Part shown: positions 1-34,140 of the stretch, piece by piece
Numbering within the stretch: position 1 is the stretch's first letter
Layout of the letters: the number at the start of each line of letters is the position of its first letter
Source of the DNA: Caenibius sp.
GTDB lineage: Bacteria > Pseudomonadota > Alphaproteobacteria > Sphingomonadales > Sphingomonadaceae
Reading direction: 5' to 3'
Length of the DNA stretch: 34,140 bases
Assembly (NCBI GenBank): GCA_030830695.1
Contig: JAURML010000177.1
Location: 1-34,140, forward strand
Notes under the pieces: generated by a model
The model's input: only the letters and a program-made list of their open reading frames with translations
The model's database searches: none
Told to the model about the DNA's origin: nothing
Position numbers and translations under genes: made by a program

Positions 1-2221
1 CAGCACGACCCCGGCGGGTCAGGCTCTGAAAACCGCGAATGTCGATGCGAAGGCGCTGGAAGCCGCGATTCAGGAAGTGACCGGTGGCCGCGCCGCGCAT
101 ACCGCGAGTGCCGAAGAAACCTATGAGGCGCTCGACAAATATGCCCGCGACCTGACGCAGGCTGCGCGAGACGGCAAGCTTGACCCGGTGATCGGCCGGG
201 ACGAGGAAATCCGCCGAACCGTGCAAATCCTCGCCCGTCGGACCAAGAACAATCCGGTGCTGATTGGCGACCCCGGCGTCGGCAAGACCGCCATCGCCGA
301 AGGGCTGGCGCTGCGTATTGCCAATGGCGATGTGCCTGACAGCCTCAAGGACCGCCGGCTGATGGCGCTCGATATGGGTAGCCTGATTGCCGGCGCGAAA
401 TACCGGGGCGAATTTGAAGAGCGGCTTAAAAGTGTGCTGGACGAGGTGAAAGGCGCCGAGGGCGACATCATCCTGTTCATTGACGAGATGCATACGCTGA
501 TTGGTGCGGGCAAGAGCGAAGGGGCGATGGACGCGGGCAATCTTCTCAAGCCCGCTTTGGCGCGCGGCGAGTTGCATTGCATCGGCGCGACCACGCTGGA
601 TGAATACCAGAAATATGTCGAAAAGGACGCCGCCCTGCAGCGGCGCTTCCAGCCGGTCTTCGTGAATGAACCGAGCGTGGAGGACACGATTTCGATCCTG
701 CGCGGGCTGAAGGAAAAATACGAACTGCATCACGGGGTGCGGATCACGGATAACGCGATTGTGGCGGCGGCGACGCTGTCCAACCGCTATATTTCCGACC
801 GTTTCCTGCCCGACAAGGCGATCGACCTGATGGACGAGGCCGCCAGCCGTATCCGCATGGAAGTGGAAAGCAAGCCGGAGGAAATCGAAAATCTCGACCG
901 CCGGATCATTCAGCTGAAGATCGAGGAAATGGCGCTGGCCAAGGAAAGCGATCAGGCATCGAAGGACCGCCTCGATGCGCTGCGCGAGGAGCTGGCCAAT
1001 CTGGAACAGCAATCGAGCGAGTTGACCACGCGCTGGCAGAACGAGCGGGACAAGATCGCTGCCGAAGGCAAGATCAAGGAAGCGCTTGACCAGGCCCGGC
1101 TGGAGCTGGAGCAGGCGCAGCGCGCTGGCGATCTGGGCCGCGCGGGCGAGCTTTCCTATGGCCGGATTCCCGAGCTTGAAAAGCAGCTGGCCGAAGCACA
1201 GGCGCATTCGGAAAACGCCCTGCTGCGCGAGGAAGTGACCGAGGATGACATTGCCGGGGTCGTTTCGCGCTGGACCGGGGTCCCGGTTGAAAAAATGCTG
1301 GAGGGTGAGCGCGAGAAGCTGCTTAACATGGAGCAGGCGATTGGCGAGCGCGTGATCGGCCAGGAACAGGCGGTGCAAGCCGTATCCAAGGCGGTGAGGC
1401 GCGCGCGGGCCGGCTTGCAGGATCCGAACCGCCCGCTGGGCAGCTTTCTGTTTCTGGGGCCGACAGGTGTCGGCAAGACCGAACTGACCAAGGCGCTGGC
1501 CGGGTTCCTGTTCGATGACGATCAGGCAATGGTGCGGATCGACATGTCCGAATTCATGGAAAAGCACGCGGTTGCGCGTTTGATCGGGGCGCCTCCGGGT
1601 TATGTTGGTTATGAAGAAGGTGGATTTTTAACCGAATCGGTTCGCAGGCGACCCTATCAGGTCGTGCTGTTCGATGAGGTGGAAAAGGCGCATGCCGATG
1701 TCTTCAACGTGCTGTTGCAGGTGCTGGACGATGGCCGTCTGACGGACGGGCAGGGTCACGTCGTCGATTTCAGCAATACGCTGATTATCATGACCAGCAA
1801 TCTGGGCAGCCAGTATCTGGCCAATCTGGACGAAGGACAAGGCGTCGAGAGTGTCGAGCCGCAGGTGATGGAGGTTGTGCGCGGCCATTTCCGCCCCGAA
1901 TTCCTCAACCGGCTGGATGAAATCATCCTGTTCCACCGGCTGGGTCAGGAACATATGGCTCCGATCGTCGAGATTCAGGTGGCGCGCGTGCAGAAGCTGC
2001 TGAAGGATCGCAAGATCACGCTGGAGCTGTCTGATGCGGCCAAGCGCTGGCTCGGCCGGGTCGGCTATGATCCGGTCTATGGCGCACGGCCGCTCAAACG
2101 GGCGGTGCAGCGCTATCTTCAGGACCCGCTGGCTGAAAAGCTGCTGGCCGGGGAAATCCCCGATGGCAGCGTGGTCAGGATCGACGAGGGCGACGGGGCG
2201 CTGGATATCCGCGTGGGATAG
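1..2221 (+). CDS. clpB: ATP-dependent chaperone ClpB, 5' end outside window
   Basis: Hsp100 AAA+ disaggregase, a cytoplasmic hexamer that works with DnaK to pull proteins out of aggregates. The frame is open from base 2, so the true start lies upstream; about 739 residues are visible against roughly 860 in the family, and the N-terminal substrate domain is mostly missing. Seen: first Walker A (GDPGVGKTA), Walker B ([10 protein letters not shown]), arginine-finger region (ALQRRFQPV), a long charged coiled-coil middle domain that separates ClpB from ClpA and ClpC, second Walker A (GPTGVGKTE), second Walker B ([11 protein letters not shown]) and the C-terminal [12 protein letters not shown] signature. 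No IGF-type ClpP-binding loop was seen. It ends in TAG and converges on the receptor remnant with a 9-base gap. No promoter is visible because the start is outside the window. Confidence 0.97.
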
Positions 2222-2230
2222 ACAATATGC

Positions 2231-3193
2231 CTAAAGGCGGCGCGTCAGGCTCAGCGTGAAGCGCCGCCCCAGCGCATCATTGATTGATGCGGGGATCAGA
2301 TAGCCGAAATAATCCTGTCCCTGACGGTTGAACAGATTGGTCACGGCCAGGTTCAACCGCCCATCGCCATCCGGTGTCAGCCCGGCGGCATCCAGATTGG
2401 GCACTTCACCGATATTGGCGCGATAGAAGCCGCGCCGGTTCTGCTTGACGCCGTCCACCCGGTCATGGCTCAGCGCCAGCGTCAGATGGCCCCGGCCGTC
2501 ATTGAATGTGCCGCCGTAAAGCACCGCAAGATTGTGGCGAAAATTGTCGCCGCGGTCACTCAGACCCGCCGTGCCGCGCAGTTCCAGCCCGGTGAAATCG
2601 CGCCGCAGGCGGATGTTGACGGTGCCCGCCATGGCGTCCGAGCCATAGGCTGGCGCACCGCCGATGCCGACCCGCTCCACCCGGTCGACCAGGATTGCAG
2701 GGATGATGTTGAGGTCTACCTGTGTGCCGGGCGCGGCATTGCCGAAAATGGTCGGTACGTTGGAGGAGACTGCGCGCCGGCCGTCAATCAGGGTCAGGGT
2801 ACGGCTGGAGCCGAGCTTGTAGGCATTGATGAAATTGACGCCCTGGCCGAAACTGTTTTGCACACCGTCAGGCGTCACCGCGCCGCGATAACCCGGCATG
2901 GAGTTCAGCGCATCCGCAAGATTTGTTTGCCCGCGCTCGTCCAGATAGGCTTGTGCAATGCTGGTGGTCGGCTCCAGCGTGCCTGCCGCCTCCAGCCTGA
3001 CCCGCGATCCGGTCACGACAATTTCGGGTTGGACTGTGCGGGCTGAGTCGACATGCCGACCAGCGCAGGGCTCAGTCGCAGAGCATGATGCGGCCCACGC
3101 GGTTTCGGCCAATGACGCCATGCCCAGGAAAGCCAGGCCGACGGTCAGGCATCTCCGCTGCCGAACATCTCGCAAGATCGGTCGTTTCACCAA
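2231..3193 (-). pseudogene. TonB-dependent receptor with most of the beta-barrel deleted
   Basis: Outer-membrane TonB-dependent receptors import iron chelates, sugars or other ligands through a 22-strand barrel closed by a plug. This 320-residue frame has a signal peptide (hydrophobic core TVGLAFLGMASLA), a TonB-box-like EIVVTGSR, and a complete plug with TLIDGRR and the AYGSDAMAGTVNI motif near residues 185-197. About 60 residues of early barrel follow. It then jumps to a typical receptor C-terminus (LAVTNLFNRQGQDYFGYL and a final strand ending LTRRL). Family members are usually 800-1000 residues, so roughly 600 barrel residues are gone and the frame is preserved; the join lies near base 2390. 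The start is TTG at 3193 or GTG at 3190, both preceded by AAAGGGG. A barrel cannot form from what remains, so I call it a pseudogene, although it is an open frame and might still be expressed. Confidence 0.85.
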
Positions 3194-3272
3194 TTATGCC
3201 CCTTTATCAGCCGTTTAAAGCAGCCGGGAGCATGTCTAGACATTGACCTGAAGCAAATCCATATGACGGTTG

Positions 3273-3290
3273 AAAATTCTTCGGGATTTT
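3273..3290. other. C(UUCG)G tetraloop hairpin in divergent intergenic region
   Basis: A seven-pair stem closes a UUCG loop: bases 3273-3279 pair with 3284-3290 (one G-U pair), and a run of five T follows on the plus strand. It looks like a small intrinsic terminator but sits between two divergently transcribed genes, where none is expected. The stem is mostly A-T, so it may be chance. The rest of the 200-base gap between 3194 and 3393 shows only a weak TTGACC (3330-3335) 17 bases before TAGGCC as a possible thiolase promoter. Confidence 0.25.
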
Positions 3291-3393
3291 TGACCTCCTG
3301 CCCCATTGTATTGCGATGCATTGCGCCCCTTGACCCGGTCCAAACCCAATCCTAGGCCGGTCGCGATTTGCCGAATTTGAGGAGAGCGACGCC

Positions 3394-4566
3394 GTGACCA
3401 CTGCCTATATTGTCGATGCATGCCGCACAGCCGGGGGTCGCCGTGGGGGACGCCTTGCAGGCGTGCACCCGGTCGATCTGGCCGCAAAGACGCTGGACGG
3501 GCTGATGGATCGGGTCGGCGTCGATCCGGCGGCGGTTGACGATGTGGTGATGGGATGTGTCACGCAGGCGGGTGAGCAGGCGATTCATGTGGGGCGCAAT
3601 GCCGTGCTGGCGTCCAAACGCCTGCCCCAATCTGTGCCGGCTGTTTCGATTGACCGGCAGTGTGGTTCCTCGCAGCAATCGATTCACTTCGCCGCTCAGG
3701 CGGTGATGTCCGGCACGCAGGACATCGTCATCGCAGCCGGGATCGAAAGCATGACGCGTGTGCCGATGCTGTCATCGTCCAGCGTGTTCAAGCAGCAGGG
3801 TCTGGGCGATTTTGTTTCCCCGGGGATGAACGAGAACTATCCCGGTTATGTATTCTCCCAGTTCGTTGGTGCGGAAATGGTCGCCGAAAAGCATGGCTTT
3901 TCGAAGGATCAGATGGATCACTTCGCGCTGGAAAGCCACCGCCGGGCAAAGGCCGCGACCGAAGCCGGCGCGTTCGACCGGGAAATCGTGCCGATCATGG
4001 TCGAAACGGCTGAAGGCATGGTAGAGCACAAGGTCGATGAAGGCATTCGCTTCGATGCCACGCTGGAAGGGATCGCCAGTGTGAAATTGCTGATTGAAGG
4101 CGGCAAGATTTCGGCGGCCACCTCAAGCCAGATGTGCGATGGGGCAGCGGCGGTTCTGGTGGTCAGCGAACAGGCGCTGAAGGATCACAACCTTACCCCG
4201 CTGGCGCGCATTCACAATCTCACAGTTACTGCGGGTGATCCGGTGATCATGCTGGAGGAACCTCTCTTCGCCACTGATCGCGCGCTGAAGCGGGCTGGAC
4301 TGAAAATCGGCGATATCGACCTGTTCGAGGTCAACGAAGCCTTCGCCTCGGTGCCCATGGCATGGCTCAAGCATACGGGCGCCGATCCGCATAAGATGAA
4401 TTCGCTGGGCGGTGCCATCGCGCTTGGCCACCCGCTTGGCGCCACCGGTGCGAAGCTGATGGCGACACTGGCGCATGCCCTGAAGGCGGGCGGCAAGAAG
4501 TGGGGCTTGCAGACCATGTGCGAAGGCGGCGGGATCGCCAATGTGACGATCATAGAATCGCTCTGA
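3394..4566 (+). CDS. acetyl-CoA C-acyltransferase (thiolase)
   Basis: Thiolase-superfamily enzyme of 390 residues, the normal length. It joins or cleaves acyl-CoAs in beta-oxidation or makes acetoacetyl-CoA. All catalytic elements are present: nucleophile Cys90 in SIDRQCGSSQQ, the NEAFA loop, His346 in GGAIALGHPLGATG, and Cys376 in TMCEGGGIAN. The start is GTG at 3394, preceded by GAGGAG at 3379-3384, a good ribosome site. Degradative and biosynthetic thiolases cannot be separated from motifs alone; the absence of a neighbouring fadB-type hydratase/dehydrogenase or phaB gives no help. It is followed 7 bases later by mtnP on the same strand, probably co-transcribed without a metabolic link. 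Confidence 0.95.
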   Translation: MTTAYIVDACRTAGGRRGGRLAGVHPVDLAAKTLDGLMDRVGVDPAAVDDVVMGCVTQAGEQAIHVGRNAVLASKRLPQSVPAVSIDRQCGSSQQSIHFAAQAVMSGTQDIVIAAGIESMTRVPMLSSSSVFKQQGLGDFVSPGMNENYPGYVFSQFVGAEMVAEKHGFSKDQMDHFALESHRRAKAATEAGAFDREIVPIMVETAEGMVEHKVDEGIRFDATLEGIASVKLLIEGGKISAATSSQMCDGAAAVLVVSEQALKDHNLTPLARIHNLTVTAGDPVIMLEEPLFATDRALKRAGLKIGDIDLFEVNEAFASVPMAWLKHTGADPHKMNSLGGAIALGHPLGATGAKLMATLAHALKAGGKKWGLQTMCEGGGIANVTIIESL

Positions 4567-4573
4567 TCCGTTC

Positions 4574-5449
4574 ATGGCCGGGCACTGGCATATAGGGGTT
4601 ATTGGCGGCTCCGGGCTCTATGACGGGATGGGGCTTGAGGACGCGCAGGAAATTGCCGTCAACAGCCCCTTCGGTGATCCATCCGGTCCAGTCACCACTG
4701 GCACGCTCGCCGGGGTGCGTTTCAGCTTTATCCCGCGCCACGGCAAGGGGCATGTGCTGGGGCCGGCAGAGGTGAACTACCGGGCCAATATCGACGTGCT
4801 GAAACGCTGCGGTGTCACTGATGTCCTGTCGATTTCGGCAATCGGCTCCTTGCGCGAGGAATTCGGGCCCGGACATTTCGTGGCGGTCGATCAGCTGATT
4901 GATCACACGACGGGGCGCGAACGCAGTTATTTCGGGCGCGGGCTGGTCGGCCATGTCAGCCTGGCCGATCCTGTTTGTCAGCGCCTGTCAGGGTTGGCGG
5001 CCAAGGCAGCGGCCAAGGCCGGGGCCACGGTGCACAAGGGCGGCTGCTATATCGCGATCGATGGCCCGCAGTTCTCCACCCGTGCGGAAAGCCAGCTTTA
5101 CCGCCAATGGGGCGCGGATGTGATCGGGATGACGGCGATGCCCGAAGCGCGCTTGGCGCGTGAGGCAGAGCTGCCTTACGCCATTCTGGCGATGGTCACC
5201 GATTACGATTGCTGGCGGTCGAGCGAGAAGGGTGTCGAGGCCGCGGATGTAATGGCCGTGATGCATGCCAATGCCGACATGGCGAAGCGTACGCTGGGCA
5301 AGCTTGCCGGGCTGTTGGCCGCTGAACGCAAGCCTTCGCCTTTCGATACTGCGCTGGACGGCGCATTTGTGACGGCGGAGGCGGATCGCGATCCTGCGGC
5401 ACTGGCCCGGCTTGATGCCGTGGCGAGGCGGCTCATTTCGCTGAAGTGA
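4574..5449 (+). CDS. mtnP: S-methyl-5'-thioadenosine phosphorylase
   Basis: Cleaves 5'-methylthioadenosine with phosphate to adenine and 5-methylthioribose-1-phosphate, the first step of methionine salvage and of clearing the polyamine by-product. It belongs to the trimeric purine nucleoside phosphorylase family; 291 residues is the expected length. Seen: N-terminal IGVIGGSGLYD phosphate loop, IPRHGKGH, the NYRANIDVLK segment, the GPQFSTRAES substrate loop near residue 165, and GMTAMPEA followed by TDYDCW, which together favour methylthioadenosine over inosine or guanosine. ATG start with only a weak ribosome site, consistent with translation following the upstream thiolase. Its last 17 bases overlap the end of the truncated cpaA gene on the other strand. 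Confidence 0.94.
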   Translation: MAGHWHIGVIGGSGLYDGMGLEDAQEIAVNSPFGDPSGPVTTGTLAGVRFSFIPRHGKGHVLGPAEVNYRANIDVLKRCGVTDVLSISAIGSLREEFGPGHFVAVDQLIDHTTGRERSYFGRGLVGHVSLADPVCQRLSGLAAKAAAKAGATVHKGGCYIAIDGPQFSTRAESQLYRQWGADVIGMTAMPEARLAREAELPYAILAMVTDYDCWRSSEKGVEAADVMAVMHANADMAKRTLGKLAGLLAAERKPSPFDTALDGAFVTAEADRDPAALARLDAVARRLISLK

Positions 5450-5759
5450 ACCCGCCTCGCTGATACGGCACTGAAGTTTTGCGCACCGCGCTGAGCAGTT
5501 TCACGTCGCCACCACCCATCGCGCCGAGGGCAAACAGGCCCGCAAGCACAACAAAGGTTGCCAGCGCCATGCCGATCTGGATTGGAACATCCGGCCACAG
5601 GCCCAGCCCGCTGGCCAGCCAGAACAGCGGCGCGCCTGCGGCGATCGCGATGTTCAGCCAATTGTCGATCTGGCGCCGCCTGATGTCCGTGAATGCGGCC
5701 ACGATCAGTGCCAGCGCCAGTGCGCCAAGCATGAAGTCGTGGAAAAATCCGTTCTGCAT
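5433..5759 (-). pseudogene. truncated A24 prepilin peptidase (CpaA/TadV type)
   Basis: CpaA-type enzymes are inner-membrane aspartic peptidases that process prepilins of Tad/Flp pili. This 108-residue product has three membrane segments (about residues 8-24, 36-52 and 60-80) and both catalytic aspartates: Asp25 in FTDIRRRQID and Asp85 in GAMGGGDVKLL. Right after LLSA (residue 91) the family sequence stops and an unrelated 17-residue tail (from VRKTS) reads into the end of mtnP. Usual length is about 160 residues or more, so the last two or three membrane helices are missing. This looks like a deletion that joined the middle of cpaA to the mtnP 3' flank. No other tad/cpa genes lie in the window. 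It is unlikely to be functional, though the frame is open to its new stop. Confidence 0.8.
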
Positions 5760-6823
5760 TGATAGCCCCCCGGCATTACCGATGGGCTAGTGGTAATCCC
5801 CATGGCTTACCAAAAAGTAACCAAGCGCAGGAGGACGGTATTATCCAAGCAGATCAGCCGCTGAGCGCCAACCCGCCGGGCCGGGTCATTCCCTCCGGCG
5901 CGCGCGAGGGGCAATGGCACGCGGCTGACGTACAACCGATCCGCCGGATCGACATAGCCGCCTCGCATGCCCCGCCGCACGGATCGCTGCTGTTCCTGCC
6001 GGGGCGAGGGGGTTTCTACGAGAAATACCTTGAGACCCTCGATCACTGGGCGGGGACCGGCTGGCAGGTGACGGCGCTTGACTGGCGCGGGCAGGCCGGA
6101 TCGGGCCGGCTGGGCAAGGATGATGTGACCGGCCACGTTCGTGATTTCAGCTTGTGGCTGAATGATCTTGCCGCCTTCTGGCGCGAATGGGAGGAGGCCA
6201 CGCCCGGTCCGCATATTCTGGCCGGCCATTCAATGGGCGGGCATCTGGTGCTGCGCGCGGCGGCCGAAGGGCTGGTTGAACCGGATGCCCTGATCCTGTC
6301 CGCACCAATGCTGGGTTTTACCGCCAGGTTCCTGCCCGCGGCCATGCTTCATGCAGCGGCACGAGTAATGACGATGATCGGCGATCCGGCGCGGCCCGCC
6401 TGGAAATGGAGTGAAAAGCCAGGCGAGTTGCCGACAGATCGTATTGCCCTGCTGACTCACGATCAGCAGCGCTACGACGATGAATTGTGGTGGCGCGCGC
6501 AACGTCCCCAACTGATCATGGGGCCGGGGAGCTGGGGCTGGGTGGAGCGTGCCTATGCTTCGATGCGCGGCCTTTTCCGCCCCGGCGTTCTGGAAGGCGT
6601 CAGGCTGCCCGTGCTGATGCTTGGCAGCAGCGCGGACGGGCTGGTCGATTTCGGCGCGATGCAACAGGCTGCAGCGCGCCTGCCCGATTGCAGCTTCGTG
6701 ACGTTTGGCCCCGAAGCGCGGCATGAAATCCTGCGCGAGGAGGACGCGGTGCGCAATCGCGCGCTTGATGCGGTTGATCGCTTCCTCGACGGAATCACAG
6801 CGCAGGGCGCGCAGTCGGCATGA
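5759..6823 (+). CDS. alpha/beta hydrolase, lysophospholipase-like
   Basis: Serine hydrolase of the alpha/beta fold, likely cytoplasmic, acting on an unknown ester such as a monoacylglycerol or lysophospholipid. Seen: LLFLPGRGGFYEKYLETLDHW, oxyanion/strand region ALDWRGQAGSG, nucleophile Ser158 in GHSMGG, acid in SSADGLVDF and histidine in EARHEI, giving a full triad. The start is uncertain. The only ATG, GTG or TTG that keeps the N-terminus is TTG at 5759, which overlaps the start codon of the cpaA remnant on the other strand. The best ribosome site is AGGAGG at 5829-5834, but the codon 5 bases later (5840) is ATT. The conserved part begins near residue 47, so either start would serve. It overlaps the next gene by 4 bases (ATGA). 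Confidence 0.85.
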   Translation: MIAPRHYRWASGNPHGLPKSNQAQEDGIIQADQPLSANPPGRVIPSGAREGQWHAADVQPIRRIDIAASHAPPHGSLLFLPGRGGFYEKYLETLDHWAGTGWQVTALDWRGQAGSGRLGKDDVTGHVRDFSLWLNDLAAFWREWEEATPGPHILAGHSMGGHLVLRAAAEGLVEPDALILSAPMLGFTARFLPAAMLHAAARVMTMIGDPARPAWKWSEKPGELPTDRIALLTHDQQRYDDELWWRAQRPQLIMGPGSWGWVERAYASMRGLFRPGVLEGVRLPVLMLGSSADGLVDFGAMQQAAARLPDCSFVTFGPEARHEILREEDAVRNRALDAVDRFLDGITAQGAQSA

Positions 6824-7917
6824 GCGAAACATTCGACATTGCGATCGTGGGCGCGGGGATCGCCGGGGCAAGCCTTGCTGCCGAACTGGCTGGGCATGCG
6901 CGGGTGGCGCTGATGGAGGCGGAAGATCAGCCGGGCTATCATACCACGGGCCGGTCCGCCGCGTTCTGGGCGGAAACTTATGGCGGACCGATGATACAGC
7001 CGCTGACCAGCGCATCGGGTCCGTGGCTTATGGAACACGGATTTCTGGGCGCTCGCGGCGGGCTGACCATCGCGCGGGCGGATCAGATCGTCCTGCTTGA
7101 CCGGTTCGAGGCGGCGTTTGCCGACAGCGGGGTCCACCTCGAACGCTGGGGACGGGCGCGGATGGAAGCGACGGTTCCGGGCTTGCAGCCCGACTGGGTC
7201 GCGGCTGTCTATGAGCCAGACAGCAAGGATATCGATGTCGGTGGGGTCTTTGGCCATTACCTTGGCGCGGCGCGGCGCGGCGGGATAGAATTGCTGACCC
7301 GCGCGCGGCTGGCGGGCGCAGAGCGCGCTGGCGGCCAATGGCTGCTTGCACTGGACGACGGGCGGCGCTTGTCGTGTGGGCTGCTGGTCAATGCGGCGGG
7401 CGCCTGGGCGGATGAGGTTGCGCAAATGGCCGGTCTTGAACCTGTCGGCATTCAGCCGCTGCGCCGCACCATGGCCCAGCTGCGTACGCGACCCGCCGCT
7501 GATTCCGCGATGCCACTGGTGCTGGACGCTGCTGCCACTTTCTATTTAAAGCCCGAAAGCGGGCGGGTCTGGCTGACCCCGCATGATGAGACGCCCAGTC
7601 CGCCCTGCGATGCGGCGCCCGAAGAACTGGACATTGCCATCGCCATCGACCGGTTTCAGGGCGCGGTCGACTGGGCCGTGGAGGCGGTCGAGCGCAAATG
7701 GGCGGGTTTGCGCAGCTTCGCCCCCGATCGCCTGCCGGTTTACGGTTTTGAACGCGATATGCCCGAATTTTTCTGGTTTGCGGGGCAGGGGGGCTTTGGC
7801 ATACAAACCGCGCCAGCCGCCGCCCGGCTGGCCGCACAGCTGATCCTGAGGCATGAGGCCGATACGCTGACCGCCGGGCTGGACAGCTCGCTTTACGCCC
7901 CGTCGCGCTTTCGATAG
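6820..7917 (+). CDS. FAD-dependent oxidoreductase, D-amino-acid oxidase (DAO) family
   Basis: Flavoenzyme of 365 residues with an N-terminal Rossmann fold: GAGIAGASLAAEL (residues 11-23) followed by an acidic residue in LMEAED. GYHTTGRSAAFWAETYG is the second FAD-contact motif, and the placement of GRSAA resembles D-arginine/D-amino-acid dehydrogenases of the DadA/DauA type. The C-terminal FWFAGQGGFGIQTAPAAARL closes the flavin site. The likely reaction is oxidative deamination of an amino acid or a related amine, but the substrate cannot be read from the sequence. Translation is coupled to the hydrolase upstream through an ATGA overlap. Length and motifs are intact. Confidence 0.88.
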   Translation: MSETFDIAIVGAGIAGASLAAELAGHARVALMEAEDQPGYHTTGRSAAFWAETYGGPMIQPLTSASGPWLMEHGFLGARGGLTIARADQIVLLDRFEAAFADSGVHLERWGRARMEATVPGLQPDWVAAVYEPDSKDIDVGGVFGHYLGAARRGGIELLTRARLAGAERAGGQWLLALDDGRRLSCGLLVNAAGAWADEVAQMAGLEPVGIQPLRRTMAQLRTRPAADSAMPLVLDAAATFYLKPESGRVWLTPHDETPSPPCDAAPEELDIAIAIDRFQGAVDWAVEAVERKWAGLRSFAPDRLPVYGFERDMPEFFWFAGQGGFGIQTAPAAARLAAQLILRHEADTLTAGLDSSLYAPSRFR

Positions 7918-7974
7918 GAAATGCGTTGCCGGACGAGGACATGGTCTGTCCCGGCGCTGGATCTGGAGGAAAGA

Positions 7975-8151
7975 ATGGCGCACAAGTTCGAAATCTACAA
8001 GGACAAGGCGGGCGAGTTCCGCTTACGTTTCTAGTATAATTCGGAGATCATGTTTTCGACCGAAGGCTATGCCTCCAAGGCCAGCGCGCAGAACGCGATC
8101 GATTCGATCAAGAAGAACGGTCCCGACGCGCCGGTCGAAGACAACAGCTGA
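7975..8151 (+). pseudogene. YegP/DUF1508 family protein interrupted by in-frame TAG
   Basis: Small YegP-like protein (about 58 residues; family members are one or two compact beta-beta-beta-alpha repeats, function unknown). It reads MAHKFEIYKDKAGEFRLRF, then TAG at 8032-8034, then YNSEIMFSTEGYASKASAQN and a normal C-terminus ending VEDNS. From memory of the family the stopped position is usually lysine (RFKYN), so one A-to-T change (AAG to TAG) explains it. Everything else is intact, including the ribosome site GGAGGA at 7965-7970, so the mutation is recent or a sequencing error. A second ATG at 8050 with GGAG just before it could restart a 33-residue C-terminal fragment. It converges on rnhA with a 2-base gap. 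Confidence 0.85.
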
Positions 8152-8153
8152 CC

Positions 8154-8594
8154 CTAGCCGCTGCGCGCCGCCTCTGCCGCATCGCTGGCAAGGCGGTCCA
8201 CGCGCTCGTTTTCGGGGTGGCCGTTGTGGCCTTTCACCCAGACCCATTCGATCTGGTGTTTTTGCGTGACCTCGATCAGGTCATGCCATAATTCCGCATT
8301 CTGCACCGGCTTCTTGCTGGCAGTCTTCCAGCCATTGCGCTTCCAGCCATGGACCCAGCGGGTGATGCCTTCCATCACATATTTGCTGTCAGTATGCAGT
8401 GTGACTTTGCAGGGTTGAATCAGCGCTTCCAGCGCACGGATCGCGGCGGTCAGTTCCATCCGGTTGTTCGTGGTTTGCGGGTCGGAGCCGGACAGTTCCT
8501 TCTCATGCTTGCCCATGCGCAGCAGTGCCCCCCAGCCGCCAGGGCCGGGATTGCCCTTGCAGGCACCGTCAGTGAAGATTTCAACGTGTTTCAT
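8154..8594 (-). CDS. rnhA: ribonuclease HI
   Basis: Cuts the RNA strand of RNA-DNA hybrids, removing R-loops and primers. All active-site residues are present: Asp9, Glu47, Asp69, His123 and Asp133, each one position lower than in the E. coli enzyme. 146 residues is the normal length. The frame runs 14 codons further upstream, but those overlap the end of thrB and do not look like RNase H; the ATG at 8594, giving [17 protein letters not shown], is the family start. Third gene of ispH-thrB-rnhA, 16 bases after thrB. Confidence 0.97.
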
Positions 8595-8610
8595 GCAATC
8601 GGGTTCAAAA

Positions 8611-9573
8611 CTATCCGGCAAAAGCGAACTCCGCATTATCCCTGTAAAAGCGCAGGCGGCGCGCGAAGGCCATCGGATCCTTGCGGGTCACCAGCGCGTC
8701 GCCTGGCGTGTGCAGCCAGTCATAAGCGCGGGTGGCGAGAAAACGCATTGCCGCGCCTCGCGCCAGAATGGGCAGCGCGGCCCGTTCATCCCCGGAGAGT
8801 GGGCGGGCCGTCTCATATCCGGCGAGCAGAGCGGCGGCAATGTCCGGCTGAAAATTGCGACCATTCGCATCGAAGCACCAGGCCGCGTGAGTCACCGCCA
8901 GATCATAGGCGGTGATGTCATTGCAGGCGAAGTAGAAATCGATCAGCCCGCTCACCTCATTGCCCAGCATCAGCACATTGTCGGGAAACAGATCGGCGTG
9001 AATGACGCTGCGCGGCAAGTCTTCCGGCCAGTGCGCGGCCAGAAAGACCTGTTCCGCATCGACCAGCAGTGGCAGGTCAGGATCAATCCGGGCCAGCTGT
9101 TCCGACCCGCAGGCATCGAGCAGCGCCTTCCATCCCGTCAGCCCCAGCCCGTTTGCGCGCTGGCCCGAGAAATCCGCGGAAGCGAGATGGATTGAGCCAA
9201 GCGCGGCACCCACCGCGCGGGCCTGTGCCGGGCTGGGCCGGTCAATCGAGACTCCGGGCAGGAATTCGATCAGGGCGACCGCCTTGTCCCCGATCATGCG
9301 GAAGGGTGCGCCCGCGCGATCGTGAATCGTGCGTGGCACCGGACAGGCTTTTTCGGCCAGGTGATCCAGCAGCCCCAGGAAGAACGGCAGGTCGGACAAT
9401 TCCGTGCGGCTTTCATACATGGTCAGGATAAAGCGATCGCGGTCGGTTTCGATCAGCCAGTTGCTGTTGGAGACGCCCTCGGCGATGCCTTTCGCCGACA
9501 CCAGCCGACCAGCGTCGTAATGGCTGATCAGTTCGGCCAGCTCGTCCGCGCCCAGATGCGTGTACACCGCCAT
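8611..9573 (-). CDS. thrB: homoserine kinase, ThrB2 (aminoglycoside-phosphotransferase fold)
   Basis: Phosphorylates homoserine to O-phosphohomoserine for threonine synthesis. This is the phosphotransferase-fold form (ThrB2 type), not the GHMP-kinase form. Seen: [12 protein letters not shown] nucleotide-loop segment, [10 protein letters not shown] catalytic loop (residues about 192-201) and [11 protein letters not shown] metal-binding loop. 320 residues is the family length. It lies 14 bases after ispH and 16 bases before rnhA, a tight operon whose order is common in Sphingomonadales; the grouping has no obvious metabolic logic. Confidence 0.95.
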
Positions 9574-9587
9574 TCAGTGCTGCGCTT

Positions 9588-10565
9588 TCATTCGGTCAGC
9601 TGCCGGGGCAATTTGAAGCGCATGTTCTCCTCGGCGCTGACAAAGGTGCGTTCCTCAACTTCGCGCCATTGGCCCAGCCGCACGATGACTTCGCGCACGA
9701 GTTCTCCCGGGGCCGATGCGCCGGCGGTCAGACCCAGGGTTCCCACCCCGTCAAGCCAGCCTTCTTCAATCTCCTCGGCACGCTGAATCAGCCGCGCGTC
9801 CGTGCCGCAGCGCTGTGCCACTTCAACCAGCCGCAGCGAGTTGGAACTGTTCGGCGCGCCAATCACCAGCACCAGATCGCATGATGGCGCAATGGTCTTC
9901 ACCGCCGCCTGACGGTTGGAGGTGGCATAGCAGATGTCTTCCGCCTTGGGGCCGTTGATCGCCGGAAAGCGGCCGTGCAGCGCGGCGATAATCTGCGCCG
10001 TGTCATCCACCGAAAGCGTGGTCTGCGTCAGATAGGCCAGTTCTGCCCCATCGGGAAAATCCAGCGCTTCGACATCGGCCACGGTTTCGACCAGCGTGAT
10101 CGTGCCTTCGGGCACCTGGCCCAGCGTGCCGATCACTTCGGGATGGCCGCGATGGCCGACGAAGATGATATGCCGCCCCGCCTCGATCTGCCGTTCGGCC
10201 TGACGATGCACTTTGCTGACCAGTGGACAGGTCGCGTCAAGATAATCGAGACCGCGCGCCTCGGCTCGGGCGGGCACGGATTTGGGAACGCCATGCGCGC
10301 TGAATACCACCGGCACGCCATCGGGCACCTGGTCCAGTTCTTCCACGAAAACGGCGCCCTTGGCCCGCAACCCGTCGACCACGAAGCGGTTGTGGACGAT
10401 TTCATGCCGGACATAGACCGGCGCGCCATAGCGTTCGAGCGCAAGTTCGACGATCTCGATTGCCCGGTCCACGCCCGCGCAAAAGCCGCGCGGCGCGGCC
10501 ACCAGCACGCACAGGGGCAAACGGCCAGCCGCGCTGGCCCGGTCCGTTGGAAAGGGGGCGTTCAT
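9588..10565 (-). CDS. ispH: 4-hydroxy-3-methylbut-2-enyl diphosphate reductase
   Basis: Last enzyme of the MEP isoprenoid pathway. Its iron-sulfur cluster reduces HMBPP to isopentenyl and dimethylallyl diphosphate. The three cluster cysteines are seen in [12 protein letters not shown] (Cys29), [12 protein letters not shown] and [11 protein letters not shown]. The catalytic HPEVIGT glutamate and the late GASAPGELV motif are also present. The chosen start is ATG at 10565 (MNAPFPTD), 325 residues, because the 17 codons upstream are unlike the family. First gene of the ispH-thrB-rnhA operon; its promoter must lie within the 137-base divergent gap to the lipoprotein gene, where I see no strong motif. 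Confidence 0.96.
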
Positions 10566-10702
10566 GATCCTGCCTCTAGCGGCAGAAGGCGGCAGACGAA
10601 AGGGCGTGTGTCGCACGGAATGCGCTTTGCGCCCGCAGACCCGTTGCGCTTTTGCGGCGCAGGCCTTAGGGCTGGCGCCGTTCCCTAGGACGAGGATTGA
10701 CG

Positions 10703-11362
10703 ATGACCGCTCGCTTTCGCCGTTTCGCCCCGGTTGCCCTGGCTACCTTGCTTGCCGTCGGGCTGTCCGGTTGCCGGTCGAAGGGCGATATTGTCATCGA
10801 ACAGGGCGTGGGGATCACCGCGCTGCGCACCGTGTGTCCTGCAGTGGGGATTCCCGATTACACCGGGGACATCACATTGTTTTCCTCGCAGGGCCGGACG
10901 ATCAGCGACATGGCTATGACCGCCGCGATCACCAATGTGCGCGGCAGTTGCGATGATACGGGTGCGCAGGTCTATTCGGTGGCCAGTTTCGATGTCGTCG
11001 CCCGCCGCAACGATACGCGCGGTGCCTGGAAAGTGACGCTGCCCTATTTCTCCACGGTTGTGCGCGGCGAAAAGGCGGTGGTCGCCAAACGGATCGGCAC
11101 CGTGACGCTGGATTTTGCGCCGGGCCAGGAACGCGCCCAGGCCAGCGCTCAGGCCGGTGCCTATATTGACCGCGCCGAAGCGACCCTGCCTGAGGACATC
11201 CGCAAGCGGATCACGCGCAAGCGCAAGTCGGGCGATGACGATGCCGCAATCGATCCGCTGAACGAACCCGATGTGAAGGCGGCGGTTGCCCGCGCCAGTT
11301 TTGAACTGCTGGTCGGCTTCCAGCTGACCAAGGACCAGCTGGCCTATAACGTCACGCGCTGA
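10703..11362 (+). CDS. predicted lipoprotein of unknown function
   Basis: 219-residue protein with an N-terminal export signal: basic RFRRF, hydrophobic core and lipobox LSGC with the lipidated Cys at residue 24. The mature part has no family I recognise. It is a mixed-composition soluble domain with two cysteines (in TVCPAVG and RGSCDDT) that could pair, and a basic [10 protein letters not shown] stretch near residue 173. Arg-Ser after the lipobox Cys gives no inner-membrane (Asp+2) retention signal, so outer-membrane sorting is likely. The start is ATG at 10703, preceded by GAGG at 10692-10695; a TTG two codons earlier is possible. It is 46 bases upstream of argS and may be co-transcribed with it. 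Confidence 0.8.
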
Positions 11363-11408
11363 TCGCCGCTCTTTCCCCGACGCGCCAAACCCGCTAGGCG
11401 CGCGGGCC

Positions 11409-13169
11409 ATGTCCCAGCCCCAAATGCCACAAGCCGAAACCCTCTATGCCGCGTTCACCGCGAAGCTGGACGCTGTGCTCGAAACCCTGACGGGCGAAGG
11501 CGTCCTGCCTTCCGACGCCAATCGCTCTGCGGTGACGGTCGAACCGCCGCGCGATGCGTCGCACGGCGACCTGTCGACGAACGCTGCCATGGTGCTGGCC
11601 AAGCAGGCGAAGGCGAACCCGCGCGCGCTGGCGGAGCAGATCGCGGCGCAGCTGTTGCGAGACCCGCTCGTCGCCCAGGCTGACATCGCGGGGCCGGGGT
11701 TCATCAACCTGCGGCTCGAACCCTTGGCCTGGCTGAACGAGATCCAGGCAATTGCTGGCCTCGGAGCGGATTATGGGCGGTCAGCGATGGGCGCAGGCAG
11801 CACGGTCAATGTCGAATATGTTTCCGCCAATCCGACCGGGCCGATGCACATGGGCCATTGCCGCGGCGCGGTGGTGGGCGATGCGCTGGCCAGCCTGCTC
11901 GAATATGCCGGTCACAAGGTCATCCGCGAATATTACGTCAACGACGCCGGGGCGCAGGTGCAGGTGCTCGCCCGTTCGGTGCACATGCGTTACCGCGAGG
12001 CGCTGGGCGAAGACATCGGTGAAATTCCCGAAGGGCTTTATCCCGGTGCCTATCTCGCGCCCACTGGCCACCGTTTGGCGACGCATTATGGCAGCAGGTT
12101 CCTTAACGCGCCCGAAGCTGAATGGCTGGACCTGTTCAGGACCGAAGCGGTTGCGGACATGATGGCCATGATTCGCGCGGATCTGGCGCTGCTGGGCATC
12201 CGCCATGATGTATTTTCATCCGAGGCTGAATTGCAGGCGGCAGGCAAGCCGGAAGAAGCCGAAAAATGGCTGCGCCAGTATGATCTCGTCTATGACGGCA
12301 TGCTGGAAGCGCCCAAGGGCAAGACCTCGGAAGACTGGGAACCGGTGGAACTGCCGCTGTTCCGTTCGACCCGTTTCGGCGACGATCAGGACCGGCCAAT
12401 CCGCAAGAGCGATGGCAACTGGACCTATTTCGGGGCTGATCTGGCCTATCATTTCCAGAAGGCGGAAAGCGCCGATGCGCTGGTCGATATCTGGGGCGCT
12501 GACCATGCCGGCACGGTCAAGCGGATCAAGGCGGCGGTTGCCGCGCTGACGCAGGGGGCGGGGCGCCAAATCCCGTTCGAGGTCAAGCTGGTGCAGATGG
12601 TGCAATTGCTGCGCGATGGCGAACCGGTGAAGATGTCGAAGCGCGCGGGCACCTTCGTGACCCTGGCCGATGTGGTGCGCGAAGTGGGCAAGGACGTGGT
12701 CCGTTTCACCATGCTCACCCGCAAGCCCGAAGCGCAGATGGATTTCGATTTTGCCAAGGTCGTGGAAGCGAGCAAGGACAATCCGGTATTCTACGTCCAG
12801 TATGCGCATGCCCGCATCCGATCGACCTTGCGCAAGGGAGCGGAGGCAGGGCTGGCGCCGAAAGACGGCGATCTGGCGCTGCTGGGTGAGGAAGAGCTGG
12901 GCCTGGTGAAGATCGCCGCACAATTCCCGCGCATGGTCGAAGCCGCCGCTACTGCGCGCGAACCACACCGGATCGCGTTCTTCCTGCACGAACTGGCTGC
13001 CGCGTTCCATGCCTACTGGAATTTGGGCAATGACAATCCGCGCAAGCGCTTTATTCTGGAAGACGATCCCGAATTAACCAATGTGAGGCTATTTCTTGCT
13101 ACCCAGATCGGACAAGTGTTGAAAAACGGCCTTGCCCTGCTGGGGGTGGAGGCGGTTGAGGAGCTCTAG
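11409..13169 (+). CDS. argS: arginyl-tRNA synthetase
   Basis: Class Ia synthetase that charges tRNA-Arg; 586 residues, normal for the family. Seen: N-terminal tRNA D-loop-binding domain, VNVEYVSANPTGPMHMGH with the HIGH-type signature HMGH at residues 147-150, the GADLAYHFQK and WGADHAGTVKRI segments, a KMSKS variant KMSKRAGTF, the DALALON-type anticodon-binding helices with YVQYAHARIRS, and a conserved C-terminus. It heads a co-directional run through tatC; the SPOR gene starts 2 bases after its stop. Confidence 0.97.
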   Translation: MSQPQMPQAETLYAAFTAKLDAVLETLTGEGVLPSDANRSAVTVEPPRDASHGDLSTNAAMVLAKQAKANPRALAEQIAAQLLRDPLVAQADIAGPGFINLRLEPLAWLNEIQAIAGLGADYGRSAMGAGSTVNVEYVSANPTGPMHMGHCRGAVVGDALASLLEYAGHKVIREYYVNDAGAQVQVLARSVHMRYREALGEDIGEIPEGLYPGAYLAPTGHRLATHYGSRFLNAPEAEWLDLFRTEAVADMMAMIRADLALLGIRHDVFSSEAELQAAGKPEEAEKWLRQYDLVYDGMLEAPKGKTSEDWEPVELPLFRSTRFGDDQDRPIRKSDGNWTYFGADLAYHFQKAESADALVDIWGADHAGTVKRIKAAVAALTQGAGRQIPFEVKLVQMVQLLRDGEPVKMSKRAGTFVTLADVVREVGKDVVRFTMLTRKPEAQMDFDFAKVVEASKDNPVFYVQYAHARIRSTLRKGAEAGLAPKDGDLALLGEEELGLVKIAAQFPRMVEAAATAREPHRIAFFLHELAAAFHAYWNLGNDNPRKRFILEDDPELTNVRLFLATQIGQVLKNGLALLGVEAVEEL

Positions 13170-13171
13170 GT

Positions 13172-13933
13172 ATGACCGGCTTTGAGGGTGATGGCCGCGA
13201 TGGCGCGAATGCGCCGTTTGACGACGATGACGCCTGGGACGGCGATGAACTGGAGAATGAGGGCCAGCTTGCCCTCGACGATGACGACGGGCAGTTGCCG
13301 TGGCTCGAATCCGCTGACGACGATGAAACGGACGAAGGTGTCGACACCGCGCGGATCGTCTGGTTCGCGCTGATCGGCGTTGTTTCGCTGGCGCTGATCG
13401 TCGGCCTGATCTGGTGGTTGGGCAATCGCGGGTCGGATTCCGAACTGGTCGCTAACGGTTCCACTATCGAAGCGCCTTCCGAGCCGTTCAAGACCAGGCC
13501 CGACGATCCGGGCGGCAAGGAATTTGCCGGGACGGGCGACACCAGCTTCAAGGTTGGAGAAGGACAGGAACCGGAGGCGCGGCTGGCAACAGACACGCCC
13601 CCCCCGGCGGCCATTGCCAGCCCGTCGCCCATTCCTGGCCCTTCGATCGACCGCGAACAGGCCGGCAGCCCGGCCTCAGGTGAGGCAGCGGCCAGCGGCG
13701 GGGCGGCGGTGCAGGTTGGCGCCTATTCCTCGCGGGAACGTGCGCAGGAAGGATGGAACACGCTTTCTGCGCGGCACGATGCGTTGAAAGGAGTCAAATA
13801 CCGGATCGTCGAAGGACAGGCTGACATTGGCAAGGTCTATCGTCTCCAGGCGGTGACGGGCAGCGCGTCAGGGGCAGACCAGCTCTGCGCCAGCCTGAAG
13901 GCGCAGGGCGCCGCCTGCCAGGTCAAACGCTAG
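13172..13933 (+). CDS. SPOR-domain membrane protein
   Basis: 253-residue bitopic inner-membrane protein. It has a very acidic cytoplasmic N-terminus (residues 12-58, runs of Asp and Glu), one membrane helix (about 61-84), a Pro/Ser/Gly-rich periplasmic linker (about 90-175) and a C-terminal SPOR domain (about 176-253) starting VQVGAYSSRERAQEGW and holding two cysteines. SPOR domains bind glycan strands stripped of stem peptides at the division septum, so a role in cell division or wall turnover is likely. The place between argS and nagZ (a wall-recycling enzyme) fits. The acidic tail could bind a cytoplasmic partner; that is inference. Confidence 0.9.
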   Translation: MTGFEGDGRDGANAPFDDDDAWDGDELENEGQLALDDDDGQLPWLESADDDETDEGVDTARIVWFALIGVVSLALIVGLIWWLGNRGSDSELVANGSTIEAPSEPFKTRPDDPGGKEFAGTGDTSFKVGEGQEPEARLATDTPPPAAIASPSPIPGPSIDREQAGSPASGEAAASGGAAVQVGAYSSRERAQEGWNTLSARHDALKGVKYRIVEGQADIGKVYRLQAVTGSASGADQLCASLKAQGAACQVKR

Positions 13934-14017
13934 GGCGGGAGCGCTTGGCGGGGTAATCCACAATCACTGGGGGGTCTGGTGCTTGCCACCCCCAACATTT
14001 CCTGCGATTCTGCCTCG

Positions 14018-15037
14018 ATGACACCCGCGATTTTCGGGATATCCGGCCTTGCGCTGACCGCTGACGAGCGGGCCTTTTTCCGTGACTGCGATCCGGCGGG
14101 CTACATCCTTTTTGCCCGCAATTGCGAAAATCGGCAGCAGTTGCGCGCCCTGACTGACGATCTTCGCAATATTTACGGGCGTGACCAGCTGTTTATCTGC
14201 ATCGATCAGGAAGGGGGGCGGGTTGCCCGCATGAAGCAGCCCGAATGGCTGGCTTTTCCGCCGGGGGAGCGGTTTGACCAGCTGTATGACGTGGCCCCGG
14301 CCAGCGCGATCGAGGCGGCGCGCGCCAATGCGGAGGCGCTGGGGCTGGATCTGGCCGAGGTGGGCATAACCGTGGATTGCCTGCCGCTGCTCGATGTCCG
14401 GCAGCAGGGCGCGCATGACGTGATCGGCGATCGGGCGCTGGGGTCCGAACCGCTGCGGGTGGCGGCGCTGGGCCGGGCGGTGCTGGACGGGCTGGCCCGG
14501 GCCGGGGTTGCCGGCATCGTAAAGCATGTGCCCGGCCATGGCCGTTCGGGCGCTGACAGCCACAAGCAGCTACCCATCGTTACCGCCAGCGAGGCAGAGC
14601 TGGAAAGCGATATTGCCCCGTTCCGGGCATTGGCGGATTCCCCCGCTGCGATGACCGCGCATATCGTCTATACTGCCTGGGATGCGGCTCATCCCGCCAC
14701 GCAATCCCCATTCGTGATTGAACAGATCATTCGCCAGCGGATCGGCTTTTCCGGCCTGCTTCTGTCCGATGATCTGGATATGGAGGCGCTGTCCGGCTCT
14801 GTCCCCGAACGCGCGGCCAGGGCGATTGCGGCGGGCTGCGATCTGGCGCTCAACTGCTGGGCGAAGATGGATGACATGATCGGGATCGCGGCTGCGTTGC
14901 CGTCGCTTGGGGTGCAAGGCGCTGAACGGCTGGCGCGTGCGCTGGCCAGTACATCCATTCGGGCTGACATGGCTCGACAGGCCGATCTGCTGGCCCGGCG
15001 CAATGCGCTGCTGGCGCTGGCAAGGGCTGCGGCATGA
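14018..15037 (+). CDS. nagZ: beta-N-acetylhexosaminidase (GH3)
   Basis: Removes N-acetylglucosamine from anhydromuropeptides during peptidoglycan recycling, in the cytoplasm. Seen: IDQEGGRVARM substrate loop, KHVPGHGRSGADSHK (the mobile loop with the catalytic Asp/His pair typical of NagZ) and the nucleophile region LLLSDDLDMEAL. From ATG at 14018 the protein is 339 residues and begins MTPAIFGISG, like its relatives. An in-frame GTG at 13979 adds 13 residues and has GGGGGG just upstream, so the longer form is possible. Its stop overlaps the scpA start (ATGA). Confidence 0.93.
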   Translation: MTPAIFGISGLALTADERAFFRDCDPAGYILFARNCENRQQLRALTDDLRNIYGRDQLFICIDQEGGRVARMKQPEWLAFPPGERFDQLYDVAPASAIEAARANAEALGLDLAEVGITVDCLPLLDVRQQGAHDVIGDRALGSEPLRVAALGRAVLDGLARAGVAGIVKHVPGHGRSGADSHKQLPIVTASEAELESDIAPFRALADSPAAMTAHIVYTAWDAAHPATQSPFVIEQIIRQRIGFSGLLLSDDLDMEALSGSVPERAARAIAAGCDLALNCWAKMDDMIGIAAALPSLGVQGAERLARALASTSIRADMARQADLLARRNALLALARAAA

Positions 15038-15846
15038 ACGCGGACGACGCCTTCCTGTTCGCTCCCGTCGATGTGCGGCAGGAAGAAGACGGTTGGGAAG
15101 GCCCGGCCGCCGCGCCGGGCGATGACAGTGCGCTCTTCCTGGAACTTGATGGCTGGGAAGGGCCGCTGGACCTCCTGCTGGACCTTGCCCGCCGCCAGAA
15201 GGTGGATCTCAAGGCCATATCCATCCTCGCGCTGGTCGATCAGTACATCGCCTATATCGAGCGGGCGGAATCGTTGCGGCTGGAAATCGCCGCAGATTAT
15301 CTGGTGATGGCCGCATGGCTGGCCTATCTCAAATCGGCGTTGCTTCTCCCGAAAGAGGAACAGGAAGACCCAAGCCCCGAAGAACTGGCGCTGCGCCTGC
15401 AATTGCGCCTGCAGCGGCTGGGCGCGATGCGCGAGGCGGCGGCGCGGCTGATGGCACGTGACCGGCTGGGGCGCGACGTGTTTCGCCGGGGGGCGCCCGA
15501 AGGCCTGCGGATCGACCGGGTCAATGCCTGGCAATGCGCGTGGTTCGATCTTGTCCGCGCATACGGCCAGGTCAACGCGCGCACCGCACCTGCCATTCAT
15601 ATGGTGCGCGAACGGCCGGTGATGACGCTGGAAAGCGCGATCAGCCGCGTGTCCGCCATGCTGGGCGTCACGCTGGACTGGATGGTGCTGGAAGATTTCC
15701 TGCCCCCGCACGCCGATGGGCGGCTGCGCCGGTCTGCGTTGGCGTCCAGTTTCGTTGCCGCGCTGGAACTGGCGCGGCTCGGCAAGGCGGAAATTGCGCA
15801 GGACGCGGTTTTCGGCCCGCTGCGCTTGCGGCGCGTCGCGTCATGA
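15034..15846 (+). CDS. scpA: segregation and condensation protein A
   Basis: Kleisin subunit that bridges the two SMC heads of the bacterial condensin, compacting and separating chromosomes. 270 residues. Seen: the signature LDGWEGPLDLLLDLARRQKVDL near residue 38, the ADYLVMAAWLAYLKS helix, LLLPKEE and a C-terminal winged-helix region. The first 35 residues are an acidic extension with an odd early EDGWEGPAAA that echoes the later DGWEGPLD. It overlaps nagZ before it and scpB after it by ATGA junctions, so the three are translationally coupled. Confidence 0.94.
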   Translation: MNADDAFLFAPVDVRQEEDGWEGPAAAPGDDSALFLELDGWEGPLDLLLDLARRQKVDLKAISILALVDQYIAYIERAESLRLEIAADYLVMAAWLAYLKSALLLPKEEQEDPSPEELALRLQLRLQRLGAMREAAARLMARDRLGRDVFRRGAPEGLRIDRVNAWQCAWFDLVRAYGQVNARTAPAIHMVRERPVMTLESAISRVSAMLGVTLDWMVLEDFLPPHADGRLRRSALASSFVAALELARLGKAEIAQDAVFGPLRLRRVAS

Positions 15847-16451
15847 CTGATGGCGCGGCAGATGATCTTGTGCGGGCGGTCGAAGCGGCCCTGTTCGCGG
15901 CCGAGGAACCGATGACGGCGGAGGCGCTGTCCACGCATCTGGGCGGGGCCGATGTGCGCCCCGCGCTCAGCCAGCTGGCCGATCATTACCGGGGGCGGGG
16001 GGTGGAACTGGTGGAGCGCGGCCGCCGGTGGCACTTCCAGACCGCGCCCGATCTGGCGCATCTGCTGCGGCGGGAACGGGAACAGGTCCGCCGCCTGTCC
16101 CGCGCGGCAACCGAAGTGCTGGCGATCATCGCCTATCACGAACCGGTCAGCCGGGCGGAGATTGAATCCATTCGCGGTGTTCAGACTTCCGGCGGCACGC
16201 TCGACGTGTTGATGGAAGCGGGCTGGGTGCGTGTGGCAGGGCGGCGCGAGGTGCCTGGACGGCCTGTGATCTATGCTACCACACCTGAATTTCTTGCACA
16301 TTTCGGCTTGCAATCGCGCCGCGAATTGCCGGGAATTGACGAACTGCGCGCCGCCGGGCTGCTCGATCCCGTCGAGGACGCGTTCGAGGCTGCGGTGGCA
16401 GAACCGGAAGAATCCCCCGACCCACTGGCAAGCGGGAGCGAAAGCGCCTAG
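15843..16451 (+). CDS. scpB: segregation and condensation protein B
   Basis: Winged-helix partner of ScpA in the SMC complex; 202 residues. Seen: LVRAVEAALFAAEEPMTAE at the start, RREREQVRRLSRAATEVLAII, the diagnostic YHEPVSRAEIESIRGV, LMEAGWVRVAGRREVPGRP and YATTPEFLAHFGL. The start is ATG at 15843 in an ATGA overlap with scpA; the open frame continues upstream but only as a shadow of scpA. The last ~25 residues are an acidic, poorly conserved tail. Confidence 0.95.
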   Translation: MTDGAADDLVRAVEAALFAAEEPMTAEALSTHLGGADVRPALSQLADHYRGRGVELVERGRRWHFQTAPDLAHLLRREREQVRRLSRAATEVLAIIAYHEPVSRAEIESIRGVQTSGGTLDVLMEAGWVRVAGRREVPGRPVIYATTPEFLAHFGLQSRRELPGIDELRAAGLLDPVEDAFEAAVAEPEESPDPLASGSESA

Positions 16452-16496
16452 ATAGGTAGCTGCAAGGTCGGCGGACCAGCTTTCGGAGGAGGTAAA

Positions 16497-16727
16497 ATGG
16501 GTTTTGGTTCCATCTGGCACTGGGTGATCGTGCTGCTGGTCGTGCTGGTGTTGTTCGGGCGCGGGCGCGTGTCGGAAATCATGGGTGATTTCGGCAAGGG
16601 CATCAAGAGCTTCAAGGAAGGCATGAACGAGGGTGAAAAGCCCGCCGCTCCGCCGGCTCAGATCGACGCCAAACCAGCCGAAGACGCAACCCCCGGCACG
16701 ACGAACGACAGCAGCAAGACGTCCTGA
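16497..16727 (+). CDS. tatA: Sec-independent translocase protein TatA
   Basis: Small pore-forming subunit of the twin-arginine export system. 76 residues: one membrane helix ([15 protein letters not shown], residues 7-22), the conserved hinge Phe-Gly, an amphipathic helix ([19 protein letters not shown]) and a Pro/Ala-rich acidic tail. A very strong ribosome site, GGAGGAGG at 16485-16492, precedes the ATG by 4 bases, in keeping with TatA being needed in excess over TatB and TatC. Confidence 0.96.
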
Positions 16728-16760
16728 CCCACCCTTCGCGTCCCTGGAAGGCGCCGCACC

Positions 16761-17102
16761 ATGTTTGATATCGGCGCGTCCGAACTGCTCTTGATCGTCA
16801 TCGTGGCGATCGTGGTCATCGGCCCCAAGGACATGCCCATGGCAATCCGGGCGATTGGCCGCTGGGTTGGCAAGGCGCGGCGCATTTCGGGCCATTTCCG
16901 CTCTGGCATCGAAACCATGATCCGCGAGGCGGAGATGGAGGAGATGGAACGGGAGTGGAAAGAGAGGAACGCGCAGATCATGAACCAGCATCCGGACGCG
17001 GTGACGGAGGAAGAGCAAGCTGCACAGCCGCCCGCCGGTGCGGAATCGCGCGCCGGACCACAGCCGTCCGATCCCGCGGCCCCGCCTCGGGAAGGGGCAT
17101 AA
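16761..17102 (+). CDS. tatB: Sec-independent translocase protein TatB
   Basis: Twin-arginine translocase receptor subunit, partner of TatC. 113 residues: MFDIGASELLLIVIVAIVVIG is the membrane helix with the typical glutamate at residue 8, then GPKDMP and a long charged amphipathic helix (about residues 26-75) rich in Glu and Arg, ending in a Pro/Ala-rich tail. The MFDIG start and the long helix separate it from TatA. It lies 33 bases after tatA and ends in TAA 10 bases before tatC. Confidence 0.95.
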   Translation: MFDIGASELLLIVIVAIVVIGPKDMPMAIRAIGRWVGKARRISGHFRSGIETMIREAEMEEMEREWKERNAQIMNQHPDAVTEEEQAAQPPAGAESRAGPQPSDPAAPPREGA

Positions 17103-17112
17103 GGCGCGCGCA

Positions 17113-17925
17113 ATGGTACTGAAAATCAAGGAAATCGACGAAAGCCAGGCGCCGTTGCTCGATCATCTAATCGAGTTGCGCACGCGGTTGGTGCGCAGCG
17201 TGATTGCACTGGCGGTCGCTTTCTTTGTCTGCCTCTATTTCTCGGAAGATATTTTCAGCTTTCTGGTCCAGCCGCTGACGCAGGCCTTCCCGCAGGGCGA
17301 AGGCCGCCTGATCTACACCAAGCTATACGAAGCCTTCTTCGTGGAGATCAAGGTGGCGCTGTTCGCGGCCTTCTTCGTCAGCTTCCCGATCATCGCCAAC
17401 CAGTTGTGGGCTTTCGTTGCACCGGGCCTTTACACCAAGGAAAAGAAAGCGCTGCTGCCCTTTCTGGTGGCTACACCAGTGCTGTTCGTGGCCGGGGCTT
17501 CGCTGGCATATTTCGTGGTCATGCCCACTGCGTTCAAATGGTTCATCGGGTTCCAGGGGACGCGCGGCGGGTTGAAGCTCGAAGCGCTCCCGGGCACTGG
17601 CGATTACCTGGATCTGGTGATGCAGTTCATTCTCGCCTTTGGGATCAGCTTCCTGCTGCCGGTGCTGCTGCTGTTGCTGAACCGGGCCGGGATCGTTTCG
17701 CGCGCGCAGATGGCCGCTGCGCGCCGTTATGCAATCGTCGCAATCTTCATTGTGGCTGCCATCGCCACGCCGCCGGATGTGATTTCCCAACTGATGCTGG
17801 CAACCCCGCTGATCCTGTTGTTCGAGGGTTCGCTGCTGCTCATGTGGCTTACCGAGCGGCGGCGCGCGAAAGAGCCGGTGACGGATGAAGGCGCGCCGGA
17901 TCAAGCTGGAACGCAGGTGGAATAG
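17113..17925 (+). CDS. tatC: Sec-independent translocase protein TatC
   Basis: Multi-pass inner-membrane receptor that recognises twin-arginine signal peptides. 270 residues from ATG at 17113; the open frame extends upstream over the tatB tail but the family start is here. Seen: LLDHLIELRTRLVRS (the conserved signal-binding N-terminus with HLxELR), six membrane segments, FVEIKVALFAAFFVSFPI, QLWAFVAPGLYTKEKK, YFVVMPTAF and IATPPDVISQLMLATPL. Completes tatABC. It converges on the amidohydrolase-like gene with one base between the two stops. Confidence 0.97.
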   Translation: MVLKIKEIDESQAPLLDHLIELRTRLVRSVIALAVAFFVCLYFSEDIFSFLVQPLTQAFPQGEGRLIYTKLYEAFFVEIKVALFAAFFVSFPIIANQLWAFVAPGLYTKEKKALLPFLVATPVLFVAGASLAYFVVMPTAFKWFIGFQGTRGGLKLEALPGTGDYLDLVMQFILAFGISFLLPVLLLLLNRAGIVSRAQMAAARRYAIVAIFIVAAIATPPDVISQLMLATPLILLFEGSLLLMWLTERRRAKEPVTDEGAPDQAGTQVE

Positions 17926-17926
17926 G

Positions 17927-19324
17927 CTACCAGCCGGGCATTTTCTCGCCGAAGGGGCGCAGCGTGTCCTGGGCCTGTTCATGCCCGGCTTCGTATACCT
18001 TGCGCCCGCTGACCCAGGTTTCCAGGACAGCCATAGCGCGCAGTTCTGCAGGTGTGGCCAGCAGCGGGTCGCGGTCCACCATCACGAAATCTGCCGCTTC
18101 ACCCGCCACGAGCCGACCGAAACGTCCTTCGCCATGACCGGCGCGCGCGCCATTGACGGTGAGCGCGGCAAAGGCCGCCTCGCGGGTCAGGCGCTGCTCC
18201 GGTTGCCAGCCGCCATACGGCTGGCCTTGCGCATCCTCGCGGCTGATTGCGGTCGCAAGGCTTTGCAGGGGCGGTTGAATTGTCGCACCGGGGCCGGAAC
18301 CGAAGACCGGTTGCACTCCGGCACTGACGGCGCTTTGCCAGGGCTGGACATTGGGCCAGAGTTGCGGGGCAAGCGCCGTTTGCGCGCGTGCCATATCTGC
18401 TGCCAGCCTGCCGGGCCGAAATGACAGGGCCGCACTGTGGCCGGCGGCCCGGGCGAGCGTTTCCGGATCGGCCAGCTGCACGCTCTCGATCCGCCAGCGC
18501 CGGTCGCCCTGATAGGTCAGCGACACTTCATCCAGTGCACCCAACACGCTGGCCAGCGCGGCATCGCCATGCGCCACCACCGCGATCTGGAAATTGTCAA
18601 TTGCCGCACGGCTCATCAGATTGCGCAATTGCGTGTCATTGAGCCGGGGCGTTCCGACCGACCCGTTCAGCAAGGCCGCGCCATCTTCCAGCGATCCATC
18701 CAGATCGATGCGCAGGCCGTTGAAACGCAGACGATCGCCATAGAGCCACGGGGTAGGGCCGGGACCACCGATCAGGCTCATCGCGGCGACATCGGGGGCA
18801 TAGGCCATGATCCGCAGATAGAGCCGGCCGGCGTCGCCCGCGCGGCGATAAGTCTGCCAGTCTTCGATCGTCGTCGTCATGTCAGCCACGGCGGTGATAC
18901 CCAACGCGGCCAGCGCCGACTGGGCTTTGGCGAGAGCGATGTCCTGATCTTCAGGGCGCGGTGGCGGCAGTCCGTCAGTCTTGCCGCCGGTCAGTTCGGC
19001 AAGTCCGATCATCATCAGATCAATATGGGAATCGACAAAACCGGGCAGCACCGTGCGACCCCGGCCGTCGATGACGTAAGCAGGCTTCTTCGGGCGCTTG
19101 TCCTTGCCCGTCAGAACCTCGGCGATGCGCCCGTCATCGCCGATCACCAGCCCGCTGAACTGGACCAGCCGCCCATCGGCATCCAGCGTCAGCCCGGCAA
19201 TATTGTCGAGCAGGGTTTCGGCCCGCAGCGGCTGCGGCATCATGATGCCCGCGACCAGCAGTGCGAGCGCAATCAGGGCCGTCCGGGCGCCGGCCAGGGT
19301 GGTGCGGGAGGATTCGCTATGCAT
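17927..19324 (-). CDS. exported amidohydrolase-family protein lacking the metal ligands
   Basis: 465 residues with a signal peptide (hydrophobic core ALIALALLVAGIMM, predicted cut after LRA at residue 35). The fold is that of YtcJ-like metal-dependent amidohydrolases (usually about 550 residues): VLPGFVDSH, LRIDLDGSLEDGAALL, GVQPVFGSG and the C-terminal LVAGEAADFVMVDRDPL are recognisable. Each expected metal or catalytic ligand is changed. The HxH pair reads His100-Ile-Asp102; the lysine before the DGS motif is Arg205; the HAIGD histidine is displaced (VVAHGD); RIEH reads RIES (Ser281); GSD reads GSG (Gly344). The segment between the HxH motif and the barrel strands is also shortened. It may be a non-enzymatic relative or a decaying gene; the reading frame is intact. 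The upstream 99-base gap is shared with the divergent ilvA. Confidence 0.78.
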   Translation of the reverse strand: MHSESSRTTLAGARTALIALALLVAGIMMPQPLRAETLLDNIAGLTLDADGRLVQFSGLVIGDDGRIAEVLTGKDKRPKKPAYVIDGRGRTVLPGFVDSHIDLMMIGLAELTGGKTDGLPPPRPEDQDIALAKAQSALAALGITAVADMTTTIEDWQTYRRAGDAGRLYLRIMAYAPDVAAMSLIGGPGPTPWLYGDRLRFNGLRIDLDGSLEDGAALLNGSVGTPRLNDTQLRNLMSRAAIDNFQIAVVAHGDAALASVLGALDEVSLTYQGDRRWRIESVQLADPETLARAAGHSAALSFRPGRLAADMARAQTALAPQLWPNVQPWQSAVSAGVQPVFGSGPGATIQPPLQSLATAISREDAQGQPYGGWQPEQRLTREAAFAALTVNGARAGHGEGRFGRLVAGEAADFVMVDRDPLLATPAELRAMAVLETWVSGRKVYEAGHEQAQDTLRPFGEKMPGW

Positions 19325-19423
19325 GGCGCGCTGTGTAGCGGCTTTTGCGAGCTTGCAAATGCCTGGATGCAGGGGCGAAACGCTGTTCCCCTTGCCCCCG
19401 CTTTGGTCTAGGGGCCGTCAGTC

Positions 19424-20677
19424 ATGACCCAAACAACCAGCCAGAACGCCGTTGCAGACGATTTGCCCCGGCTGACAATCGACGATATTCGCGCCGCCGC
19501 CGCCCGGTTGAAAGGCGCAATCGTGCGCACGCCCACCCTGCGCAGCCACACATTGTCGCAGATTACCGGGGCCAATATATTCCTGAAATTCGAAAACCAC
19601 CAGTTCACCGCCGCTTACAAGGAACGCGGCGCGCTTAATGCGCTGCTGCTGATGAATGAGGAACAACGCGCGCTCGGAGTAATCGCCGCATCGGCGGGCA
19701 ATCATTCGCAGGGCGTTTCCTATCACGGCACCCGGCTGGGCGTGCCGGTAACGATCGTGATGCCGCGTACCACCCCGCATGTGAAAATCATGCAGACGAA
19801 AAGCGTGGGCGGCAAGGTGATCCTGGAGGGCGAGAATTACGATCAGGCCTATGCTCATGCGCGCAGGCTGGAGACCGAACTGGGGCTGACCTTCATTCAT
19901 CCATTCGACGATCCGGTGGTGGCGGCGGGACAGGGAACGGTCGCGCTGGAAATGCTGGAAGATGTGCCCCAGATCGATACGCTGGCCATTCCGGTAGGGG
20001 GAGGTGGCCTGGCCACGGGCATGGGCACTGCCGCGCGCGCGATCAACCCGTCCATAAAGCTGATCGGGGTGGAAGCGGAACTGTTCCCGTCCATGTACAA
20101 CCGGCTCAAGGGTACCAGCCTGCCATGCGGGGGCGATACGCTGGCCGAAGGCATCGCCGTGTTCGAACCGGGCGAATACACCAGCCGTGCGCTGGCACAG
20201 TTGCTGGACGATTTCCTGCTGGTGGACGAACCGGCGCTGGAAACGGCGCTGGCGCTGTTGTTGCAGATCGAAAAGACGGTGGTTGAAGGGGCAGGGGCTG
20301 CAGGGCTCGCCGCGGTGATGAACAATCGCGAGGTGTTTGCCGGACGCAATGTCGGCATCGTGCTGTGCGGGGGCAATATCGACACCCGCCTGCTGGCCAA
20401 TGTGCTGCTGCGCGATCTGGCACGACAGGGGCGGCTGGCGCGGCTGCGCATCTTCCTGCAGGACCGGCCCGGATCGCTCTATCATGCGATGCACGAATTC
20501 AACGCGCATAACGTCAACATCATCGAGATTTCGCACCAGCGCATCTTCACCACCCTGCCCGCCAAGGGGCTGGTCACGGATATCGAGTGCGAGGCGCGTG
20601 ATCGTGAACAGCTGGACTCGCTGATTCATGCACTGCGGGCCAAGGGCTACACGGTCAGCCAGGTCGAATTGAACTGA
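19424..20677 (+). CDS. ilvA: threonine ammonia-lyase (threonine dehydratase)
   Basis: PLP enzyme that deaminates threonine to 2-oxobutanoate, the entry to isoleucine synthesis. 417 residues: PLP lysine Lys66 in FTAAYKERGALN, SAGNHSQGVSYHG, the PLP-phosphate loop PVGGGGLATG, LCGGNID, and a C-terminal ACT domain (from about residue 343, FLQDRPGSLYHAMHEF). One ACT domain at this length is the shorter ilvA/tdcB form; whether isoleucine inhibits it cannot be read directly. ATG start with a weak GGGG ribosome site. Together with thrB, two steps around threonine lie in this window, but not in one operon. Confidence 0.93.
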   Translation: MTQTTSQNAVADDLPRLTIDDIRAAAARLKGAIVRTPTLRSHTLSQITGANIFLKFENHQFTAAYKERGALNALLLMNEEQRALGVIAASAGNHSQGVSYHGTRLGVPVTIVMPRTTPHVKIMQTKSVGGKVILEGENYDQAYAHARRLETELGLTFIHPFDDPVVAAGQGTVALEMLEDVPQIDTLAIPVGGGGLATGMGTAARAINPSIKLIGVEAELFPSMYNRLKGTSLPCGGDTLAEGIAVFEPGEYTSRALAQLLDDFLLVDEPALETALALLLQIEKTVVEGAGAAGLAAVMNNREVFAGRNVGIVLCGGNIDTRLLANVLLRDLARQGRLARLRIFLQDRPGSLYHAMHEFNAHNVNIIEISHQRIFTTLPAKGLVTDIECEARDREQLDSLIHALRAKGYTVSQVELN

Positions 20678-20687
20678 TCGGCGCGCG

Positions 20688-20707
20688 CAGGGCACGTTCC
20701 GTGCCTG
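20688..20707 (+). terminator. possible hairpin after ilvA
   Basis: An inverted repeat (CAGGGCACG, TTC loop, CGTGCCTG with one bulged G) starts 10 bases after the ilvA stop. There is no T run after it, so it is at best a weak or factor-assisted terminator. Confidence 0.3.
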
Positions 20708-20729
20708 TGCTGTGCAAAATCATACTTTG

Positions 20730-20750
20730 TTAACCGCGTTTCGTGGTTAA
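20730..20750. promoter_or_regulatory. TTAACC / GGTTAA inverted repeat upstream of bpt
   Basis: Perfect 6-base arms (20730-20735 and 20745-20750) separated by 9 bases, inside the AT-rich part of the 160-base gap before bpt. It has the form of a dimeric repressor operator. The spacing of the two TTAA cores (11 bases) does not fit the usual 7-base gap of a CtrA box. No protein can be assigned. Confidence 0.3.
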
Positions 20751-20837
20751 TTATCTTTCAACGCGCCCCCCGACCATGCATAGTGCCGCTTCATCGGATG
20801 GCATAAACCGTATTTGGAAAGAGGCTGCGCCAGGCTC

Positions 20838-21689
20838 GTGACGGCACCTATCAGATTTCCCCGTTTTTATGTGACCAGCCCGTCACCATGCCCTTATTTG
20901 CCTGGGCGCATGGAACGCAAGGTGTTCACGGAACTGCGTGGAAGCGATGCGGATGGCCTTAACGATGCGCTCAGCCGGATCGGGTTTCGCCGCAGCCAGA
21001 CCGTCGCGTACCGGCCCAGTTGCGCGGATTGCAACGCTTGCGTTTCCGTGCGGGTCGTGGCGGATGAATTCCGTGCCTCCAGCACGCAGCGCCGGATTGA
21101 ACGGCGCAATGCCGATCTCGTCGCCACCGAATGCAAACCCTGGGCGACATCGGAACAGTTCGAACTGCTTCAGCGCTATCTCGATGCGCGTCATCCGGGC
21201 GGTGGCATGGCGTCGATGGATGAGATGGACTTTGCGGACATGGTGGAACACACCCCTGTCACCAGCCATGTCATCGAATATCGCGAACCGTCCACGGGAA
21301 CCCGCCCCGGCAAGCTGGTCGGCGCCTGTTTGACTGACCGGCAGGGTGACGGGCTATCCATGATCTACAGTTTTTACGATCCTGACCATGGAAGCCGCGC
21401 CGGTCTTGGCAATTATATTATCCTCGATCACATCAGGCGTGCGCTGCAGGGCGGTCTTCCCTATGTCTATCTCGGCTATTGGATCGAAGGTTCGCCGCGC
21501 ATGCAGTACAAGATCCGCTATCGGCCCATGGAACGTCTGGGGCCGGAAGGTTGGGTTGCTTTCAGTGACGCGGAACAGAAGACGCTTATTGACCATGCTG
21601 CGCGCGCTGCCCGCCCCGAAGGAATCCTGGACGGCAGCGGCAAGGACGGCGTTCCGGGCGGGCAAGGCCAGTATCAGTTTCAGGACTGA
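20838..21689 (+). CDS. bpt: aspartate/glutamate leucyltransferase (arginyltransferase family)
   Basis: Transfers leucine from Leu-tRNA to N-terminal Asp or Glu of proteins, marking them for ClpS/ClpAP degradation (bacterial N-degron pathway). 283 residues from GTG at 20838, which gives [20 protein letters not shown] as in relatives; a TTG 8 codons upstream is less likely. Seen: [18 protein letters not shown], the [16 protein letters not shown] cysteine cluster, [18 protein letters not shown]-like [22 protein letters not shown] and [20 protein letters not shown]. The tamA gene follows and overlaps it or abuts it. Confidence 0.94.
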
Positions 21690-23814
21690 CCTGTGGCGGC
21701 CCGCGCTGGCCGCGATTTTTCTTTCATGTACCGCACTTGCCGGCAAAGCCGTACAGGCGCAGCAGAGGTCGGCACCCGCTTCGCTTGAAGAGCTGATCCC
21801 CGATGCGGCGGTTGAAAATCCCGAAGGCTGGGCGGGCGGCCAGACCGTTGCCGATACGGGCGAAAGCACCGCCCCCGTGCCCGATGCTGCGCTGGATGAA
21901 GGCACGGACATTGTGTTGCCCTGGCCGGACGAGGTGGATTTGCCACCCGTCGAGACGCTGGAACCCGATCCCGGCTTCCGCTTTGCTGAAGAAGGCTTCG
22001 ATCTGCCGTCGGTGCAGGATGCCGGCAAGGAAGTCAGGCTGTCATCCGAACTCACGCTGGTATTTCCCCCGTCGGACGAGGAATTTCCGGTCCGCAAGGA
22101 ATTCACCAGCCGGTTCGAGGCGCTGTCCGTGGTCGAAGGGCTGGAAGGGGTGCGTGACAATATCGCGCTGCTATCCACCCGCGCGCGGCAGGATGAAGCG
22201 CTGCTGGACCGGCTGTTGCGCAATTACGGCTATTACGACGGACAGATCCTGCGCAGCCTTGGCGGTTTGCAGCCGGGCGAGGATGAAGCCGCCGCAAAGG
22301 CCAGTGTGCGCTTCGATATCGCACCTGGCCCGCTCTATCGTCTCGGCGCCATCGAGCTTGGGGCGCTGGACACCGCGCCCGATTACGAAGCCTTGCGGCG
22401 CAGTTTCGAGATCCAGCCGGGTGAACCCCTGCTAGCTGACCGAATCGTGCAGGAAAGCTTCGATCTCGACAGCGCGCTGGGTGAAAGTGGATATCCCTTT
22501 GCGGCAATTGGCGATCCGTCGCTGCTGATCGATCATGACCGGCAGGAAGGCGATTTGACGCTGCCGGTGACACCTGGCGGAAAATATCGCTTCGGCCATG
22601 TCATCAGCAGCAGAACGAAGTTTCTCTCCAGCCATCACCTGGAGTCGATCGCGCGGTTCGAGCCCGGCGATATCTACATGCGCAGTGACGAGATGGACCT
22701 GCGCCGGGCGATCCTGTCGACCGGCCTGGTGTCCAGCGTCACCATCACCCCGCGCGAAACACAGGCACCGCAGGGCGATACGCCCGGCACGGTCGATCTT
22801 GATGTCGCGCTGGAAAAAGCGAAGTTGCGGAACATCGCGGGCGGGCTGGGTTACAGCACGGGTGAAGGCATCACTGCGCGGGCAAGCTGGGAACATCGCA
22901 ATTTCTTCCCGCCCGAGGGCGCGCTGCGCCTGCGTGCGGTGGCGGGTACGCGCGAACAGCTGGCTGGCGTGACCTTCCGCCGCAACAATGTGAATGGGCG
23001 CGATCGCATTCTGACGCTGGATGCCTATGCCTCGACGACTGATCGCGCGGCATATCAGGCGCGGACCGCGGCGATGCTGGCGACTTATGAACGGATCAGC
23101 ACACTGTTGTTCCAGAAGCCGTTTACCTGGAGCATCGGTGCGGAAATCATCGCAACCGATGAACGCGTGCCGAAGGTGAAGGGCGGCAAGAACCCGCGCA
23201 CGACCTACCTCATTGCCGCGCTGCCTTTGCAGGCGCAGATTGACACGTCGGATTCACTGCCGGACCCGACCGGTGGCTTCCGGGTGGGAGGGCGGCTTTC
23301 GCCCGAAATATCGACCGAGCACGGCCACCAGCTGACCTATATTCGCAGCCAGTTCGATCTCAGCGCATATCATCAACTGGGCGATACGTTGGTGCTGGCC
23401 GGCCGCGCGCGGGTGGGCACCATCATTGGCGCGCCGATTGCCGATATTGCGCTCTCGCGCCGCCTCTATGCCGGCGGTGGCGGTTCGGTGCGCGGTTTTG
23501 GCTATCAGCAGATCGGGCCACGCAATGGCGTGGGCGATCCCAATGGCGGGCGTTCGCTGGTGGAATTTTCGCTGGAAGCCAGGCTTCGTACCGGCATGTT
23601 TGATGGCGCGCTGTCTGTGGTGCCCTTCCTTGATGCGGGCGCGGTCAGCCGCAGTTCGACGCCGGGCTTTTTGGACATGCGTTATGGCGCGGGGCTGGGG
23701 GTAAGGTACCAGACGGGATTCGGCCCCATCCGCGTGGATGTGGCGACACCGATCAACCCGGAACCCGGCGATGGCTCGGTCGCGGTCTATGTCGCGCTGG
23801 GGCAGGCGTTCTGA
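21595..23814 (+). CDS. tamA: outer-membrane autotransporter assembly protein TamA (BamA family)
   Basis: Omp85-type barrel that with TamB helps insert outer-membrane proteins. After a hydrophobic export signal ([18 protein letters not shown]) come an acidic low-complexity linker, POTRA-like domains (about 200-400, including [16 protein letters not shown] and [12 protein letters not shown]) and a 16-strand barrel with the lid-loop motif [17 protein letters not shown] and a C-terminal phenylalanine. The start is uncertain. ATG at 21595 overlaps bpt by 95 bases and gives 739 residues; no closer ATG, GTG or TTG lies before the signal peptide, although a CTG at 21691, 2 bases after the bpt stop, would place it exactly. 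The stop overlaps the tamB start (TGATG). Confidence 0.9.
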
Positions 23815-26800
23815 TGCCGGATGCGGAGGAACTCCCCGCCGCGCCGCGCTCTCGCAAGCGCAAGCTAGCCGCGAAACTCCTGCTTGCGTTTGGCGGCATT
23901 ATCCTCCTGGCACTGGTGGTGCTGAACAGTCCGATCGGCCATCGTTTCGTGGCGGATCGCATTGCCCGCCTCGCGCCCGCATCGGGCCTCAGGATCGAGA
24001 TCGGGCGGATCGAGGGATCGCTTTACGGACAGGCCCGGTTGCGCGACGTTACCCTGTCCGATCCGAAGGGGCCGTTTCTGACCGTGCCGGAGGCGGAGCT
24101 AGACTGGCGACCGTTCAACTGGTTCCTTTACGGTCTGGATGTGCGCCAGCTGGTGGCGCGGCGCGGTACGTTGCTGCGCCTGCCCGAGCTGGAACCTGCC
24201 GATCCCGATGCGCCGCTGCTGCCCGATTTCGACATCCGCGTGGATCGCTTCGAACTGCTCGACTTCACGATTGCCGAGCCGGTGCTGGGCGAAAAACGCA
24301 GCGCGCAGTTGCTGGCCCGCGCCAATTTGCGCGATGATCGCGCTTATCTGCGCTTACGCGGCAGGTTTGGCGGTGGGGACCGGGTGGAAGCCTTGCTGGA
24401 TTCGCGGCCAGAGCGCAATCGCTTCAAACTTGCGCTGGATTACCGGGCGCCAGCGGGCGGGTTACTGGCGGCGCTGGCAGGAAGTGACAAGGGTTTGCGG
24501 GCGCGGATCGGCGGCAAGGGCAACTGGGACGAGTGGCGGGGCGGCCTGCTGGTCGAGCAGGAAAAGCAGCGTCTGGCCGCGCTGCGGCTGACCAATCGCC
24601 AGGGCCGCTATGGCCTTCTGGGCAAGGTCCGGCCCGAACTTATGCTTGAGGGCCTGTCGGCGCGCCTGCTGGCCGGGGATATGAGTCTGGGCGCCGATGG
24701 CAGGCTGGATGATGGCGAGCTGGACGGCGGCGTGCGCTTGCAGGGGCCCGGGCTGGACCTCGCCGCTGATGGGGCGATCGACCTGGCGGGAAACGAGCTG
24801 GATCAGGTTACCCTGCGCGCGCGTCTGCTCGATCCTTCCTTGCTGGGTAAGGGCACCCGGATCGAAGGAGCGCGCCTTTCCGCGCGGCTGGACGGACCGT
24901 TTCGCGATCTTTCGCTGGTGCATGATCTGCGGATCGACCTGCTTGATGCAGGAATGCGGTTGAGCGGGCTGCGCCAGCAAGGAACCCTTCATTATGATGG
25001 CGCGGGCGGAAACCTGCCGCTGGCGCTGACGGTGGACAGGGTCGAAACCGGGTTGTCCGCGCTTGATCCCCAGCTGTTAAAAGGCACGGCCCGGGGCCGG
25101 ATAGATTTTCGCGACGGGCGCATTTCCTCCCGCGATCTGAGACTGGCCTTTCCCGCCCTCAGCGCGAAGCTTGCGCTTGCGGGCGACATGCGCGCGGGCC
25201 GCTATGCCCTGACCGGCCCGGTGGAGGCGCGCGGGCTCGCGCTCGAAAATCTTGGCGCGGTCAATGCCGTGGCCCGGATCGAGTTCGCTCTTGCCCCCAA
25301 GGCGCCATGGCAGCTGCGGGCTGATCTGCGAGGGACGATGCCGCGCGTAACCAATGCTACATTGGAGAGCCTGGCGGGGCGCGATATTCGCTTTGCGGGC
25401 GGGGTCCGCCTTGGCGGTGGGCAGCCGCTCCTGCTCAACGGGGCCAGCCTTTCGGCGAGCAAGCTGGAGCTGTCTGTGGACGGGCAGGTCGCGGGCGGGC
25501 AGACTACGCTGGCCGGACGTGGGCGCCACGTGGCCTACGGGCCGTTTTCCGTCGCAGCGGCGATTGCCGGGGACGGCCCGCGCGCCCAGCTGGTGTTTGC
25601 CAGCCCGTTGCCAGCTGCGGGCCTGCGCGATGTGCATGTCGCGCTGGCACCGATTGCGGACGGATTCCGCTTCGACACGCATGGCGATTCCCACCTCGGC
25701 CTGTTTGACGGGCAGATCGATCTGTATTCCGCACCTGCGGGCCGATCGCGTCTGGAGGTGCGGCGCCTAGCCGTCTCCGACATGCAGGTCGCGGGCGGGC
25801 TGGTGCTGGGCGATACGGGGGCGAACGGCACGCTCGCTGTGTCGGGTGGAGGGATGAACGGCAGGCTGACGCTTGCACCGCGCAGCGGCGGCCAGGGGGT
25901 TGGGATCGAGCTTGCAGGAAAGGATGCGCGGTTTCGGGGTGCGACACCGCTGTCGATCCGAAAGCTTCAATTCAGTGGCAGCGCGGTGCTGGGCAGTGAG
26001 CGGGCCGAGGCGCAAGGTTCGCTGTTTGCGCAGGGGCTGAGCCGCGGGCGGCTTTTCATCGGACGGCTGGCTGCGCGCGCGGATGTTGCAGATGGCAAAG
26101 GCAGCGTGACCGCGTCGATGGCGGGTCGGCGGGGCAGCCGCTTCAACCTGCAGCTAAAAGCGGGCTTTGCGCCGCAACGCATCGCGGTGGCGCTGCGCGG
26201 GGATTTTGCGGACAAGCGGATTTCGATGCCGCGACGTGCGATTTTGACGGGCGAAGCGGGCGGCTGGCGGCTGGCGCCCTCGCAAATCAGTTTCGGCAAG
26301 GGAACGGCCATCGCCCAGGGATTTTTCGGCGGCGCGGGCGCTCCGCGCTGGAAACTGCAACTGGATTCCATGCCTCTGTCGCTGATCGATCTCGTCTATA
26401 CCGATATCGGCCTTGGCGGGGCCGCCTCTGGCGTGGTCGAGTTCGAGGGGCGAACCGACAATCCACCGCTTGCCGATGTCCGCCTGAAGTTTGACGCACT
26501 CAGCCGTTCCGGTCTGGTGCTCACCTCGCGTCCGGTTGATCTCTATCTGGTCAGCGGGCTCTATGCAGATGAATTGGAGGCCCGTGCGGTAATCCGTGAA
26601 GATGGCGCATCGCGCGGCCGGATGCAGCTACGCATTTCGGCGCTGCCGCGGATGGGCGGCTTGCTGGAACGTATGAACGCGGGCCTGCTGAATGCGCAGC
26701 TGCGCTATGGCGGGCCGGCGGATTCCTTGTGGCGGCTGGCCGCGATCGAGGCGTTCGATCTGACTGGCCCGGTTGAACTGGCCGGTAATTTTTCCGGCAG

Positions 26801-27971
26801 CCTCGCCAACCCTGCGATCAACGGTTCCGTGTCCAGCGATTCGCTGCGCATGCGCAGCGGGCTGACCGGCACGGACATTCGCAACATTGCCCTGCGCGGG
26901 CGCTTTTCCGGTTCGCAGTTGCGGCTGACCAGGATAGCGGGGACAGCGCGCAATGGCGGAGCGGTGTCGGGCAGCGGCACGGTCGATCTCGGCGGGTTGA
27001 GCGAACATGGCCCCGCCTTCGACCTGCGGATCGCCGCGCGCGATGCGCTGATCCTTGATCGCAAGGATATGGCCGCCCGGTTGACCGGGCCACTGCGCAT
27101 TCTGTCGGATGGGAATGGCGGGACAATCGCCGGTCGGCTGAAACTGGAGGAAGCAAACTGGCGGCTGGGTTCCGCCAATGCCGTCAGGGAACTTCCCGAC
27201 ATCAAAACGCGCGAGATCAACCTGCCGGTGGACATCGCGCCGCAGCAGGCGCGCCGGGGGCCGTGGCGCTATCTGATCGATGCCAGGGGCGGCAGCCGCG
27301 TGTTCGTGCGCGGCATGGGGATGGACAGCGAATGGGGCGCCGACCTGAAGATTCGCGGGACTACGTCCGATCCGCGTGTCGGTGGCGAGGTCAGGCTGGT
27401 GCGCGGTGCTTATGAATTTGCAGGTACGCGCTTCGATCTGACGCGCGGGCGCATTTCCTTCGATGAGACTGCGCCCCCTGATCCAAGGCTGGACCTGCTG
27501 GCTGAAACCGATGTTACTGACCTTTCGGTCCGGGTCACGGTGAAAGGCACGGCGAGCCAGCCGGACATCGCCTTCAATTCGACTCCCGCCCTGCCAGAGG
27601 AGGAACTGCTGGCGCGGCTGCTGTTCGGCGGTTCCATTGCCGACCTGTCGGCCACTGATGCGTTGCAGCTTGGTTCCGCGCTCGCATCCCTGCGCGGGGG
27701 CGGGGGGCTGGATCCGATTAACCGGCTGCGCAGCGCGATCGGGCTGGACCGCCTGCGGATCATCGCTGCCGACCCGGCTCAGGGATATGGCACGGGCGTG
27801 GCCGCGGGCAAGAATTTCGGCCGCCGCGTCTATGCGGAAATCATCACAGACGGGCGGGGCTACAGCGCGACCAAGCTGGAGTTCAAGGTCACGAGCTGGC
27901 TGTCGCTGCTGGGCGCGGTCTCCACGCTTGGGCGCGAGAGCGTGGTGGCGGAAATCAGCAAGGATTACTGA
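23814..27971 (+). CDS. tamB: translocation and assembly module protein TamB (DUF490, AsmA-like)
   Basis: 1385-residue inner-membrane-anchored protein that spans the periplasm as a long beta-taco and works with TamA; the AsmA-like superfamily also moves phospholipids to the outer membrane. N-terminal membrane anchor (residues 20-40, LLLAFGGIILLALVVLNS), then PIGHRFVADRIA and GLRIEIGRIEGSLYG typical of TamB, a long repetitive beta-rich middle, and the conserved C-terminal DUF490 region (LVRGAYEFAGTRFDLTRGRI, LPEEELLARLLFGGSI, LDRLRI, YAEIITDGRGYSATKLEFKV). It begins on the tamA stop (TGATG), so the two are coupled. Its last 7 bases overlap the lysozyme pseudogene on the other strand. Confidence 0.95.
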   Translation: MPDAEELPAAPRSRKRKLAAKLLLAFGGIILLALVVLNSPIGHRFVADRIARLAPASGLRIEIGRIEGSLYGQARLRDVTLSDPKGPFLTVPEAELDWRPFNWFLYGLDVRQLVARRGTLLRLPELEPADPDAPLLPDFDIRVDRFELLDFTIAEPVLGEKRSAQLLARANLRDDRAYLRLRGRFGGGDRVEALLDSRPERNRFKLALDYRAPAGGLLAALAGSDKGLRARIGGKGNWDEWRGGLLVEQEKQRLAALRLTNRQGRYGLLGKVRPELMLEGLSARLLAGDMSLGADGRLDDGELDGGVRLQGPGLDLAADGAIDLAGNELDQVTLRARLLDPSLLGKGTRIEGARLSARLDGPFRDLSLVHDLRIDLLDAGMRLSGLRQQGTLHYDGAGGNLPLALTVDRVETGLSALDPQLLKGTARGRIDFRDGRISSRDLRLAFPALSAKLALAGDMRAGRYALTGPVEARGLALENLGAVNAVARIEFALAPKAPWQLRADLRGTMPRVTNATLESLAGRDIRFAGGVRLGGGQPLLLNGASLSASKLELSVDGQVAGGQTTLAGRGRHVAYGPFSVAAAIAGDGPRAQLVFASPLPAAGLRDVHVALAPIADGFRFDTHGDSHLGLFDGQIDLYSAPAGRSRLEVRRLAVSDMQVAGGLVLGDTGANGTLAVSGGGMNGRLTLAPRSGGQGVGIELAGKDARFRGATPLSIRKLQFSGSAVLGSERAEAQGSLFAQGLSRGRLFIGRLAARADVADGKGSVTASMAGRRGSRFNLQLKAGFAPQRIAVALRGDFADKRISMPRRAILTGEAGGWRLAPSQISFGKGTAIAQGFFGGAGAPRWKLQLDSMPLSLIDLVYTDIGLGGAASGVVEFEGRTDNPPLADVRLKFDALSRSGLVLTSRPVDLYLVSGLYADELEARAVIREDGASRGRMQLRISALPRMGGLLERMNAGLLNAQLRYGGPADSLWRLAAIEAFDLTGPVELAGNFSGSLANPAINGSVSSDSLRMRSGLTGTDIRNIALRGRFSGSQLRLTRIAGTARNGGAVSGSGTVDLGGLSEHGPAFDLRIAARDALILDRKDMAARLTGPLRILSDGNGGTIAGRLKLEEANWRLGSANAVRELPDIKTREINLPVDIAPQQARRGPWRYLIDARGGSRVFVRGMGMDSEWGADLKIRGTTSDPRVGGEVRLVRGAYEFAGTRFDLTRGRISFDETAPPDPRLDLLAETDVTDLSVRVTVKGTASQPDIAFNSTPALPEEELLARLLFGGSIADLSATDALQLGSALASLRGGGGLDPINRLRSAIGLDRLRIIAADPAQGYGTGVAAGKNFGRRVYAEIITDGRGYSATKLEFKVTSWLSLLGAVSTLGRESVVAEISKDY

Positions 27972-28543
27972 GCAGCGCTCCGATACAGTCGGGCTTCGGC
28001 TTCCCTGCGCCGCACCAGCCACCTCAGGACACGCCCGCCTGCCCGGGTCCAGCGGGCGAATTCGGCGGCGGCTTGTGCCTTTTGTCCCGCGCGATGGCGG
28101 CGGGTCAGCGTGGCGCTGGCAATCGCCCCGGTGTTTTAATGGAAACTGACCAGGGCATCGAATTCGTGCTGGCTGGTCGGCGCACCTGCCAGGGCCAGTT
28201 CCACTTCATGCGCATGGCGGGCGATATCCTGCAACAGACGGTAATCGCATTGCTGCTGCGTCCAGATCGTGCCGGGGCCGATGCCGTGCCCGGTCGCCCC
28301 CCAGCCGATGGTCCAGGGCGCGCCGCCGGTGCCCGGGTCTGGATAGGCTTCCACCATCCCGTCCGCGCGGCGCCTGGCGCAACCTTCGAACCGCTTGATA
28401 AGTGCGATCCCTTCGCTGCTGATCTGCCGTGAAGAGGTAGGCGTCGCTCCTGTCGGCAGCGTTTCAACGCGGGCTTCGGGGATCTGGCTGGAGATGGTTT
28501 CGAACGCGCGGCGCAGTGCCGCGACGAATGCGATGGGGGGCAC
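27965..28543 (-). pseudogene. phage-type lysozyme (GH24) interrupted by in-frame TAA
   Basis: GH24 endolysin-like muramidase that would cut peptidoglycan. The reading starts at GTG 28543, which has a perfect AGGAGG 8 bases upstream (complement of 28552-28557); a TTG at 28579 also exists without such a site. Seen: ISSEGIALIKRFEGC with the catalytic Glu, TIGWGATGHGIGPG and EFDALVSFH. Codon 136 is then TAA (28136-28138), followed by NTGAIASATLTRRHRAG, the helical ARWTRAGGRVLRWLVRRR and a normal end at 27965. Relatives have an aromatic residue at this place (F/Y-N-x-G), so one base change from a tyrosine codon explains it. The product would lose 56 residues of the C-terminal lobe. No export signal or holin is near; it does not look like part of a prophage. 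Confidence 0.83.
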
Positions 28544-28581
28544 CGAACTGGCCTCCTGACGAGTCGGGAAGCCGGGCAATT

Positions 28582-28598
28582 AGGCAGTCTAGCTGCCT
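28582..28598. promoter_or_regulatory. AGGCAG / CTGCCT inverted repeat between lysozyme and DUF1153 genes
   Basis: Perfect 6-base arms around TCTAG, in a 200-base gap (28544-28743) that is distinctly AT-rich in its right half, where AATTTGG occurs twice (in 28674-28681 and 28701-28707). The gap separates divergent genes, so a shared operator or promoter is plausible. No CtrA-type TTAA-N7-TTAA was found in it. Confidence 0.3.
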
Positions 28599-28743
28599 GT
28601 AGGAAAATGAATATTTGAATCCGGCGGGTTTGTGCGGCGCGCGATGGTGAGCAGCCGGTTTACCATATCCGGCAATTTGGAATTAGGGAATTTTGGCGAG
28701 AATTTGGTCATTGGGGGCAGGGGGACTGTCTTAGGAGCTTACT

Positions 28744-28998
28744 ATGTCCGAATGTACCCTGGAGCGCGAGGAATCCGCGCAATTGCTCAAGCGTCTGCCG
28801 CAATCCTACAAGGCCCGCTGGTCGTCCGAGCGCAAGGCCCTGGTGGTTGAGGCGGTTCAGACCGGCGCAATGAGCTTCGCTGCCGCTCAGGCTCGCTACC
28901 GGCTCAGCCGGAACGAATATCTGACCTGGGAGGACGCCTTCGGCAAGGACGGCGTCAAGGGCGCTCATGCCCGCAACCGCCTGGCGCGGGGTGGCTAG
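28744..28998 (+). CDS. DUF1153 / SciP-like DNA-binding protein
   Basis: 84-residue basic protein of helix-turn-helix type: RLPQSYKARWSSERKALVVE, then AVQTGAMSFAAAQARYRLS and EYLTWEDAF match the DUF1153 pattern (RW..RRKA.VV.AV..G.LS...A...Y.L...E...W). The Caulobacter member SciP represses CtrA-activated promoters. This copy lacks the usual N-terminal P.LPPPDT segment of SciP, so it may be a paralogue with another target. ATG start with AGGAG at 28733-28737. It converges on glnA and shares the terminator hairpin between them. Confidence 0.75.
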   Translation: MSECTLEREESAQLLKRLPQSYKARWSSERKALVVEAVQTGAMSFAAAQARYRLSRNEYLTWEDAFGKDGVKGAHARNRLARGG

Positions 28999-29014
28999 CA
29001 TTCCGCGAAAAAGA

Positions 29015-29042
29015 AAGGGCGCCCGGTTTCCCGGGCGCCCTT
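29015..29042. terminator. strong intrinsic terminator between DUF1153 gene and glnA
   Basis: A perfect 12-base-pair stem (AAGGGCGCCCGG with CCGGGCGCCCTT) around a TTTC loop. On the minus strand it is followed by TTCTTTTT, so it terminates glnA, whose stop is 25 bases before it. On the plus strand the tail is only partly T-rich, but it may also stop the DUF1153 transcript. Confidence 0.85.
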
Positions 29043-29067
29043 GTCTTTCAATCCTGTTGCGATGCAA

Positions 29068-30477
29068 TCAGGAGCTGAAATACATGTCGAATTCGACCGG
29101 GCTGGGCGTCGTTTCGAAACGCAGCACTTCGGGCCATTTGAGTTCGAGATAGGCTTCGACCTGATCGGCCGTGAATACGCCGCCTTCCAGCAGGAATTCA
29201 TGATCGGCCTGCAGCGATTCCAGGGCTTCGCGCAAGCTGCCGCACACGGTCGGCACTTCGGCCAGTTCGGCCGGCGGCAGATCATAGAGGTTCTTGTCCA
29301 TGGCTTCGCCCGGGTGGATCTTGTTCTTGATCCCGTCGAGACCAGCCATCAGCAGGGCGGCGTAGCACAGATAGGGGTTGGCCATGGCATCGGGGAAGCG
29401 GAATTCCACGCGCTTGGCCTTCTCGCCCGAGCCATAGGGAATGCGGCAGGATGCCGACCGGTTGCGGGCCGAATAGGCCAGCAGCACCGGCGCTTCATAG
29501 CCCGGAACCAGCCGCTTGTAGCTGTTGGTGGTGGGGTTGGTGAAAGCGTTCAGCGCCTTGGCGTGCTTGATGACGCCGCCGATGAAGTAAAGGCACATGT
29601 CTGACAGCCCGGCATAGCCGTTGCCTGCGAACAGCGGCTTTCCGCCGTCCCAGATCGAAATGTGCGTGTGCATGCCCGAACCATTGTCAGTCATGATCGG
29701 CTTGGGCATGAAGGTGGCTGTCTTGCCGTAAGCCTGAGCGACCATCATCACCACATATTTGTAGATCTGCATGCGGTCAGCCGTCTGAGTCAGCGTGCCG
29801 AATGTCAGGCCCAGTTCGTGCTGCGCGGCGGCCACTTCGTGGTGATGCTTGTCGCAGGGCAGACCCATTTCGAGCATGGTCGAGACCATTTCGGCGCGGA
29901 TATCAGTGGCGCTGTCGACCGGCGCGACCGGGAAATAGCCGCCCTTGGCGCGCGGACGGTGGCCGAGATTGCCGGCTTCATAGTCGCGTTCCGAGTTGAT
30001 CGGCAGTTCGATGTCGTCAATCTTGAAGCCATTGCCGGCATAACCGTCATAGAACTTCACATCGTCGAACATGAAGAATTCGGCTTCCGGCCCGACATAA
30101 ACGGTGTCGCCGATGCCGGTGGTCTTGATGAAGGCTTCAGCGCGCTTGGCGGTGGAACGCGGATCGCGCGAATAGAGTTCGCCCGTCGAAGGTTCGACGA
30201 TGTCGCAGAAAATGATCATCATCGGCGTGGCCGAGAACGGATCGACATAGACCGCGTCCAGATCGGGCTTGAGGATCATGTCGGATTCATTGATCGCCTT
30301 CCAGCCTTCGATCGACGAACCGTCGAACATCAGGCCTTCTTCCAGCTCATCCTCACCCAGCACGGTGGAGACCATCGTCAGGTGCTGCCACTTGCCCTTG
30401 GGGTCGGTAAAGCGCAGGTCGACCCATTCGATTTCCTCGTCCTTGATTTGCTTGAGGACGTCCTTTGCACTGGCCAT
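29068..30477 (-). CDS. glnA: type I glutamine synthetase
   Basis: Makes glutamine from glutamate, ammonia and ATP; a cytoplasmic dodecamer central to nitrogen assimilation. 469 residues from ATG at 30477 ([10 protein letters not shown]), exactly the usual size; the 11 codons upstream are not conserved. Seen: [18 protein letters not shown], the metal-binding [33 protein letters not shown], and the adenylylation tyrosine Tyr398 in NLYDLPP, so activity should be switched by GlnE. It follows glnB by 77 bases on the same strand and ends before a strong terminator. Confidence 0.97.
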
Positions 30478-30554
30478 TTCGGTATTTCCCTTCTGTGCCG
30501 ATTGAAACATGGGCCGCCCTCCGGCGCGGGCAGCCCGTCAAGTGATAAACTGGA

Positions 30555-31007
<453 letters not shown>

Positions 31008-31055
31008 TTAGGACATAGTTCGATCCTGCGAAAGGGCGCAATTGCGTTGTCATAC

Positions 31056-31069
31056 GCCACCGCGGTGGC
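31056..31069. promoter_or_regulatory. 14-base perfect palindrome upstream of glnB
   Basis: GCCACCGCGGTGGC is a perfect palindrome about 70 bases upstream of the candidate sigma-54 site; a second one, CGCAATTGCG, is at 31037-31046. NtrC sites are dyads built on GCACC/GGTGC, which this resembles only loosely. It is followed on the plus strand by ATTTTT and could instead act as a hairpin. The 264-base gap 30894-31157 holds no gene that I can support. Confidence 0.3.
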
Positions 31070-31157
31070 ATTTTTCGCCCTGCTGCCAGCGTCCCGCACC
31101 ATGATTTGCGACCACGTTGATCAATAAATAATCAGAGGTCTGCCCAAAAATCAGGCA

Positions 31158-32081
31158 TCAAAGGCGCAGGCCAGCGGTTTCCGGCAGGCCCGCCATGAGG
31201 TTGAGCGACTGCACGGCAGCCCCGCTGGCACCCTTGCCCAGATTGTCGAGCACCGCGACCAGCCGGGCCTGCGTGCCATCTTCGCTGGCGAAGACGAACA
31301 GTTCCATCGCATCCGATGCGCCGCCCGATGCACGCAGCAGCAATTCGCCTTCCCGCTCCTTGCCCATCCGCACGATCTGGCTTTCACCATAGAAATTGGC
31401 CAGCCATTCGCGCAGCGCATGCGCGGGTCCGGCGCCGGGAATGGCGGAAAGCTGCAGCGGCACTTCCACCACCATGCCCCGGTGCGTGGCGATGACTGCG
31501 GGCGAGAAGACGGGGGCATGCGCAAGACCCGCATGGCGCTGCATTTCGGCCAGATGCTTGTGCCCCATGCCCAGTCCATAAGCGCGAAAGGCGATGTCGC
31601 CATCGTCCTCGAGCCGCTGGATCAGCGCCTTGCCACCGCCTGAATAGCCCGACACCGCATGAACGGTGTAGGGCCAGTCAGCGGGCAACAGCCCGGCGCG
31701 CACCAGCGGCGCGACCAGTCCCAGAAAACCGGTGGGGTAGCAGCCCGGATTGCTGACCCGTTTTGCTTCGGCCACCCGTTCATAGCCGATCAGTTCGGGA
31801 AAGCCATAGGTCCAGCCGTCCGCCACCCGATGCGCGGTAGAGGCATCGATGATCCGCACCTTGCTGCCAGCGGCCAGCGCCACCGCTTCGCGCGCCGCAT
31901 CGTCGGGCAGGCAGAGGATCGCGAAATCCGCCTCGTTCAGGGCCTCGCGCCGGGCGGCGGCGTCCTTGCGCCGTTCTTCGTCCAGGACCAGCAGCGAAAA
32001 TTCGCGCCGCCCCGCCAACCGTTCGGCAATTTCGAGGCCGGTGGTGCCGACCGCGCCATCAATGAATATGCTTGCCGTCAT
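31158..32081 (-). CDS. argC: N-acetyl-gamma-glutamyl-phosphate reductase (ArgC type 2)
   Basis: Reduces N-acetylglutamyl-phosphate to the semialdehyde in arginine synthesis, with NADPH. 307 residues, the length of the shorter type-2 enzyme. Seen: FIDGAVGTTGLEI nucleotide loop, the active-site Cys114 in RVSNPGCYPTGF, VHAVSGYSGGGK, and the conserved histidine in GLGMGHKHLAEMQ. It starts 9 bases after the SH3 gene, with which it is probably co-transcribed. Confidence 0.95.
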   Translation of the reverse strand: MTASIFIDGAVGTTGLEIAERLAGRREFSLLVLDEERRKDAAARREALNEADFAILCLPDDAAREAVALAAGSKVRIIDASTAHRVADGWTYGFPELIGYERVAEAKRVSNPGCYPTGFLGLVAPLVRAGLLPADWPYTVHAVSGYSGGGKALIQRLEDDGDIAFRAYGLGMGHKHLAEMQRHAGLAHAPVFSPAVIATHRGMVVEVPLQLSAIPGAGPAHALREWLANFYGESQIVRMGKEREGELLLRASGGASDAMELFVFASEDGTQARLVAVLDNLGKGASGAAVQSLNLMAGLPETAGLRL

Positions 32082-32090
32082 CGCGCACCC

Positions 32091-32450
32091 TCACTCCGCC
32101 GCCAGCGCGGCAATTGGCACATAGCCGACCAGCCCGTCATCCCCGACCTGGCCCCAGGCCCATTGGCCGGCGAGGTCCAGCACGTTGAATAATGTGCCCC
32201 CGGGCAATTGATCCAGCACATCGGCCCCTTCCTGCATCGCGCGAACAAGCGCCGCGCCGCCAGCGGCGATTTTGCGGGGCATGGGCACGGCGTAATGCGG
32301 CACAAACACCCGCCCGGCGAGCCTTATATGCGCCAGATCCCCGCGCACCGGCAACCGGCCTTCCACCGGCCTCGCGACCGGCCCGGACAATATAAAGGGT
32401 CCGGCGGGCAGGCCGTGCTCGGAATCAGGTTTGGCGGCGGGTCCGGTCAA
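32091..32450 (-). CDS. stand-alone bacterial SH3-domain protein, possibly a truncated NlpC/P60 peptidase
   Basis: 119 residues without signal peptide. After a variable N-terminus comes PVRGDLAHIRLAGRVFVPHY, then an SH3-like fold (about 55-119) ending VLDLAGQWAWGQVGDDGLVG. I recognise this as the first part of Sphingomonadales C40 (NlpC/P60) peptidases of about 270-300 residues, which are often encoded beside the M17 aminopeptidase as here. The catalytic Cys-His-His domain is absent and the frame stops right after the SH3 fold, 9 bases before argC. The start is TTG at 32450, the only candidate after an upstream in-frame TAA, and has no good ribosome site. Whether it is a remnant or a true small protein is open. 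Confidence 0.6.
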   Translation of the reverse strand: MTGPAAKPDSEHGLPAGPFILSGPVARPVEGRLPVRGDLAHIRLAGRVFVPHYAVPMPRKIAAGGAALVRAMQEGADVLDQLPGGTLFNVLDLAGQWAWGQVGDDGLVGYVPIAALAAE

Positions 32451-32549
32451 TTCTGGGTGTGCCTGCGGGTGAACGAAAGCGCGCGCTTAGCCGCCAAGGC
32501 ACGATCCGGCAAGTTTCGATGCTTGCGCCTCTGATCACTGGTCGCCTGC

Positions 32550-33236
32550 TTACTTGCCCAGCGCCTTGCTATCCAGGAAAGCAATGTAGGGGTTGGTAAT
32601 ATCCGACTTTTGCCGAAGTGCGTCGGCAAGAGCTGCCTCTTTCCCTTTGGACATGTCGACGTGAATCGAGTCATTTTTGTAAGTCGATCTGACTTCCACG
32701 ATCCATGGTTTCACAAATTCGACGATCAGTTCCGAATGATATGGTTCCCCGTTCAAAGCGATGGTGAAGCCGGATGATTTGTAAGCTGGATTATCGACAC
32801 CGGTTTCGTCCTTTATGTGAAGTTGGGATGAAGTGGGGGTTGCGCCCGGAGAGGCGCGAAGCACTTCATTTCGGTAATGGGAAAAAGCCGTGTCAAGATT
32901 TGTATCTTGCCCACCCTTGACGAAAAACACCGTGAGTTTGGAAACTATATTTCCCTCGTCTGACCTTCGCGCGTAATCGCATCCAACATCATCTGCTGGA
33001 TCAGCTTCATTGAAAATATAAATCGCTTCAAGAGAATAATCCTTAAGGGTTCCGGTGCATACCAAACCACTTTGAATGTGAGTGAGGCTTCCGTTCTGTT
33101 CAATTGTGAAAATGGTTGTACCATCTTGTAACCTTCCGAGGAGGGCTTTGTTTTTTTCATATGCTGACGGCAATTCCTCCGCCGCGACTGCGGGGGGTCC
33201 CATTGCCAAAAGAACGGCAAACATACCTTTCAACAT
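32550..33236 (-). CDS. low-GC secreted protein of unknown function
   Basis: 228 residues; I do not recognise the family. Signal peptide MLKGMFAVLLAMGPPAVAAEE with cleavage likely after VAA (residues 17-19). The mature protein is about 209 residues, mixed alpha/beta by eye, with two cysteines (in GLVCTGTL and DVGCDYARR) that may form a disulfide, and no membrane segment. ATG at 33236 has AGGAG 7 bases upstream, so translation looks real; the open frame continues upstream only as a shadow of the aminopeptidase gene. Hand counts of two 60-base rows inside it give about 37% and 45% GC, against 60% in a row of the gene next to it. That and the lack of recognised relatives suggest recent acquisition. 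It sits between the aminopeptidase and SH3 genes. Confidence 0.75.
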   Translation of the reverse strand: MLKGMFAVLLAMGPPAVAAEELPSAYEKNKALLGRLQDGTTIFTIEQNGSLTHIQSGLVCTGTLKDYSLEAIYIFNEADPADDVGCDYARRSDEGNIVSKLTVFFVKGGQDTNLDTAFSHYRNEVLRASPGATPTSSQLHIKDETGVDNPAYKSSGFTIALNGEPYHSELIVEFVKPWIVEVRSTYKNDSIHVDMSKGKEAALADALRQKSDITNPYIAFLDSKALGK

Positions 33237-33261
33237 TGTGATCTCCTGTTGCCAGACAGCC

Positions 33262-34140
33262 CTAGCTCCCAAACCGCTCCTGCAGCATCCGCCACGCCGC
33301 ACGCAGGCCCAGCGCATCGCCCCCTTTGGGTCGCCCCGGCTTGGCCGCCGGGCGCCAGGCGAAAGTGTCGAAATGGGCCCAATCCAGCCCCTTGGCCACG
33401 AAGCGGTCAAGGAACAGTGCGGCCACGCTGGCCCCGGCAAAGCCACCTTCATGCGCGTTGCCGATGTCAGCGATGTCGGACTTGAGATATTCGGCATAGG
33501 GTGAGTGCAGCGGCAGGCGCCACACCTCGTCATCGCGCGCGACGCCCGCGTCAAGCAGGGCCTGCGCCGTTTCGTCACGCCGGGTGAACAGGGCTGGCAG
33601 ATCCGGCCCCAGCGCCACCCGCGCCGCGCCGGTCAGCGTTGCAAAATCGAGGGTGAGGTCCGGCTTGTCCTCGCTCGCCCGTGCCAGCGCGTCAGCCAGG
33701 ATCAGTCGCCCTTCCGCATCCGTATTGCCGATTTCGACCGACAGGCCCGCGCGCGACTTCAGCACATCGCCGGGGCGGAAGGCATTGCCCGCCACCGCAT
33801 TTTCCACCGCCGGAACCAGCAGGTGCAGGCGCAGTTTCAACCCCGCCTGCATGACGAGCGAGGCGAGGGCGATTGCATGCGCCGCGCCTCCCATATCCTT
33901 CTTCATCAGCCGCATGCCCGATGCAGGCTTGATATCCAGCCCGCCGGAATCGAAACATACCCCCTTGCCGATGATGGCAAGGCGCGGCGCGCTGGCATCG
34001 CCCCACTCCAGTTCCACCATACGCGGCGCATGTGCCCGGCTTGCGGCGCGCCCCACCGCGTGGACCATCGGATATTCGCGTTCCAGCGCATCGCCGCGCG
34101 TCACTTTCAAGGCGCCGCCATGCACCTTGGCCAGCACTTC
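33262..34140 (-). CDS. M17 leucyl aminopeptidase family protein, 5' end outside window
   Basis: Di-zinc exopeptidase that removes N-terminal residues from peptides in the cytoplasm. The C-terminal catalytic half is visible (about 293 residues); the frame is open to the window edge, so the N-terminal macro-like domain lies outside. Seen: IIGKGVCFDSGGLDIKP (metal and substrate lysine and aspartate), the MKKDMGGAA segment, the family signature NTDAEGRLILADAL, DFATLTGAA, and the C-terminal YLKSDIADIGN and HFDTFAWRP. Its stop lies 25 bases before the start codon of the low-GC gene on the same strand. Confidence 0.92.
   Translation of the reverse strand, partial: EVLAKVHGGALKVTRGDALEREYPMVHAVGRAASRAHAPRMVELEWGDASAPRLAIIGKGVCFDSGGLDIKPASGMRLMKKDMGGAAHAIALASLVMQAGLKLRLHLLVPAVENAVAGNAFRPGDVLKSRAGLSVEIGNTDAEGRLILADALARASEDKPDLTLDFATLTGAARVALGPDLPALFTRRDETAQALLDAGVARDDEVWRLPLHSPYAEYLKSDIADIGNAHEGGFAGASVAALFLDRFVAKGLDWAHFDTFAWRPAAKPGRPKGGDALGLRAAWRMLQERFGS

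Follow-up and report, generated by a model that had tools for sequence, protein, structure and literature searches.

A short amidohydrolase homologue without its metal ligands, encoded beside ilvA and tatC in sphingomonads, probably persists as a pseudoenzyme in a role independent of catalysis

The window, by which we mean the whole stretch of 34,140 nucleotides analysed here (contig JAURML010000177.1 of the Caenibius sp. assembly GCA_030830695.1), encodes on its minus strand the protein P0001, whose reading frame starts with ATG and ends with TAG (Table 1). The frame converges on a gene that we take to be tatC, following the first-pass annotation, such that the two stop codons are separated by 1 bp; on its other side lies a divergently transcribed gene for what is, to judge by its sequence, presumably an ilvA-like threonine ammonia-lyase. 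P0001 thereby occupies the chromosomal slot of an ilvA–tatC amidohydrolase orthogroup. A short, ligand-less form is found beside ilvA in eight genomes from four genera (G000, G087, G151, G092, G061, G132, G188 and G229): ilvA was matched at all eight of these loci and tatC at seven, the eighth being that of G229, where the contig begins approximately 150 bases from the end of the gene. Overall, ilvA was matched at 85 of 110 loci; many of the loci do not reach far enough to include it. A dehydrogenase-like gene, presumably of the HIBADH type, lies upstream at seven of the eight short-clade loci and was matched at 75 of the 110, but it is absent from the window, where only positions 19325–19423 separate P0001 from the ilvA-like gene, and its best matches elsewhere in the same genome reach only 35% and 28% identity; it is therefore unlikely to be an obligatory partner of P0001.

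Table 1. Features of the P0001 locus, with positions numbered from the first letter of the window
Feature	Position	Strand	Basis or remark
P0001, ligand-less Amidohydro_3 (presumed YtcJ-like) protein, 465 aa	17927..19324	-	ORF and translation, Pfam, eight-genome short clade
Putative N-terminal signal peptide, residues ~1–36, ending LRA before ETLLDN	19217..19324	-	Sequence reading
His100, first His of HxH	19025..19027	-	Alignment; kept in 7/8 short proteins
Asp102 in place of second His of HxH	19019..19021	-	His in 90/90 full-length, 0/8 short
Junction, residues ~112–119, where ~110 aa of full-length orthologues are missing	18968..18991	-	Alignment
Arg205 in place of bridging Lys	18710..18712	-	Lys in 88/90 full-length, 0/8 short
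Val250 in place of HAIGD His	18575..18577	-	His in 88/90 full-length, 0/8 short
Ser281 in place of RIEH His	18482..18484	-	His in 88/90 full-length, 0/8 short
Gly344 in place of GSD Asp	18293..18295	-	Asp in 89/90 full-length, 0/8 short
C-terminal MPGW tail	17930..17941	-	7/8 short proteins, 0/90 full-length
tatC, convergent with P0001 (presumed)	17113..17925	+	Start chosen by us; mechanical ORF starts at 17038
ilvA-like threonine ammonia-lyase (presumed), divergent neighbour	19424..20677	+	Locus matching

P0001 belongs to the Pfam family Amidohydro_3 (PF07969), which it matches with an E-value of 3e-46 and 159.3 bits against a gathering cut-off of 29.7; the label YtcJ-like for this family is our assumption, shared with the first-pass annotation. 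The match to Amidohydro_1 is far poorer (7e-11), and the NCBIfam models for dihydroorotases and hydantoinases fall far under their cut-offs. The best profile stretch begins only at position 148 of 472, as expected from the missing segment described below. In all eight short proteins, a hydrophobic N-terminus is followed by a mature start of the form A(D/E)(T/S)L(L/V/I)DN, and, on this reading, P0001 is probably exported.

The metal-ligand columns were read against 90 full-length orthologues, in a 99-row alignment that also contained the short proteins and from which the distant L009–L011, the loci with broken frames (L043 and L076) and duplicate loci had been left out; 21 further orthologues from a 119-genome sample were read separately. 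All six canonical ligands are carried by 88 of the 90, the exceptions being L007 and L096, which are counted among the full-length rows but were removed to give the ligand-bearing set of 88. In P0001, by contrast, five of the six positions are replaced, affecting HxH, the lysine, both later histidines and the aspartate, and the protein thus lacks the ligand set of the enzyme class. The first-pass annotation had taken every ligand to be replaced; this holds for five, whereas His100 of HxH survives. Its motif alignment was not shifted, as Asp102, Arg205, Ser281 and Gly344 all fall in the corresponding columns of the 90 orthologues, and its displaced HAIGD histidine is found two residues on from Val250, at position 252, where the motif has its isoleucine. 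The remote solved structures 3igh (which aligns to residues 79–109 and 125–423) and 3icj agree with the orthologue alignment in the first five ligand columns; the aspartate column is two residues off in a low-confidence phmmer alignment, in which the Asp of 3igh is paired with Gly346. Sequencing error is excluded as the source of the ligand loss, as this recurs in seven other genomes. Moreover, the interval after HxH spans 20 residues in P0001 compared with 128–131 in most relatives. The protein had previously been described as about 85 residues shorter than its relatives: it is indeed short, but the missing stretch is a single piece of approximately 110 residues directly after HxH.

A search of 397 genomes of the family at an E-value of 1e-108, a threshold that cannot detect more diverged forms, returned seven genomes (that of the window included), all with the short form; the eighth, G151, came from a search of the genus. 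A separate census drew 119 genomes evenly from the family, 111 of which gave a match at 1e-40. Ligand stretches were read in all 111 (with HxH unread in L043 of G052 and L076 of G036, where the frames are broken), and ligands have been lost in eight: G000, G087, G061, G092, G049, G035, G024 and G108. Among the eight genomes with no match at that threshold, a profile search found relatives with canonical ligands in two (G003 and G096) and a ligand-poor protein of short length in a third, G017; the remaining five, G007, G025, G040, G081 and G117, yielded either nothing or only what we judged to be paralogues. The ligand-poor form is thus present in 9 of 119 genomes and 8 of 96 genera.

The phylogeny of homologues at the tatC slot, which had been proposed as a check, places the short forms together: the eight form one clade in a tree of the amidohydrolase core from which the missing segment was omitted (SH 1.0), and the genes flanking the locus give the same clade (SH 0.995 and 1.0; quick IQ-TREE support 99). 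Given this monophyly and the shared slot, the gene was most simply inherited vertically, in place, with the loss of the segment and of the ligands dating to the common ancestor of the four genera or before.

The short clade is under purifying selection. On the shared core columns, a codon model gave omega values of 0.145 for the clade of eight and 0.104 for one genus of four species, against 0.073, 0.118 and 0.147 for three sets of active orthologues, although all of these are rough because synonymous sites are near saturation. On wider columns, the two short sets gave 0.155 and 0.114 and the three active sets 0.096–0.153, and pairwise estimates agree with the codon model (for G132 and G229, dN is 0.14–0.15 and dS 1.0–2.4); dS is near or above 1 even in the two within-genus pairs computed. 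For ilvA, the same five sets in the same order, two short and three active, gave 0.057, 0.048, 0.078, 0.081 and 0.098, so that omega, divided by that of ilvA, comes to approximately 2.5 and 2.2 for the short sets versus 0.9–1.5 for the active ones. Omega is therefore approximately 0.10–0.16 in the short clade and 0.07–0.15 in the active sets: compared with ilvA, the constraint has slackened a little, but the gene does not evolve anywhere near neutrally. The combination that marks a pseudoenzyme, namely, loss of catalytic residues together with purifying selection, is accordingly seen at the level of the clade, the genus of the window being represented by a single genome.

Decay under relaxed selection, in which an enzyme that was no longer needed would leave behind a disappearing gene, is nevertheless to be weighed. 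The short proteins have evolved faster than active orthologues, with between-genus identities of 52–61% compared with 62–85% (mean 72%) in nine active pairs at similar ilvA distance, and the residues that replace the ligands vary freely. Elsewhere in the family, ligands have also been lost, at least one orthologue has apparently disappeared altogether (from G117, which shares a genus with G035) and a full-length orthologue, L076 of G036, is split by an in-frame stop, making it a candidate pseudogene or the product of a sequencing error. Set against this are eight intact frames with signal peptides, spread over four genera and separated by dS values near or above 1, which extend to the whole clade the intact frame and signal peptide noted for P0001; 114 columns that are invariant among the eight; omega well below neutrality; and a loss concentrated on the catalytic face (see below). 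We consider decay unlikely. The first-pass annotation had left the choice between a pseudoenzyme and a gene under relaxed selection, and it is the former that is favoured by the intact orthologues, the low omega and the one-sided loss; some relaxation is evident, but it does not serve as the main account.

The pattern of what has been kept is informative. In the 88 ligand-bearing orthologues, 142 columns are at least 90% conserved, and we call a column kept when its residue is present in at least seven of the eight short proteins. Setting the ligands aside, 73 columns are kept and 63 are not, and the two classes are segregated along the chain. Conservation is complete or nearly so in residues 36–98 (12/12), 120–165 (15/17), 166–204 (12/12), 231–249 (7/7), 266–280 (5/5) and 376–446 (13/15), intermediate in 251–265 (2/7) and 345–375 (5/12), and virtually abolished in 99–119 (0/6, including ligand columns 100 and 102), 206–230 (0/13), 282–300 (0/7), 301–330 (1/19) and 331–343 (0/5). 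Within the 15 residues preceding a ligand, 23 of 28 conserved columns are kept, compared with 4 of 33 in the 15 that follow (Fisher 3e-8; this width and the segment borders are our choice). Additionally, 22 of a set of 146 columns with high conservation are kept by no short protein at all, and these 22 include all five lost ligand columns (hypergeometric 5e-5, for columns that are not independent). In the amidohydrolase barrel, the ligands are located at the C-terminal ends of the strands; as the loss follows the ligands, the short clade appears to have shed the catalytic face and retained the rest of the barrel, a spatial statement that derives from position in the sequence. AlphaFold2 models built from eight-row alignments were too poor for superposition (pLDDT 40.3 and pTM 0.29 for P0001; pLDDT 51.0 for the active relative L002).

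Comparison with 12 YtcJ-like paralogues, 10 of them from two genomes of one genus (G003 and G096), divides the kept columns further: 33 of the 73 occur in 25% of the paralogues or fewer and 20 in 75% or more, although two of the 12, L144 and L157, align only partly and lower these fractions. The 33 are apparently not demanded by the general fold, and they offer the strongest pointer to a function of the orthogroup that does not depend on catalysis. The 10 well-aligned paralogues share 32–39 of the 73 kept columns and 15–21 of the 63 lost ones, as would be expected under fold constraint, and packing specific to the orthogroup is a fair alternative account of the kept columns. Two of the paralogues, L155 (G096) and L156 (G003), have W, H, Q, Y, H and D at the ligand positions, possibly a variant metal site or a misalignment.

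These data also bear on whether the emptied cleft of the barrel might bind a metabolite without turning it over. There is a precedent within the superfamily, in that CRMP-4 is described as having a cavity that resembles an active site but lacks the metal residues (PMC4051505). A shared ligand would, however, be expected to fix some of the columns lining the cleft, and it is the cleft-side stretches (residues 206–230, 282–300, 301–330 and 331–343, listed above) that are the least conserved part of the protein; a small-molecule receptor thus seems improbable.

The replacing residues give little sign of a rebuilt active site. The first-pass annotation had looked to conservation of Asp102, Arg205, Ser281 and Gly344 across species as support for a pseudoenzyme family, but all four vary among the eight short proteins: position 102 is occupied by D, R, S or A, 205 by R, H, Y, F or A, 281 by S, G, A, N or R, and 344 by G, S, A, I or K. 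As far as can be judged from the alignment, this variability speaks against a new active site, not against a family of pseudoenzymes. A conserved replacement active site was sought in the eight proteins and none was found; their 114 invariant columns include neither a histidine nor a cysteine. Lys79, Leu103, Glu125, Ala139 and Tyr169 are the only residues that all eight share and that fewer than 30% of the full-length orthologues have, all other invariant residues, aspartates and glutamates included, occurring in at least 30% of them. It is therefore very unlikely that P0001 is still an enzyme using another metal site or another chemistry: His100 is retained in all but one of the eight and several aspartates are invariant, as such a proposal would need, but at the sequence level there is no conspicuous new grouping of potential ligands.

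The short clade has also acquired a C-terminal MPGW tail, absent only from G092 among its members. It is encoded by ATG CCC GGC/T TGG, and this near-identity of codons is weak evidence either way, as the clade uses both CCC and GGC frequently. A terminator or another DNA-level cause of the tail was considered and set aside, as no consistent hairpin was found.

By analogy with the pseudo-dihydroorotase that associates with aspartate transcarbamoylase (ATCase), P0001 might be the regulatory partner, within a hetero-oligomer, of an active amidohydrolase of the same cell. Candidates for such a partner exist, as further matches to the Amidohydro_3 profile were found in all 10 genomes searched, that of the window included. 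There is no sign of a close paralogue, though: in its own genome (a 2.5-Mb draft in 200 contigs), P0001 has no second copy and is the sole match at an E-value of 1e-3, and all four genomes searched from one genus have a single match at 1e-30. We consider this arrangement highly improbable.

Ligand loss is not confined to the short clade. In G024 and G108, G035, G049, G017 and L007, the orthologue occupying this slot next to ilvA lacks between three and six of the ligand residues; the proteins comprise 552 residues in G024 and G108 and 548 in G035, whereas those of G049 and G017 are short, the latter with a 437-residue frame. G024 and G108 are two species of one genus whose proteins are 84% identical (dN 0.094, dS 1.1). 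Their loci (L107/L096 in G024 and L108 in G108) encode full-length forms with an intact HxH, in which the lysine, both later histidines and the aspartate are replaced by T, Q, D/N and I. The six ligand-poor rows (G017, G035, G049, L096 of G024, G108 and L007) keep 52–69 of the 73 columns kept by the short clade versus 7–42 of the 63 others. The segment after HxH is missing from the short clade, from G049 and from G017 (L143/L158); as G035, the sister of G049 (SH 1.0), retains it, G049 and the short clade must have lost it separately. Two more distant full-length relatives, L009 and L010 from Acidobacteria and Vicinamibacterales MAGs (33% and 32% identity), read YxQ for HxH and have replacements for the lysine, the HAIGD histidine and the aspartate, while the RIEH-type histidine apparently remains, one residue along.

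Parsimony on a quick tree of the neighbouring genes gives five changes for the loss of ligands. A single group made up of all 14 ligand-poor rows is rejected (p-AU 7e-7), as are the short clade with G024, G108, G035 and G049 (P = 0.002) and the short clade with G017 (P = 0.004); not rejected are the short clade with L007 (P = 0.44), G024, G108, G035 and G049 together (P = 0.89) and those four with G017 (P = 0.37), all of these groups having been named after the tree was seen. The tree that holds G024, G108, G035 and G049 together is better than the free quick tree, which is thus not the best one. We conclude that ligands were lost at least twice independently, and we do not claim five losses. 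In the amidohydrolase tree itself, the fast-evolving ligand-poor rows G049, L096 and L007 adjoin the short clade; we do not take this as kinship but as long-branch attraction, since the neighbour-gene trees disagree.

Overall, P0001 is probably a pseudoenzyme kept for a role that does not depend on catalysis, and that role would most plausibly be as a protein-binding or scaffold component of the periplasm, acting through the retained part of the barrel. By vertical descent, P0001 is an orthologue of an active YtcJ-like, metal-dependent amidohydrolase whose gene adjoins ilvA, and in many cases tatC, throughout the family. In the common ancestor of the four genera, or before, the segment after HxH and five of the six metal ligands were lost, and the loops of the catalytic face then drifted. 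With its export signal and with selection persisting, P0001, presumably inactive given the loss of its ligands, would act in the periplasm through its N- and C-terminal parts, residues 120–204 and 231–249 and the stretches leading to the former ligands. That selection has acted across several genera despite an erased catalytic face suggests a job for which catalysis is not needed, and the retained part, together with the new tail, points to contact with another protein.

This role may be old rather than new, since a column had to be conserved in the active orthologues in order to count as retained. An ancestral periplasmic job carried by parts of the protein away from the metal site, from which several lineages independently dropped the activity and, at least twice, the segment as well, is an extension that we put forward tentatively and hold to be somewhat less than an even prospect; if true, even the active orthologues would be two-function proteins. 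The orthogroup offers a bacterial, apparently exported pseudoenzyme together with its natural controls, namely, 88 ligand-bearing orthologues and several ligand-poor lineages. The contrast between them points to residues conserved independently of catalysis, for example, Trp156, Arg160, Arg161, Pro190, Asn235, Arg239 and Trp277, by way of which a hidden second function becomes directly testable. It also follows that profile-based annotation will name such proteins amidohydrolases despite the absent metal site.

To our knowledge, the pseudoenzymes of the amidohydrolase superfamily comprise the animal CRMPs and the pseudo-dihydroorotases, and among the matches listed in searches of open-access full texts on amidohydrolase pseudoenzymes, on YtcJ-like proteins of sphingomonads and on the ilvA/tatC neighbourhood, no paper dealt with P0001. 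With the YtcJ-like amidohydrolases of known structure (3igh and 3icj), P0001 shares the Pfam family but not the ligand set or the segment after HxH. P0001 lies outside the Amidohydro_1/dihydroorotase–hydantoinase branch, as judged by the profiles, and is therefore neither a CRMP nor a pseudo-dihydroorotase. The CRMPs are ligand-less relatives of dihydropyrimidinase (DHPase) in animals that keep two of six metal-binding residues, have the bridging lysine replaced and combine an intact barrel and sandwich with no DHPase activity seen (PMC4051505). They represent the fold without the catalysis, as P0001 is predicted to do from its sequence; however, the CRMPs are cytosolic, belong to the Amidohydro_1 branch and coexist with the active enzyme, whereas P0001 is bacterial, carries an export signal, has lost a segment and is the single orthologue itself in changed form. 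The pseudo-dihydroorotase of the Pseudomonas aeruginosa ATCase is reported to be an inactive amidohydrolase homologue needed by another enzyme (PMC7053772); it resembles P0001 in being bacterial and inactive (predicted, in the case of P0001), but it comes from the dihydroorotase branch and, unlike P0001, has a known partner. The closest parallel in evolutionary pattern, albeit in an unrelated enzyme, is provided by the fungal pseudonucleases of the Dis3L2/Ssd1 family, for which repeated loss of the active site with conservation of other regions is described, the inactive forms being RNA-binding proteins, and for which the authors infer an older, non-catalytic function (PMC8097288), much as the P0001 orthogroup has repeatedly lost its ligands and kept one set of its other conserved columns.
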